Positions 1 through 64,000 of a DNA stretch of 64,000 nucleotides are shown here, piece by piece; position 1 is the stretch's first letter; the number at the start of each line of letters is the position of its first letter. The notes beneath the pieces are model-generated. The model was not told the origin of the DNA. It ran no database searches and worked only from the letters and a program-made list of their open reading frames with translations. A program made the position numbers and the translations under genes. This stretch comes from Flavipsychrobacter sp. (GTDB lineage: Bacteria > Bacteroidota > Bacteroidia > Chitinophagales > Chitinophagaceae). Where the stretch lies: assembly GCA_016786615.1 (NCBI GenBank), contig JAEUVX010000004.1, forward strand, positions 1 to 64,000, written 5' to 3'.

Positions 1-810
1 AAAAGAACCGCTGCTGTTGCTCAGCTGTACACTGAATACATTGGTGGAAGTAAACAAGGCACTGTTATTGAGTGTATAGGGTACTACGAAAGTATCACCC
101 GCACATATCATACTATCCGTGTACAGGTTGTTGATGCCGGAACTTAATTCCACAACCACTGAGTCTATAAAATAATAGGCATATGAACCTGCGGTGGAAA
201 TTTGTGTAGCAGTGGTAGAGCTGATAGGATAGAAGCCCCCTATTACAAGATTGTCGTAGCTGGAGTCCGGCGTAAAAAATGCGGTAACCCTTACCCAGTT
301 TTGTGTATCAGTGATTGCCCCCGCAGCAGCGAAATTAACCTGAGGTGTATTACTCAACAGTGTAGAGCCGGTAACTGTTGCTGGCCCGTTATCATAGAAC
401 CAAACGCCTAAATTATCTGTACCCCATTTTGAAACATTTCCTAATGATACCGACATTGATATCTTGTATGTTAGTCCAATAGTCATTGGAGAAAATGTGG
501 TTGCAACATATTCTCTGAATGTGGAAGTAGTGCCGGCATAAGCAACAAATCCTACATAAGCATTCCCGTCTGCTGCATGTTGCCAGCCAAATGCATTGGT
601 CGGAACATCCGGCCCGCTGGTACCGGGAAAACAGGCATTCAAATAATCAGGAGAAGAATTGTATGCGCGCCAGCTTAGAACATTGTTTACTTGTGCATAT
701 CCGGTCGGGCATGTGGTATATCCCTCAAAACTACCATTCGGTATCAGGTTTTGAGCTACGCCTCTTATTTGCAACAGAAAAACAAGGGCTATAAGGACTA
801 GATTCTTCAT
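1..810 (-). CDS. Secreted Ig-like/T9SS-type protein, N-terminal part (cut by window edge)
   Basis: The reading frame is open from an ATG at 810 to the left edge (270 codons, no stop), so the C-terminal part is missing. The product starts with a signal peptide (MKNLVLIALVFLLQIRGVAQ) and continues with NLIPNGSFEGYTTCP, the opening of a family of secreted Bacteroidota proteins whose first domain resembles a carbohydrate-binding or jelly-roll module (inference). The first 270 residues align throughout with the complete neighbour at 945-4679, including the SMICAGDTF and QLSNSSGSF segments, so the two are tandem paralogues. By analogy it probably continues into Ig-like repeats and a T9SS sorting domain, but neither is visible. 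Function is unknown; an adhesin or surface-matrix role is a guess. Confidence 0.85.
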   Translation of the reverse strand, partial: MKNLVLIALVFLLQIRGVAQNLIPNGSFEGYTTCPTGYAQVNNVLSWRAYNSSPDYLNACFPGTSGPDVPTNAFGWQHAADGNAYVGFVAYAGTTSTFREYVATTFSPMTIGLTYKISMSVSLGNVSKWGTDNLGVWFYDNGPATVTGSTLLSNTPQVNFAAAGAITDTQNWVRVTAFFTPDSSYDNLVIGGFYPISSTTATQISTAGSYAYYFIDSVVVELSSGINNLYTDSMICAGDTFVVPYTLNNSALFTSTNVFSVQLSNSSGSF

Positions 811-891
811 ATATCGCATATTAGGACAGATAGATATAAAAATAACTTTAATTCAGCTACTGAATCGAAGCAATGCATTAAACAGCAATTA

Positions 892-916
892 AAAAAGCGG
901 CAATTAGCCGCTTTTT
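892..916 (-). terminator. Rho-independent terminator after the 945-4679 gene
   Basis: Perfect 10-bp stem AAAAAGCGGC / GCCGCTTTTT with a 5-nt loop. It lies 29 bp beyond the stop of the minus-strand gene and upstream of the next minus-strand gene, so the two paralogues appear to be separately transcribed. Confidence 0.85.
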
Positions 917-944
917 ATTAACCGTATATTAAAGAATTGATAGC

Positions 945-3900
945 CTACTCCTTCGTAATCTTCACCCTCATGTGTTCACCTTGTTCTGTACTCAGCTGCA
1001 GGATGTAATTACCCGGGATGAGGTTATTGGTATTGAGTACTTCTGTTTCTTGGGTTGCAGTTTGGTTGATGACCGTTCTGCCGAGTACATCAATCAGTTG
1101 TATTCTTGTGCCTTTTGATATACCTTCTATTATCAGTTTATCTTTAGTAGGGTTCGGGTAGATGTCCGGAGTAGTATGTTTCCATGTACCTTTGATGCCC
1201 GTCGTTTCAATACTCACTTTAATGCAATTGCTCTTGGCTGTTGCCGGGTTCGGGCAGAGGTAATTACTGGTCATGATGACACAGATATCATCACCGTTAC
1301 TCAGCGTACTTGCCCCCCATATATCGCTGATGGCCCCACCGATATTGGCGCCGTTCCTCGTCCACTGGTATTTAGGCTTCAGCCCGCCGTTTACAGGTGT
1401 AGCCGTAAAATTTATCATCGTACCGCTCGGTACGGTTGTAGTGGGGTTGGCAGTAATACTTACTGCCGGTGCCAGCCAAGGCAGTACCCGCATTTTGATA
1501 ATATTACTGGTGTCTGTAAAAGGATTGGCACATACACCTGTTGCCGTCAGTGTTACATAATACTCATCATTGTCAACAGCTGAAGAGGTAGCATAGTTAG
1601 CACCAGATATGCCTGCGATGACTGTATTGTTTCGATACCAGTTGCGGGTGAATGAACTGCCTGCATTGGCTATATTGGATATGAAAGTAACGGTTGCCCC
1701 CTGACAGATGCTGTCTTTGGGGCTTGGGTACATGGATATGTTGGGAGCAGGATTTACTACAACGGTTACACTATCAGCCCCCGAAGTGCAACCGTTAGCA
1801 GTTGCTTTCACATAATACTTTCCTGCAGCAGATGTATTGATGTTTGGTATTACGGGGTTTTGTAATGATGAAGTATAGCCGGTAGTGCTTGTCCACTGAT
1901 ATGCTGCACCGGTAATATTACTTGCAGTCAGCGAAAGGTTTTGCCCTACGCATACAGGCGTATTAGCTGTGGCTACAGGTGTGGCAGGTATCGGGTTAAC
2001 AATAACTGTAATTGTGTCTTTGCTGCTACAGCCATTCAGTGTGCCGGTAACTATATAATTGCCGGAGGCAGCAAGTGTGGTATTGCTGATGGTAGGGTTT
2101 TGGCTGATATTGGTAAAACTATTCGGGCCGGTCCATGCATAGCTGACACCGGAAGAAGATGTATTGCCATAAAGATTGAGCGTACCCCATTGACAGATAG
2201 GGCTGTTGGACGAGGCACTGAAATTAGCAGGGCCGGGATTGACCAACACAGTAACCGTATCTTTCTTAGTGCAGCCGAAACTGTTTGTAGCAGTAGCAAT
2301 GTAGTCGCCGCTCATGGATACAGTACTGTTTGCAATAAAGCTGTCTTTTGCAGCAGATGAAAAACTGTTAGGCCCAGACCAGTTCCATAATACACCGGTA
2401 CTGCTGTTTGTATTATGCAGCCTGAGGGTATCGCCGGCGCAAAGTGGCGTGTTGGCAGATGAAGTGAAGGCAGCAGGTGGCGGATTGACTGTGACGTTGA
2501 TACTGTCTTTTACAAAACAACCATTCATTGTAAAAAGCACATAGTATTTTCCTGATTGTGCAGTGCCTGCATTATTTATTGTAGTGTTTTGAGATGTTGA
2601 TACAAAGCTGCCCGGGCCTGTCCATGTATATGCCACATTGGATGATGTGCTCGATGCATTCAGCGTAAGATTATCGCCGGCACATACCGGAGCGTTGGTA
2701 GATATTGCCCTGCCGGATGCAAACGGAACAACGGTAACCTGTATCGTATCATAAAAAACACAACCGACATAATTGGCAGTAAACCTGTATTCGCCTGAAT
2801 GCAGTGTGGAAGCGTTTAGTATTATTGTATCCCTTGAAGTTGAGTTGAATCCGTTTGGCCCGCTCCATGTATAGGAGTTTGCAGCGCCTGTACCTGTAGC
2901 ATTTAGTTTGATGGTGTCGTTAGTGCATATCGGCGAATTGGATTGTGCATTGATGCCGCCGTTTGTAGTAACTACGGCTAAGGTGACGGTATCTTCATTA
3001 CTGCATCCTGCAAGTGTAGCTTTTACAACATACGCACCGGCTGAACTAAGTACCACATTATTTACCGAAGGGTTTTGCGCAGTAGATGAAAAACTATTCG
3101 GGCCGGTCCACAGCCATGTAACCAGCGGTGTGGTTGTAGTAGCTGATAATAGCGCGTTATTGCCTTCGCAGACAGGTGTGGTGACTGTTGCCACCGGTTT
3201 AGATGGTGTTTGTGATATGGTAAGATTTACAGTGTCGAGTGTTGTGCAGCCATTGAGTAATGCAGTGACAATATAGCTACCGGTGTTTATCGGTTGCAGG
3301 TTGTTTACTATTTGCGTTGCAGTACTTGCAGAAAAGCCATTCGGGCCAGCCCAATTGTATGATGTTCCGGACTGGAGGCTTGATGCATTAAGTGTGAACG
3401 ATTTTCCGGAGCAAATAGTGGTGTCATTATTAACGGTTAATGGATAGGCTGATTGTGTAACTGATACATTGACCGTGTCTTTTGACTGACAACCGAATGA
3501 CCGTGCCGTAACAATGTATGAGCCTGCGGCATTCAATAGTGTTACAGGTATTGTTGGGTTCTGGGTATATGACAAGAAATTGTTTGGTCCTGTCCATTTA
3601 TAAGTAACGCCGCTTGTAGTGCTTGATGCGGTAAGGTTAAGCGGTTTGCCGGAGCATACGGGGCTGTTGCTGTTTGCTACCGGTGCATTGGGCCTGCTGG
3701 TGCCTACTGAAATGTTCTGGAATGTAATGTTAGAGCTATCTGTCCAATTAGTAGAACGGATACGGATTTTGTAATTGCTGCCGGGAGTAACACTTGTGGG
3801 GATAACACAAGGGATATTGCCACCAACTGTAGTAGTAACAGACCCGATAGTCGTTACACCACTTGTGAAACTGCCGGAGACATTTGATAACTGAACAATA

Positions 3901-4679
3901 AACTGGTTACCGGTAAAAAAAGGCGTGAGGCTTGTGTTTACCGAATAGGGAACAGAAAAAGTATCGCCTGCACAAATAAGGCTGTCTGTAAAAAGATTAT
4001 TGATGGCTAATGCAGGTTTTACAACAACAGAATCTATATAATAATATCCATAAGGGCCCATTGTACCTGTGCCAAAACCAGTTGATACCTGATTGGTAGT
4101 AGTGGTGCTTCCAAACCCGCCAATTACAATATTATCGTAGGCAGAATCTGCAAGAAAAGTAGCAGTTAGCCTAACCCAGTTTGTAGTGTCTGTTACACGT
4201 GTTAAATACAGTATTTGCGGAGTAATGGTTAAGGCTGTATTAAAGCTCGTAATAGTAGTTGTAGCGCCATTGTCGTAAAACCATACACCGAGATCGTCTG
4301 TAGAGTATCCACTCTTATTTGGTAAAGATACAGACATAGATACCTCGTATCGAATTCCGATTGTCATGGGGCTGATACTGCGAGCGAGGTATTCCTTATA
4401 ATTGTTTGTGTAATATGTAATGAGGCCACCATAAGCTACACCATCTGCAGCGACCTGATATCCTGCTGCATTTGTCGGAGTACCTACAGTTGCATTTGTG
4501 CAATTGTAATAGTCGGAACTGCCACCATGATACATACGCCATCCTGTGCAGTTGGATATTTGGGAGAAAGTTGAAGGGCATGTTGAAAATGTTTCAAAAC
4601 TTCCATTTGGTACAAGGTTTTGAGCCATGCCTCTCATAGGCAATAGAAAAATCAGGGCTATCAGGATCAGATTCTTCAT
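945..4679 (-). CDS. Large secreted protein with about eight Ig-like modules and T9SS sorting domain
   Basis: 1244 residues. It has a signal peptide (MKNLILIALIFLLPMRGMAQ), an N-terminal NLVPNGSFETFSTCP domain of about 200 residues, and a linker with the ICAGDTFSVPYSVN segment. Eight or nine modules of about 80 residues follow, each beginning like SNSPVCSGKPLNLTAS, containing a Y-x-W-T/S-G-P-N core and ending like GSYIVTATLNGCSSKDTVTV. They resemble the Ig-like or SprB-type modules of gliding Bacteroidota adhesins. The C-terminus (YPNPTKDKLIIEG ... LGRTVINQ ... GNYILQLS) is a type A T9SS sorting domain, so the protein should cross the outer membrane by the Por system and be attached or released. 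The paired cysteines in each module could form disulfides. It is a tandem paralogue of the gene at 1-810. The adhesin role is inferred. Confidence 0.9.
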   Translation of the reverse strand: MKNLILIALIFLLPMRGMAQNLVPNGSFETFSTCPSTFSQISNCTGWRMYHGGSSDYYNCTNATVGTPTNAAGYQVAADGVAYGGLITYYTNNYKEYLARSISPMTIGIRYEVSMSVSLPNKSGYSTDDLGVWFYDNGATTTITSFNTALTITPQILYLTRVTDTTNWVRLTATFLADSAYDNIVIGGFGSTTTTNQVSTGFGTGTMGPYGYYYIDSVVVKPALAINNLFTDSLICAGDTFSVPYSVNTSLTPFFTGNQFIVQLSNVSGSFTSGVTTIGSVTTTVGGNIPCVIPTSVTPGSNYKIRIRSTNWTDSSNITFQNISVGTSRPNAPVANSNSPVCSGKPLNLTASSTTSGVTYKWTGPNNFLSYTQNPTIPVTLLNAAGSYIVTARSFGCQSKDTVNVSVTQSAYPLTVNNDTTICSGKSFTLNASSLQSGTSYNWAGPNGFSASTATQIVNNLQPINTGSYIVTALLNGCTTLDTVNLTISQTPSKPVATVTTPVCEGNNALLSATTTTPLVTWLWTGPNSFSSTAQNPSVNNVVLSSAGAYVVKATLAGCSNEDTVTLAVVTTNGGINAQSNSPICTNDTIKLNATGTGAANSYTWSGPNGFNSTSRDTIILNASTLHSGEYRFTANYVGCVFYDTIQVTVVPFASGRAISTNAPVCAGDNLTLNASSTSSNVAYTWTGPGSFVSTSQNTTINNAGTAQSGKYYVLFTMNGCFVKDSINVTVNPPPAAFTSSANTPLCAGDTLRLHNTNSSTGVLWNWSGPNSFSSAAKDSFIANSTVSMSGDYIATATNSFGCTKKDTVTVLVNPGPANFSASSNSPICQWGTLNLYGNTSSSGVSYAWTGPNSFTNISQNPTISNTTLAASGNYIVTGTLNGCSSKDTITVIVNPIPATPVATANTPVCVGQNLSLTASNITGAAYQWTSTTGYTSSLQNPVIPNINTSAAGKYYVKATANGCTSGADSVTVVVNPAPNISMYPSPKDSICQGATVTFISNIANAGSSFTRNWYRNNTVIAGISGANYATSSAVDNDEYYVTLTATGVCANPFTDTSNIIKMRVLPWLAPAVSITANPTTTVPSGTMINFTATPVNGGLKPKYQWTRNGANIGGAISDIWGASTLSNGDDICVIMTSNYLCPNPATAKSNCIKVSIETTGIKGTWKHTTPDIYPNPTKDKLIIEGISKGTRIQLIDVLGRTVINQTATQETEVLNTNNLIPGNYILQLSTEQGEHMRVKITKE

Positions 4680-4863
4680 AATGGATTTTATAAGTGGAAA
4701 TGAAAGTTAAGTACTAATCTTCAAAGCATAAAAATCTTAATGGGTTTTTAATCTAATGTGAAGAGGCGGAAACGGGCAGAATCTTTTTTGCAAACCTGTA
4801 CAGAAAATATTAATTTTTCATTTCTTTAGTTATATTTACGCTAATAAGCAGCCGAAAACTGAT

Positions 4864-5628
4864 ATGAATAAAAAGACTTTACCATTATTACTGCTGGCCG
4901 TTTTCTTTACAATAGTATATACATCTTGTAAAAAAGCCGATGAAATACCTGTTGTAAAAGAACATCAGGCCTATTTTCCTTTGGAAATTGGTAAGTATGT
5001 GATTTATAACGTTGACAGTACCATCTGGGATGATACCAATTGCGTAAAAGTGGTTCGTCGCCACCAGATGATGTACACGGTTGCCGATACATTCACAGAT
5101 GCAATGGGCCGCCCGTCATACAGAATCGATGTACGCATCCGCAAAAAAGCGGAAGACGTATGGCAGACACATAATGTAATATATGCTACCAATACAGGGC
5201 AGGAACTGGAAATGTCTCATTCTACCCTGAAGTTTATAAAAATGATATATCCGATAGAGGAAAACCGTACATGGCTGGGTAATGCTTATGTAGATGTGGA
5301 CGATACGGATATCGCATACTTCAGAGACTGGACTTACCGTTATGTAAACGTGGGATTGCCATTTGATAACGGACAGGTGAAATACAACAAAACTGTAACT
5401 GTATTGCAGATTGACGAAAAAATAAACGACCCGGAAATACAACCACGTACAGATGCTGTACGTACGTTTAGCAAAGAAGTATTCGGTGAGGGTATCGGTA
5501 TGGTTTATCGCGAATACTATCGCTGGACATATGACGCATCTGCATTAAATAACAATGATGTAAACAACCCTGATACCAAATGCTTCAAAGGCGATGGCGT
5601 TGTGATGCGTGCTGTTGACCATAATTAA
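4864..5628 (+). CDS. Predicted lipoprotein of unknown function
   Basis: 254 residues. The N-terminus is a lipoprotein signal peptide with the cysteine at residue 21 (FTIVYTSC), followed by charged residues (KKADEIP). The mature part begins with a segment (HQAYFPLEIGKYVIYNVDST) seen in many Bacteroidota lipoproteins that lie beside T9SS proteases. I do not recognise a catalytic motif. It is divergent from the Ig-like protein gene and lies 13 bp upstream of the subtilisin gene, so the two are probably cotranscribed. Localisation to the inner leaflet of the outer membrane is inferred from the signal peptide only. Confidence 0.85.
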   Translation: MNKKTLPLLLLAVFFTIVYTSCKKADEIPVVKEHQAYFPLEIGKYVIYNVDSTIWDDTNCVKVVRRHQMMYTVADTFTDAMGRPSYRIDVRIRKKAEDVWQTHNVIYATNTGQELEMSHSTLKFIKMIYPIEENRTWLGNAYVDVDDTDIAYFRDWTYRYVNVGLPFDNGQVKYNKTVTVLQIDEKINDPEIQPRTDAVRTFSKEVFGEGIGMVYREYYRWTYDASALNNNDVNNPDTKCFKGDGVVMRAVDHN

Positions 5629-5641
5629 TTATTGCTTTTTT

Positions 5642-7297
5642 ATGTTGGGGCTGAGGCGTGTTTTGTGTGCAGGTTTGTGTTTTGCAGTTACGTCTGTAAG
5701 TGCATTACCTCCGCAATATGCATTTCGTATCAGCCTGAAAGACAAGCAAGGTTCTCCATCAGTCAGTAATCCTTTAAGTTTTCTGTCGCAACGCGCTATA
5801 GACAGGCGCAATGCACAAGGTATTGCTATAGACACTACAGATGTGCCTGTATCGCCTGTTTACATTAATGACATACTGAGCGTTACCGGAGGCAAACTGC
5901 ATCTTACATCCAAGTGGCAAAACTATGTAGTGATATTGCTGACCGATAGCTCTGCCATGCCCACAATACGCACCAAGCCATATACTACCGATGTGCAGTA
6001 TGTAGGGTATTTCCCGGACGGACTATACAAATCAGGAGGTGGTAATATAGAGGGTGATGCACTGGCAAAAGGCACCGGTTCAGCATCGTACTACGGAGGT
6101 ACTTATGAGCAAACAAGGCTGGTGAACGGTGACTACCTGCACGACAGGGGCTATAAAGGAAAGGGCAAGCTGATAGCAGTATTTGATGAAGGCTTTGCCG
6201 GTGTAGATACCGGGCCTGCTTTTGATAGTATGATGAAGAGTGGCAGGCTGGTTGATAAATACAATTTTGTAACTGCTACCAATAATGTATTTAATGCCTA
6301 CAATCATGGTACGGGCTGCTTATCTACAATGGCGGGCAACCTGCCCGGTACGTATGTAGGTAGCGCACCCGAAGCACAGTATGCATTGTATGTATCGGAA
6401 TACCGGATGGGCGATATGCCCGTAGAGCTGGACCAGATGGTAGCAGCAACAGAGCGTGCGGATAGTGTTGGTGCGGATATCATCAGCTCGTCGGTAGCAT
6501 ATAATACATTCATCCCTCCTTTTACATCGCTTACCTATGCAGATATAGATGGCAAAACAACGGTTGCGGCAAAAGGTGCCAACATTGCTACCGCCAAAGG
6601 GATGCTGTTTGTAATAACTGCCGGTAATGAAGGCGGCAATACATGGAATTATATACTGACACCCGGAGATGCGGACAGTGCCATCACCGTAGGGTCGGTA
6701 AACAATAGTAAAGTACCTGCAAGCAATAGTGGTTTCGGGCCCAACTCATCGGGCAGAACAAAACCTGATGTATGTATGCAGGGGCAGAATGCTACTATCA
6801 TGTATAGCGGCCCGTTGCCAACACTAAGCCCCGGTACATCGTTTGCCACACCGCAACTGGCAGGCTGGGCAGCATGCCTGTGGCAGGCAACGACGAATGG
6901 CACACCATCGAGAATGCGCCAGGCGATTATAAAGAGCGCACACATGTATAATACCCCCGGCAACCAGATAGGTTATGGCGTGCCCGACTTCGGGCTGGCA
7001 CATAGCTTGTTGGGTATTAAGGACACGCCTAAAACTGTGGATGCAGATAATTGGCTGACAGCAAGCCCTAATCCTGTAAAGGATGAAGTAACAGTGTGGG
7101 TATATATGCAGCAGGCAGGTAAGGTATCGCTGGTGGTGAATGATGCAGCAGGTAAGCAACTATACGAAAAGGAATACACATTGCCGACAGGCAAGCATCA
7201 ATTATTTGTACCTGTTAGCGGTATGCCGGGCGGTGTATATATGCTGAATGCACGTACGGAGAGCAAGCAGAAAAGCATCAAACTGCAGAAGCATTAA
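5642..7297 (+). CDS. S8 (subtilisin-like) serine peptidase with T9SS sorting domain
   Basis: 551 residues from the ATG at 5642. An in-frame start at 5609 would overlap the upstream gene and spoil the signal peptide, which here is MLGLRRVLCAGLCFAVTSVS. The subtilisin catalytic triad is visible: Asp182 in AVFDEGF, His222 in NHGTGCLS and Ser400 in PGTSFATPQLAGW. The oxyanion region reads ITAGNEGG. The last 80 residues (SPNPVKDEVTVWV ... GKQLYEKEY ... GGVYMLNA) form a T9SS sorting domain. It is probably a secreted or cell-surface endopeptidase, and the segment between signal and catalytic domain may be an inhibitory propeptide. The 3' end overlaps the convergent methyltransferase gene by four bases. 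Confidence 0.95.
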   Translation: MLGLRRVLCAGLCFAVTSVSALPPQYAFRISLKDKQGSPSVSNPLSFLSQRAIDRRNAQGIAIDTTDVPVSPVYINDILSVTGGKLHLTSKWQNYVVILLTDSSAMPTIRTKPYTTDVQYVGYFPDGLYKSGGGNIEGDALAKGTGSASYYGGTYEQTRLVNGDYLHDRGYKGKGKLIAVFDEGFAGVDTGPAFDSMMKSGRLVDKYNFVTATNNVFNAYNHGTGCLSTMAGNLPGTYVGSAPEAQYALYVSEYRMGDMPVELDQMVAATERADSVGADIISSSVAYNTFIPPFTSLTYADIDGKTTVAAKGANIATAKGMLFVITAGNEGGNTWNYILTPGDADSAITVGSVNNSKVPASNSGFGPNSSGRTKPDVCMQGQNATIMYSGPLPTLSPGTSFATPQLAGWAACLWQATTNGTPSRMRQAIIKSAHMYNTPGNQIGYGVPDFGLAHSLLGIKDTPKTVDADNWLTASPNPVKDEVTVWVYMQQAGKVSLVVNDAAGKQLYEKEYTLPTGKHQLFVPVSGMPGGVYMLNARTESKQKSIKLQKH

Positions 7298-8469
7298 CCT
7301 TTCTTTTTCAGCACAGCCACAAACATACTATCTGCATGTACAGCAGCACCGTTAATCAGCTGCATCGATATCAATTCAATATTCGAAGACTGTTGCAGTA
7401 TGTGCGTTACCACATCTTCATTCTCTTCTCTGAAAACAGAACAGGTAATATAAATAATGGTACCGCCGGCTTTCAGGCGGCTGACAGCATTTGCAGCTAT
7501 TGATTTTTGAACACCTGTTATTTGCCTGAGGGTATCTTCCCTGAAGAAATATAACTGCTCCGGAGTGCGTGCCCATGTGCCTGAACCTGTGCAGGGTACA
7601 TCGCAAATAATATCGTCAAACGTGGCTGTGCCTAATTGCAACTGTACGTCTTTTTCATTGGCAATATCTGCTTTTACAGTAGCAGGCAGTGGCAGCCCGT
7701 AGCGTTTGAAACGTTGTATCAGGTTATGCAGTATGCTTTCGCGGGTGTCTGATACGGTTAGTTTTATTGCAGGCTGTTTATCTGTCAGCAGCAGCGATTT
7801 GCCACCGGCACCGCTGCAGCAGTCCCACCAGTGTTGTTTGGGCAGCGGGTGAAAGAAACTGCCCGTTTGCTGAGAGGATGCATCCTGCACCACATAGTCT
7901 GCTTCCGGTAGTAGTTCGTCAATTTTGCTGCCATTAGGTAGTGCTATGCAATCAGCGGTTATCTCTTTGTACGATATGCTATGGCTTAGCAGTATGCCTG
8001 ACAGTTTTTCTTTGTTGCGGCGGATGCGTATAAACATATCGGGCTGCGATAACATTGTTTGCAACCATTGCTGCATATCAATGCCATCTGAAAGTTTTGT
8101 ATCGAATCCCCATAAGCTTTGCAGGCTGAAGGCATTGCCCGATGCAAAATGAAGATTCAGTACTTCCTGCTTTTGCGCGTAAGATAAGCCATCGTTCAGC
8201 TTCAGCGCATCGGGCAGTAGCGGATTGATTACTTTCTGATTGGATGCACAGAGGAACAGGGCTGCGTGTATGCGGTCTTCGAAAGAGAGTGCGGGGTTCA
8301 GGCCGCGTTCTGCCCTGTACCAGCAATAGGCCATTTCGCTTAGTATTTTACGATCGCGGCTGCCCAGCTTAGGGTATTGTTTGTAATAGTTTTTAAGAAA
8401 ATGTGTAAGCGGCAGGCTGCCATCGTAGTGGCTGAGAATAGCGGCAATATGTTGGTATATGTATCGCAA
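7294..8469 (-). CDS. rsmB: RsmB/NOP-family RNA (cytosine-C5) methyltransferase
   Basis: 391 residues if it starts at the TTG at 8469 (MRYIYQHIAAIL). The open frame reaches back to a TTG at 8523, but that start lies inside the terminator hairpin of the upstream gene, and the extra 18 residues do not look like the family. Family features are an N-terminal NusB-like helical region with KLGSRDRK, the SAM-binding motif (CCSGAGGKSLLL), DVPCTGSGTWARTPE containing the Asp-Pro-Cys motif IV, and the catalytic Cys in ITCSVFREENEDV (motif VI). It methylates a cytosine in 16S rRNA or a similar RNA substrate using SAM. Converges on the protease gene with a four-base overlap. No ATG is available near the 5' end. 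Confidence 0.9.
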   Translation of the reverse strand: MRYIYQHIAAILSHYDGSLPLTHFLKNYYKQYPKLGSRDRKILSEMAYCWYRAERGLNPALSFEDRIHAALFLCASNQKVINPLLPDALKLNDGLSYAQKQEVLNLHFASGNAFSLQSLWGFDTKLSDGIDMQQWLQTMLSQPDMFIRIRRNKEKLSGILLSHSISYKEITADCIALPNGSKIDELLPEADYVVQDASSQQTGSFFHPLPKQHWWDCCSGAGGKSLLLTDKQPAIKLTVSDTRESILHNLIQRFKRYGLPLPATVKADIANEKDVQLQLGTATFDDIICDVPCTGSGTWARTPEQLYFFREDTLRQITGVQKSIAANAVSRLKAGGTIIYITCSVFREENEDVVTHILQQSSNIELISMQLINGAAVHADSMFVAVLKKKG

Positions 8470-8491
8470 AGCGGGAGTCAAAAATAATAAG

Positions 8492-8519
8492 AAAACCGTC
8501 AGTATGTACTGACGGTTTT
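8492..8519 (-). terminator. Rho-independent terminator after the 8545-9828 gene
   Basis: Stem AAAACCGTCAGTA / TACTGACGGTTTT around a 2-nt tip, with an A-run on one side and a T-run on the other. It lies 25 bp past the stop of the YD-like protein gene and just upstream of the chosen rsmB start. Confidence 0.85.
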
Positions 8520-8544
8520 GCAATAGTATTGTTATCCGATATTA

Positions 8545-9828
8545 TTATTCTATAACAAGCTTTCTGGAAGCTATGTGTGTATGTTCATTGCGAAGGTTCA
8601 GTATATAATTACCTGCAGGTAGTTGCGTGCTGAGTATTACAGTATTGGCGGCAGGGATTGATTTACTGTAAACATTGCGCCCCTGCATGTCTGCAATGAC
8701 GATGGTATTAAAACTTGCAGTGCCGGTATTGATATTGATAGTTCCTTTTGAAGGATTAGGCGAAATGGTGATTGCATCGGTGGTATTGATTGCAGCAACT
8801 GTAACAGCGCCGTAAGTTTCGAAATAGAAATAGTTTTCTGTCATGGGTAATATATCATAATCTCCTGCACCTTGATACCTGTAAGCTTTCATGGCAGTTA
8901 ATAATCCGCCCGGTGCATCATAGTATCTTATTTTTCGGTTGAAGGTATCTAATTGTTGTCCTCGCTGAAATATCACGGTATCAGTCAGCTTGTTGTTGCT
9001 GAAGATAATGCTCTTTCTTTCTGTAGGTGTCCATACAGATAAATTGGTATCCCATGAATAAGTGGCGTGGCTATTGAAGAAAGTATCTGTACCGCGATAG
9101 CCAAAGCTATCGAGCTGGACATTTAAAAATATTCCCAATACCTCGTAAGTGCTGAGCCTGCGCACTAAACGGTTTCTGGAATCGAAGGTTTTACGGATGA
9201 TGGATTTATGTGCCCATGCTATGCTGTCGTAAAAGTAGATATTACAAAGTGTGTCATTACCATTTGCATCGTAGCTGTATGTTTTTTTCTGAACAGGTAA
9301 TGCGTTGTTAACACTATAATTGCTATCCATGGTTAACAGACGGGCGGTATTGTATGCAAGTGTGCGCACAGTATGGCCATGCGGAACACCGTTGCTTGAG
9401 TCTCTGTCGTCTATCGATATCATTTTTCCGAACGTGTTGTATGTAAAACGGCAATGCTTTCTGTAGCCACCTATGTATGTATAAGCAAATTGATCTGCAA
9501 GATTGCTGCTATTGTATTTATACGTTTTGTTGGAGGCACGTATGAGTCCCATTCCCGGAAACAGTTCGTGATGGACGGTAGAATCGCAGAATATGTTTTG
9601 TTCTTCAATATCGCCGCTCATAAACAGATCGTAATAACTTCTTTCATCTGTGTGTACAGAACCGCGACTATCCCCGGTATAGTAGTGACGATTGCTATCT
9701 ACCATTACCGTATTGGAATAATTTGAAGATGCGATGATGCGTTTTTTTGTGGCTGTTGTCTTGTATACAGGCTGTGCATATACTGATGCACATAATAATA
9801 ACAATGCGATAGATAAAAATAATTTCAT
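8545..9828 (-). CDS. Secreted YD-repeat-like protein with T9SS sorting domain (paralogue 1 of 3)
   Basis: 427 residues from the ATG at 9828 (MKLFLSIALLLLCASVYAQP, a clear signal peptide). An upstream in-frame start at 9864 would only add residues before it. After cleavage comes the family signature KTTATKKRIIASSNYSN. The middle carries degenerate tyrosine-rich strands such as YSYDANGNDT, KTFDSRNRLVRR and FGYRGTDTF, reminiscent of YD/RHS repeats but without an RHS core or toxin domain. The C-terminus (SPNPSKGTININTG ... GNYILNLR) is a T9SS sorting domain. It is a paralogue of the next two genes upstream. It appears monocistronic with its own terminator. Function is unknown; extracellular binding is plausible from the repeat type. 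Confidence 0.85.
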   Translation of the reverse strand: MKLFLSIALLLLCASVYAQPVYKTTATKKRIIASSNYSNTVMVDSNRHYYTGDSRGSVHTDERSYYDLFMSGDIEEQNIFCDSTVHHELFPGMGLIRASNKTYKYNSSNLADQFAYTYIGGYRKHCRFTYNTFGKMISIDDRDSSNGVPHGHTVRTLAYNTARLLTMDSNYSVNNALPVQKKTYSYDANGNDTLCNIYFYDSIAWAHKSIIRKTFDSRNRLVRRLSTYEVLGIFLNVQLDSFGYRGTDTFFNSHATYSWDTNLSVWTPTERKSIIFSNNKLTDTVIFQRGQQLDTFNRKIRYYDAPGGLLTAMKAYRYQGAGDYDILPMTENYFYFETYGAVTVAAINTTDAITISPNPSKGTININTGTASFNTIVIADMQGRNVYSKSIPAANTVILSTQLPAGNYILNLRNEHTHIASRKLVIE

Positions 9829-9867
9829 AGAGAATTGATTTATACGAATGTATGTGCGAAGCAAACA

Positions 9868-9888
9868 GAAAAAATTGACTTATGTTAA
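9868..9888 (-). promoter_or_regulatory. Conserved element upstream of YD-like paralogue 1
   Basis: The plus-strand sequence GAAAAAATTGACTTATGTTAA matches 19 of 21 bases with the segment 11329-11349 upstream of paralogue 2. Both lie about 40 bp ahead of the start codon on the minus strand. It may be the promoter or an operator of this family; there is no canonical TAnnTTTG box here. Confidence 0.4.
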
Positions 9889-9962
9889 TTACTTGTGGCC
9901 GGTTGCAATAACAAGCTGTATCATTAGCTTACGGTTAAATACGCTTGAAATTATTGCAAGAA

Positions 9963-9985
9963 AAAGCCACCGTTATGGTGGCTTT
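9963..9985 (-). terminator. Rho-independent terminator after the 9995-11287 gene
   Basis: Stem AAAGCCACC / GGTGGCTTT with a 5-nt loop, 10 bp past the stop of YD-like paralogue 2. The U-tract is short. Confidence 0.8.
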
Positions 9986-9994
9986 CAACTGTAT

Positions 9995-11287
9995 TTACTG
10001 AATGATTATTTGCGAGGAAGTGATTTTTGTTCCCTGCTTATCGTGTATGGATAGTATATAAGTGCCGGTAGATAATTGAGTGTTGATAATAGCATTATCT
10101 GTTTCCGGTTGCGATTGAGAAAAGGCAATGCGCCCCTGCATGTCTGTTATGATGATGTGGCTGAAGGTAGCGTTGTTTGTCTTTACGGCCATGATGCCTT
10201 TAGATGGATTGGGCGATACAATAATTCCTGCTACTTTTTCCGTAGTAATGATGCTTGCAGGGTTGTATGTCTGAAAGTAGAATGATGTACGGTCGTAGGG
10301 TGCAGACGCATATACACCTCCGCCATTGTATTTATATGATTGTCCATATTGAATGAGACCATCTGTATCGTAGTAAGTAATGATTCGCTCAAGTGTATCC
10401 CACGATGAATTCCATTTCTGTATTAAAATCGTATCAGTCAGTTTGTTTGTACTGAAGTAGGTATTATGTTTTTCTACACCTACCCATTGTGAGATATTGG
10501 CGTCCCAATTATAAACTACATGATAATTTTGAAACGTATCAGTGCCTCTGTAGCCAAAACTATCTGTTTGTGTATAGTGCAGCCCTGTGCCTGTATCTTT
10601 TTGTGCTATTTTACTTATAAGGCGATTATTGGCATCGAACGTTTTGCGAATAATACCGGTTAATGCCCAACTGCCATTTTTATAACTATATGCAGACAGG
10701 AGTGTATCATTGTTGTTGGCATCGTAAACGGTAATGCGTTTCAAATAGGGAGTATTGTTCATCGTATTGTACGAGCTGTCTGTTACAAGATAGCCGGCAG
10801 TATTGTAATTAAGATAACGGGTATAATTACTGAGCTGCGCACCTGCGCCTGATGTGTCTCTGAAACTGATAGTAGTTGGCTTTCCGGCAGCGTTGCGGGT
10901 TATGTTACAATACTGTTTGTAATTGCCCGTATTTGTAAATACAAAATTATCAGGCAGATTATTGCTGTTGTATTTGTAAGTTTTGTTCGATGAACGAATG
11001 ATGCTTGTTCCACCATAGTTGATATAGTTGACAGTAGAGTCGCAGTGTATGTTTTGCTCCTCTTCACTACCACGCAGATAGTTGTCGTAATAGCTTTCTG
11101 CATTCGTGAGTTCTGAACCACGGCCATAGCTATAGTAATATCTGTTACTGTCTATCAAGTATCCGTTAGCAAAATAGGATGTTGCTATAATGCGCTTTTT
11201 TACAGCCGTAGTCTTGTTGTGTACAGGCTTTGCAATAGCAGAAATTGTACAAAGACTAAACATGAGAATTGGTATTCTTAATTTCAT
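9995..11287 (-). CDS. Secreted YD-repeat-like protein with T9SS sorting domain (paralogue 2 of 3)
   Basis: 430 residues. The signal peptide MKLRIPILMFSLCTISAIAK is followed by the family signature NKTTAVKKRIIATSYFANG and the YYYSYGRGSELTNAESYYDN block found in all three paralogues. Tyrosine-rich YD-like strands follow (TVYDANNNDT, RKTFDANNRLI, FGYRGTDTF, TYYDTDGL). The C-terminal SPNPSKGIMAVKTN ... DMQGRIAFSQ ... GTYILSI is a T9SS sorting domain. It is closest to paralogue 1. It has its own upstream element and terminator, so it can be expressed independently. Its biochemical role is unknown. Confidence 0.85.
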   Translation of the reverse strand: MKLRIPILMFSLCTISAIAKPVHNKTTAVKKRIIATSYFANGYLIDSNRYYYSYGRGSELTNAESYYDNYLRGSEEEQNIHCDSTVNYINYGGTSIIRSSNKTYKYNSNNLPDNFVFTNTGNYKQYCNITRNAAGKPTTISFRDTSGAGAQLSNYTRYLNYNTAGYLVTDSSYNTMNNTPYLKRITVYDANNNDTLLSAYSYKNGSWALTGIIRKTFDANNRLISKIAQKDTGTGLHYTQTDSFGYRGTDTFQNYHVVYNWDANISQWVGVEKHNTYFSTNKLTDTILIQKWNSSWDTLERIITYYDTDGLIQYGQSYKYNGGGVYASAPYDRTSFYFQTYNPASIITTEKVAGIIVSPNPSKGIMAVKTNNATFSHIIITDMQGRIAFSQSQPETDNAIINTQLSTGTYILSIHDKQGTKITSSQIIIQ

Positions 11288-11328
11288 AAACAGTTATTTT
11301 TTATCAATGTTATGAATGTGAATAAGAT

Positions 11329-11349
11329 GAAAAAATTGACTTTAGTTAA
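11329..11349 (-). promoter_or_regulatory. Conserved element upstream of YD-like paralogue 2
   Basis: The plus-strand sequence starts GAAAAAATTGACTTTAGTT and agrees at 19 of 21 positions with 9868-9888. It sits 42 bp upstream of the start codon. The equivalent place ahead of paralogue 3 keeps only a weak match. Confidence 0.4.
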
Positions 11350-11430
11350 GTTCAAATTTCAATGACGGATAAATGACTTGGCTATTACAAAAGCACTATG
11401 AAACTGTCATGGTTGTATCATTGCTCATAT

Positions 11431-11470
11431 AAAACAATAAAGCCACTGAGTTAAGTGGCTTTATTGTTTT
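11431..11470 (-). terminator. Rho-independent terminator after the 11485-12855 gene
   Basis: A perfect 17-bp stem (AAAACAATAAAGCCACT and its complement) with a 6-nt loop, 14 bp past the stop of YD-like paralogue 3. It is the longest uninterrupted terminator stem noted in the window. Confidence 0.9.
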
Positions 11471-11484
11471 AGTGGGTTGCTGTA

Positions 11485-12855
11485 TTACTGCTTAATAAAT
11501 TGTTGATAGGCTGTTTGTGTTTTGTCTTTGTTGAAGATGGTGAGTATGTAATTGCCTGAAGGTAGTTGTTGTGTATTAATAACTTGTTGTTGCCCGCTTA
11601 ATTGTTCGCTGTGTACATTTTGCCCTTTCATATTTGTGATGTTAATGTTGCCATTTAGTATGGAGGTTTGTACGAAAAGGATATTGTTTGCAGGGTTGGG
11701 GTATAATGTCAACAAAGATTTGTCATTTAGTTTTTGAATTGTCAGCGGGTCATAGTCTTCATAGTACATGGTAGATTGGTCGTAAGGAACGGTTGCATAA
11801 TTGCCATTGCCATTGTACAGGTAGCCATTGCTACGCAGCAGCAACCCGTTTGCATCGTAGGTATATACATCCCGTTCCATTGTATCCCATTGTGTAGTGT
11901 ACTGATAGATATAGTATGTATCTACAAGGCCGGCACTGTTGTACTGATTGTGTATCATTTCTTCGGCGGTCCATGATGATAAACCAGCATCCCAGGTATA
12001 ATCAACATGGAATTCATGATTTACGGAACTGCCCTGATAGCTGAAACTGTCTTTGTCCATATTTTCAAGCCCCGAACCCATATCGTAAGCAGCTTCCGTT
12101 GTTATCAGCCTGTTGCTGCCGTCATAAACATTTGTATTAGTGTATGTGAGCAACCAACTGCCTGCAATATATTGGTAGGATAGGAAGGAGAGCATATTGC
12201 CATTGGAATTGTAGGTATATGTGCGTTTGCTGAGCGGCACATTGTTGATGATATCGTGTGTGCTATCGTATGTACGCAGGTTTTGAGAATTGTAAGAAAT
12301 GTACATGCTGCGTTTCGGTATCATAGCCGTACCATTCATGGTGTCGGAAGAGGTGATGGTAGTTACCAGCCCGTTGCTGTTATATGTATGTGCAAACTCA
12401 GCTTGCTGCCATTGCGAAAAGTGTTTCACTTTGCCTATACTTCCGTTTGTATTGTAAGTATATACTTTAGTATCAGAGCGCACGAGGCCCGCACCGGATG
12501 AAAAATCGTGCCAGTTGACAGATGAATCGCTGCGGATGTTTTGAACAGGGTTGATCGCTGTGGAATAGTAGTTGTCGAAATAGCTATCGGCAGTAGTGTT
12601 TGCAGAGCCACGGCCATTGGAATAATAGTAATGGTTGCTATCCAGCACACTGCCACCTGTAGTGTAGGCATTTGCGATGAGGCGTTTTTTCAGTGCAGTG
12701 GTTTTGTTGGCGGCGTTTGTTTGTTTTTGCAATAAAACATGCACGAGTGCTTTATGCGGATTTTTTGCCGATGTTTTGTTTTTGTGCTGCAGTGGTACTG
12801 CATGTGTAGTGTAAGTACAAGCGGAGAGCAAGATGATTGGTACAAAAGATTTCAT
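11485..12855 (-). CDS. Secreted YD-repeat-like protein with T9SS sorting domain (paralogue 3 of 3)
   Basis: 456 residues from the ATG at 12855; a TTG seven codons upstream is less likely. The N-terminus MKSFVPIILLSACTYTTHAV is ambiguous: it can be read as an ordinary signal peptide (cleavage near THAVP) or as a lipoprotein signal with LLSAC. The sorting domain at the C-terminus (LYPNPANNILFVQTS ... NMKGQNVHSE ... GNYILTI) argues for ordinary export and T9SS. A 35-residue lysine- and asparagine-rich insert precedes the family signature KTTALKKRLIANAYTTG, which the other two lack. YD-like strands (YTYNSNGNM, YTYDANGLLLRSNGYLYNGN) fill the middle. Function is unknown. Confidence 0.85.
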   Translation of the reverse strand: MKSFVPIILLSACTYTTHAVPLQHKNKTSAKNPHKALVHVLLQKQTNAANKTTALKKRLIANAYTTGGSVLDSNHYYYSNGRGSANTTADSYFDNYYSTAINPVQNIRSDSSVNWHDFSSGAGLVRSDTKVYTYNTNGSIGKVKHFSQWQQAEFAHTYNSNGLVTTITSSDTMNGTAMIPKRSMYISYNSQNLRTYDSTHDIINNVPLSKRTYTYNSNGNMLSFLSYQYIAGSWLLTYTNTNVYDGSNRLITTEAAYDMGSGLENMDKDSFSYQGSSVNHEFHVDYTWDAGLSSWTAEEMIHNQYNSAGLVDTYYIYQYTTQWDTMERDVYTYDANGLLLRSNGYLYNGNGNYATVPYDQSTMYYEDYDPLTIQKLNDKSLLTLYPNPANNILFVQTSILNGNINITNMKGQNVHSEQLSGQQQVINTQQLPSGNYILTIFNKDKTQTAYQQFIKQ

Positions 12856-12961
12856 GTCGTTGGTATTTTTTTTCAAATAGACGTGAAAAATTTTGAATAA
12901 CTGAGGTGCGTAGTATGCTGCAAATAAGATAATGACAATAGTATTGCAGAAAAAGCTGTTT

Positions 12962-12974
12962 ATGACATTGTCAT
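12962..12974. promoter_or_regulatory. ATGACA-T-TGTCAT palindrome, candidate operator
   Basis: A 13-bp odd palindrome about 107 bp upstream of YD-like paralogue 3, just downstream of the odhB terminator. A further TGTCAT half-site lies at 12986-12991. The same half-sites recur in other intergenic regions at 11405, 16728-16755 and 21069. The operator role is inferred only from repetition and symmetry. Confidence 0.35.
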
Positions 12975-12998
12975 GGTCAAAGAAATGTCATAGAACAA

Positions 12999-13027
12999 AA
13001 AGAAGCCACTCAATGAGTGGCTTCTTT
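12999..13027 (-). terminator. Rho-independent terminator after odhB
   Basis: Inverted repeat AAAGAAGCCACTCA / TGAGTGGCTTCTTT with a minimal loop, 21 bp past the odhB stop. Confidence 0.85.
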
Positions 13028-13048
13028 CAGTAGCAATATGTTGAACGG

Positions 13049-14269
13049 TTAAACGCCGAGCAATGCTTTTACAGGGTCTTGTCCTATCAGCATCAGTTCC
13101 GGGTTTTCGAGTAATTCTTTTACACGTACCAGGAAGCTAACAGACTCGCGGCCATCGATGATGCGGTGGTCGTAGCTAAGTGCTACATACATCATTGGGC
13201 GTGCTTCTATCTTGCCGTTAACCACCATCGGGCGCTCCTGTATTTTGTGCATACCGAGGATAGCCGATTGTGGTATATTGATGATTGGTGTTGACATCAG
13301 CGAGCCGAATACACCACCGTTGGTGATGGTAAAAGTACCGCCGGTCATTTCTTCCATGCTCAGTTTGTTGTCGCGCGCTTTGCCTGCCAGTTCCATTACT
13401 TTGGCTTCTATTTCTGCCATGCTCAGGCTTTCGGCATTGCGGATTACAGGTACTACCAGTCCTTTTGGCGCAGATACCGCAATAGATATATCGCAATAGT
13501 CGTGGTAAACCACTTCTTCGCCATCTATATAAGCGTTCACTGCCTTCCATTCCTGAAGGGCATAGCAACATGCTTTTGTAAAGAAAGACATGAAGCCAAG
13601 GTTGACACCATGAGATTCTTTGAACTTGTCTTTATAAAGCTTGCGTATATCCATAATGCGTGTCATATCCACTTCGTTGAAAGTGGTGAGCATCGCAGTT
13701 GTGTTCTTAGCTTCTACCAGACGACGAGAAACCGTTTTACGCAGGTTGCTCATTTTTTCGCGCCTGTCGTTGCGGGTAAATGCACCAGCACCTTTTTTGC
13801 CCGGGTTAGCCAGTGCATCCAGTACATCCTGTTTCAGGATGCGGCCCATAGAGCCACTGCCTTTTACCTCAGTAGGTTTCACTTGCTTATCTGCCATGAT
13901 AGCGCTTGCAACAGGTGTAGCTTTTACATCTGCAGGTAATGCAGCTTTTGGCGCTTCAGCCTTCGGAGCTTCTGCTTTAGCAGCAGGTTTTGCTTCTGCA
14001 GCCGGAGCAGGTGCAGCAGCGCCTTCAGGGCGTGCGGCAGTTTCATCTATTTTACATGCAAGTTCGCCGATAGTAAGCGTAGCGCCTTCTGCAGCTACGA
14101 TATGCAGGATGCCTGCCTGTTCAGCATTCAGTTCGAAAGTGGCTTTTTCAGACTCCAGTTCGCAAAGCAACTCATCGCGTTCTACCCATGCGCCTTCCTG
14201 TTTCAACCATTTTACAAGGGTCACTTCACTGATAGATTCCCCTACTGTGGGCACTTTTATTTCAATCAT
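13049..14269 (-). CDS. odhB: 2-oxoglutarate dehydrogenase E2 component, dihydrolipoyl succinyltransferase
   Basis: 406 residues. It transfers the succinyl group from the lipoyl arm to CoA in the TCA-cycle 2-oxoglutarate dehydrogenase complex in the cytoplasm. An N-terminal biotinyl-lipoyl domain has Lys42 in [11 protein letters not shown] as the lipoylation site. An Ala/Pro/Lys-rich hinge (about 85-125) is followed by the peripheral subunit-binding domain ([23 protein letters not shown]). The catalytic domain is marked by [20 protein letters not shown] and ends with the active-site DHRIIDG (His368, Asp372). The domain order and length are normal. No E1 gene is adjacent, although the two are commonly neighbours; E1 must be elsewhere. 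The N-terminal [13 protein letters not shown] fits the succinyl- rather than the acetyl-transferring branch. Confidence 0.95.
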
Positions 14270-14443
14270 GGAAAAATCTCGTTGTACGGAGCGCTAAATT
14301 ATGAAAAATGCGGGGGATTTAAGAATGCGACTTATGTATATTATATTCATTTGATATGGGTGCAGTTGATACGTGACATAAATACTTTATAGATAATTCG
14401 CGCACTGATTATTCAGTACATTTAAAGCAGTAAAAGATTAGCT

Positions 14444-15085
14444 ATGGAATGGTACACACCCGAGTTGGAAAAAGTATTGCTATCCGCATTGCTTGGAGCT
14501 ATAATAGGTCTTGAAAGGGAATGGAGCGGTAAGTCTGCAGGTTTCAGGACAGTAATACTTGTAAATATAGGTGCTACACTGTTCACCATCGTGTCGAACG
14601 CGATGGCTGAACCGGGGACGAGTGGTGGCGACAGGATAGCATCCAACGTAGTGACAGGCATCGGTTTTCTGGGTGCAGGGCTTATATTTAAGAGTGATAC
14701 AAATGTACGGGGACTAACCACTGCAGCTACGGTATGGGCATCGGCCGCTATAGGTATGGCAGTGGGTGTGGGGGCTTATGAAATAGCCGTAATGAGTACC
14801 ATATTGGTATGGGCAGTACTGGTGATATTCTTCAGGCTGCAACTGATATTCGATGATATGATGATTACCCGTCAATACCACATCACACATGAGGGTAATG
14901 ATGGCAAGGAATTGGATTACAGCCAGTATTTTCAGGTAGGTAAGAGAAGGATACTGGAGAATAAACAGATAAAAACAAAAGAAGGGCTGGTATATATATG
15001 GACGATAAGGGCATCAAAAAAGAAACACGACGATGCATTGAAAATACTGCTGCACGACCCTAAGGTGACGAGTCTGGAGTATTAG
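14444..15085 (+). CDS. MgtC/SapB family inner-membrane protein
   Basis: 213 residues. The first about 135 residues form the hydrophobic MgtC/SapB domain with several membrane helices and the conserved LLGAIIGLEREW, GFRTVILVNIGATLF, ASNVVTGIGFLGAGLIF and RGLTTAATVWASAAIGMAVG segments. The remaining about 75 residues are soluble and charged, like the cytoplasmic tail of many MgtC homologues. MgtC proteins are linked to Mg2+ limitation and modulation of membrane ATPase in other bacteria; the role here is not shown. It is divergent from odhB and convergent with crcB. No Mg2+ riboswitch-like leader is apparent in the 175 bp upstream. Confidence 0.9.
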   Translation: MEWYTPELEKVLLSALLGAIIGLEREWSGKSAGFRTVILVNIGATLFTIVSNAMAEPGTSGGDRIASNVVTGIGFLGAGLIFKSDTNVRGLTTAATVWASAAIGMAVGVGAYEIAVMSTILVWAVLVIFFRLQLIFDDMMITRQYHITHEGNDGKELDYSQYFQVGKRRILENKQIKTKEGLVYIWTIRASKKKHDDALKILLHDPKVTSLEY

Positions 15086-15114
15086 TGCTTTAGTTGATTG
15101 GTTGAAAAGAGTAA

Positions 15115-15486
15115 TTACGAAGTTATTGAGATGCCCAATCGGCACAGTAGTATGCCGACAATTACAGATGCTGCAATGTATAACAGGGCTGTAATATTCA
15201 GTTGTCCTTTCAGCAGGGTTACATTTTCCAGTGCAAATGCAGAGAAGGTAGTGAAGCCACCACAGAAGCCTGTAGCAAGCGCCAACCATAAGTCTGACTG
15301 CTGATTGCTGTTTTTCTGTACATAGCCGAATAGCAAGCCTATCAGCAAACAGCCAACGATATTGATGATGAATGTAGCCAGTGGAAAGGATTGGGTATAG
15401 CGGGCATTAATGATACGTGATACGCCATACCTTGCCATGCTGCCAATGGCACCACCAAGACCTACTAATAATAATGCTCGCAACAT
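15115..15486 (-). CDS. crcB: Fluoride channel CrcB/Fluc
   Basis: 123 residues, the usual length. Four membrane helices carry the family motifs GGAIGSMARYGVSR near the N-terminus, FIINIVGCLLIGLLFGY in helix 2, and GFCGGFTTFSAFALE in helix 3, which holds the Phe residues that line the fluoride pore and the TTFS turn with the Na+ site. Fluc channels work as antiparallel dimers and relieve cytoplasmic fluoride toxicity. It is a single gene, convergent with the MgtC-like gene. No fluoride riboswitch was recognised upstream, where the space is occupied by the terminator of the TolB-like gene. Confidence 0.95.
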   Translation of the reverse strand: MLRALLLVGLGGAIGSMARYGVSRIINARYTQSFPLATFIINIVGCLLIGLLFGYVQKNSNQQSDLWLALATGFCGGFTTFSAFALENVTLLKGQLNITALLYIAASVIVGILLCRLGISITS

Positions 15487-15500
15487 CTGCCCAAAAGTAA

Positions 15501-15535
15501 AAAAGCAAAAAGTAATACGCTTACTTTTTGCTTTT
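15501..15535 (-). terminator. Rho-independent terminator after the TolB-like gene
   Basis: A perfect 15-bp stem AAAAGCAAAAAGTAA / TTACTTTTTGCTTTT with a 5-nt loop, between the stop of the TolB-like gene and the crcB start. Confidence 0.85.
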
Positions 15536-15558
15536 AGTTTTTTATACCTGTGTTACCG

Positions 15559-16659
15559 TTAGTTTACCCAGTCGCAGATAAAGAGGTTTGTTTCGTTGGT
15601 GCCGCCGTTGTTTCTGTTTGATGAGAAGATGAGTTTCTTACCATCCGGAGAGAACATAGGGAATGCATCGAAACCACCATCGTGCGATATTTTTTCAAGG
15701 CCTGTACCATCGAAGTTTACGAGATACATATTGAAAGGAAACCCGCGCGGGTATTCGTGGTTTGATGCAAAGATGATGCGCTTGCCGTCTGCAGTAAAGT
15801 TTGGTGCCCAATTGGCTTTGCCCAGTTTGGTAACCTGCTGTACATTGCTGCCATCTGCATCTGCAATAAACACTTCCATATTGGTAGGTGCTACCATGCC
15901 TTGTGCCAGCAGGTCTTTGTATTCTTTTATTTCTTCTGCTGTTTTCGGGCGAGAGGCACGCCATACTATTTTCTTACCATCAGGAGAGAACCATGCACCG
16001 CCATCATAACCAAGGTCTGTAGTAATTTGTTTTACGTTCTTACCATCAAGGTCCATCACGTACAAATCGAGGTCGCCATTGCGGGTAGATGTAAAGATGA
16101 TTTTATCGCCTTTAGGAGATACAGTAGCTTCGGCATCGTAGCCCGGTTCTGTGGTTAGTTGTTTAGTGATTTTACCATTCAGGTCGGATATGAAAATGTC
16201 ATAGCTTTCATAGATAGGCCAAACGTATTTTTTCAAAACCTTACGGTCGGGTACAGGCGGGCAGGTATCTGCACCAAGATGTGTAGATGCATATACCACA
16301 GATTTGCCGCCCGGCATCAGGTAGGCGCAGGTAGTGCGGCCTTTGCCTGTACTTACCATTTTGTATTCAAACTTATCTCCGGCAGATTTTGGCAGTTTGG
16401 CGTAGAAAATCTGGTCGCAGTTCAGCCCTTCTTTAGGATTGGTGCGCTGGAAGATGATAGCTTTACCATCGAGCCCGAAATAAGCCTCTGCATTATCGCC
16501 GCCGAATGTAAGCTGGCGTATGTTTTTAAAGTGTTTTTCATCATCATATTGCAGCTTGCCTTCGTATTTGGCAGGAGCGGCATGTGTACCATGTTGTGCG
16601 GTAGCTGTATTGGCAATAGCAGCCAGCATAACAAGAGGAAGTAAACGGGAAATCATCAT
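15559..16659 (-). CDS. Secreted TolB-like beta-propeller (PD40 repeat) protein
   Basis: 366 residues with a signal peptide (MMISRLLPLVMLAAIANTAT, cleavage after AQ). At least five PD40/WD40-like strands are visible: FGLDGKAIIFQRT, VSPKGDKIIFTSTRNGDLDL, FSPDGKKIVWRASRP, FTADGKRIIFASN and FSPDGKKLIFSSNRNNG. Intervening Y/FVMDLDGKNVKQIT-type segments match the TolB propeller. The protein is likely periplasmic. There is no N-terminal TolB domain and no pal neighbour, so it is probably not TolB itself. Related proteins are sometimes annotated as biopolymer transporter Tol; the function is unproven. Confidence 0.85.
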   Translation of the reverse strand: MMISRLLPLVMLAAIANTATAQHGTHAAPAKYEGKLQYDDEKHFKNIRQLTFGGDNAEAYFGLDGKAIIFQRTNPKEGLNCDQIFYAKLPKSAGDKFEYKMVSTGKGRTTCAYLMPGGKSVVYASTHLGADTCPPVPDRKVLKKYVWPIYESYDIFISDLNGKITKQLTTEPGYDAEATVSPKGDKIIFTSTRNGDLDLYVMDLDGKNVKQITTDLGYDGGAWFSPDGKKIVWRASRPKTAEEIKEYKDLLAQGMVAPTNMEVFIADADGSNVQQVTKLGKANWAPNFTADGKRIIFASNHEYPRGFPFNMYLVNFDGTGLEKISHDGGFDAFPMFSPDGKKLIFSSNRNNGGTNETNLFICDWVN

Positions 16660-16678
16660 TATCTGTTCAATTTGCGCG

Positions 16679-16686
16679 CAAAGGTA
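16679..16686 (-). promoter_or_regulatory. Bacteroidota-type -7 box for the TolB-like gene
   Basis: The minus strand reads TACCTTTG, a match to TAnnTTTG, 20 bp ahead of the ATG. No clear -33 TTG is seen at the expected spacing. Confidence 0.5.
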
Positions 16687-16727
16687 CTTGCATGAATGTT
16701 TAGATACTTATAAAAATGGTAAATGGA

Positions 16728-16755
16728 TTGTCATGGAATTGTAATTGTATGACAA
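16728..16755. promoter_or_regulatory. TTGTCAT ... ATGACAA inverted repeat, candidate operator
   Basis: Perfect 7-bp arms separated by 14 bp, about 70 bp upstream of the TolB-like gene. The half-sites match those at 12962-12974. Confidence 0.35.
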
Positions 16756-16766
16756 ATGAGAACAGC

Positions 16767-16798
16767 AAAAGAGGCGGGCTATTTAGCCCGCCTCTTTT
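16767..16798 (-). terminator. Rho-independent terminator after the small 16819-17025 gene
   Basis: A perfect GC-rich 14-bp stem AAAAGAGGCGGGCT / AGCCCGCCTCTTTT with a 4-nt loop, 20 bp past the stop. Confidence 0.9.
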
Positions 16799-16818
16799 AT
16801 AAACTGATGTTTGTGTGA

Positions 16819-17025
16819 TTAGAAACCTTGCTTTGCTACACCGTCTTTGATGGCTTGCAATGCCTTGGCTTCGCTCATGATAGCAGCCATTTTATTGCCT
16901 TTGCCATCGTTGCCGCTGGCCATATAACCACCACGTGCGGTTTTTGTTATAACAGCATCCTGCATCGGTACATTTTTTTCTTTAGTCTTCAGGCAGTATG
17001 CTTTTATCATTTTAGAGGTATCCAT
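16819..17025 (-). CDS. Small protein resembling DUF5679 without its zinc cysteines
   Basis: 68 residues with no signal peptide or membrane segment. The pattern AYCLKTKEK - MQDAVITKTARGG - GYMASGNDGKGNKMAAIM follows the layout of small DUF5679-like zinc-ribbon proteins (AYCVKCKKK - NGR - G-CPVCGTKM), but the second Cys of the first knuckle and both Cys of the second are replaced, leaving a single Cys. A lysine/alanine-rich helix ends the protein. It has its own strong terminator, which supports a real gene. The family relation rests on my reading of the pattern only, and the function is unknown. Confidence 0.7.
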   Translation of the reverse strand: MDTSKMIKAYCLKTKEKNVPMQDAVITKTARGGYMASGNDGKGNKMAAIMSEAKALQAIKDGVAKQGF

Positions 17026-17163
17026 AATTCCAGATGTTTTTTTAATGGTTAGTAATGAGTTGAAAATACAACTATTATTGAGCTTGCAATAGAGCAGGCA
17101 TTGTTAAAGCTGTATTTGGTGGATATATTAAGTTTTTTTGTGGATAAACGAGCGGTTTTTGCA

Positions 17164-17967
17164 CTAAAAATGCACCAGTATATCTTTTTCTTCGTCGGCA
17201 AGCATGCCAGCAGACCTGATTTTGCTATTGATATGCGCTAAATAATATGGCTCGTTGATGCGGTTTTTGACATGCGGAAAGGCTGCCAATGCCGTTGTAA
17301 GCTCTTTATGTACTTTCATCATCTTCAGCCAGCGCTTTATTTTATCTAAGATAGAATTGCCTTTGATGCTGTTGGCAATAATTTGCGGGTGCATGGCAAG
17401 GAATATGGTAGGTTTGTGCTGTATGATGCGTGGTATCAGTTGTTTTACCAGTTCATACTCGTAGCCTTCGATGTCTATTTAATAAAAAGCTTTTCGGCTT
17501 TGTGGTTTTCGTTGATGAATTTGGCAAGGTCTATCAGCTTTACTTCCCAACTGCTCTTGAAGTCTTTTATCATAAGGCTGCTGCCGGCATTGCCACCGCT
17601 GGCAGTACTTTTAATATGCACTACACCTTCCTGCGTACCTGCAGCCTGGTTGTAGATATGCAGATTTTTGATTTGCGGATTGCAGGCAAGGTTCTGTTCC
17701 AGATATTTATACACCACCGGGTCGGGCTCGAAGGCGAAAGCCTCTGCCGCCAGTTGTGCACAATACAATGATGTGCCACCTATGTACGCGCCGAGATCTA
17801 TAAAAGTGGTTTTGGAATCGATATGCCTGTTGAACATTTCAAAAGTTTCGGGCTCGTACGCGCCACTCTCAATATCCTTCCAGTTTTTTGCGGAAGTATT
17901 CAGGAGATTCTTCTGATTTGGCAGCGTATATGGTGATGCCGTGTAGTTGTATTGTGATATCTGTCAT
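17164..17967 (-). pseudogene. FkbM-family methyltransferase with two compensating frameshifts
   Basis: The gene starts at the ATG at 17967 (MTDITIQLHGITIYAAKSEE) and stops at 17164; its 804 bases are a multiple of three, but three frame segments are needed to read it. The first shift is in a run of six T at 17884-17889: dropping one base joins SPEYFRK to NWKDIESGAYEPETF. The second is at 17477-17480: adding one base to TTT joins KAEKLFIK to IDIEGYEYELVKQ. The rebuilt protein of about 267 residues has the SAM-binding FIDLGAYIGGTSLY, AFEPDP and the FkbM-typical LFIKIDIEGYEYE. FkbM enzymes O-methylate sugars and other small molecules. Both indels lie in short homopolymers and cancel out, so sequencing error is as likely as true decay. 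Confidence 0.8.
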
Positions 17968-17993
17968 GTAAATAGCTGATATAGAAAGCAGTG

Positions 17994-18001
17994 CAAAAGT
18001 A
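17994..18001 (-). promoter_or_regulatory. -7 box upstream of the FkbM gene
   Basis: The minus strand reads TACTTTTG (TAnnTTTG), 26 bp ahead of the FkbM ATG. Confidence 0.45.
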
Positions 18002-18007
18002 TAATTG

Positions 18008-18850
18008 TTATTTCAGTGTTGCTAATGTTATCACTTCTCCCATTTTCACCCTGCCATTATCGTTGATGAGTGTGCAGGCTTCGGTACGTGCATCGTGCTC
18101 AAAGAAGAGTATCCAGTTATTTTCAACTGCTTCTTTCAGTATGGTGCGTTTTTCGTTCAGTGTATCCAGCGGGCGCATGTCATAAGCCATTACCCAGGGC
18201 ATAGAAATATGTGCTGCACTTGGTATCAGGTCGGCACAGAAGAAAATGGTTTGTCCGTTGTAGTCTATCTGCGGCAGCATCATATTATCTGTATGCCCCT
18301 GTACGTAGCGTATGCGTATGCCGGGCAGCCATTCTTCGCCATCAGCAGTTTCTACCCATTGCAGCTTCCCGCTTTCCTGTATCGGTAAGATGTTCTCTTT
18401 CAGGAAAGATGCTTTTTCGCGCTCATTTGGTTCGGTAGCACTTGCCCAATGGGCTTTGTTGCACCAGTAAGCAGCATTAGGAAATGCAGGTACAAGTTTG
18501 TCGCCATCGCGTACTATAGAACCACCACAGTGGTCGAAGTGGAGGTGTGTAAGGAATACGTCTGTTATGTCTGCATGTGTGAAGCCTTGCTTTGCCAGAG
18601 AAGTAGCAACCGTATCTTCTCCATGCGGAAAGTAGTGGCCGAAGAATTTAGCATCCTGCTTATCGCCCATGCCATTATCAACCAGTATTTTTCTGTCGCC
18701 GGTATCTATCAACAGGCAACGCATAGCCCAGCTGCACATATTATTGTCGTCTGCCGGGTTTACTTTTTGCCACATGCTCTTTGGCACTACACCGTGCATG
18801 GCACCGCCATCCAGTTTAAAGTATCCTGCTATGATTGAATATAATTTCAT
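18008..18850 (-). CDS. MBL-fold metallo-hydrolase (lactonase-like)
   Basis: 280 residues, cytoplasmic (no signal peptide). The metallo-beta-lactamase signature THLHFDHCGG (His102, His104, Asp106, His107) binds two metal ions, with further ligands in VQGHTDNMM and FCADLIPSAAH. The N-terminal part (FKLDGGAMHGVVPKSMW) and overall length match the AttM/AHL-lactonase-like branch that includes many uncharacterised hydrolases, so the substrate cannot be assigned. It starts seven bases after the UMF1 transporter stop in the same direction, suggesting one transcript. Confidence 0.85.
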   Translation of the reverse strand: MKLYSIIAGYFKLDGGAMHGVVPKSMWQKVNPADDNNMCSWAMRCLLIDTGDRKILVDNGMGDKQDAKFFGHYFPHGEDTVATSLAKQGFTHADITDVFLTHLHFDHCGGSIVRDGDKLVPAFPNAAYWCNKAHWASATEPNEREKASFLKENILPIQESGKLQWVETADGEEWLPGIRIRYVQGHTDNMMLPQIDYNGQTIFFCADLIPSAAHISMPWVMAYDMRPLDTLNEKRTILKEAVENNWILFFEHDARTEACTLINDNGRVKMGEVITLATLK

Positions 18851-18857
18851 CTCAATT

Positions 18858-20183
18858 TTAAATTACAGTTGATTTCAAATGTTCTTTTTTAGCCCGTACT
18901 ATTGCTACGTACAATACCAATGCACCAAGCGCGAAGAATGTAATAAGTGCCATGATAGAATTACGCATGCTGCCTGTCAATTCTTCGATAAACCCGAATG
19001 AGAACATACCGATAACAATAGCCAGTTTTTCGGTAACATCGTAGAAGCTGAAGAACGATGTGGTGTCTTTCGTTTCGGGCATCAGCTTGCTGTATGTTGA
19101 TCGGCTGAGTGATTGTATGCCACCCATGATAAGCCCTACTACTGCAGCGATGATATAAAACTCTGTAGCCGTAGTTGTAAAATATGCAGCGATACATACA
19201 CCAATCCATATAAACACCACCATCAGTAATACGGATAAGTTGCCGAATTTTTCAGAGAGTTTAGACATGATATAAGCACCGGCAATTGCTACAAGTTGTA
19301 TAATAAGTATAGTGCCTATTAATTGCCCGGTTTCCATTTTCAGCTCTTTGGTGCCAAATATGGTTGCGGCCAGCATTACAGTTTGCACACCCATGCTATA
19401 CAGGAAAAAAGCACCGAGATATGTTTTGAGTACAGGCATTTGTTTTACCTGTTGCCATACTTTCTGCAATTCATGAAAGCCGTTTGTCAGGATACTGACT
19501 TCGGTATGCTGTTCCAATGGTGCACTTTTTGGTAGTTTATTCATAGAGATTGTACCAAAAACGAGCCACCAGATACCTACCAGTAAAAATGAAAGGCGAG
19601 GTGCAAATGTGCCATCAGTTATTCCAAACAATTCGGGCTTGAGTACAAACACAAAACAGATAAGCTGCAATATGACACTGCCTATGTAACCATATGCAAA
19701 ACCCTGAGCGCTTACGCGGTCGCGTTCTGAATCAGTTGCGATTTCAGGAAGGAAGGCATTATAAAAAACAATGCTGCCGCAATAGCCTAATGCTGCGATA
19801 GATGCGAGTATAACGCCAAGCTCTACCGTTTGCGATGTAAAGAAATACAAACCACAGCACGATAGCGCGCCTATGTAACAAAACAAGCGCATGAAGCTTT
19901 TCTTATTGCCACGATAGTCGGCAATTGAAGATAAAACAGGCGATATCGCAGCGATGATGAGATAAGCAGCCGCCAGCGCATAATCAAACAGCACACTGTT
20001 TGTAATACTGCTACCGAAAAAATCTACTTTATCATTTGTTATGTTTCCTGCATCATCTTTTGTGCTTGTGATAGCAAGATAATACGCGGGAAAGATAGTA
20101 GATGTAATAACCAGATTGTAGGCAGAATTGGCCCAGTCGTACATAGCCCATGCACGCTGAACCCTTTTAGTGCTTTGGTTCAT
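18858..20183 (-). CDS. UMF1-family MFS transporter (Atg22-like)
   Basis: 441 residues with about 12 membrane helices. The N-terminus RAWAMYDWANSAYNLVI is the hallmark of the UMF1/Atg22 branch of the major facilitator superfamily, as are GNKKSFMRLFCYIGALSC in the first loop and GGIQSLSRSTYSKLMPE late in the protein. Yeast Atg22 exports amino acids from the vacuole; bacterial members have no settled substrate. The short gap to the hydrolase downstream suggests coexpression. Confidence 0.9.
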   Translation of the reverse strand: MNQSTKRVQRAWAMYDWANSAYNLVITSTIFPAYYLAITSTKDDAGNITNDKVDFFGSSITNSVLFDYALAAAYLIIAAISPVLSSIADYRGNKKSFMRLFCYIGALSCCGLYFFTSQTVELGVILASIAALGYCGSIVFYNAFLPEIATDSERDRVSAQGFAYGYIGSVILQLICFVFVLKPELFGITDGTFAPRLSFLLVGIWWLVFGTISMNKLPKSAPLEQHTEVSILTNGFHELQKVWQQVKQMPVLKTYLGAFFLYSMGVQTVMLAATIFGTKELKMETGQLIGTILIIQLVAIAGAYIMSKLSEKFGNLSVLLMVVFIWIGVCIAAYFTTTATEFYIIAAVVGLIMGGIQSLSRSTYSKLMPETKDTTSFFSFYDVTEKLAIVIGMFSFGFIEELTGSMRNSIMALITFFALGALVLYVAIVRAKKEHLKSTVI

Positions 20184-20209
20184 AGCGACAAAATACGTAA
20201 TTAGTTGGT

Positions 20210-20302
20210 TAGTTGAATGATTGACTAGTTGATTGGTTCATCCGTTCATGCAATAATAACATCGGAACGAGTAAACAAATCAACTAATCAACAGATCAAC
20301 TA
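20210..20302. repeat. Long imperfect inverted repeat downstream of ppa
   Basis: Two 38-bp arms (20210-20247 and 20265-20302) are inverted copies agreeing at about three quarters of positions, around a 17-base loop. The arms are built from TAGTTGATTGG-like units. Another TAGTTGATTGGTT copy lies at 15091-15103 between the MgtC-like and crcB genes. The RNA would fold into a long hairpin and may end the ppa transcript, or be a dispersed intergenic repeat. Confidence 0.6.
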
Positions 20303-20308
20303 AAAAAG

Positions 20309-20848
20309 CTATTTCTTAGCCATCAGGTTTTCGTAGTCTTTAATGCTGTGTTGGAGGATTTTCTTTGCCAGCCTTGCACCCTGAAACTCTTCGATTTTTA
20401 CCACTTTGTTTTCCAGCTTCTTATATTCTTCAAAGAAGTGGCGCAGCTCTTCGATAAAATAAGAAGGTAGTTCGCTGATATCGTTCATGTGAGCTACACT
20501 CATATCGTTGGCACAAACGGCAATCAGTTTATCATCGGCTTCGCCCTGGTCGAGCATGCGCATTACACCTATTATCTTAGCCTCTACCAGACATAGTGGC
20601 TGCATTTCTATCTGCGACAGCACAAGGATATCCAGCGGATCTTTATCATCGCAATAAGTGCGGGGTATAAAACCGTAGTTGGCAGGGTAGTAAACAGAAG
20701 AGTATAATACGCGGTCCAGCTTCAGCAGGCCTGTTTCTTTGTCCAGTTCGTACTTGGCCCTTGAGTTTTTGGGGATTTCGATAATTGCATTTACAGTTTC
20801 GGGAACATTTTCGCCGTAACTAACAGAGTGCCATGGGTTGAAATTCAT
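20309..20848 (-). CDS. ppa: Soluble family I inorganic pyrophosphatase
   Basis: 179 residues from the ATG at 20848 ([13 protein letters not shown]). An in-frame extension to 20944 adds an arginine-rich stretch unlike the family. The enzyme hydrolyses pyrophosphate to two phosphates using Mg2+, pulling biosynthetic reactions forward. Conserved features are [17 protein letters not shown], the [12 protein letters not shown] segment, the metal-binding [10 protein letters not shown] (D-x-D-P-x-D type), and [18 protein letters not shown]. Length and motifs are those of bacterial hexameric pyrophosphatases. It is transcribed divergently from the TonB operon. Confidence 0.95.
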
Positions 20849-20957
20849 CTTAATGTCATTTTTTCTGTGAGGAAACTGCCGCAACCGGGCTGAAAAAGGT
20901 ATCTGAAACCTTTGTATCAGCAGGAAACGGTGCGGTGGCGGCAAGTATTAAACGGTG

Positions 20958-20965
20958 CAAAGGTA
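20958..20965 (-). promoter_or_regulatory. -7 box for ppa
   Basis: The minus strand reads TACCTTTG, a TAnnTTTG match about 110 bp upstream of the ppa ATG. Confidence 0.5.
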
Positions 20966-21121
20966 AATGTTAAAATCGTGACAGAGTGTTGGCTATTGCC
21001 TTAAAAAAATAATATCTTGCCCCTCCCTTGCGTTAAAAGCGGGTGTGAAATCTTCTGAAAGCGTTGCTTGTCATGGGTTTGTAAGCAGTATTAAGTTTAT
21101 AAGAAAAAATGAACCCCCAAG

Positions 21122-21151
21122 TTGTTTTTTTGAAGTGTACCTATATCTTTG
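21122..21151 (+). promoter_or_regulatory. Promoter of the exbB-exbD-exbD-tonB operon
   Basis: TTG at 21122-21124 and TATCTTTG at 21144-21151 are separated by 19 bp, the arrangement known for the primary sigma factor of Bacteroidota. Transcription would start about 60 bp before the exbB ATG. Confidence 0.65.
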
Positions 21152-21217
21152 CAGGCACACAAGGGATGTATTAAAATAATTAATCAACCAAAGTAAAAAC
21201 TAATAAAAATCAGAATT

Positions 21218-22048
21218 ATGGCAGACGTAAAAACAGCCGCAAAATCGTCATCTCAAGCTGGCAAACCAAAGAATGCAAACAATTTTATGCTCAACCTTAT
21301 CATCGTGGTTGTGTGTATCGCCATTGGCCAGATTGTTTATCACGTAGTATTTGGTAGTGCATCAAACTTCCTGGATGCTGAAAAACATAAGCCTAAAAAT
21401 TTCATGGGTAATATGTACCTGGGTGGTGCAATCGTACCTTTCCTGATTGCAACATTCCTGGTAATGCTGAGTTTCGTTGTTGAGCGTTTCCTGACAATAT
21501 TTAAAGCTAACGGTAAAGTAAATGCAGGCGAATTTGTACGTAAAGTACAATATCACCTGGCTAATAAAAACATTGACGCAGCACTGGCTGAGTGCGATAA
21601 ACAAGCAGGTAGCGTAGGTAACGTTATGCGTGCAGGCCTTATCAAGTATCGTGAAATGACAAACAACCACGAACTGGATACTGACCAGAAAGTACTGAGC
21701 ATCCAGAAAGAAATTGAAGAAGCAACTGCACTGGAACTGCCAATGCTGGAAAAAAACCTTGTATTCCTGTCAACAATCGCATCGGTAGCAACCCTTTTGG
21801 GTCTGTTGGGTACGGTATTGGGTATGATTAAATCATTCTCTGCGATGGGTACTGCAGGTGCACCGGATTCAGCAGCACTGGCGGCTGGTATCTCTGAAGC
21901 CCTGTATAACACTGCATTGGGTATCGGTACATCATTCTTCGCTATCATCGGTTACAACTTCTTTACTACTATCATTGATGGTATTACATTCGGTATCGAT
22001 GAAAGTGGCTTTACACTGACACAGAGCTTCGCTGCTAACTACAAGTAA
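21218..22048 (+). CDS. exbB: ExbB/MotA/TolQ-type proton channel subunit
   Basis: 276 residues. It is the proton-channel scaffold of the inner-membrane motor that energises TonB-dependent outer-membrane uptake. After a hydrophilic N-terminus there is a membrane helix (about 26-46) and an extra periplasmic stretch, a second helix (GGAIVPFLIATFLVMLSFVV), a cytoplasmic loop with ERFLTIFKANGK, and two C-terminal helices. The most conserved part is LSTIASVATLLGLLGTVLGM followed by ISEALYNTALGIGTSFFAII. The four-helix layout with the N-terminal helix is usual in Bacteroidota. First gene of the operon. Confidence 0.95.
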   Translation: MADVKTAAKSSSQAGKPKNANNFMLNLIIVVVCIAIGQIVYHVVFGSASNFLDAEKHKPKNFMGNMYLGGAIVPFLIATFLVMLSFVVERFLTIFKANGKVNAGEFVRKVQYHLANKNIDAALAECDKQAGSVGNVMRAGLIKYREMTNNHELDTDQKVLSIQKEIEEATALELPMLEKNLVFLSTIASVATLLGLLGTVLGMIKSFSAMGTAGAPDSAALAAGISEALYNTALGIGTSFFAIIGYNFFTTIIDGITFGIDESGFTLTQSFAANYK

Positions 22049-22143
22049 TAGCACCGGCCTGTTGAGTACATAAAAATTCTTTTATGGAAAAACGACCGTA
22101 TTGTATCTAATTACTATTAACAGTTGAAGAAAAATATTTAGAG

Positions 22144-22806
22144 ATGCCAAAATTAAAAATGCCAAGGAAAAGCACCCACGTGGACATGACTGCCATGTGC
22201 GACGTTGCCTTCCTGCTGCTTACCTTCTTCATGCTGGCTACAAAGTTTAAACCTGATGAGCCGGTAACGGTAACGACGCCAAACTCTATATCAGAAATTC
22301 CTCTGCCGGACGCGGATATCATGATGATAACTGTTGACCCTAAAGGCAGGATATTCTTTTCGGTTGATAACCCGAAAGTAAGGACAGACCTGATAGAGGA
22401 TATGGATGAGTACAAGAAACTGGGCCTGACAACTGCTGAGAAAAGAGCATTTGCAGTTGGGTCTTCGGTAGGTGTACCATTCAGTCAACTGAAATCTTAT
22501 CTGGCAGCAGAGCCTGCACAGCAGAAAGAGTTTGATAAAACAGCAGTGGGTATTCCTACAGATACAACGGTAACATCAGAAGCAAATGAACTGGCAGCGT
22601 GGATACGCGTAGCAAGGAACAATAATCCTAAACTGCGTATTACCATCAAAGCCGATGCTGATGCATCTTACCCGGATATCAAAAAAATAATTACCACGTT
22701 GGAAGGTTGGAAAATATTCAAATTCAACCTGATAACAGGCCTGAAAGCTGTGCCTCCGGGTACTGCGGCTTACGACATACAGATGGGTAAGCCAGCAAAA
22801 CAATAG
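22144..22806 (+). CDS. exbD: ExbD/TolR-type protein, copy 1
   Basis: 220 residues. It has a short cytoplasmic N-terminus (RKSTHVDMTAMCDVAF), one membrane helix (FLLLTFFMLAT) that carries the conserved Asp of the proton path in the preceding DMTAMCDVAF motif, and a periplasmic domain. It is longer than a minimal ExbD (about 140) because of an insert around residues 80-140 (KKLGLTTAEKRAFAVGSSVG). Together with ExbB and the second ExbD it should form the pore that drives TonB. Start codon is 95 bp after exbB. Confidence 0.9.
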   Translation: MPKLKMPRKSTHVDMTAMCDVAFLLLTFFMLATKFKPDEPVTVTTPNSISEIPLPDADIMMITVDPKGRIFFSVDNPKVRTDLIEDMDEYKKLGLTTAEKRAFAVGSSVGVPFSQLKSYLAAEPAQQKEFDKTAVGIPTDTTVTSEANELAAWIRVARNNNPKLRITIKADADASYPDIKKIITTLEGWKIFKFNLITGLKAVPPGTAAYDIQMGKPAKQ

Positions 22807-22855
22807 TTTTCAGAAAAGAAATAATATTAGTTAACAACTATAAAAAAGTTTTTCC

Positions 22856-23449
22856 ATGGCTGAAATGGATACCTCCAGTGGCGGAGGTCATAAGAAAGGC
22901 CCCGGGGTCAAGAAAGGAAAGAAACTTTCTACGCGCATAGACCTTACTCCCATGGTGGACTTAGGCTTCCTGTTGATTACATTCTTTATGTACACAACTA
23001 CCATGTCGAAGCCTAAGACTATGGAGATAAATATGCCGTACAAAGATGAACAGATAAAAGAAGAAGAGCAGACCAAGATTAAAGCGAGTACGGTTATCAC
23101 AGTTCTTTTAAGTAAGGAACACCGTATTTACTATTATGAAGGTATCGGCGACGACCCTACAAAGCCACCACAACTGAACGTTACCTACTTTAAACCAAAA
23201 GACGGTATTCGTGATGTAATCATTAATAAAAAGAAGGCAATCGAAGATATGAAAGCATCGGGTGCTTTGGGTGCAAAAGATCAGGCTACGATTATCATCA
23301 AGCCGGATGTTACCAGCACTTACGAAGACCTGGTGAACATACTTGATGAAATGAGTATTAATGACGTAAGGGTATATGCTATTGTTGACATAACACCGGT
23401 TGACAAAGAATTTATCCAGATGACAGAGCAGGCGAACGGTGTGCAGTAA
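22856..23449 (+). CDS. exbD: ExbD/TolR-type protein, copy 2
   Basis: 197 residues. A lysine-rich cytoplasmic N-terminus (GGGHKKGPGVKKGKKLSTR) leads into RIDLTPMVDLGFLLITFFMY, the membrane helix with the conserved Asp of the proton-translocating site, then the periplasmic domain ending with DLVNILDEMSINDVRVYAIV. It differs clearly from copy 1, so the two are likely distinct subunits and not a recent duplicate. Paired exbD genes after exbB are common in this phylum. The gap to copy 1 is 49 bp. Confidence 0.9.
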   Translation: MAEMDTSSGGGHKKGPGVKKGKKLSTRIDLTPMVDLGFLLITFFMYTTTMSKPKTMEINMPYKDEQIKEEEQTKIKASTVITVLLSKEHRIYYYEGIGDDPTKPPQLNVTYFKPKDGIRDVIINKKKAIEDMKASGALGAKDQATIIIKPDVTSTYEDLVNILDEMSINDVRVYAIVDITPVDKEFIQMTEQANGVQ

Positions 23450-23508
23450 TGCCATCGATTATGGAAAACAAACTTCTTTGCATCTAACAATTAAAAGGAA
23501 TTATTAAA

Positions 23509-24294
23509 ATGGATATTAATAAAATACTCAACAGCGACTACCTCGATATTCTGTTCGAGGGCCGTAACAAAAGCTACGGTGGCTACGAGTTGCGTAAAAA
23601 CTATCCTAAGCGCGTAGCGAAATCTATGATGGTACTTGCCGGCATAGCATTGGTTACCGTTGGTTACGGTTTCATATCGAAGCTGAAACCTAAGGAGAAG
23701 GCAAAAGTTGCTATCATAAAAGAGGTGACACTTGCAGAGCCGCCGCCAATAGATCCGAAAAAACCACCACCACCACCACCGCCGCCGCCACCACCACCGG
23801 TGAAGCCAACGGTAAAATTCACTCCTCCGGTAATTAAGAAGGATGAAGAGGTGAAGGAAGATGAAAAACCACCTGAACAGCAGGAAATTACAAACGTAGG
23901 TGTGAAAACGCAGGAAGGCGACGAAAACGCCATCGATGCACCGATAGATGCACCGGGTACGGGTGTGGTAGAAGCACCACCGGCTGAAATCTTCCGTTAT
24001 GTAGAACAGATGCCTGAACCACCGTATAGCGTAAACGAATATCTGGGTAAAAACCTGAGGTATCCGGATGCTGCAAGGGAGAACAATATAGAAGGCCGTG
24101 TAACAGTACAGTTTGTAGTAGGTGAAGATGGCAGTATCTCTGACGCGAAAGTAGTGGGCAGGAAGATAGGTGCAGGTTGCGAAGAAGAAGCGATACGTGT
24201 TATTTCAAGTATGCCTAAATGGAAGCCTGGTAAACAAAATGGCCGTCCTGTAAGGGTGTATTACACACAGCCTATCACATTCAAGCTCGAGTAA
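23509..24294 (+). CDS. tonB: TonB energy-transducing protein
   Basis: 261 residues. A cytoplasmic N-terminus (NKSYGGYELRKNYPKRVAKS) precedes one membrane helix (about 43-60). A periplasm-spanning region contains a run of twelve prolines and acidic/lysine stretches (EEVKEDEKPPEQQ). The C-terminal TonB domain (RYPDAARENNIEGRVTVQFV, GEDGSISDAKVV, MPKWKPGKQNGRPVRV) contacts the TonB box of outer-membrane receptors. Last gene of the operon, followed by a terminator. The SYGGYELRKNY start is a Bacteroidota hallmark. The proline codons mix CCA and CCG, which limits slippage. Confidence 0.95.
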   Translation: MDINKILNSDYLDILFEGRNKSYGGYELRKNYPKRVAKSMMVLAGIALVTVGYGFISKLKPKEKAKVAIIKEVTLAEPPPIDPKKPPPPPPPPPPPPVKPTVKFTPPVIKKDEEVKEDEKPPEQQEITNVGVKTQEGDENAIDAPIDAPGTGVVEAPPAEIFRYVEQMPEPPYSVNEYLGKNLRYPDAARENNIEGRVTVQFVVGEDGSISDAKVVGRKIGAGCEEEAIRVISSMPKWKPGKQNGRPVRVYYTQPITFKLE

Positions 24295-24316
24295 CAGGGA
24301 CTTTGAATAAATATTT

Positions 24317-24349
24317 AATAAGGCTATCCTCAAAAAGGGTAGCCTTATT
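24317..24349 (+). terminator. Rho-independent terminator of the TonB operon
   Basis: Stem AATAAGGCTATCCT / AGGGTAGCCTTATT (one G-U pair) with a 5-nt loop, 22 bp past the tonB stop. Confidence 0.85.
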
Positions 24350-24410
24350 TGTTACATATATTATCAAAGATTTAAGAAAGCTGAAAGGTGCAAACTGCTG
24401 TATTTGATAT

Positions 24411-24418
24411 TACTTTTG
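24411..24418 (+). promoter_or_regulatory. -7 box for the OmpH-like gene
   Basis: TACTTTTG matches TAnnTTTG, 29 bp upstream of the ATG and after the tonB terminator. No -33 TTG at standard spacing is obvious. Confidence 0.5.
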
Positions 24419-24447
24419 CTGCACACTTTAATTAATAATCAACAACA

Positions 24448-25062
24448 ATGAAAAACCTTTCAACGATACTGAGCATATTGGCACTGGCCGGCGTAGCAGC
24501 TTTATTCTTTATGAAAAAAGATGGTGGCAAGCCTGCCAATACAAGTACAGCCGCAGCAGGAGAAGCGATAGCGACAAAGATTGCCTATGTGAATATCGAT
24601 ACGTTGGAATCGCAATACGAGTATCTGAAAGACCAGCGCAAGAAATTTGAAGTACGCCAGGAAGGTATGAAAGCAGAACTGCAACGCAGCGCACAGCAAT
24701 TGCAGAACGACTATGCAGCCGCACAGCGCAAAGCACAGGCCGGGACTATGACAGAGGCAGAACAGCAAAGCATAGGCAAACGCCTGATGCAGATGGAACA
24801 GAGCCTGAAAACACGGGAAGAAGCATTGACAGTGCAGCTGATGAAAGAACAGGAAGAATTTAATAAAAAACTGCAGGCGCAACTTGACAAAATAATTGGC
24901 GACTTTAATAAAGACGGCAGGTACGATTACATCCTTTCTTATACCAAAAGCGGATCTATCATGTATGCCAACAAGGCGCTGGATATTACAGCAGACATTG
25001 TAAAAGCCATGAACGATGACGCTAAAAATATGACTGCCGACACAGAGAAGAAAAATAAATAG
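24448..25062 (+). CDS. OmpH/Skp-family periplasmic chaperone-like protein
   Basis: 204 residues. An N-terminal signal or anchor helix (MKNLSTILSILALAGVAALF) is followed by the Skp-family opening KIAYVNIDTLESQYEYLK. Two long Gln/Glu/Lys-rich helices (about 70-150, FEVRQEGMKAELQRSAQQLQ) would form the coiled-coil tentacles. The closing YDYILSYTKSGSIMYANKALDIT is typical of the family. Skp binds unfolded outer-membrane proteins in the periplasm; a similar role is inferred. A permease TTG start lies 23 bp downstream, so the gene may lead that operon. Confidence 0.9.
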   Translation: MKNLSTILSILALAGVAALFFMKKDGGKPANTSTAAAGEAIATKIAYVNIDTLESQYEYLKDQRKKFEVRQEGMKAELQRSAQQLQNDYAAAQRKAQAGTMTEAEQQSIGKRLMQMEQSLKTREEALTVQLMKEQEEFNKKLQAQLDKIIGDFNKDGRYDYILSYTKSGSIMYANKALDITADIVKAMNDDAKNMTADTEKKNK

Positions 25063-25085
25063 TATTTTTCTGAAAATAACTCTGT

Positions 25086-26528
25086 TTGGAAAACAAATCT
25101 TCTTTTCAACGTTCGCTGACACTAACGGATGGTGCGCTATTGGTAATAGGCTCCATGATAGGTTCGGGTATCTTTATTGTGAGTGCCGATATAGCCCGCA
25201 ATGTAGGTAGTGCCGGGTGGCTTGTAGTAGTATGGTTGGTGTCGGGCTTTATTACATTGTCTGCGGCACTCAGCTACGGAGAGCTTAGTAGCATGTATCC
25301 TCAAGCCGGTGGCCAGTATGTGTACCTGCGCGAAGCCTTCGGCAAAATGTATGGTTTTCTGTATGGGTGGGCTTTCTTTGCCGTAATACAAACAGGAACG
25401 ATAGCCGCCGTAGGTGTAGGCTTCGGCAAATTTACCGGCTATCTGATACCAAGTCTCGGAGAAGAGAATTTATTAGTGGCTCCTATGCAATTGGGCCCTA
25501 TTAAGGATTTTAAGATTACTGCCGCACAGCTTACAGGTTTAGCTACTATTATACTACTCACTTACATCAATACACGTGGTGTAAAAAATGCCAAGTGGAT
25601 ACAGTTCATCTTTACCAGTGCCAAAATACTGGCGATGGCAGCATTGGTGTTATTTGGTTTTGCATTGGTGAAGGATGGCAGTATATGGAATGCTAACTGG
25701 ACAGATGCCTGGTTTGCCAAAAAAGTAACCACCAGTGCTGAAGTGATAAGCCACGAAAGCCTGTCGGGCATGGGGCTTGTAGCTGCGCTGTGTGTAGCAA
25801 TGGTAGGTGCATTATTTTCCAGCGATGCGTGGAATAACGTAACATTCATAGCAGGTGAAATAAAAAAGCCGGAACGTAATATCGGGTTGAGTTTGTTTAT
25901 AGGTACAGTAGTTGTAACACTGCTGTATGTGTCGATGAATTTTATGTACCTGAACGTAATGAGCATCAGCGAGATTGCCAATGCACCATCGGACAGGGTA
26001 GCACTGGCATCAGCGTTAAAGATATTCGGAGCAGCAGGTACCACCATCATCGCATTGCTGATAATGGTATCAACATTCGGGTGCAATAACGGATTGATAC
26101 TATCGGGTGCGAGGGTATATTATACAATGGCAAAAGATGGATTGTTCCTGCCCGCAGCAGGCAAGCTGAATGATAAAGGTGTGCCCGCAAAGGCATTGTG
26201 GATGCAATGTATATGGGCTTGTGTATTATGCCTCAGCGGCCAGTACGGCAATCTGCTCGATTTTATCATCTTTACAGTACTGTTGTTTTATGCACTGACC
26301 ATTGCAGGTATTTTCAAACTACGCAAAACACAGCCCGATATGCCAAGGCCGTACAAAGCATTCGGCTATCCTGTAATACCGTTTATTTATATTTTACTGG
26401 CATCATTTATATGCGTAGTACTTTTGCAATACAAACCGGAATATACATGGCCGGGATTGATAATAGTATTGATAGGCATACCGATATACTACTACCTGAA
26501 TAAGAAGGGGAATACGAAGAATGGATAA
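25086..26528 (+). CDS. APC-superfamily amino-acid permease
   Basis: 480 residues from a TTG start (MENKSSFQRSLTLTDGALLV); no ATG precedes the first helix. About 12-13 membrane helices start with LLVIGSMIGSGIFIVSADIA, the conserved GSGIF segment of helix 1 that binds the substrate backbone. PQAGGQYVYLREAFG, the FSSDAWNNVTFIAGEIKKP segment of helix 6 region, and GCNNGLILSGARVYYTMAKDG are characteristic of the L-type amino-acid transporter branch. The substrate is not predictable. Its 3' end overlaps the heptose kinase gene by eight bases, so translation is probably coupled. Confidence 0.9.
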   Translation: MENKSSFQRSLTLTDGALLVIGSMIGSGIFIVSADIARNVGSAGWLVVVWLVSGFITLSAALSYGELSSMYPQAGGQYVYLREAFGKMYGFLYGWAFFAVIQTGTIAAVGVGFGKFTGYLIPSLGEENLLVAPMQLGPIKDFKITAAQLTGLATIILLTYINTRGVKNAKWIQFIFTSAKILAMAALVLFGFALVKDGSIWNANWTDAWFAKKVTTSAEVISHESLSGMGLVAALCVAMVGALFSSDAWNNVTFIAGEIKKPERNIGLSLFIGTVVVTLLYVSMNFMYLNVMSISEIANAPSDRVALASALKIFGAAGTTIIALLIMVSTFGCNNGLILSGARVYYTMAKDGLFLPAAGKLNDKGVPAKALWMQCIWACVLCLSGQYGNLLDFIIFTVLLFYALTIAGIFKLRKTQPDMPRPYKAFGYPVIPFIYILLASFICVVLLQYKPEYTWPGLIIVLIGIPIYYYLNKKGNTKNG

Positions 26529-27519
26529 ACAAGAATTGCACAGGCTGTTTGATGATATGCAACAACTGCATGTTGTTGTTATAGGGGATGTAATGCTGGA
26601 TAACTACAGGTGGGGAGTGATAGAACGTCAATCGCCGGAAGCACCTGTGCCGATAGTGACAGTAAAGAAAAGAGATAACCGCCTTGGCGGTGCAGCCAAT
26701 GTGGCACTGAACTGTATAGCATTGGGTACTAAAGTAACGCTTGCAAGTATTGTAGGTGATGATAATGATGGCAGCATATTGGAGCAATTGGCTAATGATG
26801 CAGGCATAGATACTACGCTGCTGGTAAAAAGCCATCACAGGCCAACTACCACCAAAACCCGCATTATAGTAGATGACAAACACATGATGCGCCTTGATGA
26901 GGAAGTGTGTGAAGACCTGACAACGGAGGAAGAACACCCTTTTATAGATATGGTAATGCGCTACCTGCAAATAGAAAAACCGCAGGTGGTGATATTTGAA
27001 GATTATAACAAAGGTGTGCTGAAAGAAAATGTGTTGGACAAGATTATAAAGCATTGCAATCACTTGGGTATTATTACAACGGTTGACCCGAAGAAAAAGA
27101 ACTTCCTTTCTTATAAAAATGTGACGGTATTCAAACCCAACCTGAAAGAAGTACGGGAGGGGTTGGGGATGGAACTGAATGCAGTTTCTGAAACAGAACT
27201 GGATGCTGCACACCATGCGCTTCAACAATCTTTGCAGCATCATATCACGTTCATTACCCTTTCGGAAAAAGGAGTGTATTATCATGATGCCGCATCTGAA
27301 GTAATACCAACACACACACGTACTATAAAAGACGTAAGTGGTGCGGGCGATACTGTTATCGCTACAGCATCTGTAATATACGCGCTAAGCAAAGATGCAA
27401 GGCTGATGGCTGCGGTATCGAACATAGCAGGCGGACTGGTATGCGAGCATGTAGGTGTAGTGCCGATAGATAAGCAACAACTGTTGCAGGAGTGTGAACG
27501 ACTGATAGCTACCGCATAA
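26521..27519 (+). CDS. rfaE1: D-glycero-beta-D-manno-heptose-7-phosphate kinase (RfaE1/HldE kinase domain)
   Basis: 332 residues, a PfkB/ribokinase-fold sugar kinase. MLDNYRWGVIERQSPEAPVP and RLGGAANVALNC form the sugar-binding N-terminal part. DVSGAGDTVIATASV holds the catalytic Asp and anion hole. VDPKKKNFLSYKNVTVFKPN is typical of the RfaE domain I. It phosphorylates heptose-7-phosphate at C1 in the path to ADP-heptose for LPS. The cytidylyl/adenylyl-transferase half of E. coli HldE is absent, as in organisms with split genes. Overlaps the permease by eight bases and shares one base with recQ. Confidence 0.9.
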   Translation: MDKQELHRLFDDMQQLHVVVIGDVMLDNYRWGVIERQSPEAPVPIVTVKKRDNRLGGAANVALNCIALGTKVTLASIVGDDNDGSILEQLANDAGIDTTLLVKSHHRPTTTKTRIIVDDKHMMRLDEEVCEDLTTEEEHPFIDMVMRYLQIEKPQVVIFEDYNKGVLKENVLDKIIKHCNHLGIITTVDPKKKNFLSYKNVTVFKPNLKEVREGLGMELNAVSETELDAAHHALQQSLQHHITFITLSEKGVYYHDAASEVIPTHTRTIKDVSGAGDTVIATASVIYALSKDARLMAAVSNIAGGLVCEHVGVVPIDKQQLLQECERLIATA

Positions 27520-29684
27520 TGAAACAATACCCCATCCACAAGGCTTTAAAGCATTTTTTTGGTTATGATAATTTTCGTCTTAACCAGCAGGTAATTATTG
27601 AAACGGTATTGAGTGGTAAAGACGTGATGGCCATCATGCCTACAGGTGGTGGTAAGTCTATCTGTTACCAGTTGCCCGCAGTATTGCTCGATGGGTTGAC
27701 CATTGTGATCTCTCCGCTGATAGCATTGATGAAAGACCAGGTAGATGCATTGCAGGCAAATGGTATCAGGGCAGCATATCTTAATTCTACACTTAGTAAT
27801 GCAGAGCAGAATACTATAATAGCTGCTGTGCGAAATGGCGAAGTAAAGCTGCTGTATTTGGCACCGGAGCGGTTGTTTGCAAGTGGTATGCAGTTTGTAA
27901 ACTTTCTGGGTACGCTGCCATGCAGTTTATTTGCTATAGACGAAGCGCACTGTATATCGCAATGGGGGCATGATTTCAGGCCGGAGTACTTGGGGCTTTC
28001 GGCACTGAAGCAATATTTTCCGCACGTGCCTGTAATAGCATTAACAGCAAGTGCGGATACCATTACGCAGAAAGATATAGTTGAGAAACTGGCACTACAT
28101 CAGCCACAGGTATTTATATCGTCCTTCAATCGTGCGAATATCAACTACTATATACAGCCGAAGAAAAAAGCTTTTGAACAGATAATACATTACTTAGACA
28201 AGCATCGCAACGATAGCGGTATCATCTATACATTATCAAGAGCCAGTACAGAAAGTATTGCAGGCAAACTGAAAGAAGTAGGGTATAATGCCGCATACTA
28301 CCATGCAGGCATGGGTAATGATGAACGCTCTAAAGTGCAGGAGTCTTTTCAGCGGGATGATACAAAGATTATTGTAGCTACGATAGCATTTGGTATGGGT
28401 ATAGATAAGCCCAATGTGCGCTTTGTGCTGCACTACGATGTGCCTAAAAATATGGAAGGCTATTACCAGGAAACGGGGCGTGCCGGCAGGGATGGCTTGA
28501 AGAGCGATGCCATACTTTATTATTCTTCGGGAGACATCAGTAAGCTGATGCGTTTTATTACGGTAGAGAATAATGCCGCACAAACCAATGTGCTGAAGAA
28601 GAAGCTGATGCAGATGAAAGAGTTTGCAGAGTATGAAGGCTGCCGCAGGCAATATATACTGCAATACTTTGGCGAGCGTTCACCTGCATATTGCGGCAGC
28701 TGCGATTATTGCCTTAGTAACCTCGAACACAGAGTTGCTACGGTAGAAGCACAGAAAATACTATCGGCAGTAACACGCACCGGAGAACGATACGGGGTGG
28801 ATTACCTGATAGATTTCCTGCGCGGGTCGGCAAGTGCTAAAATAATACCTGCCCATAAAGAGATTAAGACATACGGCATTGGCAAGGATATAAAGAAAGA
28901 TGAGTGGCAGACAATTGTAAAGCAGCTGTTGCAGCAACGATTGGTAGATATGGAAGACGGTGCATACCCTGCATTGAAGCTGAATGATGCGAGCCGCAAG
29001 ATATTGCGTGGCGAACTGGAAGTAACACTGGTACTGAAGAAGCCGAAAGAAGAAGTGGCGGAGATAAGTACGGCGCCGCAACACCACCCTGCATTGCTGC
29101 AAGAATTGAAAGAAATAAGGCGGGAAATTGCAGAGCAGGAAAATGTACCTGCATACATCATAGTAGGCGACAACACGCTGCTGGATATGGCTACATACTT
29201 GCCGCTAAGCTTCGATGGGCTGAGAAGGATATCGGGTTTTGGTGATTATAAAGTAAGCAAGTACGGGCCTGCGTTTATGAAAGTATTGCAGGCGTATGCT
29301 GCGGATAATAAACTGGAAACTAAAATACAACTGAAGACACCGAAGCGCGAGCGTGCAGTGAAAACTGATAAACCTTCCATCAGTAATACACAACGCACCA
29401 GTTTCGATTTGTTTAAAGAAGGATATGATATTGCCGATATTGCAGCGAAGCGCGGCATGGCAGTCAGTACGGTTGAAAATCACCTGATACCGTTTATCAC
29501 AAGCGGAGAACTGAATGCAATCAAACTGATAGGTAAAGCAAAGCTCGATGAAATTGTAGCGCTGATAAAACAGACAGGGCACACCATAGCATCGAAGCCA
29601 CTAAAAGATTTACTGCCCGAAGAATACTCTTACGGAGATATCAAAATAGCACAAGCACATTATGAATGGATGAAGGATGCGTAA
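27519..29684 (+). CDS. recQ: ATP-dependent DNA helicase RecQ
   Basis: 721 residues with the full RecQ layout. Helicase motifs include Walker A MPTGGGKSICYQLP (Lys46), the DEAH box in FAIDEAHCISQWGHDFRPEY, and motif VI YQETGRAGRDG. A zinc-binding four-Cys module (CRRQYILQYF ... CGSCDYC), a winged helix and an HRDC domain (about 515-600, LKEIRREIAEQENVPAYIIV) follow. The last about 110 residues add a helix-turn-helix-like domain (SFDLFKEGYDIADIAAKRGM) seen in Bacteroidota RecQ and related helicases. It unwinds DNA 3' to 5' in recombination and fork repair. The ATG overlaps the rfaE1 stop; it is convergent with the GH3-like gene with a three-base gap. Confidence 0.97.
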   Translation: MKQYPIHKALKHFFGYDNFRLNQQVIIETVLSGKDVMAIMPTGGGKSICYQLPAVLLDGLTIVISPLIALMKDQVDALQANGIRAAYLNSTLSNAEQNTIIAAVRNGEVKLLYLAPERLFASGMQFVNFLGTLPCSLFAIDEAHCISQWGHDFRPEYLGLSALKQYFPHVPVIALTASADTITQKDIVEKLALHQPQVFISSFNRANINYYIQPKKKAFEQIIHYLDKHRNDSGIIYTLSRASTESIAGKLKEVGYNAAYYHAGMGNDERSKVQESFQRDDTKIIVATIAFGMGIDKPNVRFVLHYDVPKNMEGYYQETGRAGRDGLKSDAILYYSSGDISKLMRFITVENNAAQTNVLKKKLMQMKEFAEYEGCRRQYILQYFGERSPAYCGSCDYCLSNLEHRVATVEAQKILSAVTRTGERYGVDYLIDFLRGSASAKIIPAHKEIKTYGIGKDIKKDEWQTIVKQLLQQRLVDMEDGAYPALKLNDASRKILRGELEVTLVLKKPKEEVAEISTAPQHHPALLQELKEIRREIAEQENVPAYIIVGDNTLLDMATYLPLSFDGLRRISGFGDYKVSKYGPAFMKVLQAYAADNKLETKIQLKTPKRERAVKTDKPSISNTQRTSFDLFKEGYDIADIAAKRGMAVSTVENHLIPFITSGELNAIKLIGKAKLDEIVALIKQTGHTIASKPLKDLLPEEYSYGDIKIAQAHYEWMKDA

Positions 29685-29687
29685 CAG

Positions 29688-31235
29688 TTATCCGTTCAAT
29701 ACTTTTTGTTTCTCCAGAAATTCTTCCCACTCAGTAAGCTTGCCGTTTTTCAGCACGCGGGGGAATTTGTTCATCGCACCATCTTTGCCGATAGACTTCA
29801 TATAGTCGTAAAAGGTATCGTTAGGCAATAGCTCTACAAATACTTCCTTTAGTGCCGATGTACGTTCTACCGCATAGTCGTCATTGATTTCGCTGAGGGT
29901 TTCATCAATGATTTGCTTCACTTTCGCAGCATCGATATTCGGGTCGTCGCAACCAATATACCAGCGGTGTGCAAACAGGTTTTCGTATTTAAAGCCGGCA
30001 ACGGTAAACTCGCGGATGGTTACACCCAGTTTGCGGGATACGGTATCGATAGCTTTATTCATATTATCTACAGACAGGTGCTCGCCGCAAAGGCTTAGGA
30101 ACTGTTTGGTGCGCCCTACGATTACAATCTCACCTTCTTTAGCATCTGTAAAACGAATCACATCGCCTATATAATAGCGCCATGCACCTGCACAAGTACT
30201 CAGCATTACCGCATATTCAGTTTGTTCGTCAACTTCGTTTATCAGGTAAGATGTGGGGTTTTGTTTCGGGTTGCCATCTTCATCAAAATTGTCGGATGTA
30301 AACGGAACGAACTCATAAAAGATACCCGCATTCAGCACCAGCTTAATGCCGTGGTTGCCTGGGCGTGCTTTAAAACCAAAAGAACCTTCGGATGCCATAT
30401 AGGTTTCGATAAACTCTATAGGGCGGCCTAATAATTTTTTAAAGCTTTCTTTATATGGTTCGAATGATACGCCTCCATGTATATAGATACTAAGGTTGGG
30501 CCATATCTCGTGTATGTTATTTACCTTATGGTATTTGATAACTTCTTCCAGCACTATCTGTACCCATGCAGGTACACCGCAAACAGTTCCCACATCCCAT
30601 TGCGGTGCTTTGCGGATGATGAGTTTGATACGATCTTCCCATTTGTGGCGCTTGGATATTTTCTGTCCCGGCTTGTAAAAGAAGTTTGACATCCAGCGCG
30701 GCATATTCTTGGCGCTAATGCCACTCATATCGCCCTCGTAATAGTCACCTTTCTCGAAGAGCGAAGTAGTGCCTCCAAGCATCAGGATACCTTTTTGAAA
30801 AGCAACAGGGGGTATGTCGAAGTCCGTCATGCTGTATAGCTGTTTGAAACCTACTTTTTTGGTAGATTTCAGCATGTCGGCTGTTACGGGTATATGTTTA
30901 CTGGCAGCGTCGGACGTACCGGAACTGAGTGCGAAGTACTTAACCTTGCCTGGCCAGCAAACATTTTCTTCGCCTGCCTGGCAACGGTGCCACCACTGGT
31001 CGTACATCTCGTTGTAAGTATGTACAGGTACGCGTTTTTTAAAAGCTGTTACAAAATCAACTTCTTTGCTAAGTATATCGCCAAAGCCATACTGCTTTCC
31101 AAACGCGGTATATTGCCCTCTTTCGAGCAATTGCCTGAGTGTGTGCCTTTGGTATGAATATGGAGATGCAACCGGGAGTTTGAACTTTTTCCGAACCTGT
31201 AATGACCTAGATATTAAATTTCCCAACAATGCCAT
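29688..31235 (-). CDS. GH3 auxin-responsive-promoter family protein (acyl-adenylate enzyme-like)
   Basis: 515 residues from the ATG at 31235 (MALLGNLISRSLQVRKKFKL); an upstream in-frame start gives a lysine-rich stretch with no family support. It shows the GH3/adenylate-forming fold: FALSSGTSDAASKHIPVT is the nucleotide-binding Ser/Thr-rich loop, YMASEGSFGFKAR and YRYYIGDVIRFTD-like YYIGDVIRFTDAKEGEIVIVGR are the later motifs. Plant GH3 enzymes couple amino acids to hormones such as jasmonate and auxin via acyl-AMP. Bacteroidota have conserved homologues of unknown substrate. It is monocistronic. Confidence 0.9.
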   Translation of the reverse strand: MALLGNLISRSLQVRKKFKLPVASPYSYQRHTLRQLLERGQYTAFGKQYGFGDILSKEVDFVTAFKKRVPVHTYNEMYDQWWHRCQAGEENVCWPGKVKYFALSSGTSDAASKHIPVTADMLKSTKKVGFKQLYSMTDFDIPPVAFQKGILMLGGTTSLFEKGDYYEGDMSGISAKNMPRWMSNFFYKPGQKISKRHKWEDRIKLIIRKAPQWDVGTVCGVPAWVQIVLEEVIKYHKVNNIHEIWPNLSIYIHGGVSFEPYKESFKKLLGRPIEFIETYMASEGSFGFKARPGNHGIKLVLNAGIFYEFVPFTSDNFDEDGNPKQNPTSYLINEVDEQTEYAVMLSTCAGAWRYYIGDVIRFTDAKEGEIVIVGRTKQFLSLCGEHLSVDNMNKAIDTVSRKLGVTIREFTVAGFKYENLFAHRWYIGCDDPNIDAAKVKQIIDETLSEINDDYAVERTSALKEVFVELLPNDTFYDYMKSIGKDGAMNKFPRVLKNGKLTEWEEFLEKQKVLNG

Positions 31236-31283
31236 TTCTGAGCTATACTTATTAAATTTTTTCTTCTTACAATAATGGGGATA

Positions 31284-31291
31284 CAAAAGTA
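31284..31291 (-). promoter_or_regulatory. -7 box for the GH3-like gene
   Basis: The minus strand reads TACTTTTG, about 50 bp ahead of the chosen ATG. Its position supports that start, because the upstream alternative at 31286 would lie inside or beside the box. Confidence 0.5.
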
Positions 31292-31415
31292 ACCATAAGT
31301 TTCAGTTATTTTAACTTATATAACATTAATACTTAATCCATATATTGATTTTTAACATTTTAAAAGACTTAAAAGCAGAGTCATTATTTCTATATGCTAT
31401 CTACCTATTACGCAT

Positions 31416-31423
31416 TACCTTTG
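31416..31423 (+). promoter_or_regulatory. -7 box for dut
   Basis: TACCTTTG lies only 10 bp upstream of the dut ATG, so the transcript would have almost no leader. Confidence 0.5.
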
Positions 31424-31433
31424 CGCCCACGCA

Positions 31434-31868
31434 ATGGATGTACAAATAGTTAATAAATCGCCGCATGAGCTGCCGCAATATCAAACGGCAGGTTCGGCTG
31501 GTATGGACCTCAGGGCATGGTTACCTGAAGCAGTTACACTGCAACCGATGGAACGCAGGCTGATACCTACAGGACTGTACATGGCATTGCCACATGGTTA
31601 TGAAGCGCAGATACGCCCCCGCAGCGGATTGGCAATAAAAAGGGGCTTGTCTTTAGTGAATACACCGGGCACGATAGACAGTGATTACAGGGGAGAAGTG
31701 ATGGTGCCTGTAATAAACCTGAGTACAGAACCGCAGACGATAGAAGATGGCGAGCGCATAGCGCAGATGATTATCGCAAAATACGAACAGATAAGCTGGG
31801 CAGCAGCCGAAACACTGGATGATACCGAACGTGGTGCAGGTGGTTTCGGGCATTCAGGTACTAAATAA
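31434..31868 (+). CDS. dut: dUTP diphosphatase (dUTPase)
   Basis: 144 residues, normal for the trimeric dUTPase family. It splits dUTP into dUMP and pyrophosphate, keeping uracil out of DNA and supplying dTMP synthesis. All five motifs are present: [11 protein letters not shown] (1), [10 protein letters not shown] (2), [14 protein letters not shown] (3, with the catalytic Asp), GERIAQMII (4) and [12 protein letters not shown] (5, the flexible P-loop-like arm). It is followed after 28 bp by the nucleotidyltransferase gene, likely in the same operon. Confidence 0.97.
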
Positions 31869-31896
31869 TATTTTTTAAAAGACTCAATTATAAAGA

Positions 31897-32904
31897 ATGA
31901 ATATCATTATCCCGATGGCAGGTATGGGCAAAAGAATGCGCCCGCATACACTTACTACCGCTAAACCACTGATACCGATAGCAGGGAAGCCGATAGTGCA
32001 GCGCCTTGTAGAAGATATAATTGCTACCAGCAACGAAAAAGTTGATGAGATAGCATTTATCATCGGGCCATCATTTGGTAAAGAAGTGGAAGCACACCTG
32101 CTGCATGTGGCAGAAAGCCTTGGTGCAAAAGGAAAGATATGTTATCAGGAGCAGCCACAGGGTACGGCACATGCCATACTGTGCGCGCAGGAAAGCCTGA
32201 AGGGAAATGTATTTATAGCATTTGCAGATACACTGTTCAAAGCAACATTCAGCATCGATACCCAAAAAGATGCTATTGTATGGACACAGAAAGTAGCAGA
32301 CCCGAGTGCATTCGGCGTAGTGAAGCTGAATGATAATAACGAGATAGAGGCTTTTGTAGAAAAACCAAAAGACTTTGTATCAGACCTTGCCATCATTGGT
32401 GTTTACTACTTCAAAGACGGTGAAAACCTGCGTAAAGAATTGCAAAGACTGATAGACGAAGACATAAAACTGAAAGGCGAATACCAGATAACAGATGCTA
32501 TGGACCACATGCTGAAAAAAGGCGTGAAGTTCTACACAGATCAGGTGGCGGAATGGTTGGATTGCGGTAACAAAGATGCTACCGTATATACCAATATGCG
32601 CATACTGGCTATTAAAGCAGATACGGAACAACTGGTATCAGAAACAGCCATAATAGAAAACTCGGTAATAATACCGCCATGTTTCATTGGCGAAAACGTA
32701 GTGGTACAGAATTCTGTTGTAGGCCCGTTTGTATCGTTGGAAGAAGGCGTGCAGGTAAAAGACAGCCGCATCAACAACAGTATAGTACAATCTCACAGCA
32801 TTGTTAAAAATGCACGTATAGAAAACTCATTACTCGGGAAAAGCGTAAATTACAATGAAAAGCCCCGCGACCTTAGTATTGGGGATTTCTCTACACAAAT
32901 ATGA
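31897..32904 (+). CDS. Sugar-1-phosphate nucleotidyltransferase with left-handed beta-helix tail
   Basis: 335 residues. The N-terminal domain is a nucleotidyltransferase of the RmlA/GlmU type with the NTP-binding signature PMAGMGKRMRPHTLTTAKPL and the Lys of IPIAGKPIVQR, plus a product-loop FVEKPKD and GEYQITDAMDHMLKKG. The last about 85 residues have hexapeptide-like strands (IIENSVIIPPCFIGENVVVQ). It should activate a sugar-1-phosphate with NTP (glucose- or glucosamine-type); the exact sugar cannot be told. Its ATG-side neighbour is dut, and its end overlaps the TPR gene by four bases. Confidence 0.9.
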   Translation: MNIIIPMAGMGKRMRPHTLTTAKPLIPIAGKPIVQRLVEDIIATSNEKVDEIAFIIGPSFGKEVEAHLLHVAESLGAKGKICYQEQPQGTAHAILCAQESLKGNVFIAFADTLFKATFSIDTQKDAIVWTQKVADPSAFGVVKLNDNNEIEAFVEKPKDFVSDLAIIGVYYFKDGENLRKELQRLIDEDIKLKGEYQITDAMDHMLKKGVKFYTDQVAEWLDCGNKDATVYTNMRILAIKADTEQLVSETAIIENSVIIPPCFIGENVVVQNSVVGPFVSLEEGVQVKDSRINNSIVQSHSIVKNARIENSLLGKSVNYNEKPRDLSIGDFSTQI

Positions 32905-34634
32905 AGCTGAAGCGCTCAAAGATTGGATTAATAGCCCTGGTGCTGTTTGTGAATACAGGCGGCATATACGCACAACCAAATACTGCACCGGCATCCCCTG
33001 CAGCTAAAGCATTGCAGGCAGATGCCATGTATTACGATGCACTGAGGGCAAGGATAAAAGGTGATGACAGAGAAGAAGAGAAATTGTTGTTGCAGGTTGT
33101 TGGCCTGAAGCCTGAAGCATCCGGGGCATTCTACGATTTAGCACGTTTATACTTCAAAGAAAACAGGAGCGACAAAGCATCTGAATATATCAAAAAAGCC
33201 ATAGCGCTGGAAGGCGATAATGTATGGTACAAAAGCCAGTATGCAGAAATACTGGTACAGGGCAAGCAATATGAAGAAGCAGCGAAACTGTTTGTAGATA
33301 TTGCGAAGACTGAAAAATATAACGACGAATACCTGCTTAAAGCATTCAACCTGTATCAGCATACCGGTAAGTATGACGAAGCACTGACGGTAATCAACAA
33401 ATATCTGGAATCAGACCCGGCTAATGATGAAGCACTGGACCTGAAAAAGAAGCTGCTGCTGAAACGCAATGATGTAGATGGCGTTGTGAAAGTGATAGAA
33501 CAGCAGATAGCACGCAGTCCCAACGAAGGCAGGTATTATGCAGAGCTGGCCGAAGTGTATGATAATAATAAACTAAGCGGCAAAGCAGCCGAAATGTATA
33601 AAAAGATAGAACAGCAGTTTGGCGACGACCCTTCTGTGCAATTAGTACTATCTGAATACTACAAGAAAAATAATAACCAGCCGAAGTATGATGAATATGT
33701 AAAGAAGCTGGTGACCAACAAAAGCCTGGATGCAGATGTGCAACTGAGCCTGCTGGGCCCCATGATTATTGAAGGTGGCGGAGACAGCACAAAGAAAAAG
33801 CAAGGACTGGAACTGATAACATTGCTTGCTGCACAGCATCCGGCAAACGCAAGGGTGTTGGCGTTTTATGGAGATGTACTGGCGTTTAACGATGACATAA
33901 ACGCAGCAACAGAGCAGTATAAAAAATCGTTGCAGATAGACCCGTCAACCTACAAGGTTTGGGAAAGCCTGCTGTATGCATATACAGAAAAAGATAAAGC
34001 AGACTCGCTGATAAAACACAGTGAAAAAGCCCTGCGACTGTTTCCTAATCAGGCCATGTTCCATTACCTGAATGGTGTGGGGCATATGAATAAGAAAGAC
34101 TACGCCAAAGCAGTAAAAGCTATCAACAGGGGAATAGATATGCAGCTTGATGATAACAAAGGCCAGCTGGCACAGATGTACACAACACTGGGCGATGTAT
34201 ATAACTACATGAAAAACTACACAGCTTCAGACAGCACTTATGATTATGCCCTGAAGCTGGATCCGATGAATGCTACAGTATTGAACAACTATGCTTATTA
34301 TTTATCTGTAAGAGGTTCACGGTTGGAAGATGCGGAGCAGATGTCTAAGAAATCGCTGGAGTTAAGAAAAGACGAGCCGACATTTCTGGATACTTACGGA
34401 TGGATACTATACAAACAGGGAAAATATAAAGACGCGCAGGAATACATCCAGAAAGCAATTGACGCCAATGGCGAAAACGCAGACGGTACATTGTGGGAGC
34501 ATCTTGGCGATATATATTACAAACAAGGAAACATTGATAAAGCGGTAGAGTGCTGGACTAAAGCAAAAGAGAAAGGGACAGAGAACGCAGATATCGATAA
34601 AAAAATCAAGGACAGAAAGCTGTATGAAATTTAA
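32901..34634 (+). CDS. Secreted tetratricopeptide-repeat protein
   Basis: 577 residues. An N-terminal signal peptide (IGLIALVLFVNTGGIYAQP) is followed by about a dozen TPR units, for example SGAFYDLARLYFKENRSDKA, YDEALTVINKYLESDPANDE and ADGTLWEHLGDIYYKQGNID, which stack into a protein-binding solenoid. The final units (LDTYGWILYKQGKYKDAQEY) resemble the PEP-CTERM/cell-envelope TPR group. Its place between a nucleotidyltransferase and a DUF4292 lipoprotein recurs in this phylum and suggests a role in envelope assembly. Overlaps of four bases upstream and eleven downstream indicate coupled translation. Confidence 0.85.
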   Translation: MKLKRSKIGLIALVLFVNTGGIYAQPNTAPASPAAKALQADAMYYDALRARIKGDDREEEKLLLQVVGLKPEASGAFYDLARLYFKENRSDKASEYIKKAIALEGDNVWYKSQYAEILVQGKQYEEAAKLFVDIAKTEKYNDEYLLKAFNLYQHTGKYDEALTVINKYLESDPANDEALDLKKKLLLKRNDVDGVVKVIEQQIARSPNEGRYYAELAEVYDNNKLSGKAAEMYKKIEQQFGDDPSVQLVLSEYYKKNNNQPKYDEYVKKLVTNKSLDADVQLSLLGPMIIEGGGDSTKKKQGLELITLLAAQHPANARVLAFYGDVLAFNDDINAATEQYKKSLQIDPSTYKVWESLLYAYTEKDKADSLIKHSEKALRLFPNQAMFHYLNGVGHMNKKDYAKAVKAINRGIDMQLDDNKGQLAQMYTTLGDVYNYMKNYTASDSTYDYALKLDPMNATVLNNYAYYLSVRGSRLEDAEQMSKKSLELRKDEPTFLDTYGWILYKQGKYKDAQEYIQKAIDANGENADGTLWEHLGDIYYKQGNIDKAVECWTKAKEKGTENADIDKKIKDRKLYEI

Positions 34635-35499
34635 TATAGCGTGGGTATCGGTAGTGTTGATTGCCATTACATCCGTTTTTACATCTTGCCAGACAAATAA
34701 GCAACCGGTACGCAAGAACCTGTGGTTCGAGAAAAAGTATGCCATCAAAGAACGCTTTGGTGTAAACACGGTTGATACACCCGGTGGTGGTATGCGCGAG
34801 GAGATAGTAAAAGAACCCAACGGACAGAAGCAGTTATTGATGACGGCATTGGCACCGCTGCTGATGAATGAAATTGACTACAAAACATTCAGCGGAAAGG
34901 CGAAGATGCACTATGCATCGAACGACCAGAAACAGGAATTTGTATCGCATATACGCATACACAAAGACAGCGTAATATGGGTGAATGTAACCGCTGCTGC
35001 GGGTATGGTGAGTGTGGCGCGGATATACATAACGCCCGATAGCTTGTTTCTGCTGAACCACCTGCAAAAAGAAGTACACAAACTGGCAATAGCGGATGCC
35101 AATAAATTATTGCCTATACCTGTAAATTTTGCATTGGTACAGAACCTGCTGATAGGCAACCTGCTGAAAAAAGGAGGTACTGCCACAGATGCTACAGATT
35201 TTGGCGGAACATGGACCTTGAGTGTAGAAGATACGGATATGGACCAGCAGATAGGATTTAATAAAACAGATAGTACCATCCGCAGCCTGCAAATGCGCAC
35301 AAAAGATGATTCGGTACAGGGTATGGTGCAGTATGGCGCGTATGAGAATACAAACGGCAGAAAATTTGCCACAGAACGTGTATTGACAATAAGCAATGGC
35401 GGCGAGCCGCACTATCTGGATATGAACTTTAATAAGGCTGAATTCGACCTGCCGGTGGAGCTGCCTTTCAGCATTCCTAAAAACTATAAGTTAAAATAA
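34624..35499 (+). CDS. DUF4292 lipoprotein
   Basis: 291 residues. A lipoprotein signal peptide has the lipobox VFTSC (Cys21), so the protein should be anchored to the outer membrane. The DUF4292 family signature is seen in MTALAPLLMNEIDYKTFSGKAK, HIRIHKDSVIWVNVTAAAG and YITPDSLFLLNHLQKEV. The fold is predicted for the family to resemble LolA/LolB, so lipoprotein or lipid transport is a plausible role (inference). It is the last gene of the dut-NTP transferase-TPR cluster and is followed by a strong terminator. Confidence 0.9.
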   Translation: MKFNIAWVSVVLIAITSVFTSCQTNKQPVRKNLWFEKKYAIKERFGVNTVDTPGGGMREEIVKEPNGQKQLLMTALAPLLMNEIDYKTFSGKAKMHYASNDQKQEFVSHIRIHKDSVIWVNVTAAAGMVSVARIYITPDSLFLLNHLQKEVHKLAIADANKLLPIPVNFALVQNLLIGNLLKKGGTATDATDFGGTWTLSVEDTDMDQQIGFNKTDSTIRSLQMRTKDDSVQGMVQYGAYENTNGRKFATERVLTISNGGEPHYLDMNFNKAEFDLPVELPFSIPKNYKLK

Positions 35500-35520
35500 A
35501 TAATTGCGTTAAAATTGCCT

Positions 35521-35548
35521 GCCCTGCTTCATCCGCAGGGCTTTTTTT
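35521..35548 (+). terminator. Rho-independent terminator after the DUF4292 gene
   Basis: GCCCTGC / GCAGGGC stem with 7-nt loop and seven T, 21 bp after the stop. Confidence 0.9.
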
Positions 35549-35600
35549 AGTTTCTTTACTATTATTTTGTTGCTGTTTTTAAAAACAAACCATACTTCTG

Positions 35601-36374
35601 ATGAAGGTTGTAATATTTGCCGGCGGACGTGGTACCCGTATTTCTGAAGAATCGTCGCTGAGGCCAAAGCCAATGATTGAAATAGGCGGTAAACCCATCT
35701 TGTGGCATATCATGAAAATATATGCCGCTTACGGACACACAGATTTTATTATTTGCCTCGGTTACAAAGGCTGGATGATAAAGGAATACTTTGCCAATTA
35801 CTTTTTGCATAATGCGGATATAACAGTTGACCTCGCTAAGAATTCGCTGGAAGTACACAACAATAATGCAGAGCCTTTTAAAATAACGCTGATAGATACA
35901 GGAGTTGATACCATGACAGCAGGCAGGCTGAAACGCATATTGCCTTATGTAGGTAACGAGCCATTCATGCTAACGTATGGCGATGGTGTGAGTGATGTGA
36001 ACATTGATGAACTGGTGAAGTTTCACAAAGCAAGCGGCAAGGTTTGTACCATGACAGCGATACAGGCAACCAGCCGTTTCGGTGTTATAAAAATGGAAGA
36101 CAATGGTGTGATAGACAGCTTTGAAGAAAAACCCGAAGATAGCGGTACATGGATAAACGGCGGCTTCTTTGTGATAGAACCATCTATTGCAAACTACCTG
36201 CCGGATGATGCGGACGACATTATGTGGGAAAGATACCCGATGGATAAACTGGCGGCAGACAAACAGATAACAGCATACAAGCACCATGCATTCTGGAAGT
36301 GTATGGATACATTGCGCGATAAGGAAGAACTGGAACATCTTTGGCAAACAGAACCTTTATGGAAAAAGTGGTAA
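35601..36374 (+). CDS. rfbF: Glucose-1-phosphate cytidylyltransferase
   Basis: 257 residues, the normal size. It makes CDP-glucose from glucose-1-phosphate and CTP, the first step to CDP-6-deoxysugars of surface glycans. The signature FAGGRGTRISEESSLRPKPM binds the nucleotide, EIGGKPILWHIMKIY has the conserved Lys, and MLTYGDGVSDVNIDELV contains the metal-binding Asp. The later VIDSFEEKPEDSGTWINGGFFV is characteristic of RfbF. Its 3' end overlaps rfbG by 16 bases. A TTATTTTG box just upstream is one base off TAnnTTTG. Confidence 0.95.
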   Translation: MKVVIFAGGRGTRISEESSLRPKPMIEIGGKPILWHIMKIYAAYGHTDFIICLGYKGWMIKEYFANYFLHNADITVDLAKNSLEVHNNNAEPFKITLIDTGVDTMTAGRLKRILPYVGNEPFMLTYGDGVSDVNIDELVKFHKASGKVCTMTAIQATSRFGVIKMEDNGVIDSFEEKPEDSGTWINGGFFVIEPSIANYLPDDADDIMWERYPMDKLAADKQITAYKHHAFWKCMDTLRDKEELEHLWQTEPLWKKW

Positions 36375-37450
36375 GAGCAGATTATTTACGTTCGGTATTT
36401 AATGGTAAACGCGTATTTGTAACAGGGCATACGGGCTTTAAAGGTGCATGGCTGATACAGATATTGCAATGGCTGGGTGCAGATGTGAAAGGGTATTCTT
36501 TAGCCCCTGAGAAAACAAACGATTTATACAATCTGATAGATGGTGATGAAGTATGCTACAGCTCTGTAATAGGCGACCTGCGCGACCTGCATAAGCTACA
36601 GGGAGAGATCGTGCGCTTTGAGCCGCATTTTGTTTTTCACCTTGCAGCACAATCATTGGTACGTCGCAGCTACGATATGCCTGTTGATACTTTTATGGTG
36701 AATGCGCAGGGAACTTGCCATGTACTGGAGGCAGTACGCAGCATGAAGCACCCTTGTGTGGCATTGATGATAACTACGGATAAGGTATATGAAAATCCCG
36801 AACGTGGTACGCCATTCAAAGAAGATGATAAACTGGGGGGCTACGATCCTTATTCTGCAAGTAAAGCGGCGGCAGAGATAATTGTAGAGTCATATACCCG
36901 TTCGTTTTTCAGCCCTGAAGATTACAGCAAACATGAGAAAGCTGTGGCTTCTGTGCGTGCAGGTAATGTAATCGGCGGCGGCGATTTTTCGGACGACAGG
37001 ATAATTCCTGATATTGTGCGTGCATTGGAGTTTGATGAAACGGTAGGCTTGCGCAACCCGCACTCTGTACGCCCGTGGCAGCATGTGCTGGAGCCATTGG
37101 GGGCATACCTGTTGCTGGCTGCAAAAATGAGCGAAGACCCAATAAGGTATAGTACAGCTTTCAACTTTGGCCCGGATATAAATGATACGCTGACGGTTGA
37201 AGATCTGACTAAAATATTTGTAGCGCGCTATGGTGCGGGTGGTTATAAAATAATTGTACCGGAAAAGCCATTGCACGAAGCAAAACTCTTATTGCTCGAT
37301 AGCAGTAAAGCATTCAGCCTGATAGGATGGAGGCCGCAACTGAATGCCACACAGGCTATAGAAATGACAGCAGACTGGTATGCCGATAAAGAAAATGCCG
37401 CACACGAAAAATGTATGCGGCAGATTGAAAATTACTTCGGTAGTTTTTAA
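36359..37450 (+). CDS. rfbG: CDP-glucose 4,6-dehydratase
   Basis: 363 residues from the ATG at 36359; a TTG at 36341 is an alternative. It is an extended short-chain dehydrogenase that converts CDP-glucose to CDP-4-keto-6-deoxyglucose with bound NAD+. The Rossmann motif VFVTGHTGFKGAW is near the N-terminus, TTDKVYENPERG holds the Ser/Thr-Asp active-site stretch, and YDPYSASKAAAEIIVESY has the catalytic Tyr-x-x-x-Lys. GGGDFSDDRIIPDIVRA and the RNPHSVRPWQHVLEPLGAYL segment are diagnostic. Follows rfbF by overlap and converges on the class V PLP enzyme gene. Confidence 0.95.
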   Translation: MEKVVRADYLRSVFNGKRVFVTGHTGFKGAWLIQILQWLGADVKGYSLAPEKTNDLYNLIDGDEVCYSSVIGDLRDLHKLQGEIVRFEPHFVFHLAAQSLVRRSYDMPVDTFMVNAQGTCHVLEAVRSMKHPCVALMITTDKVYENPERGTPFKEDDKLGGYDPYSASKAAAEIIVESYTRSFFSPEDYSKHEKAVASVRAGNVIGGGDFSDDRIIPDIVRALEFDETVGLRNPHSVRPWQHVLEPLGAYLLLAAKMSEDPIRYSTAFNFGPDINDTLTVEDLTKIFVARYGAGGYKIIVPEKPLHEAKLLLLDSSKAFSLIGWRPQLNATQAIEMTADWYADKENAAHEKCMRQIENYFGSF

Positions 37451-38931
37451 GCAGTAACGAAACTGCCGTTCAATATTTCTTCAGGTATTTTTTCAGTTTT
37501 CAGCGCGTTGTCGTCAAGATAAAATTCTTTTTTAGCTGTATCGTACAGATACAGCTTTTTTATTAGCTCCTTGTGATTGATAACAAACTGCACCGCATCT
37601 GCAATAAAATCTATTTCGTTTTCGAGCATGGTAGGATGCAGCGATATGCGCACCCAGCCGATGCGTACCAACGGATTGCCACCAACTATTTCGTCTTTGA
37701 TGTGCAGAGAAGCATCGTGGTCGAGGCCATATAAATGGTGGCCGTATGTGCCTGCACAAGAGCAGCCGCCACGTGACTGAATGCCAAACATATCATTCAG
37801 TGCTTTTACAACCATGTGGTAGTGCATATCATCAAATACTAATGATAAGATGGCCTGCCTGTGGCGTATGCCGGGCTCCAGTATTTTTACACCATCCATT
37901 TTTTCTACACGCTGCCAGAGGCGTTCCAGCAGTTCTTCTTCGCGATGCTGTATGTTTTCTTCACCCATTGCTTCTTTCAGCTCTATGGCTTTTGCAACGC
38001 GGATGGTTTGTATAAAACCGGGGGTGCCACCGTCTTCGCGGCTTTCTATATCTGTTTTATAAACGTGTTTTTCGTAAGGGCTTGTCCATACTACGGTGCC
38101 GCCACCGGGGTGGTCGGGGGTAGTATTCTGATACAATTCTTTTTTGAAAACCAAAATGCCCGAGCTGCCCGGCCCGCCTAAAAATTTGTGCGGGGAAAAG
38201 AATACAGCATCCAGATATTCGCCCGGTGTTGCAGGGTTCATGTTGATTTTTACATACGGGGCATTGCATGCAAAATCTACAAAGCAAAGGCCGCCATGTT
38301 TGTGTATAATGCCTGCTATAGCGTGGTACGGAGTATATACGCCGGTAACATTTGAACAAGCTGTAACAGATGCTATTTTCAGTTTACGGAGTGCATATTC
38401 CGCTACCAGTTTTTCGAAAGCAAGCAAATCAACCTCGTTCTTGTCGTTTGGTGGTATTACCACTACATCGCAGATAGTTTCCAGCCATGTAGTGTGGTTG
38501 CTATGATGCTCCATGTGTGTGATGAACACAACAGGGCGTTCGTTTTCGGGTATGGTTATTTTATCTTCAAAACGCTCGTGCAGGCGCAGCCCCAGCATAC
38601 GCTGAAACTTATTGATAACACCCGTCATGCCGGCGTTGCTGGATATGATTACTTCATTGGCACCGGCACCTACATGTTCTTTTATTTTTTTGAGGCTTTG
38701 CTGATACAGCTCCGTCATGTGCGAGCCTGTAAAAGTGGTGCGTGTATGTGTATTGGCAACATACGGATATACCTCCTCCATCATGAAATCTTCAATAGGC
38801 TTGTACATACGCCCGCTGGCAGTCCAGTCGGCATATAGTATTTTCTTTTTCCCAAACGGAGAAACGAAACTGTGATTGATACCTATGATATTATTCCTGA
38901 CGTCGATAAATTGTTGCTGCATTTGCCTCAT
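37447..38931 (-). CDS. Class V aminotransferase-fold PLP enzyme (cysteine-desulfurase-like)
   Basis: 494 residues from the ATG at 38931 (MRQMQQQFIDVRNNIIG). An in-frame start at 39039 would run into the divergent rfbC-like gene and the added lysine-rich part is not family-like. Class V features are SNAGMTGVINKF (phosphate binding), HMEHHSNHTTWLE, CFVDFACNAPYVKINMN with the Asp that contacts the PLP pyridine, and SPHKFLGGPGSSG, where the Lys forms the Schiff base. A GGCSCAGTYGHHLYG segment near the C-terminus has two Cys placed about as in SufS-like enzymes. The substrate is unknown; sugar amination is less likely because that chemistry normally uses DegT-type enzymes. Confidence 0.85.
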   Translation of the reverse strand: MRQMQQQFIDVRNNIIGINHSFVSPFGKKKILYADWTASGRMYKPIEDFMMEEVYPYVANTHTRTTFTGSHMTELYQQSLKKIKEHVGAGANEVIISSNAGMTGVINKFQRMLGLRLHERFEDKITIPENERPVVFITHMEHHSNHTTWLETICDVVVIPPNDKNEVDLLAFEKLVAEYALRKLKIASVTACSNVTGVYTPYHAIAGIIHKHGGLCFVDFACNAPYVKINMNPATPGEYLDAVFFSPHKFLGGPGSSGILVFKKELYQNTTPDHPGGGTVVWTSPYEKHVYKTDIESREDGGTPGFIQTIRVAKAIELKEAMGEENIQHREEELLERLWQRVEKMDGVKILEPGIRHRQAILSLVFDDMHYHMVVKALNDMFGIQSRGGCSCAGTYGHHLYGLDHDASLHIKDEIVGGNPLVRIGWVRISLHPTMLENEIDFIADAVQFVINHKELIKKLYLYDTAKKEFYLDDNALKTEKIPEEILNGSFVTA

Positions 38932-39002
38932 GTTAAAACGAACTGCAAAATTACCTTTTTCTTTAATCTTTTTTAGCGTCAAACGCAGTAATTTAGAGCC
39001 GT

Positions 39003-39551
39003 ATGTATCATTTTGAAGCATTGCCATTAGAAGGCGCATTCCTGATAACGATGCCCCGCTTTACAGACGAGCGCGGTGTTTTTGTTAAAACATTCAATGA
39101 CGATACCTTCAGACAGGCAGCAGATGTGCGGTTTGAGCTAAAGGAGAGCTATTTTTCTACATCTAAAAAAGACGTGATACGTGGCATGCATTTCCAGTTG
39201 CCGCCACATCAACACAGCAAAGTAGTGTACTGTCCGCAGGGTGCTATACTGGATGTGATTGTTGATTTACGCAAAGAATCGGCTACATACGGGCAATATT
39301 ATGCCCACGAATTATCTGCAGAAAATCATAAAGCCTATTTTATACCCGAAGGCTTTGCACATGGTTTTAAGGCATTGACGGAAGATGCGATGACATACTA
39401 CTTAGTATCATCGGGTTATGATAAAGAAAGCGATACAGGGATATTGTATAACAGTTTCGGATTTGACTGGGGTATAGAAAGCCCTGTTATCTCGGCAAGG
39501 GATATGTCTTTTGTAAGCCTTAATGATTTTAACAGCCCGTTTATAATTTAA
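39003..39551 (+). CDS. rfbC: RfbC-like nucleotide-sugar 3,5-epimerase
   Basis: 182 residues, typical of the RmlC cupin family. GVFVKTFNDDTFRQA, the IRGMHFQLPPHQHSKVVYCP block with the catalytic His, LDVIVDLRKESATYGQ, and IPEGFAHGFKALTEDAMTYYL are conserved. RmlC epimerises dTDP-4-keto-6-deoxyglucose, but no rmlA/B/D lie here while rfbF/rfbG do, so the substrate may be CDP-4-keto-6-deoxyglucose (inference). It is divergent from the class V PLP enzyme and ends 113 bp before the Cys-peptide gene. Confidence 0.85.
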   Translation: MYHFEALPLEGAFLITMPRFTDERGVFVKTFNDDTFRQAADVRFELKESYFSTSKKDVIRGMHFQLPPHQHSKVVYCPQGAILDVIVDLRKESATYGQYYAHELSAENHKAYFIPEGFAHGFKALTEDAMTYYLVSSGYDKESDTGILYNSFGFDWGIESPVISARDMSFVSLNDFNSPFII

Positions 39552-39664
39552 TAAAAGGGTTAGCCCGTATGGGGGGATTTTTCGGATTATAACAAAAAAA
39601 TGACATTTTATTCAGGGCAATGACAATAGATTGTAATAGCTTTAGGATATAAAACCTTATAAAA

Positions 39665-39841
39665 ATGGAACTGTCAAAAGCATTGTTGGGTGCGTTATTG
39701 CTGGGTATAGCGGTAGAGACATCATCATGCACCAAAGATGAATCTAAGAATGTAACACCCGCCAATAACGGCGAGCAAGTGCAGAATCCTGCTGCTACAC
39801 CCGAACAACCCGATAATTGCCCTGCATGTGGTTTGGGGTAA
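39665..39841 (+). CDS. 58-residue lipoprotein-like peptide with C-terminal CPACG, candidate RiPP precursor
   Basis: 58 residues. A hydrophobic N-terminus (LSKALLGALLLGIAVETSSC) fits a lipoprotein signal with Cys22 as the possible lipid site. A short Asn/Pro/Glu-rich linker (DESKNVTPANNGEQVQNP) follows, then the end PDNCPACGLG with Cys52 and Cys55. The next gene, 22 bp downstream, is a MNIO/DUF692 enzyme; such enzymes act on cysteines of short ribosomal peptides and are encoded beside them. I therefore propose it as the substrate, with CPAC as the modified core. No other precursor-like reading frame is adjacent. The gene is too short to be detected by length alone, so its reality rests on signal peptide, Cys motif and position. 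Confidence 0.75.
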   Translation: MELSKALLGALLLGIAVETSSCTKDESKNVTPANNGEQVQNPAATPEQPDNCPACGLG

Positions 39842-39863
39842 TAATTAAGTTTGTAACAGTAAA

Positions 39864-40982
39864 GTGCGCACAATATACTCAGGCGTAGCCTGCAACCTCG
39901 ATGCAGACATATTACAAGCCTGCTATCCGTTATTTGAGGCATCTAAAATAGAAGCCATTGAATGGTCGTTTGATGCACTATATAAACGCAGGAATATCCC
40001 TGACTGGTTTCTGCAATTATTACACGCTTTTGCCAATGAAGGCAGGCTTATCGGGCATGGCGTTTTCTTCTCTTTATTTTCAGGGAGGTGGACGTATGAA
40101 CAACAAGCATGGCTGAAGCATTTATCAAAAGTTTCTTCAGCATTCAGGTTCGACCATATTACAGAGCATTTCGGGTTTATGACAGGTGCCGATTTTCATA
40201 GTGGTGCACCATTAAGCATTCCATATACCAATACAACACTTACTATTGGTAAAGACAGGCTGGCAAGAATATATGATGCCTGCGGCAAGCCTGTAGGATT
40301 GGAGAACCTTGCATTTTCGTATGATATAGATGAGGTAAAAAGGCACGGAGATTTTCTGAGCAAACTGATTGAGCCTGTTAACGGTTTTATTATTCTCGAC
40401 CTGCACAATTTATATTGCCAGTTACAGAATTTTTCGGTGGGTGTTGATGAGATAATAAATCTGTATCCGCTGGAGAGGGTGAGGGAAATACATATATCAG
40501 GCGGTAGTTGGGAAGATTCGATAATAGATATAGGAAGAAAAATAAGAAGGGACACACACAATGACGCAGTGCCGCAGGAAGTATTTGCACTGCTTGAATA
40601 CGCGATTGATAAATGTCCCAACCTGAAGTATGTGATACTGGAACAAGTGGGTGGGGCACTGCATACACAGCAGAGCAGGGAGGATTTTGCAGCAGACTTT
40701 TTGAAGATGAGTGCAATCGTGAAACAAGCGAAAGGGTTACCGCCCGAAACAAATGATTTTCTGCCAAAAGAATTGATAATACCGGCATTGGTAGCAGAAG
40801 ACGAAGAACTGCATCAGCAACAAACGGAACTATCTGAAATATTTGAAACAGCAGCAGGGTATGATGATGCTTTAATGAGGCTGCAACAATCATCGCTGGC
40901 AAATAGCGATTGGCAAATAGAAAACTGGGCGCCCTATATGCTTGAAACAGCCATCAGCATAGCGCAGAAGTGGAAGAAGTAA
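39864..40982 (+). CDS. MNIO (DUF692) family iron-dependent peptide-modifying oxidase
   Basis: 372 residues from a GTG start. It has the TIM-barrel DUF692 pattern with the metal ligands in order: the IEAIEWSFD opening, GHGVFFSLFSG (His65), FDHITEHFGF (Glu101, His102), IPYTNTTL, GLENLAFSYD (Glu147), ILDLHNLYCQ (Asp179, His181), VREIHISGG (His210), RDTHNDAVPQEVF (Asp230, His232) and VILEQVGG (Glu260). MNIO enzymes (MbnB, ChrH, bufferin enzymes) use two or three irons and O2 to rebuild cysteines in ribosomal peptides. The barrel ends near 285; the last about 85 residues (LHQQQTELSEIF, YDDALMRLQQSS) are an extra helical part that may do the job of the usual partner protein. The preceding gene is the likely substrate. 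Confidence 0.85.
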   Translation: MRTIYSGVACNLDADILQACYPLFEASKIEAIEWSFDALYKRRNIPDWFLQLLHAFANEGRLIGHGVFFSLFSGRWTYEQQAWLKHLSKVSSAFRFDHITEHFGFMTGADFHSGAPLSIPYTNTTLTIGKDRLARIYDACGKPVGLENLAFSYDIDEVKRHGDFLSKLIEPVNGFIILDLHNLYCQLQNFSVGVDEIINLYPLERVREIHISGGSWEDSIIDIGRKIRRDTHNDAVPQEVFALLEYAIDKCPNLKYVILEQVGGALHTQQSREDFAADFLKMSAIVKQAKGLPPETNDFLPKELIIPALVAEDEELHQQQTELSEIFETAAGYDDALMRLQQSSLANSDWQIENWAPYMLETAISIAQKWKK

Positions 40983-41017
40983 GCAAATGAAAGACTTTTC
41001 AAGTGATGTGCTACTCA

Positions 41018-41428
41018 TCAATCAATTTTTGTCAGAGTATCTGTGAGTAGCCACCCTTTAAAATTTGACTGGATTTGTATTTTGTTTCGGGCAATTACTT
41101 TTTGAATAACAACTTCAATAGAATCACCAATTACCATTCTAGGGCTATCTTCTCTTAGTGTAGACGATTGAAAGTACAGGATGTATTTGCAATCTGTGCG
41201 CCAGACTACTTTGTATTGTAAGGTAACTGTCAGCTCATTTGGGAAAGTAGCTACCTCTTTTTGAGTAGAATCATCAGTCCTGATATACACACATGATACC
41301 CCTAAATGCTTGAGGTAATTTGAAGTGAATTCACCGGTTCTATAATCATCGCATTTTGTTTCTTCATTAAAAGAACAAAACAACAGGCTACAAATTATTA
41401 AGTAACATAAAACATATTTTTGCTTCAT
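41018..41428 (-). CDS. Small predicted secreted protein of unknown function
   Basis: 136 residues. The N-terminus MKQKYVLCYLIICSLLFCSF is a strongly hydrophobic signal peptide with several Cys and no clear lipobox. The remainder is beta-rich by appearance, with TVTLQYKVVWRTDCKYILYF and GDSIEVVIQKVIARNKIQIQ. I do not recognise a domain. It converges with the MNIO gene (35-bp gap) and diverges from the aldehyde dehydrogenase gene, so it may or may not belong to the MNIO locus. Confidence 0.65.
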   Translation of the reverse strand: MKQKYVLCYLIICSLLFCSFNEETKCDDYRTGEFTSNYLKHLGVSCVYIRTDDSTQKEVATFPNELTVTLQYKVVWRTDCKYILYFQSSTLREDSPRMVIGDSIEVVIQKVIARNKIQIQSNFKGWLLTDTLTKID

Positions 41429-41471
41429 CTCAGAAAGGTAAGTATTGATTTCAGGATTGTGTATAATAGTC

Positions 41472-41479
41472 TACCTTTG
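41472..41479 (+). promoter_or_regulatory. -7 box for the aldehyde dehydrogenase gene
   Basis: TACCTTTG lies 24 bp upstream of the ATG. A TTG occurs at 41445-41447, a few bases farther than the usual 19-21 bp spacing. Confidence 0.5.
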
Positions 41480-41503
41480 CACAGCTTTTTCAATTAAAAT
41501 AAT

Positions 41504-43036
41504 ATGAAACTGGATAAAGTATTAGGTACGCTTGGTATCAAAAAGATAAATGAAGGTGCAGGTACAGGCACAAAATGGATAAAGGCAGGTGGAGAAAAGA
41601 TAGTGTCCTGGAGTCCTGTAGATGGTAAAGAAATAGGTGTAGTAAATGGTGTGAACCGCAAAACATACGATGCCGTAGTAGGGCAGGCTGCAACCGCATT
41701 TGAAGAATGGCGTATGTGGCCTGCACCAAAGCGTGGCGAAGTGGTAAGGCAGGTTGGTGAGGCACTGCGCAAACATAAAGACGCACTTGGCAGGCTGGTA
41801 TCTTACGAAATGGGTAAGAGCTTGCAGGAAGGCCTTGGTGAGGTGCAGGAGATGATAGACATCGCAGACTTTGCGGTTGGGTTATCTCGCCAGTTGTACG
41901 GGCTTACTATGCACAGCGAGCGCCCGATGCACCGTATGTACGAGCAGTGGCACCCGTTGGGAGTGGTTGGTATTATCAGTGCATTCAACTTCCCGGTGGC
42001 GGTATGGAGCTGGAACAGCTTTATAGCATGGATATGCGGTAATACCAGTGTATGGAAGCCATCAGAAAAAACACCATTGACAGCGATTGCTTGTCAGAAC
42101 ATAATAGCGGATGTATTTAAGGCAAACAAAGTGCCTGAAGGTGTAAGTGGCCTGATAATCGGCGGCCGCGAAACAGGTGAGTGGATGAGCAATGATGCTC
42201 GTGTACCATTGGTATCTGCAACGGGCAGCACACGTATGGGTAAGGCTGTAGGTGCTGCTGTAGGAGCAAGGCTTGGACGTGCGTTGCTGGAACTGGGTGG
42301 TAACAATGCCATCATAGTAAGCGAACATGCGGATATGAATATTGCCATGCGTGCTGTAGTATTTGGTGCAGTAGGCACAGCAGGGCAGCGTTGCACTACA
42401 ACGCGCCGTGTTATTATACACGAAAGTGTGTATGATGCATTTAAGAAAAAATTAGTAGCTGCATATAAGCAACTGAATATTGGCGACCCGCTGAATGAGA
42501 AAAACCATGTGGGCCCGCTGATAGATACGGATGCTGTGCAAAACTACCTGCATGCTATCGACGCATTGAAAAAAGAAGGTGCGAAAGCAGTAGTGGCAGG
42601 TGGTGTATTGACTGGAAAGGGCTATGGCAGCGGATGCTACGTGAAGCCATGTATCTATGAAGTGAGCAACGATATGCAGATAGTGCAGCACGAAACATTT
42701 GCACCATTGCTGTATATCATGAAGTATAAGACACTGGAAGAAGCCATTGCATTGCAAAACAATGTACCGCAAGGGTTGTCTTCATCCATCATGACGCTGA
42801 ATATGCGTGAGGCAGAAACATTCCTGTCGCACAAAGGCAGCGACTGTGGTATCGCGAATGTAAACATAGGTACAAGTGGTGCTGAGATAGGCGGTGCGTT
42901 TGGTGGTGAGAAAGAAACAGGTGGCGGGCGTGAAAGTGGCTCTGATAGCTGGAAAGCATACATGCGCAGGCAGACGAATACCATCAACTGGAGCGAGAAC
43001 CTGCCACTGGCACAGGGTATCAAATTCAATATCTGA
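41504..43036 (+). CDS. ALDH7-type aldehyde dehydrogenase (aminoadipate-semialdehyde-like)
   Basis: 510 residues. It oxidises an aldehyde to its acid with NAD+; ALDH7 members act on L-alpha-aminoadipate semialdehyde in lysine breakdown, which is the best-fitting guess. The NAD-binding part shows GVVGIISAFNFPVAVWSWNS and VWKPSEKTPLTAIACQNI. LELGGNNAI holds the catalytic Glu, and GQRCTTTRR the catalytic Cys297. GGAFGGEKETGGGRESGSD near the end is the ALDH7-type substrate/anchor loop. Single gene, followed by a possible hairpin at 43057-43090. Confidence 0.9.
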   Translation: MKLDKVLGTLGIKKINEGAGTGTKWIKAGGEKIVSWSPVDGKEIGVVNGVNRKTYDAVVGQAATAFEEWRMWPAPKRGEVVRQVGEALRKHKDALGRLVSYEMGKSLQEGLGEVQEMIDIADFAVGLSRQLYGLTMHSERPMHRMYEQWHPLGVVGIISAFNFPVAVWSWNSFIAWICGNTSVWKPSEKTPLTAIACQNIIADVFKANKVPEGVSGLIIGGRETGEWMSNDARVPLVSATGSTRMGKAVGAAVGARLGRALLELGGNNAIIVSEHADMNIAMRAVVFGAVGTAGQRCTTTRRVIIHESVYDAFKKKLVAAYKQLNIGDPLNEKNHVGPLIDTDAVQNYLHAIDALKKEGAKAVVAGGVLTGKGYGSGCYVKPCIYEVSNDMQIVQHETFAPLLYIMKYKTLEEAIALQNNVPQGLSSSIMTLNMREAETFLSHKGSDCGIANVNIGTSGAEIGGAFGGEKETGGGRESGSDSWKAYMRRQTNTINWSENLPLAQGIKFNI

Positions 43037-43056
43037 TATTTGCAGTAATAGCAAAA

Positions 43057-43090
43057 CAACAGGCATCAATCGAAAGACTGGTGCCTGTTG
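43057..43090 (+). terminator. Possible terminator hairpin after the aldehyde dehydrogenase gene
   Basis: CAACAGGCATCA / TGGTGCCTGTTG, with one G-U pair and a 10-nt loop, 20 bp past the stop. It lacks a U-tract, so it is a weak candidate. Confidence 0.45.
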
Positions 43091-43218
43091 TAGTATATGG
43101 CTGTTTGCCGCAATTCATAACATGACACATTTTAAGGTTATATTATAAATCCTTATCTTGCTGCATCTTCTTTTAAACGTATAAGGGACGTTTATTTTTT
43201 AAATAAGATGGTTGCAAA

Positions 43219-45369
43219 ATGAATTTGCGTCAAATAATGTTGTTTGGCATTGGCCTGTTTACATGCCTGTCTGTAGGGGTTGCTATATACATATATGCAA
43301 ACCCAGGTCTGGCGGGTAATGTATGGGTAATGCTGGTTTCTGTAACAATGTCCTTAGTATTTGGTACAGGGTTAATAGTAGCTTTGTACCTGATACGGAA
43401 AATTGTATTGCGCAGATTGCGGAATGAAAACTTCGGGGTGTTGCTGGAACAGCGCTACAGGGGTATGATTGAAGACTCCGGAGTTACCATAATCAATACC
43501 ACACCCGAAGGTGTCATAAAGTTTGTAAGTGCCAACTGCGAAAGGCTTTCCGGATATACACCATCGGAAATGAAAGGTGTCAATATTGTGAAGTGTATGC
43601 CGAAGGAATTCAGGGATGAGATATCACAACTGATAGCAAAAGCAGTATCATCTGAGAATGTGAATACTACTATAGAAGTACAGATATTTACAAAAGCACG
43701 TATTAATATATGGACGGGTTGCCGCTTGTATCCCATAAAAGATGATGACGATCGTGTGAAGGAATTGCAGTTTATGGTGTGGGATAATAACAGCAGCAAG
43801 CAGATGGAGCTTGATATGAAAGTGCTGGAAGAAGCACGTAAACGCCAACAGGTATTGCTGCAGGCTGTAGTAGATAACAATCCTAATATCATCTACATAA
43901 AAAATCATAAAGGTGAATATGTGTTGATGAACCGCAAGATGAAACAGTTACTTGGTTTCCCTGCGGATTATGATACCCGGAAGATTACGGAAGAAGAAGT
44001 ATTTAAAGGTAATGCCGACAGGCTGAATGCATATAGGGAATACAACAGAAGGGTGCTTGAAAACGGAGAAACAATATCGCTGGAAGAAGCGTTTAATCAC
44101 CCGGACGGAGAAAGGTATTTGTATGTAATGAAATTTCCGATAGCTAATGAAAATGGCAGTATCGAATATTTATGTGGTGTATCTATAGACATTACCGAGC
44201 TGAAAAGAACACAGCATGAAATGCGCGATGCGCGCGAAGAAGCACTGCAGGCAAAAGAAGCGCAGGAAAATTTCCTTGCGAATATGAGCCACGAAATACG
44301 TACGCCTATGAATGGTGTAATGGGTATGAGCAACTTGTTGCTGGAAAGCCCGCTGAGCGAATCGCAGAAAGAGTATGTACAGTCTATCAAGGAATCTGCA
44401 GAAAACCTGCTGAGCATTATTAACGACTTGCTGGATTTCTCAAAAATAAAATCTGGTAAGTTTCATATTGATGCAGAGGACTTCAGCCTTGCAGATACAG
44501 TACGCAAAGCTATATATCCGCTACAGGTAAAAGCACAGGAAAAACAATTGTCGCTTACATGCCTGATAGATACCAATGTGCCGGAAACGGTAACAGGTGA
44601 TGCATTGCGCCTGCAGCAGATGATTATAAACCTTACTGCGAATGCGGTGAAGTTTACGCAACAAGGTAGTATTACCATTAAGCTATATCCCGTATCGCAG
44701 GATGGCGATAATATCATATTGGGTATAGATGTGGCAGATACAGGCATAGGTATTGCACCGGGCAAGCTGGATAAAGTATTTGAATTGTACACACAGAGCG
44801 ATAAAAACACATCGCGTGTATATGGCGGTACAGGGCTGGGGCTGGCTATCGTGAAGCAACTTGCAGAATTGCAACAGGGTACGATAACCGTAGCCAGCGA
44901 AGTAGGTAAGGGTTCTGTTTTCACACTGCATATACCATATCGAGTGAAGGTGCAGGCAGTGAAGAAAGAAGTGAAACAAGAGAGCGTGCAGAATGGTATG
45001 CTGGCAGGCCTGAAGATACTGATAGCTGAAGACAACCTCATCAACCAGAAGGTGGTGGTATATACATTGAAGAATCAGGGTGCAGCCGTTTCTGTAACGA
45101 ATAACGGTAAAGAAGCTGTTGATGTATTAACCACAGAACCGCACGATTTGATATTGATGGATTTGCAAATGCCTGAGATGGATGGTTATCAGGCAACGAA
45201 ATACATCCGTCACGAAATGAAAAACAGCATTCCTATAATAGCCATGACGGCAGATGCTATGAAGGGCGAAGCTGATAAATGTATAGATGCAGGTATGCAG
45301 GATTACATATCCAAACCGTTTGAACCGAAGGAATTATTTGATAAGATACTGATGTATGCAGGTAAATAA
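43219..45369 (+). CDS. Membrane hybrid sensor histidine kinase / response regulator
   Basis: 716 residues. Two membrane helices at the N-terminus (about 7-26 and 35-60) leave almost no periplasmic loop, so sensing is probably cytoplasmic or within the membrane. Two PAS domains follow (about 75-200 with ISNTTPEG-like IINTTPEGVIKFVSANCERL, and about 205-330 with NIIYIKNHKGEYVLMN). The HisKA box FLANMSHEIRTPMNGVMG has the phospho-accepting His358. The ATPase domain has NLTANAVKFTQQG, DTGIGIAPG and GGTGLGLAIVKQ. A C-terminal receiver domain contains LILMDLQMPEMDG with Asp648. No Hpt or output regulator is adjacent. The gene is monocistronic, with a shared terminator after it. Confidence 0.95.
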   Translation: MNLRQIMLFGIGLFTCLSVGVAIYIYANPGLAGNVWVMLVSVTMSLVFGTGLIVALYLIRKIVLRRLRNENFGVLLEQRYRGMIEDSGVTIINTTPEGVIKFVSANCERLSGYTPSEMKGVNIVKCMPKEFRDEISQLIAKAVSSENVNTTIEVQIFTKARINIWTGCRLYPIKDDDDRVKELQFMVWDNNSSKQMELDMKVLEEARKRQQVLLQAVVDNNPNIIYIKNHKGEYVLMNRKMKQLLGFPADYDTRKITEEEVFKGNADRLNAYREYNRRVLENGETISLEEAFNHPDGERYLYVMKFPIANENGSIEYLCGVSIDITELKRTQHEMRDAREEALQAKEAQENFLANMSHEIRTPMNGVMGMSNLLLESPLSESQKEYVQSIKESAENLLSIINDLLDFSKIKSGKFHIDAEDFSLADTVRKAIYPLQVKAQEKQLSLTCLIDTNVPETVTGDALRLQQMIINLTANAVKFTQQGSITIKLYPVSQDGDNIILGIDVADTGIGIAPGKLDKVFELYTQSDKNTSRVYGGTGLGLAIVKQLAELQQGTITVASEVGKGSVFTLHIPYRVKVQAVKKEVKQESVQNGMLAGLKILIAEDNLINQKVVVYTLKNQGAAVSVTNNGKEAVDVLTTEPHDLILMDLQMPEMDGYQATKYIRHEMKNSIPIIAMTADAMKGEADKCIDAGMQDYISKPFEPKELFDKILMYAGK

Positions 45370-45399
45370 AAAAGGTGTGATACTTATCACACCTTTTTT
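45368..45399. terminator. Bidirectional terminator between histidine kinase and MlaE-like genes
   Basis: AAAAAAGGTGTGATA / TATCACACCTTTTTT around a 2-nt tip, A-run on one side and T-run on the other, between two convergent genes. Confidence 0.9.
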
Positions 45400-45421
45400 A
45401 TTGAAATGAATTCTACGCTTC

Positions 45422-46165
45422 TTATAACAGCAACACAGAAAGTACGTAATCGCCCAGCAATATCAGAATGCAGCTTACCACTACCGATGTGGTGGAAGCA
45501 CGGCCTATCTCCAGCGCGCCACCTTTTACATAATAACCGTAATATGCAGGTATGATGGATATGATGAGTGAAAAAGTAAAAGCTTTTGCGAGTGCAAAGA
45601 ACAGGTTGTATGGCAGGAAGCCTTGTGTAAGCCCTTGTATAAACTGCTCTTCGGTAATGATGCTGGAAAACATGCCTGCTATATAACCACCCCATATACA
45701 AATAGCAATAGATAGTACAATAAGGCTTGGAACCATTATCATGGCAGCAACAATTTTTGGCAATATCAGGTAGGTTTTGGTGTTAATACCCATTATCTCC
45801 AGCGCATCTATCTGCTCGCTCACGCGCATATTGCCCAGCTCCGATGCTATTTTAGAACCAACAACACCTGCCAGTACAATACATATTACGGTAGGCGAAA
45901 GCTCGAGGATAGTAGAGTCGCGGATGATTTGTGCGATAACGGGTTTTGCTACCAGCGGGCTTATCAGCTGATAAGCTGTTTGTATGGTAAGTACTGCACC
46001 CAGGAAGAAAGAGATAACAACAACAATAGGTAATGAACGTATGCCGATGTCGTTGCATTGCTCCATAAATTCCTTCCAATATACTTTGGTGTTCTCAGGC
46101 TTGCCGATAGATTCCTTCAGCATGATGGTGATGCGCCCGAGGTGTTCTAAAAACTCTTTCAGCAT
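45422..46165 (-). CDS. mlaE: MlaE/YrbE-family ABC transporter permease
   Basis: 247 residues from the ATG at 46165. It is the membrane subunit of a lipid-transport ABC system that moves phospholipids between the inner membrane and a periplasmic MCE protein. The MlaE signature is visible in PIVVVISFFLGAVLTIQTAY, the E-L-S-P-T-V region RDSTILELSPTVICIVLAGV, GSKIASELGNMRVSEQIDAL and the closing GGALEIGRASTTSVVVSCIL. Five to six helices. The ATPase (mlaF) and MCE (mlaD) genes, which often follow in operons, are not in this window; the next gene downstream is on the other strand. Confidence 0.9.
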   Translation of the reverse strand: MLKEFLEHLGRITIMLKESIGKPENTKVYWKEFMEQCNDIGIRSLPIVVVISFFLGAVLTIQTAYQLISPLVAKPVIAQIIRDSTILELSPTVICIVLAGVVGSKIASELGNMRVSEQIDALEIMGINTKTYLILPKIVAAMIMVPSLIVLSIAICIWGGYIAGMFSSIITEEQFIQGLTQGFLPYNLFFALAKAFTFSLIISIIPAYYGYYVKGGALEIGRASTTSVVVSCILILLGDYVLSVLLL

Positions 46166-46171
46166 ATGGTA

Positions 46172-46179
46172 CAAATGTA
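46172..46179 (-). promoter_or_regulatory. -7 box for the mlaE-like gene
   Basis: The minus strand reads TACATTTG six bases upstream of the ATG, so the transcript would be nearly leaderless. A chance match is possible. Confidence 0.35.
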
Positions 46180-46237
46180 AAGGAATAATGGCTGAATTGC
46201 GAAACGGTATAGCTTGCCTGGCAATTGATTTAACAAA

Positions 46238-46266
46238 AAAATCCCGCTCTTGCGGAGCGGGATTTT
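46238..46266 (-). terminator. Rho-independent terminator after secDF
   Basis: AAAATCCCGCTC / GAGCGGGATTTT perfect 12-bp stem with 5-nt loop, 21 bp past the secDF stop. Confidence 0.9.
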
Positions 46267-46287
46267 GTATGGTGTTGAAAAAACGGA

Positions 46288-49200
46288 TTAAGCCATTTTC
46301 TTTAATTCTTCGATTTGTGCCTCACGGTCAACTTCCTGTTGCAGTTTATCGCTCTTGTCCATATCTACAAGGATAGGAGCGGCAACGAAGATAGAAGAGT
46401 AAGTACCTGTAATAACACCTATCAGCATCGCGAATGCGAAACCACGAGTTACCTCGCCACCAAAGATGAAGAGTATCAGTACAGACAGGAACACCGTTAA
46501 TGATGTCATGATAGTACGGCTCAGTGTATCGTTGATGGCGCGGTTGATAACGCTGTGTTTACCTTCTTTCGGGTTCTTGCGGAAGTATTCACGAATACGG
46601 TCGAACACGATAACGGTATCGTTCATCGAGAAACCGATAACGGTCAGTACCGCAGCGATGAAGTGCTGGTCGATTTCCAATGCGAAAGGAACCACACCAC
46701 GGAAGAAAGAGAATACAGCAAGCGTAATACAAACGTCGTGCAGCAAGGCAACGATAGTACCCAATGAGTACTGCCATTTGCGGAAACGAATCAGTATATA
46801 CACGAAGATTGCCAGCAGCGAGAACAATGTAGCCTCTATAGCACCTGTCTTCAGGTCATCAGATATTGTAGGCAATACTGTTTGAGAGCTTTGTATGTAT
46901 TTAGTAACAAAAGTAGCTTCGTCAACAGATGCCGGTATGTAACCCGCAGCTTTCAGGCCTTCATATAGTTTGCCTTGTACTTTAGCTTCTACTTCCTGTC
47001 CCGGTTCTTTGATGAGGTATGCAGTAGTAATGTTCAATTGGTTTTCCTGTCCTATTGTTTTTACTACCGGGTGTTCGCCATCGAAATAGCTTGTCAGTTT
47101 TTCACGAACTTCAGATACGGTATATTTCTTATCGAACTTAACAGTATAGCTACGGCCACCGTCAAATTCCACACCATAGTCGAAGCCATTGAAGAAAGAA
47201 CCAATACCTGCAAGTAATACTACAACAGAGATACCATAAGCAATCTTACGAGCACCAACAAAGTTGAAATGCGCTTTGCGGAAGATAGCTTTTGAAAGCT
47301 TTGTGAAGTAGTTGAAGTGGCGTTCGCGCTTTGTATAGATGTCTGTTACCAAACGAGATACAAGGATACCGCAGAACAACGACAACAGGATACTGATAAT
47401 CTGTGTAGTGGCGAAACCAAGTACCGGGCCAAGGCCGAATGCAAATAAGATAACTGAAGTAATAAGGATAGTTACGTGGCCATCTAATACAGGAGCCAGA
47501 GAGTTATTGTAACCTTTCTTAATGGCCTCGTCGTAGCTGCTGCCACCTGCCAGTTCTTCTTTGATACGCTCAAAGATGATAACGTTTGTATCCACAGCCA
47601 TACCGATACCCAGTACCAAACCTGCGATACCCGGCATAGTAAGTGTTGCGTGCAGCGCAGATAAGATACCTATTGTAAAGAGTACGTTCAGTATCAGCGA
47701 TATGTTAGCTACTATACCACCTGTATTGTAGTACACCAGCATCAGTACAAATATTACAAGGAAAGAGATAATCAGAGAGTTCATACCCGCTGCAATAGAC
47801 TCTGCACCCAGTGTAGGGCCTACTACTTGTTCTTGTACAATACGTGCAGGTGCAGGCAGTTTACCCGATTTCAGGATGTTTGCAAGGTCAGTTGCCTGTT
47901 CAACAGTAAAGTTGCCGCTGATAGACGTGCTGCCATTAGGTATTTCACCATTCACCAACGGAGCAGAATAAACTTTATCATCTAACACAACAGCCACATA
48001 TTTGCCGGTGTTGTCTCCTGTCATTTTCTTCCAGATACGTGCACCTGTTACGTCCATGTTCATACCTACTTCAGGTTTGCCTGTAAGCGGGTTGTAGTCC
48101 ATACGTGCATCCGTTACGTGGTCGCCTTCCAGTTTTGCTTCATTATCGCCGGGAGCAGTTTTCAGTGCATACAGGTATAAAGGAGCATTCGGGTTGCGAG
48201 ATTCTTTTTTATCTTCTGCACCGTAAACAAATTTCACATTGTTAGGGAACTTGTTTTTAACAACATCCAGTGCCAGATAGCGGTTTAGTTTCGCAGTATC
48301 TTTCTTCGCAACGATACCTACTACTGGGCCCTGGTTTACATTGCCTTGTTGTGTGATATTAGGATACCAAACTGCAAACAGCGGGTTTTTCTTCTGTGCT
48401 TCTTTTTGTGCGTTAGCAGCAGAGTCTGTTCCTTTTCCTGCAGCCGTAGCAGCAGTGCCCGACTGGCTGCCTGCTAATAAAGATGAAAGGCTTGCTGTGT
48501 CATTTGCATTTGCAGCCTTAGCAGTATCAGCAGTGCCTGCAGATGCTACAACTGCTGTATCGGCAGTAGTGGTACTGTCTTCTTCTTTAGCGCCCGACAG
48601 GTATGCAGCTAATGCGTCGTTAGCCGGTTGCAGGCTATTAACGATTTCTTCGTTGCTGTATGTTTCAAAGAATTGCAGTTTCGCAGTTGACTGTAAGTAT
48701 GCGCGTACACGTTCCGGATCGCGAACACCAGCCAGTTCTACCGTGATGATACCTTTGTTATCATCGAGGTTGATGTTAGGAGATGCAACACCGAATTTAT
48801 CAATACGCGTCAGCAATACATTGTAAGTACGCTTGATGGCATCTTTAGCTTCCTTATTTACTTTAGCCAGCACTTGCTCATTAGTAGATTGCAGCGTGAT
48901 TTCTTTTTCAGAAGGCTTAGTGAACAAGTAAGCAAGACGGCCATTAGGATTAGCATTTTTATATGCTTCGCCAAACAGTGTTACGAAGTTTGCCTGGCTG
49001 TTGGCTTTCAATTTGTTAGCATCAGCTATCGCCTTGTTCAGCACAGGATCTTTAGGGTTGTTTGACATGGAGCGCACCAATTCATCGAGGCTTACTTCCA
49101 ATGTTACGTTCATACCACCTTGCAGATCAAGGCCAAGATTCAGCTCCTGTTCTTTAGCTTCCAGGAAAGTGTATTTTTTGAGCAACGGAACATTCATTAC

Positions 49201-49422
49201 CGTTTCGCCCTGCATACTGTCTGAAAGGTCGTCGAATTGTGCGTCAATCAGCTTTTCAAGTTCCTGTCCTGCGGCTGTGGGATTAGCCAGTTTCACTTGC
49301 TTTTCAGCCTTAGTGCGCAACTTTTTCTCTACGTTTCGTACCACGAAGGTGAATGACAACTGGTACAGAGAGATAAGGATAAGCGCTGCGGTAAAAAATT
49401 TTACCAACCCTTTTAATTGCAT
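46288..49422 (-). CDS. secDF: Fused protein-export membrane protein SecDF
   Basis: 1044 residues, SecD and SecF joined in one chain as is common in Bacteroidota. It uses the proton gradient to help SecYEG finish protein export. The SecD half has an N-terminal helix, a large periplasmic P1 domain beginning DLQGGMNVTLEVSLDELV, and the transmembrane block with GMAVDTNVIIFERIKEELAG. A low-complexity Ala/Asp/Thr insert (about 280-345, DTAVVASAGTADTAKAANAN) lies in P1 and is not part of the core fold. The SecF half has FDGGRSYTVKFDKKYTV and VIGFSMNDTVIVFDRIREYF, with the conserved Asp residues of proton transport. Its own terminator follows. Confidence 0.97.
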   Translation of the reverse strand: MQLKGLVKFFTAALILISLYQLSFTFVVRNVEKKLRTKAEKQVKLANPTAAGQELEKLIDAQFDDLSDSMQGETVMNVPLLKKYTFLEAKEQELNLGLDLQGGMNVTLEVSLDELVRSMSNNPKDPVLNKAIADANKLKANSQANFVTLFGEAYKNANPNGRLAYLFTKPSEKEITLQSTNEQVLAKVNKEAKDAIKRTYNVLLTRIDKFGVASPNINLDDNKGIITVELAGVRDPERVRAYLQSTAKLQFFETYSNEEIVNSLQPANDALAAYLSGAKEEDSTTTADTAVVASAGTADTAKAANANDTASLSSLLAGSQSGTAATAAGKGTDSAANAQKEAQKKNPLFAVWYPNITQQGNVNQGPVVGIVAKKDTAKLNRYLALDVVKNKFPNNVKFVYGAEDKKESRNPNAPLYLYALKTAPGDNEAKLEGDHVTDARMDYNPLTGKPEVGMNMDVTGARIWKKMTGDNTGKYVAVVLDDKVYSAPLVNGEIPNGSTSISGNFTVEQATDLANILKSGKLPAPARIVQEQVVGPTLGAESIAAGMNSLIISFLVIFVLMLVYYNTGGIVANISLILNVLFTIGILSALHATLTMPGIAGLVLGIGMAVDTNVIIFERIKEELAGGSSYDEAIKKGYNNSLAPVLDGHVTILITSVILFAFGLGPVLGFATTQIISILLSLFCGILVSRLVTDIYTKRERHFNYFTKLSKAIFRKAHFNFVGARKIAYGISVVVLLAGIGSFFNGFDYGVEFDGGRSYTVKFDKKYTVSEVREKLTSYFDGEHPVVKTIGQENQLNITTAYLIKEPGQEVEAKVQGKLYEGLKAAGYIPASVDEATFVTKYIQSSQTVLPTISDDLKTGAIEATLFSLLAIFVYILIRFRKWQYSLGTIVALLHDVCITLAVFSFFRGVVPFALEIDQHFIAAVLTVIGFSMNDTVIVFDRIREYFRKNPKEGKHSVINRAINDTLSRTIMTSLTVFLSVLILFIFGGEVTRGFAFAMLIGVITGTYSSIFVAAPILVDMDKSDKLQQEVDREAQIEELKKMA

Positions 49423-49472
49423 AGGTTTTGTCGATTAATACTTATTATAACTATTTTAAAAAACAGAGTGGG

Positions 49473-49480
49473 CAAAGATA
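49473..49480 (-). promoter_or_regulatory. -7 box for secDF
   Basis: The minus strand reads TATCTTTG about 50 bp ahead of the ATG. Confidence 0.5.
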
Positions 49481-49637
49481 GGATTTAATATAAATAATAA
49501 AAGCCCTTTAAGCCACAGTTAATATGTTTCAGATATGTTGAAATGGCATATATTTATTTATAAATCTTTTAGTTTTTTATTAACGAAAATGTTATTTTTA
49601 CCCATAGAGTATATTTATTTAAAAATCTAAGTAACAG

Positions 49638-52600
49638 ATGATACGAAAAATTACGCTATTATCTCTGGCGTTTGTGCTCTTCCATTTGGCATCTATGGCC
49701 CAACGTTGCGGTACCGATAGGATACATCAGCAAATGATGGCCAATAACCCGGATTATGCTGCCAGTCAGGCAGCTTTCAGCGCTAAATGGCAAGCATTTT
49801 TGGCAAATTATGCTAATCAGCCCCAGGCTTTAAAGACTTTGGTAGGTAGCGGCCCCGATTCTGTATTTGAAATACCGGTTGTGGTACACGTAATACATAC
49901 CGGTGGTGCTGTAGGTTCTATTTACAACCCAACTGACGATACCATCAAAGCTTGGATTGACTATACAAATAAAGCATTCGAAGCTACATATGCAGCTTAT
50001 CCTAATGCATCAAGCGGTGGTACAAGGGTGCCTATCCGTTTTGTTCTGGCAAAAAGAGATACTGTTTGTAATGCTGCTACAGGTATTATCCGCAGAAACG
50101 GAGCAGCTACTTATGCAAACTACGGTACATCCGGTATCAGAGATATGTTTTCTACAGGACCGGGCGTGAATGAAGATTTGATCAAGAACCTGAGCCGTTG
50201 GAAAACAACGGTATATTATAATATTTACATTGTAAACAAGATAGAAGGCAACGATGGTACATCAGGTACTTTTATTGCAGGATATGCTTATTACCCGGGT
50301 GCAACTGCGAATGTAGATGGTGCGGTAATACTTGCCACACAGGTAAATACAGGCAAAATAACATTGCCGCACGAACTGGGCCATGCCTTCAACCTGAAAC
50401 ACGTATTTGATCCGTCAGGCGGTACAGGTACTTGTCCTCCGGCTACAAACTGCTCGAGCACAGGTGATGAGGTTTGTGATACACAGCCTATAGAAGCATC
50501 AAACTTTACTTGTCCTTCTACAAGTACCAATACCTGTAACGGTGTTCCTTATGATGGTACAACCGTTCACAACTTCATGGACTATTCAAACTGCCAGAAC
50601 AGGTTTACACCCGGTCAGCGTTTGCGTATGTTATATGCACTGAAAAATGAAGTAACACGTTCTACATATATATCATCTTTAGGTGCTACCGCACCACCTA
50701 CATTAGCAATGCCTGCAGCATGTGCCATCAGCACATCACTTAATGCATTCAATCTGGGTGTAAGGGATGTTATTGTTTCTACCGGCAATGCGCCAAGTGC
50801 TGCTGCTGATACTTTGATGCACGTTACATCAGACGGTTATCAGGGAGATGGTAACGTAGGTTATCTGGACTTCACTTGTAAACACCGGGTAACACTTACA
50901 GCAGGGCAGTCATACAAACTGGCTGTAAACGTAGGTACAGGTACTACAACATCAAGGGCTCGTGTATTTATAGATTATGATAACAACGGTACTTTCAGCA
51001 CTACTACCGAAGAGGTAATGCCTCGAAGCGGCCAGGGGGCAGGTTATAAAACCGTAACATTTACAGTGCCTACAACCGGTGTTGTTTATTGCCGTGACCT
51101 GAGGATGCGTGTAATAGTAGATGGTGGTGGTACTAACCCGCCATTGAATCCATGCGGAACATTAACATTTGGGCAGGGAGAAGATTACAGTGTATATATT
51201 GTAGGTAGCGGTGGCAGCACCAGCGCCAGCGTTACTGTAAGCAACCCGCCGATTGGTGGTAATCCGTCATGTATAGGTACATCGCTGAAGTTTTATGCTG
51301 TACCTAGTACAGGTATAACAGTTAGCGGTTACAAATGGCTGGTAAATAATGTAATCATTCCGGGTTTTGCAACAGATACATTTACAACATCTACCGTTAT
51401 TAACGGCGACCAGGTAAAAGCAAGATTGTTCTTCAGCAGCCCTTGCGGAACAGATAGCGTAGAATCTCCTGTTGTAACAGTATTGCGTGCTGTAACCATA
51501 GCACCACAGGTAACGATAGGTATTCAGAGTGGTAGCATACCAGGCTGTGTGGATGATACGGTAACTTTCAGAATCGCATCAACTATTAACCCGGGCGGCG
51601 CGCCAACATACAGGTGGCAGCAACGCATACCGCCGGCGGTGAATTTCAGTGATATTGCAGGCCAGACAGCATCAACATTCAAATGCTGGGGCAAACCTGC
51701 TAATACGCAAATCAGGTGTATCATGACATCGTCTGCAGGTGCGCCTTGCGCAATACCTGATACAGCCGTATCAAATTCATTTACACTTACGTATAACTCT
51801 CAGGCACCAACGGTTAATATAGCATTGACAACGGGTACCAACCCGGGTTGTGCAGGCCAGTTGGTAACATTTACCGCAACACCAACCATAGGTGGTACTG
51901 CACCAACTTATGTATGGCGTGTGAATGGTGTTGTACAAACAGGCTTTACAGGACCTACATTTACAGGTACACTTGTAAGTGCAGACCAGGTAACTTGTAC
52001 GCTCACATCAAACTCGCTTTGTGCTTCGCCTACAACAGCGTTCTCTAATACAATTACATATACAACATCTCAGATAATTGCTGATGTAAGTATAACACAG
52101 ATAACACCTACGCCGTCTTGTAATGGTAAGAATATAACATTCGCTGCTACTACAGTTAACAGCGGTACAGGCCCGTTGTATCAGTGGATGGTAAATGGCA
52201 GCCCAGTAGGTACGCCTGGTGGTTCTAACTTTACAACACCATTGGTAGATAACGATCAGGTAAAAGTAATATTTATAGCTACCGACCCTTGCGTACTGAA
52301 TCCTGTGGATACTTCTTTAACTATTCAGGTAGATACCAAGCCGAGTGATACGCCAAATCTGAATGTAGTTATTACTCAGGGTAAAGACCCGGGTTGTATC
52401 GATTCGTTGGTAGAGTTTACAGCAACTGTATTCAAATTGGGTAACAACCCTGAATTTGATTGGTTTGTAAACGGATTCCCTGCTGCGAGTGGTTCTAATG
52501 TTTACAGTTCAAGTTCATTGCTGACAGGTGATGTGGTACAGGTGCGCGTACGCCAGACAGATGGTGGTTGCTACCTGCCTGATACTATTTATTCAACACC

Positions 52601-53093
52601 TGATACCATGATGCGTTCTATCACGCTCGATCCGCCGAAAATACACCTGATAGGTAGTATGATAATTGTGGACAGGCCGGGTTCGTTTATCTGGTTCGGT
52701 CCGGGTGGACAACTGACAGGTGGTGGCAATGGACAATACCATCCTACAATGGTAGGCCCGTATTATGCTATAGCAGATAATAATGGCTGCTGGTCTAAAC
52801 CATCTAATATCCTGAATATTACATTGCTGGATATCAGCACGCTTGACCTCAAAGGTTTGAAAGTATATCCAAACCCATCGAACGGTAAGCTGATACTAGA
52901 CTGGAACGGCAAGGTTGTGGATATGGAAGTAGGTATCTACAATGCACTGGGCCAGCGCGTAATGGAAGACAATATGCACAACGCATCGTACAAAGTGCTG
53001 AATCTTGAGCGCCTTGCAGATGGTGTTTACTACGTATTGCTGAAAGACAGCGAAGGCAACAGCGGCACAGTTAAAATCAGAATCAACAGATAG
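49638..53093 (+). CDS. Secreted M43-type metalloprotease with GEVED, Ig-like repeats and T9SS sorting domain
   Basis: 1151 residues with a signal peptide (MIRKITLLSLAFVLFHLASM). The protease domain (about 60-345) has the metzincin zinc motif HELGHAFNLKH (His245, Glu246, His249, His255) and the Met-turn region NFMDYSNCQNRFTPGQ. This is the pappalysin (M43) arrangement seen in many Bacteroidota. Next comes a GEVED domain (about 410-530, FIDYDNNGTFSTTTEE, GQGEDYSVYI), then four to five Ig-like modules (for example ITFAATTVNSGTGPLYQWMV). The end (KVYPNPSNGKLILDWNGK, GVYYVLL) is a T9SS sorting domain. It should act outside the cell on proteins. Monocistronic, with a shared terminator downstream. 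Confidence 0.93.
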   Translation: MIRKITLLSLAFVLFHLASMAQRCGTDRIHQQMMANNPDYAASQAAFSAKWQAFLANYANQPQALKTLVGSGPDSVFEIPVVVHVIHTGGAVGSIYNPTDDTIKAWIDYTNKAFEATYAAYPNASSGGTRVPIRFVLAKRDTVCNAATGIIRRNGAATYANYGTSGIRDMFSTGPGVNEDLIKNLSRWKTTVYYNIYIVNKIEGNDGTSGTFIAGYAYYPGATANVDGAVILATQVNTGKITLPHELGHAFNLKHVFDPSGGTGTCPPATNCSSTGDEVCDTQPIEASNFTCPSTSTNTCNGVPYDGTTVHNFMDYSNCQNRFTPGQRLRMLYALKNEVTRSTYISSLGATAPPTLAMPAACAISTSLNAFNLGVRDVIVSTGNAPSAAADTLMHVTSDGYQGDGNVGYLDFTCKHRVTLTAGQSYKLAVNVGTGTTTSRARVFIDYDNNGTFSTTTEEVMPRSGQGAGYKTVTFTVPTTGVVYCRDLRMRVIVDGGGTNPPLNPCGTLTFGQGEDYSVYIVGSGGSTSASVTVSNPPIGGNPSCIGTSLKFYAVPSTGITVSGYKWLVNNVIIPGFATDTFTTSTVINGDQVKARLFFSSPCGTDSVESPVVTVLRAVTIAPQVTIGIQSGSIPGCVDDTVTFRIASTINPGGAPTYRWQQRIPPAVNFSDIAGQTASTFKCWGKPANTQIRCIMTSSAGAPCAIPDTAVSNSFTLTYNSQAPTVNIALTTGTNPGCAGQLVTFTATPTIGGTAPTYVWRVNGVVQTGFTGPTFTGTLVSADQVTCTLTSNSLCASPTTAFSNTITYTTSQIIADVSITQITPTPSCNGKNITFAATTVNSGTGPLYQWMVNGSPVGTPGGSNFTTPLVDNDQVKVIFIATDPCVLNPVDTSLTIQVDTKPSDTPNLNVVITQGKDPGCIDSLVEFTATVFKLGNNPEFDWFVNGFPAASGSNVYSSSSLLTGDVVQVRVRQTDGGCYLPDTIYSTPDTMMRSITLDPPKIHLIGSMIIVDRPGSFIWFGPGGQLTGGGNGQYHPTMVGPYYAIADNNGCWSKPSNILNITLLDISTLDLKGLKVYPNPSNGKLILDWNGKVVDMEVGIYNALGQRVMEDNMHNASYKVLNLERLADGVYYVLLKDSEGNSGTVKIRINR

Positions 53094-53114
53094 TCTTCAT
53101 AAGACTTGAAATAT

Positions 53115-53144
53115 AAAAAGGGCTGCAAACTGCAGCCCTTTTTT
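53115..53144. terminator. Bidirectional terminator between the metalloprotease and GT39-like genes
   Basis: AAAAAGGGCTGCA / TGCAGCCCTTTTT stem with a 3-nt loop, 22 bp past one stop and 24 bp before the other, between convergent genes. Confidence 0.9.
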
Positions 53145-53167
53145 AATGCTTGTTATTATAGATTTTT

Positions 53168-54646
53168 TTAGTGGTGCTTGTATATATAAGTGTAAGAACC
53201 TTGTTTTTCCTGCTTGTTTACGATAGATAAATGCTTAGCTAAAGTAGTTGTGGTATTGGTCAGGTCTTCGGGATATACACTGGTAAATACAAAACAACTA
53301 AGGGGTGGAGATTGGATGGCAAGTGTATCGAAATTCGCATCCCAACTGAGCAGATGTGCCTCTTTTACAGAAGCCCATTTTTCTTTGTCGGGGTGTATGG
53401 TGGTATAATAAATAAAAGCAGGGCGCGCGCCATTGTGCAGGTATAATTGATTGCCGGTATTGATGCTGTTTTGCATGGCGAAATCTATGGCATCTGTCAG
53501 CTGTTCGCTTTCGTAGCCCTTCCATGCGAGGCTGAGGCTGCTGAAGTTATTAATACAGATAAATGAAGCAGCTACTGCTATTACAGCAACTGCTTTGTAA
53601 CGCACAGACAGTATAATATTGAAGCCCATTGCTACAAGTATCAGCAACAGTGGCATGGTGAACAATGCTACACGAGGTATCAGCGAATATTGGTTGAGTG
53701 CCGCGGCAACAATAACAGCAGCTAATGGTATTATAACCAATAAAATACGGTTATCCCTTTTTCTGATAGCAGCGATGACGGCAATGGCGATAAATAATAA
53801 GTGCAACACATTGGCAAGGAATGTAAAGCCACCGGCTTCGTTCAAAAGGCCGTTTACTACATTCCAGTTGTGCAGCAATTCATCTTTATTGCCCGGTAAT
53901 GCAAAGAGGAAATACTCCATGTGGAAGTTTTGCAGGTAGGCAGAGTTGGCTTGCTCTTTTAATATCGTCAGGTAGTAGAATGCGAATTGCAATACCCAAA
54001 CTGCACTGATGCCAACGAGCATCGCAGTGGTTTTTAAATTTTTGTAGCCTTTGCCCTGCAGCCAGTAATAGAACCCAATAGCTGCCAGTACAAACACACT
54101 GGGCATAGATGCCCACACAGCCAGCGAACCGATGACTACCCACAATACGGCAAAGCGGCGCGTGGCAGTAGTAGCAATGTTTATCCTGAGGGCAAACAGT
54201 ATGAGTGATAATACAACCAGTACATCGCCCATATATTGTTTCAGCTCCGAAGAGTAACGAATGAAGATATAGCCCACAGCCATAAGGGCTATTGCATACC
54301 ATGCTGCATTACCAGCCTGCAGCTCCTTCAGTATGCGGTAGATTACAAACAGAGATGCGATACCTGCCAGCAGCGGGAATAAGCGCAATGCGGGCTCTCC
54401 GTAATTGATAAGGGATGTGAAGCATTTTGTAATCCAAAGGAATACGGGTGGTGCGTATTGCTCGTAGCTGAGGGGTATTGCAAGTGCAGCGAAGCCACGT
54501 TCATATAGATTGCGGGCTACATTGGCCTCGTCAATCATAAGGTTGCGGTTTTGCAGATATACGGCTACACGAACAAATATGCCCGCAGCAATGGCTAAGA
54601 ATGCCAGCCACTTGTATAGCTTTTCTTCTTTGGGTATAAAACGCAT
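53168..54646 (-). CDS. GT39/PMT-like membrane glycosyltransferase
   Basis: 492 residues from the ATG at 54646. About ten membrane helices. RNLMIDEANVARNLYERGFA in the first periplasmic loop contains the Asp-Glu motif of ArnT/PMT-type GT-C glycosyltransferases, followed by YEQYAPPVFLWITKCF and GEPALRLFPLLAGIASLFVI. These enzymes move sugars from a polyprenyl-phosphate donor to lipids or proteins on the periplasmic face. The acceptor cannot be told. A short soluble C-terminal region closes the protein. The next gene upstream ends 14 bp away, so the gene may be transcribed together with the four-gene array. Confidence 0.85.
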   Translation of the reverse strand: MRFIPKEEKLYKWLAFLAIAAGIFVRVAVYLQNRNLMIDEANVARNLYERGFAALAIPLSYEQYAPPVFLWITKCFTSLINYGEPALRLFPLLAGIASLFVIYRILKELQAGNAAWYAIALMAVGYIFIRYSSELKQYMGDVLVVLSLILFALRINIATTATRRFAVLWVVIGSLAVWASMPSVFVLAAIGFYYWLQGKGYKNLKTTAMLVGISAVWVLQFAFYYLTILKEQANSAYLQNFHMEYFLFALPGNKDELLHNWNVVNGLLNEAGGFTFLANVLHLLFIAIAVIAAIRKRDNRILLVIIPLAAVIVAAALNQYSLIPRVALFTMPLLLILVAMGFNIILSVRYKAVAVIAVAASFICINNFSSLSLAWKGYESEQLTDAIDFAMQNSINTGNQLYLHNGARPAFIYYTTIHPDKEKWASVKEAHLLSWDANFDTLAIQSPPLSCFVFTSVYPEDLTNTTTTLAKHLSIVNKQEKQGSYTYIYKHH

Positions 54647-54660
54647 GATGTGCAAGATAG

Positions 54661-55557
54661 TTATTGATAAACGAACCTGCCTGCGAATTTATTGCCGGAA
54701 TAATTATCCGTAATGGTATAAAAATACACACCTGCTGCCGGTAGCTCACCAATTGGTATTGCTGTTTGGTTGATTATTGATTTGCTTGCTAACTTTCTGC
54801 CCAATATATCCGTAATAATTAAACTGCCCGATACTACTGTGTATGGGAAATTGATTTTAGAGTGCAGGTTGGCGGGGTTGGGGGCAATGGTGGTCAGTGT
54901 TTTTGTTTGTATTTCATTGATAGATACATTACAATTCATTGGGTCTAAGTAATATTGATTTTTCGATAAAGTTGTTGCAGCGACTATTTTATTATTATTC
55001 CTAAAACAAAGAAGCTTATTAATACCACTAGTCCCGACGTAAGGTTGTATTGGCATGTAGAAGCCTTGCAAGCAACCAATGTTTTCAATGTAATAATATT
55101 CGATAGTATACCTTAATGGGTAATTAGCAGAAAAACATTTCCAAGCCCATTTTTTATATATAATACTATCAACAAGGCAAGAGTCAAGGCTGGTAATGAT
55201 AGTAGTTAAGGTATCGTCGATTGTGATTATTTTATTGAGCGTGTCTCCAATAGCCGCTGTGAAGTCATAAAGTATATATTCGTTAGTGTCAATAGCATAG
55301 CTTCCTGATAAATCTTTAATGATAATACGTTTTTTGCTATTTGAAGTATCTTCTCTTATATAAGCGTTGTTGTTCAGTTTTCGGTAGCTGATTCCGTTTA
55401 GCATTGCCTGATTACCAAATGATGTATTATAATGCCATGTCCCGGACCAGTACCATCTGTAGTTCGACCAAATATTAGTTGTATCCATGAACTGTATTTT
55501 TTGCCCGTAGGTTATAGCGTGCAGCAGCAGGAATAATATGGTGACGGTAATCCTCAT
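54661..55557 (-). CDS. T9SS-secreted protein of unknown function, array member 1
   Basis: 298 residues. Signal peptide MRITVTILFLLLHAITYGQ, a mature start KIQFMDTTNIWSNYRWYW, a middle with YIREDTSNSKKRIIIKDLSG and TIDDTLTTIITSLDSCLVDS, and a T9SS sorting domain (APNPANLHSKINFPYTVVSG, GRKLASKSIINQT, GVYFYTIT). The stretch NKLLCFRNNNKIVAATTLS lies where the paralogues have CFENNGSI. The start codon overlaps the stop of member 2. Function is unknown. Confidence 0.85.
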   Translation of the reverse strand: MRITVTILFLLLHAITYGQKIQFMDTTNIWSNYRWYWSGTWHYNTSFGNQAMLNGISYRKLNNNAYIREDTSNSKKRIIIKDLSGSYAIDTNEYILYDFTAAIGDTLNKIITIDDTLTTIITSLDSCLVDSIIYKKWAWKCFSANYPLRYTIEYYYIENIGCLQGFYMPIQPYVGTSGINKLLCFRNNNKIVAATTLSKNQYYLDPMNCNVSINEIQTKTLTTIAPNPANLHSKINFPYTVVSGSLIITDILGRKLASKSIINQTAIPIGELPAAGVYFYTITDNYSGNKFAGRFVYQ

Positions 55558-56465
55558 TCGTAAATGAATTTGCCGGTGAAGGATTTGTTGCTGTTGTTAT
55601 CTGTAATGGTATAAAAATACACGCCCAATGCAGGTAGCTCACCAATTGGTATTGCTGTTTGGTTGATTATTGATTTGCTTGCTAACCTTCTGCCCAATAT
55701 ATCCGTAATAATTAAACTGCCCGATACTACTGTGTTTGGGAAAGTGATTTTGGAGTATTGGTTGGCGGGGTTGGGGGAGATGGTGATGGTTTTATTATTG
55801 CCAACATTGCTTGCAACAGATAATGCACAAGTTTGAGGGCTCAGATAATATCCGCCAGTAGGCATGGGCACAGTAATAATGCTGCCATTGTTTTCAAAAC
55901 AAATTAAATGTTCCCAAGCTAAGCCTGAATATGGCATCAATGTGTAGTCCATGCCAAGCATACAGCCAATTCCTTCAATTAATGTATATTGTTTGTATGC
56001 TGCAGGACCATGAGTTTGATAAACACTTCTAAGCGCCCAAATCAAATGAGGGGTACCATTTATAATTGCAGTATCAATAGCAATGACGACATTTTTGAAT
56101 GTGTCATATTGCTGATAAGTTATAATTGTTGATGTAAAAGTATCACCTAAGCCTAACGTGTAATCATGAAATATGTGTTCAGACGTATCTGCATAAGCAG
56201 GGTCTGTCGGGTCAATCCGGCAATAGACTTTGCGGGCAATTGTATCTTCTCTTATATATAAGTTGAGTATTCTCGAAGCTGCTAATTTTTTGTAGTGAAT
56301 CCCATTTATAACAACCTCACCTTTATAGTAGTCTGTTCCTGTGACAGAACCTTCACTGTGACTATTGATATGTGTCCAACGATTACTTGTATCTGTAAAT
56401 CGAATCTTTTGCCCGTAGGTTATAGCGTGCAGCAGCAGGAATAATATGGTGATGGTAATCCTCAT
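55554..56465 (-). CDS. T9SS-secreted protein of unknown function, array member 2
   Basis: 303 residues. Signal peptide MRITITILFLLLHAITYGQ is nearly identical to members 1 and 3. The region CFENNGSIITVPMPTGGYYL and the following SPQTCALSVASNVGNNKTIT are almost the same as in member 4, in both protein and DNA, while the sorting-domain segment VVSGSLIITDILGRRLASKS goes with member 1. This makes it a mosaic. A conserved REDT...KVYCR strand is present in all members. Overlaps member 1 and member 3 by four bases each. Confidence 0.85.
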   Translation of the reverse strand: MRITITILFLLLHAITYGQKIRFTDTSNRWTHINSHSEGSVTGTDYYKGEVVINGIHYKKLAASRILNLYIREDTIARKVYCRIDPTDPAYADTSEHIFHDYTLGLGDTFTSTIITYQQYDTFKNVVIAIDTAIINGTPHLIWALRSVYQTHGPAAYKQYTLIEGIGCMLGMDYTLMPYSGLAWEHLICFENNGSIITVPMPTGGYYLSPQTCALSVASNVGNNKTITISPNPANQYSKITFPNTVVSGSLIITDILGRRLASKSIINQTAIPIGELPALGVYFYTITDNNSNKSFTGKFIYE

Positions 56466-57292
56466 TCGTAAATGAATTTGCCGGTGAAGGATTGGTTGTT
56501 GTTGTTATCTGTAATAGTATAAAAATACACACCCGCTGCGGGTAGCTCACCAATAGGTATTGCTGTTTGGTTGAATATTGATTTGCTGACTAACTTTCTG
56601 CCTAATATATCTGTAATAGTGAGTGTGCCTGCCTGTATGGTGTATGGGAAATTGATATTAGAGTATTGGTTGGCAGGGTTGGGGGAGATGGTGACTGCCT
56701 TATTGTTTGTGTTTATGTTATTTACATCAAGCGCGCAGGAAAATGATGTGATGTAGTAATCTACAGGTATCATAATCTCATCCCTTTTGAAACAAACAGT
56801 TTCTTTTCCTTGTTCAAATGTTCCCCAAACTAATACTCCAATACCCTCAAGAATTGTAGTAGTATAAATGTAAGGTGCCAGATTATTGAGTTCCCATTTT
56901 TTGTAATAATTGCCTGCAATCAAAATAGAATCCTTTTTTGCAACCACACCTGCTGCATTATGTGGCAAACTGAAAAAATGATAAACTAATGTATCTCCAA
57001 CTTGCAGGTTGTAGTCATAGAGTAGTTTCTCTACAGTATCGCCCGGTTTTATGATGTATACTTTATTCAGCAGCGTGTCTTCGCGGCAGAGCCCCAGATT
57101 TTTTATATTGGTATAGTCGAAGCCTTTTTGAGTTACAGTACCATCATAGTAACGTAGCTGATAGTTACTGAAGGCAGGCTGCCCTGCAGAGAGCTTAATT
57201 TTCCAGCTATTTACTGTATCCGTAAAGCGTATCTTTTGCCCGTAGGTTATAGCATGCAGCAGCAGGAATAATATGGTGATGGTAATCCTCAT
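56462..57292 (-). CDS. T9SS-secreted protein of unknown function, array member 3
   Basis: 276 residues. Signal peptide MRITITILFLLLHAITYGQ, then KIRFTDTVNSWKIKLSAGQ. The family strand is CREDTLLNKVYIIKPGDTVE. Its CFKRDEIMIPVDYYITSF and ALDVNNINTNNKAVT middle differs from members 2 and 4, but the sorting domain (INFPYTIQAGTLTITDILGR, KLVSKSIFNQTAIPIGEL) matches member 4. Both ends overlap neighbours by four bases, so the array is translated as an operon. Function is unknown. Confidence 0.85.
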   Translation of the reverse strand: MRITITILFLLLHAITYGQKIRFTDTVNSWKIKLSAGQPAFSNYQLRYYDGTVTQKGFDYTNIKNLGLCREDTLLNKVYIIKPGDTVEKLLYDYNLQVGDTLVYHFFSLPHNAAGVVAKKDSILIAGNYYKKWELNNLAPYIYTTTILEGIGVLVWGTFEQGKETVCFKRDEIMIPVDYYITSFSCALDVNNINTNNKAVTISPNPANQYSNINFPYTIQAGTLTITDILGRKLVSKSIFNQTAIPIGELPAAGVYFYTITDNNNNQSFTGKFIYE

Positions 57293-58182
57293 TCGTAAAT
57301 GAATTTGCCGGTTAGGGAATGGTTGTAGTTATCTGTAATGGTATAAAAATATACACCCGATGCAGGTAGCTCACCAATAGAGATTGCCTTTTGGTTGATT
57401 ATTGATTTGCTGACTAACTTTCTGCCTAATATATCTGTAATAGTGAGTGTGCCAGCTTGTATGGTGTTTGGGAAAGTGATTTTAGAGTGTGAGTTGGCTG
57501 GGTTGGGGGAGATGGTGATGGTTTTGTTATTACCAACATTGCTTGCAACAGATAATGCACAAGTTTGAGGGCTTAGATAATATCCACCAGTAGGCATAGG
57601 CACAGTAACAATGCTGCCATTGTTCTCAAAACATAACAGATGTCTGTCATTCTCAAATATTCCCGGCATTAATGGCCGACTGAGCCCTGATGTACATCCT
57701 ATGCCTTCGATGACTGTATAAGGAGGATAATAGTACGTGCTTAATTTACTAGCATAAACATACTCATATGTCCATACTTTGTGCTGGGTGTTATTTATTA
57801 ATACTGAGTCGAGTTGTGTAACTGAATAAATAAAAGTATCAGTAGGTATGCGATTAATATAGTTGATACTGGTAAAGCTGTCGCCGTAGGTAAGGTTGTA
57901 GTCGTGCAGTAAATGCTCGGTAGTATCTTGGCTGTTACCGTATTTCAGATACACTTTATTTTGTACTGTGTCCTCTCTGCAAAAACCGTAACCTTTCACA
58001 TATCTAAAGCCATTAATTATAGTGTCGTCACCATTATAATATCTGTAGGTATAAGTATAGTCCGGATGACTGAAAGTCTCAATCCATACATTACTCGTAT
58101 CTGTAAACCGAATCTTTTGCCCGTAGCTATCTTGGGCAGAAAAGAAAATAAGTAGGATAATAAAGGGTATAAGTCTTTTCAT
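57289..58182 (-). CDS. T9SS-secreted protein of unknown function, array member 4 (first in operon)
   Basis: 297 residues. It has a different signal peptide (MKRLIPFIILLIFFSAQDSY) from the other three, then the same mature start GQKIRFTDTSNVW. FCREDTVQNKVYLKYGN and TVIEGIGCTSGLSRPLMPG are family strands, with CFENNGSIVTVPMPTGGYYL identical in layout to member 2. The T9SS sorting domain (TFPNTIQAGTLTITDILGR) is like member 3. It lies first in the transcription order and its start region, 94 bp from the divergent paaZ, should carry the promoter of the array. No TAnnTTTG box was recognised there. Function unknown. Confidence 0.85.
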   Translation of the reverse strand: MKRLIPFIILLIFFSAQDSYGQKIRFTDTSNVWIETFSHPDYTYTYRYYNGDDTIINGFRYVKGYGFCREDTVQNKVYLKYGNSQDTTEHLLHDYNLTYGDSFTSINYINRIPTDTFIYSVTQLDSVLINNTQHKVWTYEYVYASKLSTYYYPPYTVIEGIGCTSGLSRPLMPGIFENDRHLLCFENNGSIVTVPMPTGGYYLSPQTCALSVASNVGNNKTITISPNPANSHSKITFPNTIQAGTLTITDILGRKLVSKSIINQKAISIGELPASGVYFYTITDNYNHSLTGKFIYE

Positions 58183-58276
58183 AGTATGTACTATAAAGTT
58201 AAGGAAACAATTAATATGAGTGTAGCCATATAAGTAAGTTAATTGTAAATTGCAGCCTCAAATCACACGATAAGGT

Positions 58277-60328
58277 ATGTCGGTAACACAACTGAAAAAC
58301 TATGCCGAAGGCAAATGGGTAACTGCTAAAAGCGGCGATGCCCTGCACAATGCCATTACGGGCGAGGTAATATATACTGCCAGCAGCGAGGGGTTGGATT
58401 TTGGCGCGATGATGAACTATGCACGCAAAGTGGGTGGCCCTGCATTGCGCAAGCTCACCTTTCACCAGCGTGGCCGTATGCTGAAAGCACTGGCTTTCTA
58501 CCTGCTGGAGAAAAAAGAATACTTCTACAAGATAAGTACATATACAGGCGCTACGCGTGTAGATAGCTGGGTGGATATTGAGGGTGGTATCGGCAACCTG
58601 TTTGCCAACGCCAGCCTGCGCCGCCAATTTCCCGACGAGCGTTTTTATGTAGATGGCGAGGCTGCGAAGCTTTCTAAAAACGGTACGTTCATAGGCCATC
58701 ACATCATGGTGCCGCGCGAGGGTGTTGCGATACACATCAACGCGTTCAACTTCCCGGTATGGGGTATGCTGGAAAAGATTGCTGTAAACCTGCTGGCGGG
58801 TGTGCCTGCTATCGTGAAACCTGCAACGCTTACATCCTTCCTTACGGAAGCGGTGTTTGAAGAAATCATCAAATCGAACATACTGCCCGAGGGCTCACTG
58901 CAATTGATATGTGGTAGCGCACGTGGTATACTGGATACGATAGAAACACAGGATGTTGTAACCTTTACAGGTAGTGCATCTACAGGGCAGCAGCTGAAGT
59001 CGCATCCACGCATTGTTTCAGAGGCAGTGTCTTTCAATCTGGAGGCCGACTCGCTGAACTGTTGTGTGTTGGGGCCAGATGTTACCACAGCAATGCCGGA
59101 GTTTGACATCTTTATAAAAGAAGTAACAAGAGAAATAACTACCAAAGCAGGGCAGAAGTGTACGGCAGTGCGCCGCATTATGGTGCCTGCAAACATGGTA
59201 GAAGATGTACAGATAGCATTGGGCAAACGCCTGCAGGGTACTACAATCGGCGACCCGGGTGTGGAAGGTGTGCGCATGGGCCCGTTGGCAGGACAATCTC
59301 AACGCAAAGAGGTACGCGAAAAAGTAATGCAGCTTGCACAAAGCCAGCAAATCATCATCGGTGATTTGGAAAAGTTTGAAGTAGTAGGTGCTGATAAAGA
59401 AAAAGGCGCGTTCCTTTCTCCGATAGTATTCTTCAACGATAGTCCGTTTACAAAAACAGACTGCCACAATATAGAAGCATTCGGCCCTGTAAGTACCATC
59501 ATGCCATACAGCACTATAGATGATGCAATAGCGCTGTCTAAACTGGGTAAAGGCTCGCTGGTATGTTCTATCATCACAGCAGATGATGATGTGGCTACAG
59601 AATTTGTACTAGGTGCTGCAACTATGCACGGCCGTATATTGGTGCTGAATGCAGACTGTGCTAAGGAAAGCACAGGTCATGGTTCGCCAATGCCATTGCT
59701 GGTACATGGTGGTCCGGGCCGTGCAGGTGGTGGCGAGGAAATGGGTGGTAAGCGTGGTGTGCTGCACTATTTGCAACGCACGGCTATACAAGGTTCGCCA
59801 ACAACCATCAGCCGCATAACTAATGTTTATCAGCAAGGTGGTAAGCAAAACGAAACAATAGTGCATCCGTTCCGTCAACATTTTGAAGACCTGAAAGTGG
59901 GCGATACACTGATAACTGCAAAACATACTGTAACAGAAGCAGACATCACCAACTTTGCAAACGTAAGCGGCGATAACTTCTACGCACACATGGATGCAAC
60001 GTCGCTGGAAGGTACCATCTTCACAGGGCGTGTGGCGCATGGTTACTTTGTGCTTTCAAAAGCGGCGGGTTTGTTTGTAGATGCCAAGAAAGGCCCGGTA
60101 TTGCTGAACTATGGTATTGATGAGGCTCGCTTCACAAAGCCAGTATATCCGGGTATGACAATAGGTGTGAAACTGACGGTGAAGGAAAAAGTAGACCAGG
60201 AAAAACGTGATGCGGAAGATATAGCAAAAGGTATTGTGAAATGGCTGGTAGATGTGTATGATGAAACAGGCGAAACGGTAGCCATAGCAACCATCCTGAC
60301 GATGGTAAAGAAAAGAAACCAAGAGTAG
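58277..60328 (+). CDS. paaZ: PaaZ: oxepin-CoA hydrolase / 3-oxo-5,6-dehydrosuberyl-CoA semialdehyde dehydrogenase
   Basis: 683 residues, the expected fused size. The N-terminal about 520 residues are an aldehyde dehydrogenase with FNFPVWGMLEKIAVNLLAGV, VTFTGSASTGQQLKSHPRI, LEADSLNCCVLGPD (catalytic Glu region) and AGQKCTAVRRIMVPANM (Cys295). The C-terminal about 140 residues are a MaoC-like hotdog hydratase with VTEADITNFANVSGDNFYAH and FTGRVAHGYFVLSKAAGLFV. Together they open the oxepin-CoA ring and oxidise the semialdehyde in phenylacetate breakdown. The paaABCE epoxidase genes are not here, but an enoyl-CoA hydratase lies three genes on. Followed by a terminator. Confidence 0.95.
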   Translation: MSVTQLKNYAEGKWVTAKSGDALHNAITGEVIYTASSEGLDFGAMMNYARKVGGPALRKLTFHQRGRMLKALAFYLLEKKEYFYKISTYTGATRVDSWVDIEGGIGNLFANASLRRQFPDERFYVDGEAAKLSKNGTFIGHHIMVPREGVAIHINAFNFPVWGMLEKIAVNLLAGVPAIVKPATLTSFLTEAVFEEIIKSNILPEGSLQLICGSARGILDTIETQDVVTFTGSASTGQQLKSHPRIVSEAVSFNLEADSLNCCVLGPDVTTAMPEFDIFIKEVTREITTKAGQKCTAVRRIMVPANMVEDVQIALGKRLQGTTIGDPGVEGVRMGPLAGQSQRKEVREKVMQLAQSQQIIIGDLEKFEVVGADKEKGAFLSPIVFFNDSPFTKTDCHNIEAFGPVSTIMPYSTIDDAIALSKLGKGSLVCSIITADDDVATEFVLGAATMHGRILVLNADCAKESTGHGSPMPLLVHGGPGRAGGGEEMGGKRGVLHYLQRTAIQGSPTTISRITNVYQQGGKQNETIVHPFRQHFEDLKVGDTLITAKHTVTEADITNFANVSGDNFYAHMDATSLEGTIFTGRVAHGYFVLSKAAGLFVDAKKGPVLLNYGIDEARFTKPVYPGMTIGVKLTVKEKVDQEKRDAEDIAKGIVKWLVDVYDETGETVAIATILTMVKKRNQE

Positions 60329-60346
60329 TTTGAAGTAATAAAACAT

Positions 60347-60377
60347 AGTCCGGTAGTACAAAACTGCCGGACTTTTT
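60347..60377 (+). terminator. Rho-independent terminator after paaZ
   Basis: AGTCCGGTAGT / ACTGCCGGACT stem with one mismatch or G-U pair, then TTTT, 18 bp past the stop. Confidence 0.75.
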
Positions 60378-60460
60378 CATGACTATAATATGGCGTTTTT
60401 TTGACTTTTGCTACTGTTAGTTAATGGCATGTTTGATTAGCTTTGATGAAAATAATACCT

Positions 60461-61807
60461 ATGAAACGATTTCTTACACTACTACTATTCATCAGTGTTT
60501 GTATAGCCTCAATTGCGCAAAATAAGTGGTTGAGCTTGCCCAATAAGGGTTTCTACAAAGGTTCTTGGACAAATGACTCTTTATACAGGCTGGAGGATAT
60601 TTACTTCACAGATACGAATACAGGATATGCGGTTGCATTGCCGGGTATGTTGCTGAAAACAACTAATGGAGGTATTAGCTGGACTCCTAAAAATGATACA
60701 CTTAATCCGAATACACGCTCATCATTCAGAAGTATAGAGTTTTTGGATGGTGGTAAGTATGGAATAGCAGGTTCATTGGGTTTGAATGGTAATGTATTAA
60801 TAACAAAAGATTCAGGCGAAACCTGGATAAATATAGATTCACTTATTCCTGATTCTTCGCGGAAGATGAAGCGCAATATTTGCGGGCTCTCGCACCATGG
60901 CGATACATTCTTCGGGGTAGGTTATTGGGGTAGCGATACTGGCCGATTTTATAAAAGTACAGACAAAGGGGCAAGCTGGACACTTACTTATGTAGATACG
61001 AACGTTATCAGAAATTTGGTAGATGTGGTATTTACATCAGCCGATACCGGTTTCATAACAGGTGCATACAAACACTGGTCTGCAGTAGCAAAAACAACTG
61101 ATGGAGGTACTACATGGAGCCGTGTATTTGTTGACAGTATAATAGGAGGAAGAATATGGAAAATACAGGCGATGGGAAATTATATGTTTGGCTCTATAGA
61201 ACCCCGATTTTTTAAAGATACGGTGTGTATGATACGCTCTGAAGACTATGGCAATACTTGGAAAATAATTGCAGCAGGAAGTATAAAGTCTACAGGTACA
61301 TCTGCAATTGGTACGCAGGGTGTAGGTTTTGTAACGCCTGCTAAAGGATGGATCGGCGGATATTATAAAGGGATATTTGAAACGGTAGATAGTGGTAAAA
61401 CATGGACTTACCTGAACTTTGGTAATGATGTGAACCGGATATTTGTTGTTGACAGTAATCATGTTTTTGCGGGTGGTATTTTGCCATATAAATATGGTAG
61501 TGGTATATATTATACAGGTGTAGATTATGCTGCTACTTCTTTGCAAGTAATGAATAGGGTGGTAGTATATCCCAACCCCGCAAAAGATGTTGTGCAGATA
61601 AAAATAGACCTGCAAATGGGTACAAATGTATTGCTGGAAGTGTATAATGCAGATAGTAAGCAGATATACAGGATTGCAAACACCTATTTGGAAAAGGGGA
61701 AGTACGGTTTTACATGGGACTGCAGCAATATGCCTGCCGGAAACTATATTGTATGGTTTGATAATAATGAAATTCCGCAAGTAAAAAGGTTAGTGTTAAG
61801 TAGATGA
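60461..61807 (+). CDS. Secreted BNR/YCF48-like beta-propeller with T9SS sorting domain, copy 1
   Basis: 448 residues from the ATG at 60461 (MKRFLTLLLFISVCIASIAQ, signal peptide); two earlier in-frame starts are possible. Repeated strands with the Asp-box-like pattern appear: KTTNGGISWTPKND, ITKDSGETWINIDS, STDKGASWTLTY, TTDGGTTWSRVF, SEDYGNTWKIIA and TVDSGKTWTYLNF. They suggest a six- or seven-bladed propeller of the YCF48/sortilin type. The end (VYPNPAKDVVQIKIDLQM, GNYIVWFDNN) is a T9SS sorting domain. The blades may bind carbohydrate or protein (inference). It is a tandem paralogue of the next gene. Confidence 0.88.
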   Translation: MKRFLTLLLFISVCIASIAQNKWLSLPNKGFYKGSWTNDSLYRLEDIYFTDTNTGYAVALPGMLLKTTNGGISWTPKNDTLNPNTRSSFRSIEFLDGGKYGIAGSLGLNGNVLITKDSGETWINIDSLIPDSSRKMKRNICGLSHHGDTFFGVGYWGSDTGRFYKSTDKGASWTLTYVDTNVIRNLVDVVFTSADTGFITGAYKHWSAVAKTTDGGTTWSRVFVDSIIGGRIWKIQAMGNYMFGSIEPRFFKDTVCMIRSEDYGNTWKIIAAGSIKSTGTSAIGTQGVGFVTPAKGWIGGYYKGIFETVDSGKTWTYLNFGNDVNRIFVVDSNHVFAGGILPYKYGSGIYYTGVDYAATSLQVMNRVVVYPNPAKDVVQIKIDLQMGTNVLLEVYNADSKQIYRIANTYLEKGKYGFTWDCSNMPAGNYIVWFDNNEIPQVKRLVLSR

Positions 61808-61875
61808 TTCGTTAAGTTTTTATTATAGGCTTTGTATAATTATTTGTATTTTAAGAATTATATAATCCCTGTAAT

Positions 61876-63216
61876 ATGAATACGTATAAATTATTAGTTG
61901 TCATTTTATGCTTTGTCAATCCCATATTCGCTCAAAAAAAAGCCGTATGGTCAATACCAAATAACGACAGTTTGAGTAAGGGTTGGAGAGTAGATGATAT
62001 ATATTTCTTTGACGGCGCTACGGGATTTGCATTTTCTAATAGCATAAATATTGTTAAAACAACAGACAGCTGTAAAACATGGCATACCAAAATGAAATCT
62101 AATTTTCCTTCCAATACTTTTTTCAGAAGTATAGAGTTTTCAAAAGGTAACAGGTATGGTGTGGCTGCGAGTTTGTACGGGGATATTTATCAAACCAGTG
62201 ATAGCGGAGAATCCTGGATTGATATTTCAGCAAACGTGCCGGACACGGGGTTGAATAAAAACAGGATATGTGGTTTGACACATGCTGACACAATATTTTA
62301 TGGTGTTGGATGGTGGGGAGGCACTGTTGCAAGGCTTTACAAAAGCTCCGATAACGGACTTAACTGGGTAGTTGACTATATAGACACCAGTCTTGCTACA
62401 GGGCTGGTAGATATAATGTCTATTAATGATAGTGTTTTTTTGGCCTCGGGTACCAGACAGGTAGGCGGACTTCCGAGAGAAAGTGTTGTGTTAAAAAGTA
62501 CTGACAGATGTAAAACATGGAAGAAAGTGTTTTCTGATACCGCAATAGGAGGTAGAATATGGAAATTGCAATTTCTTAATGACCAAATAGGATATGGGTC
62601 AATTGAACAATACTATTTCTATGACTCAATAGCTTACATTCAAACGAAAGATGGGGGAGATACATGGAATATACATGGTATTGGTAGTGTAGTGTTGACT
62701 GGTAGTCTAAGGAAAAGTGCACAAGGGATTGGGTTTATAAATGAGCAATTTGGCTATGTAGGAGGAATGTTTAATGGCCAATTTGGAACCACCGATAGTG
62801 GTAAAACATGGCTTCACAATTTTTTCGGAAATAATTATAACAGATTTTTTGTAATTGATTCAAACCTCATGTATGCAAGTGGGGATGTGATTTATCAATT
62901 GAAATTGCAGGATAATTCAACCATAAAAAAAACTACAACTAATCGAGGCGAATCTCGTGTTGTATTGCATCCTGTATATCCTAACCCATCATCAGGGGTG
63001 ATTACAATTGAATTCGACCTTTCATTTCCGGAAAATGTGTTATTGGAAGTGGTTAATCTCGATACACGCACTGTAAACCGTGTTGCAGCAGGCTATTTCA
63101 AAAAGGGACACCATAAATATGTATGGGACGGACAAGGTGCAACAAAAGGAAACTACATAGTATGGTTAGGTACAGATACCGGGCCATTTGTACAAAAGTT
63201 TACGCTTCTTAAATAG
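61876..63216 (+). CDS. Secreted BNR/YCF48-like beta-propeller with T9SS sorting domain, copy 2
   Basis: 446 residues with a signal peptide (MNTYKLLVVILCFVNPIFAQ). The same blade pattern is found: KTTDSCKTWHTKM, QTSDSGESWIDIS, KSSDNGLNWVVDY, KSTDRCKTWKKVF, QTKDGGDTWNIHG and TTDSGKTWLHNFF. In two blades the usual Gly is replaced by Cys (SCKTW, RCKTW), a difference from copy 1. The T9SS sorting domain is HPVYPNPSSGVITIEFDL ... GNYIVWLG. It is more diverged than the array at 54-58 kb, so the duplication is older. No terminator was seen between the copies. Confidence 0.88.
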   Translation: MNTYKLLVVILCFVNPIFAQKKAVWSIPNNDSLSKGWRVDDIYFFDGATGFAFSNSINIVKTTDSCKTWHTKMKSNFPSNTFFRSIEFSKGNRYGVAASLYGDIYQTSDSGESWIDISANVPDTGLNKNRICGLTHADTIFYGVGWWGGTVARLYKSSDNGLNWVVDYIDTSLATGLVDIMSINDSVFLASGTRQVGGLPRESVVLKSTDRCKTWKKVFSDTAIGGRIWKLQFLNDQIGYGSIEQYYFYDSIAYIQTKDGGDTWNIHGIGSVVLTGSLRKSAQGIGFINEQFGYVGGMFNGQFGTTDSGKTWLHNFFGNNYNRFFVIDSNLMYASGDVIYQLKLQDNSTIKKTTTNRGESRVVLHPVYPNPSSGVITIEFDLSFPENVLLEVVNLDTRTVNRVAAGYFKKGHHKYVWDGQGATKGNYIVWLGTDTGPFVQKFTLLK

Positions 63217-63258
63217 TGCTTTTTGTCTGATATTTGCATTCTAAACAATAATACGCCT

Positions 63259-64000
63259 ATGCAACACGCTGAAGGTTATGTACGTAGTGAGATAGATCAC
63301 GGAATTGCTACAATTGAATTTTTCCACCCGAGCAGCAACTCGTTACCGGGTGTTATATTGAATGATTTAGCCAAGACTATTAATGATATAGGCATAGACC
63401 AGAATGTGAAGGTTATCATCCTGAAGAGTGCGGGCGAAAAAGCATTCTGTGCAGGAGCATCTTTCGATGAACTGGTTGCTATCAGCAACGAAGCACAGGG
63501 TAAAGAATTTTTCAGTGGTTTTGCCAAAGTGATAAATGCTATGCGCAAATGCCACAAGCTGATAATAGGCCGCATACATGGCAAGGCAGTAGGTGGCGGC
63601 GTTGGTTTAGCATCTGCGGTTGACTATGCGATAGCTACAGAAGAAGCATCAGTAAAACTGAGCGAGCTTGCAGTGGGTATCGGCCCGTTTGTGGTAGGCC
63701 CTGCCGTGGAACGCAAAGTGGGCCTGTCTTGTTTCAGCCAACTGGCAATAGATGCAAGCGAATGGCGCAGTGCAGAGTGGGCTAAGAAACATGGCCTGTA
63801 CGCAGAATTATATACAACTGCAGAGCAAATGGATGATGCCATACAGGCACTGGCTACAAGGCTGGCGCATAGCAGCCCCGAGGCTATGGCACAATTGAAA
63901 AAGATATTCTGGCATGGTACAGAGCATTGGGATACATTGCTGACGGAGCGTGCAGGTATCAGTGGCAAACTGGTGCTGAGCGATTTTACACGCAATGCCA
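63259..64000 (+). CDS. Enoyl-CoA hydratase/isomerase-family protein, 3' end cut by window edge
   Basis: 247 codons from the ATG at 63259 to the right edge without a stop. It is a crotonase-fold enzyme: GEKAFCAGASFDELVA carries the CoA/oxyanion Gly region, and RIHGKAVGGGVGLASAVDYA the second oxyanion loop, followed by KLSELAVGIGPFVVGPAVER. Members hydrate or isomerise enoyl-CoA thioesters in beta-oxidation and in the phenylacetate path (PaaF/PaaG). Proximity to paaZ favours the latter but does not prove it, since two unrelated secreted proteins lie between. Confidence 0.85.
   Translation, partial: MQHAEGYVRSEIDHGIATIEFFHPSSNSLPGVILNDLAKTINDIGIDQNVKVIILKSAGEKAFCAGASFDELVAISNEAQGKEFFSGFAKVINAMRKCHKLIIGRIHGKAVGGGVGLASAVDYAIATEEASVKLSELAVGIGPFVVGPAVERKVGLSCFSQLAIDASEWRSAEWAKKHGLYAELYTTAEQMDDAIQALATRLAHSSPEAMAQLKKIFWHGTEHWDTLLTERAGISGKLVLSDFTRNA

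Follow-up and report, generated by a model that had tools for sequence, protein, structure and literature searches.

A two-gene DybA/DybH-type locus in Flavipsychrobacter predicted to make a lipidated, macrocyclised peptide

The gene pair and its neighbourhood

We examined a pair of adjacent genes in a 64,000-nucleotide stretch of DNA from Flavipsychrobacter sp. (assembly GCA_016786615.1, contig JAEUVX010000004.1, positions 1 to 64,000 of the forward strand; the whole stretch is called the window here), and the features of the pair are collected in Table 1. The upstream gene is a 58-codon ATG frame with the translation MELSKALLGALLLGIAVETSSCTKDESKNVTPANNGEQVQNPAATPEQPDNCPACGLG. The initial annotation had described it as a 58-residue frame with a PDNCPACGLG end lying 22 bp ahead of an MNIO gene, and translation and coordinates agree with that description exactly. 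The NCBIfam model NF050125 ('chryseobasin-related MNIO class RiPP peptide') matches the peptide at 66.9 bits (cut-off 40) over its full length, residues 1-58 aligning with model positions 1-56. The downstream gene is intact and its product matches PF05114 at 100.8 bits (cut-off 25). In profile searches of the genome containing the window, which is 91% complete, this was the single PF05114 match, and the precursor was the only frame above the NF050125 cut-off. A second, sub-threshold NF050125 match (22.6 bits; contig 6, 179592) was rejected as a precursor, as it is a PF19335 lipoprotein without an MNIO. That frame (L003 1474-1656 of genome G000) encodes a 60-aa lipoprotein-like protein with the PF19335 HMBD domain and the pattern CPMKC...CPVCGM, and its likeness to the precursor model is weak.

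Table 1. Coordinates in the window of the two genes and of their predicted parts
Feature	Position	Strand	Basis
Precursor peptide gene, DybA/ChrA-related, 58 aa, ATG start	39665..39841	+	Translation; NF050125; upstream-frame conservation
Predicted N-terminal signal peptide, residues 1-21 (K5; hydrophobic 6-17; T19-S20-S21 before Cys)	39665..39727	+	Sequence; 91-peptide comparison
Cys22, predicted lipidation site and start of the mature lipopeptide	39728..39730	+	Cys conserved in 91 peptides; DybA lipidation (PMC12636315)
K24-D25-E26, fits surface export signal C-X-K-(D/E)2	39734..39742	+	PMC5080379; motif counts
Core C52-P-A-C-G-L-G58, predicted macrocycle and hydantoin site	39818..39838	+	91-peptide comparison; chemistry from PMC12636315
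MNIO (DUF692) maturase, DybH/ChrH-like, 372 aa, GTG start	39864..40982	+	PF05114; NF050165; AF2 model; Foldseek
MNIO C-terminal helical domain, residues 314-371, three helices	40803..40976	+	AF2 model; ChrH-subfamily hallmark per PMC12636315

The scanned neighbours of the pair encode a DUF4292 lipoprotein, a nucleotidyltransferase, a GDP_Man_Dehyd protein, a class-V aminotransferase, a dTDP-sugar epimerase, an aldehyde dehydrogenase and a hybrid histidine kinase; for a 135-aa frame on the other strand, NCBIfam gave nothing up to E 10 and Pfam nothing above cut-off. Neither a ChrI/ChrE/ChrP-like gene nor a gene for a partner protein was found among them, and the early remark that the pair adjoins no evident gene for a protease, a transporter or another maturase holds for these scanned neighbours. 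Farther away, 4.4 kb downstream of the pair, the minus strand of the window carries a gene (45422-46174) for a lipid-transport permease of the MlaE type (PF02405, 220 bits). Two arrays of tandem paralogous genes for secreted-looking proteins also lie on the minus strand. The four proteins encoded at 54661-58182 (276-303 aa) have a common C-terminal domain, which we take to resemble a T9SS sorting domain, and the three encoded at 8545-12876 (439, 430 and 463 aa) presumably end in a similar sorting-type domain.

Conservation and family membership of enzyme and peptide

The AF2 model of the enzyme (pLDDT 90) has a predicted TIM barrel followed by helices at residues 314-329, 333-341 and 357-371, and its best Foldseek matches are TglH (8hci/8hi7, E 8.1e-13) and MbnB (7fc0/7dz9/7tcw/7tcr, E 9.1e-11). 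Residues invariant among 24 aligned MNIO sequences include H65, E101, H102, E147, N148, D179, H181, N182, H210, D230, H232 and E260, and in a profile alignment with TglH 8hci and 3bww the metal-ligand motifs of the window's enzyme correspond; alignment thus supports the prediction that its MNIO metal ligands are complete. Its best NCBIfam model is NF050165 (ChrH), at 387.1 bits against an equivalog cut-off of 600 that is passed in none of 395 genomes of the class and none of 294 of the family. Other MNIO models score far under their cut-offs (BufB 83/310, HvfB 69/360 and MbnB 16/325 bits), and the ChrA model NF050124 gives the precursor 13.8 bits (cut-off 50).

We scanned 84,980 species genomes with the alignment of 24 MNIO sequences, confirmed 278 relatives and kept the best 80 of these. 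A stop-to-stop frame ending in C..CG.G lies upstream of the MNIO gene in 79 of these best 80 loci. Among 11,355 plus-strand frames such endings occur in 90 that are shorter than 400 letters, all of them at most 462 bp upstream of the MNIO gene, and in none of the 11,471 minus-strand frames of at least 25 letters in the same loci. At L104 (5000-6100, a MAG) a ChrH-like MNIO was found with no upstream CxxCGxG peptide seen. Of 25 ChrH-like loci that were collected independently and overlap the first set in part (the window included), 24 have an upstream C..CG.G frame; the sole miss, L015, is a partial match with an internal stop near a contig start. The initial annotation had proposed looking for a conserved cysteine-containing peptide beside orthologous MNIO genes, and the 79 loci supply one. 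The distribution of ChrH-like MNIO genes is widespread yet patchy: 7 of the 395 genomes examined from the class have a match above 300 bits (that of L015 is one), as do 20 of the 294 examined from the family and two of the five listed members of the genus, one being the window's. The NF050125 cut-off is exceeded in only 3 of 296 genomes sampled from the phylum.

These data bear on the nature of the short frame. Its expression is a prediction from the sequence, and it could in principle be an unexpressed frame that lies upstream of the MNIO gene by chance. Since it matches NF050125 along its full length, and since 79 of 80 loci carry its counterpart against 0 of 11,471 frames on the opposite strand, conservation across the Bacteroidota already refutes this reading, whose probability is practically negligible. 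Alternatively, the peptide might be an unmodified small metal-binding lipoprotein with a CPxCG knuckle, the MNIO acting on something else. Its tail does bear a weak likeness to rubredoxin-type knuckles (13 bits for Pfam RUBY_RBDX, under the cut-off of 26.5), and the genome encodes the small PF19335 lipoprotein elsewhere. However, the peptide has a single knuckle, it co-occurs with an MNIO gene almost throughout the related loci, CPxCGxG is a proven substrate of this MNIO subfamily (PMC12636315), and the genome holds no other PF05114 match or above-cut-off precursor to which the enzyme could be assigned; we regard this alternative as highly improbable. The first reading of the pair, as a RiPP precursor beside a cysteine-modifying MNIO, is supported as the right one, and the comparison across 80 loci that might have refuted it did not.

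Some loci depart from the simple arrangement. Two upstream precursors are present in 11 of the 80. Endings with Arg or Lys (CITCGRG, CPPCGRG, CEACGRG, CGKCGKG, CIACGRG and CPACGRG) occur in L047, L053, L054, L048, L055, L009, L010, L102, L120 and L137, in several cases on a second precursor and in L120 and L137 on the sole one. Fluviicola-type loci (L092, L097, L101, L105 and L125) have tandem distinct precursors, both ending in CPxCGMG, before one MNIO gene. When 749 flanking frames of at least 110 residues from 81 loci were clustered, the largest cluster (median 5.4 kb upstream) reached just 11 of the 81 loci, which argues that there is no conserved partner. Among the 45 clusters listed, the window's flanks are common only to L067 and L073 or L099.

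A tree of 41 MNIO sequences (38 of the 80 loci, the window, L009 and L010) places the window's enzyme in a set of 39 (support 100/100) with sequences from Chitinophaga, Hymenobacter and Dyadobacter, separated by a long branch from L009 and L010, whose precursors by eye lack the cysteine at the end of the signal. Inside this set the window belongs to a group of 25 (92/90) with Chitinophaga and Hymenobacter rows, its internal order unresolved, and Dyadobacter forms a separate clade. The only close kin of the window's enzyme starred in the tree is from Chitinophagaceae LGM1, at 80% identity. The kinship seen here is with sequences from the same genera as the characterised DybH, ChsH and HymH, which are not themselves in the tree. 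Because the ChrA and ChrH cut-offs were missed and the tree set joins the window to these genera, we file the pair as DybA/DybH-type and predict a mass change of -4 Da. Loci of this type are already known: within the chryseobasin family, the DybA/DybH type has NCBIfam models and a preprint (PMC12636315). In our judgement, with a probability of about 0.9, the pair is a two-gene, chryseobasin-like locus of this type that makes a lipidated, macrocyclised peptide (a DAG-RiPP).

A closely related reading is that the product belongs to the same family but is S-methylated, for +10 Da overall, as with ChrA/ChrH of Chryseobacterium. ChrH is indeed the enzyme's best NCBIfam model, and ArlA/ArlH of Archangium (Myxococcota) yields a mixture of -4 Da and S-methylated products (PMC12636315). 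Yet the ChrH and ChrA scores are far under their cut-offs, the window's MNIO sits in a supported set with genera in which the enzymes tested gave -4 Da, and the scanned neighbours include no gene like ChrI, ChrE or ChrP, so methylation appears quite improbable.

Predicted maturation and location of the product

We compared 91 peptides, namely 90 upstream frames from the 80 related loci and the window's own. Three parts are conserved, the signal stretch, the cysteine at its end and the C-terminal motif, with a variable linker between them. That cysteine is preceded by Ser, Ala or Gly in all 91. In the CPxCGxG motif the Pro is present in 88, the two Cys and two Gly having been imposed on all 91 by the search pattern, and the residue before the last Gly is Met in 78, Leu in 10 (the window among them) and Arg in 3. 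The window has Glu18 at position -4 before Cys22, shared only with its sister L067 (2 of the 91). By the lipobox pattern PROSITE PS51257 a charged residue would not be allowed at -4. Codon differences between the window and L067 (synonymous/nonsynonymous) number 8/1 in the signal, 14/9 in the linker and 4/1 in the core, too few to conclude from, and the signal of the unrelated DUF4292 lipoprotein is likewise identical between the two. The initial annotation had proposed a CPAC core as a minimal two-cysteine substrate; the core is better drawn as the seven residues CPACGLG. Cys22, a further cysteine, had been passed over. Its place in a putative lipoprotein-type signal would imply a lipid-anchored product and supply the export and leader-removal route that had seemed to be missing.

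Chen et al. (bioRxiv, November 2025; PMC12636315) described minimal loci of a precursor and an MNIO in Bacteroidota outside Chryseobacterium, and characterised DybA/DybH of Dyadobacter crusticola, ChsA/ChsH of Chitinophaga sancti and HymA/HymH of Hymenobacter gelipurpurascens. Such precursors have a third cysteine within a signal-peptidase-II signal, and their MNIO enzymes have a C-terminal helical domain. Acting alone, DybH turns CPACGMG into a macrocycle and a hydantoin (-4.03 Da), with one free thiol, the structure having been solved for the Dyadobacter peptide; ChsA and HymA also lose 4 Da, and the C-terminal seven residues fused to GFP suffice for modification (PMC12636315). HymA ends in CPGCGLG, so the Leu of CPACGLG has a precedent. 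DybA was recovered from E. coli in lipidated form, its third cysteine being lipidated by the ordinary lipoprotein pathway, and a third acyl chain was seen (PMC12636315).

By analogy with these relatives, the chemistry, the independence from a partner and the lipidation can be expected to apply to the window's pair. The 58-aa precursor would be synthesised and its C-terminal CPACGLG taken into the barrel of the cytoplasmic, iron-containing MNIO, which, acting alone, would remove four hydrogens (-4.03 Da). The Cys52 sulfur would be joined to the former beta-carbon of Cys55, and the Cys55 carbonyl would become part of a hydantoin that includes the two following residues; one thiol would stay free and unmethylated. 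After Sec passage, Lgt would add diacylglycerol to Cys22 and LspA would cleave before it, and the resulting 37-residue lipopeptide would travel to the outer membrane and might reach the cell surface. The computed [M+H]+ of the LysC C-terminal fragment NVTPANNGEQVQNPAATPEQPDNCPACGLG is 3006.33 unmodified, 3002.30 at -4 Da and 3016.32 if also methylated. The genome encodes both Lgt (PF01790, 113.3 bits) and LspA (PF01252, 116.2 bits). The N-terminal domain of Lnt (PF20154) was not found in it, nor in a Bacteroides control genome. Bacteroidota have another N-acyltransferase. Since PF20154 was not found, the native host need not add a third acyl chain such as DybA received in E. coli.

We also considered whether the N-terminal stretch has a second task as a RiPP leader, recognised by the MNIO or by its helical domain. 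The first 17 residues are strongly conserved in the 91 peptides (S or P at position 4 in all, A10 in 83, G14 in 76), and the pattern M.[LIV][SP]..[LV][LI].[AT] is found in 90 of 91 against none of 36 control lipoprotein-like frames, although peptide starts were chosen by script among in-frame Met with a preference for M-x-[LIVM]-[SPNAE], which favours this pattern and somewhat sharpens positions 2-4. The controls were picked by regular expression from the same loci and the window, and the sequences compared are related. In a first comparison, of 22 precursors with 16 DUF4292 lipoproteins (six control rows with no lipobox found, the window's included, and L171/L172 having been dropped), identity over the first 16 residues was 0.55 against 0.19 ungapped and 0.54 against 0.28 aligned. 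We set this contrast aside because, in 22 of 23 other genomes, the DUF4292 protein shares just 24-36% identity with that of the window (the congener's shares 82%). GldK is a better matched control, being 61% identical overall in the same 19 genomes in which the MNIO is 60% identical; these are 19 of 22 genomes, G749 having no lipobox found in GldK and G822 and G633 no full-length GldK match. The ungapped identity of the first 12 residues was 0.60 for precursors against 0.33 for GldK, whose figure suffers from ambiguous starts, whereas the aligned signal identity was 57% against 51%, so that the difference nearly vanishes. The GFP fusion result also argues against a need for a leader (PMC12636315). 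With the matched control nearly as conserved, we claim no hidden leader and give this possibility a low probability.

Turning to the site of action, the C-T-K-D-E sequence that starts at Cys22 fits an export signal of Bacteroidota lipoproteins, and sorting to the cell surface may follow from it. Lauber et al. (2016) described C-X-K-(D/E)2-X after the lipidated cysteine as directing lipoproteins to the surface in Capnocytophaga (PMC5080379). Lys at +3 is present in 50 of 91 precursors against 10 of the 36 controls (Fisher p 0.006), at least two acidic residues at +2 to +6 in 45 of 91 against 6 of 36 (p 0.0006), and the full motif in 16 of 91 against 1 of 36 (p 0.04), all three tests ignoring relatedness. 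SusD proteins, supposed surface lipoproteins, weigh against this reading of the motif: in genomes of the same family Lys at +3 occurs in 25 of 28, two acidic residues in 4 of 28 and the full K-(D/E)2 motif in none of 28 (from 30 loci, two without a signal having been dropped; L209 and L225 look mis-started). The word 'surface' does not occur in the main text of the DAG-RiPP preprint (PMC12636315), and the export-signal phrase was not found in the 8 papers listed, of 25, that touch on ribosomally synthesized peptides or MNIO enzymes. The motif is at most suggestive of surface display, for which support is weaker than for the chemistry and the lipidation, and it offers a way to test where the product acts.

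SusCD genes are frequent neighbours of DAG-RiPP loci (PMC12636315), and uptake through SusCD could be imagined as part of the system. SusD-like_3 (PF14322) was found in neither the window's genome (91% complete) nor its congener G798, and the other 10 of the 12 genomes searched have 1 to 107 matches each; PF14322 was the one SusCD model that the search covered. Together with the commonest flank family reaching only 11 of 81 loci, this makes SusCD uptake unlikely as a general need, unless another type of SusD serves, and the idea is doubtful in this host. We tentatively propose that in hosts without SusD-like_3 the mature macrocyclised lipopeptide stands on the outside of the outer membrane by way of C-T-K-D-E and acts alone, without SusCD uptake, though we would put the odds somewhat against it. 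As to a role, our guess is that the ring motif, displayed at the surface, binds a ligand or metal or serves as a signal.

The blind reading of the window confirms that sequence alone is enough to recognise a tiny, widespread system of two genes. The locus is a further, clean example: the genome is small, it has a single recognised precursor and a single MNIO, and SusD-like_3 was not found in it, so that the host lineage is a simple place in which to study what DAG-RiPPs do. The absent SusD-like_3 match also speaks against the view that the system needs import through SusCD.

Relation to known MNIO systems

The window's enzyme shares the MNIO family with those of bufferins, oxazolins, methanobactin and pearlin (BufB, HvfB, MbnB and TglH), and its predicted fold with MbnB and TglH. 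These systems differ in their substrate motifs and products, and the characterised ones have partner proteins; MbnB and TglH, unlike the window's MNIO, have no helical C-terminal domain (PMC12636315). The chryseobasin MNIO enzymes form a separate cluster in the MNIO landscape (PMC12452194), which leaves our reading unchanged.

Chryseobasin itself (ChrA/ChrH/ChrI of Chryseobacterium) is closer, being made by the same MNIO subfamily from a C-terminal CPACGMG, and the product is described as a macrocycle with an imidazolidinedione (PMC10214503). ChrA, unlike the window's peptide, is longer, has no third cysteine, is predicted to be cleaved by signal peptidase I and is S-methylated, and its cluster carries ChrI, ChrE and ChrP (PMC12636315; PMC10214503); the proteins of the window miss the ChrA and ChrH cut-offs.

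The closest likeness is to the DybA/DybH group. The window's pair differs from it in its Chitinophagaceae host, near strain LGM1, in ending with CPACGLG and not the common CPACGMG, and in the Glu at -4 before the lipidation cysteine, and it is known from its genes alone. Like DybA, ChsA and HymA, its precursor is short, has a putative lipoprotein-type signal, an internal cysteine and a C-terminal CPxCGxG, and belongs to a two-gene unit without a partner. Like DybH, ChsH and HymH, its MNIO has a predicted C-terminal helical domain, and sequences from the same genera as theirs share its supported set in the tree.
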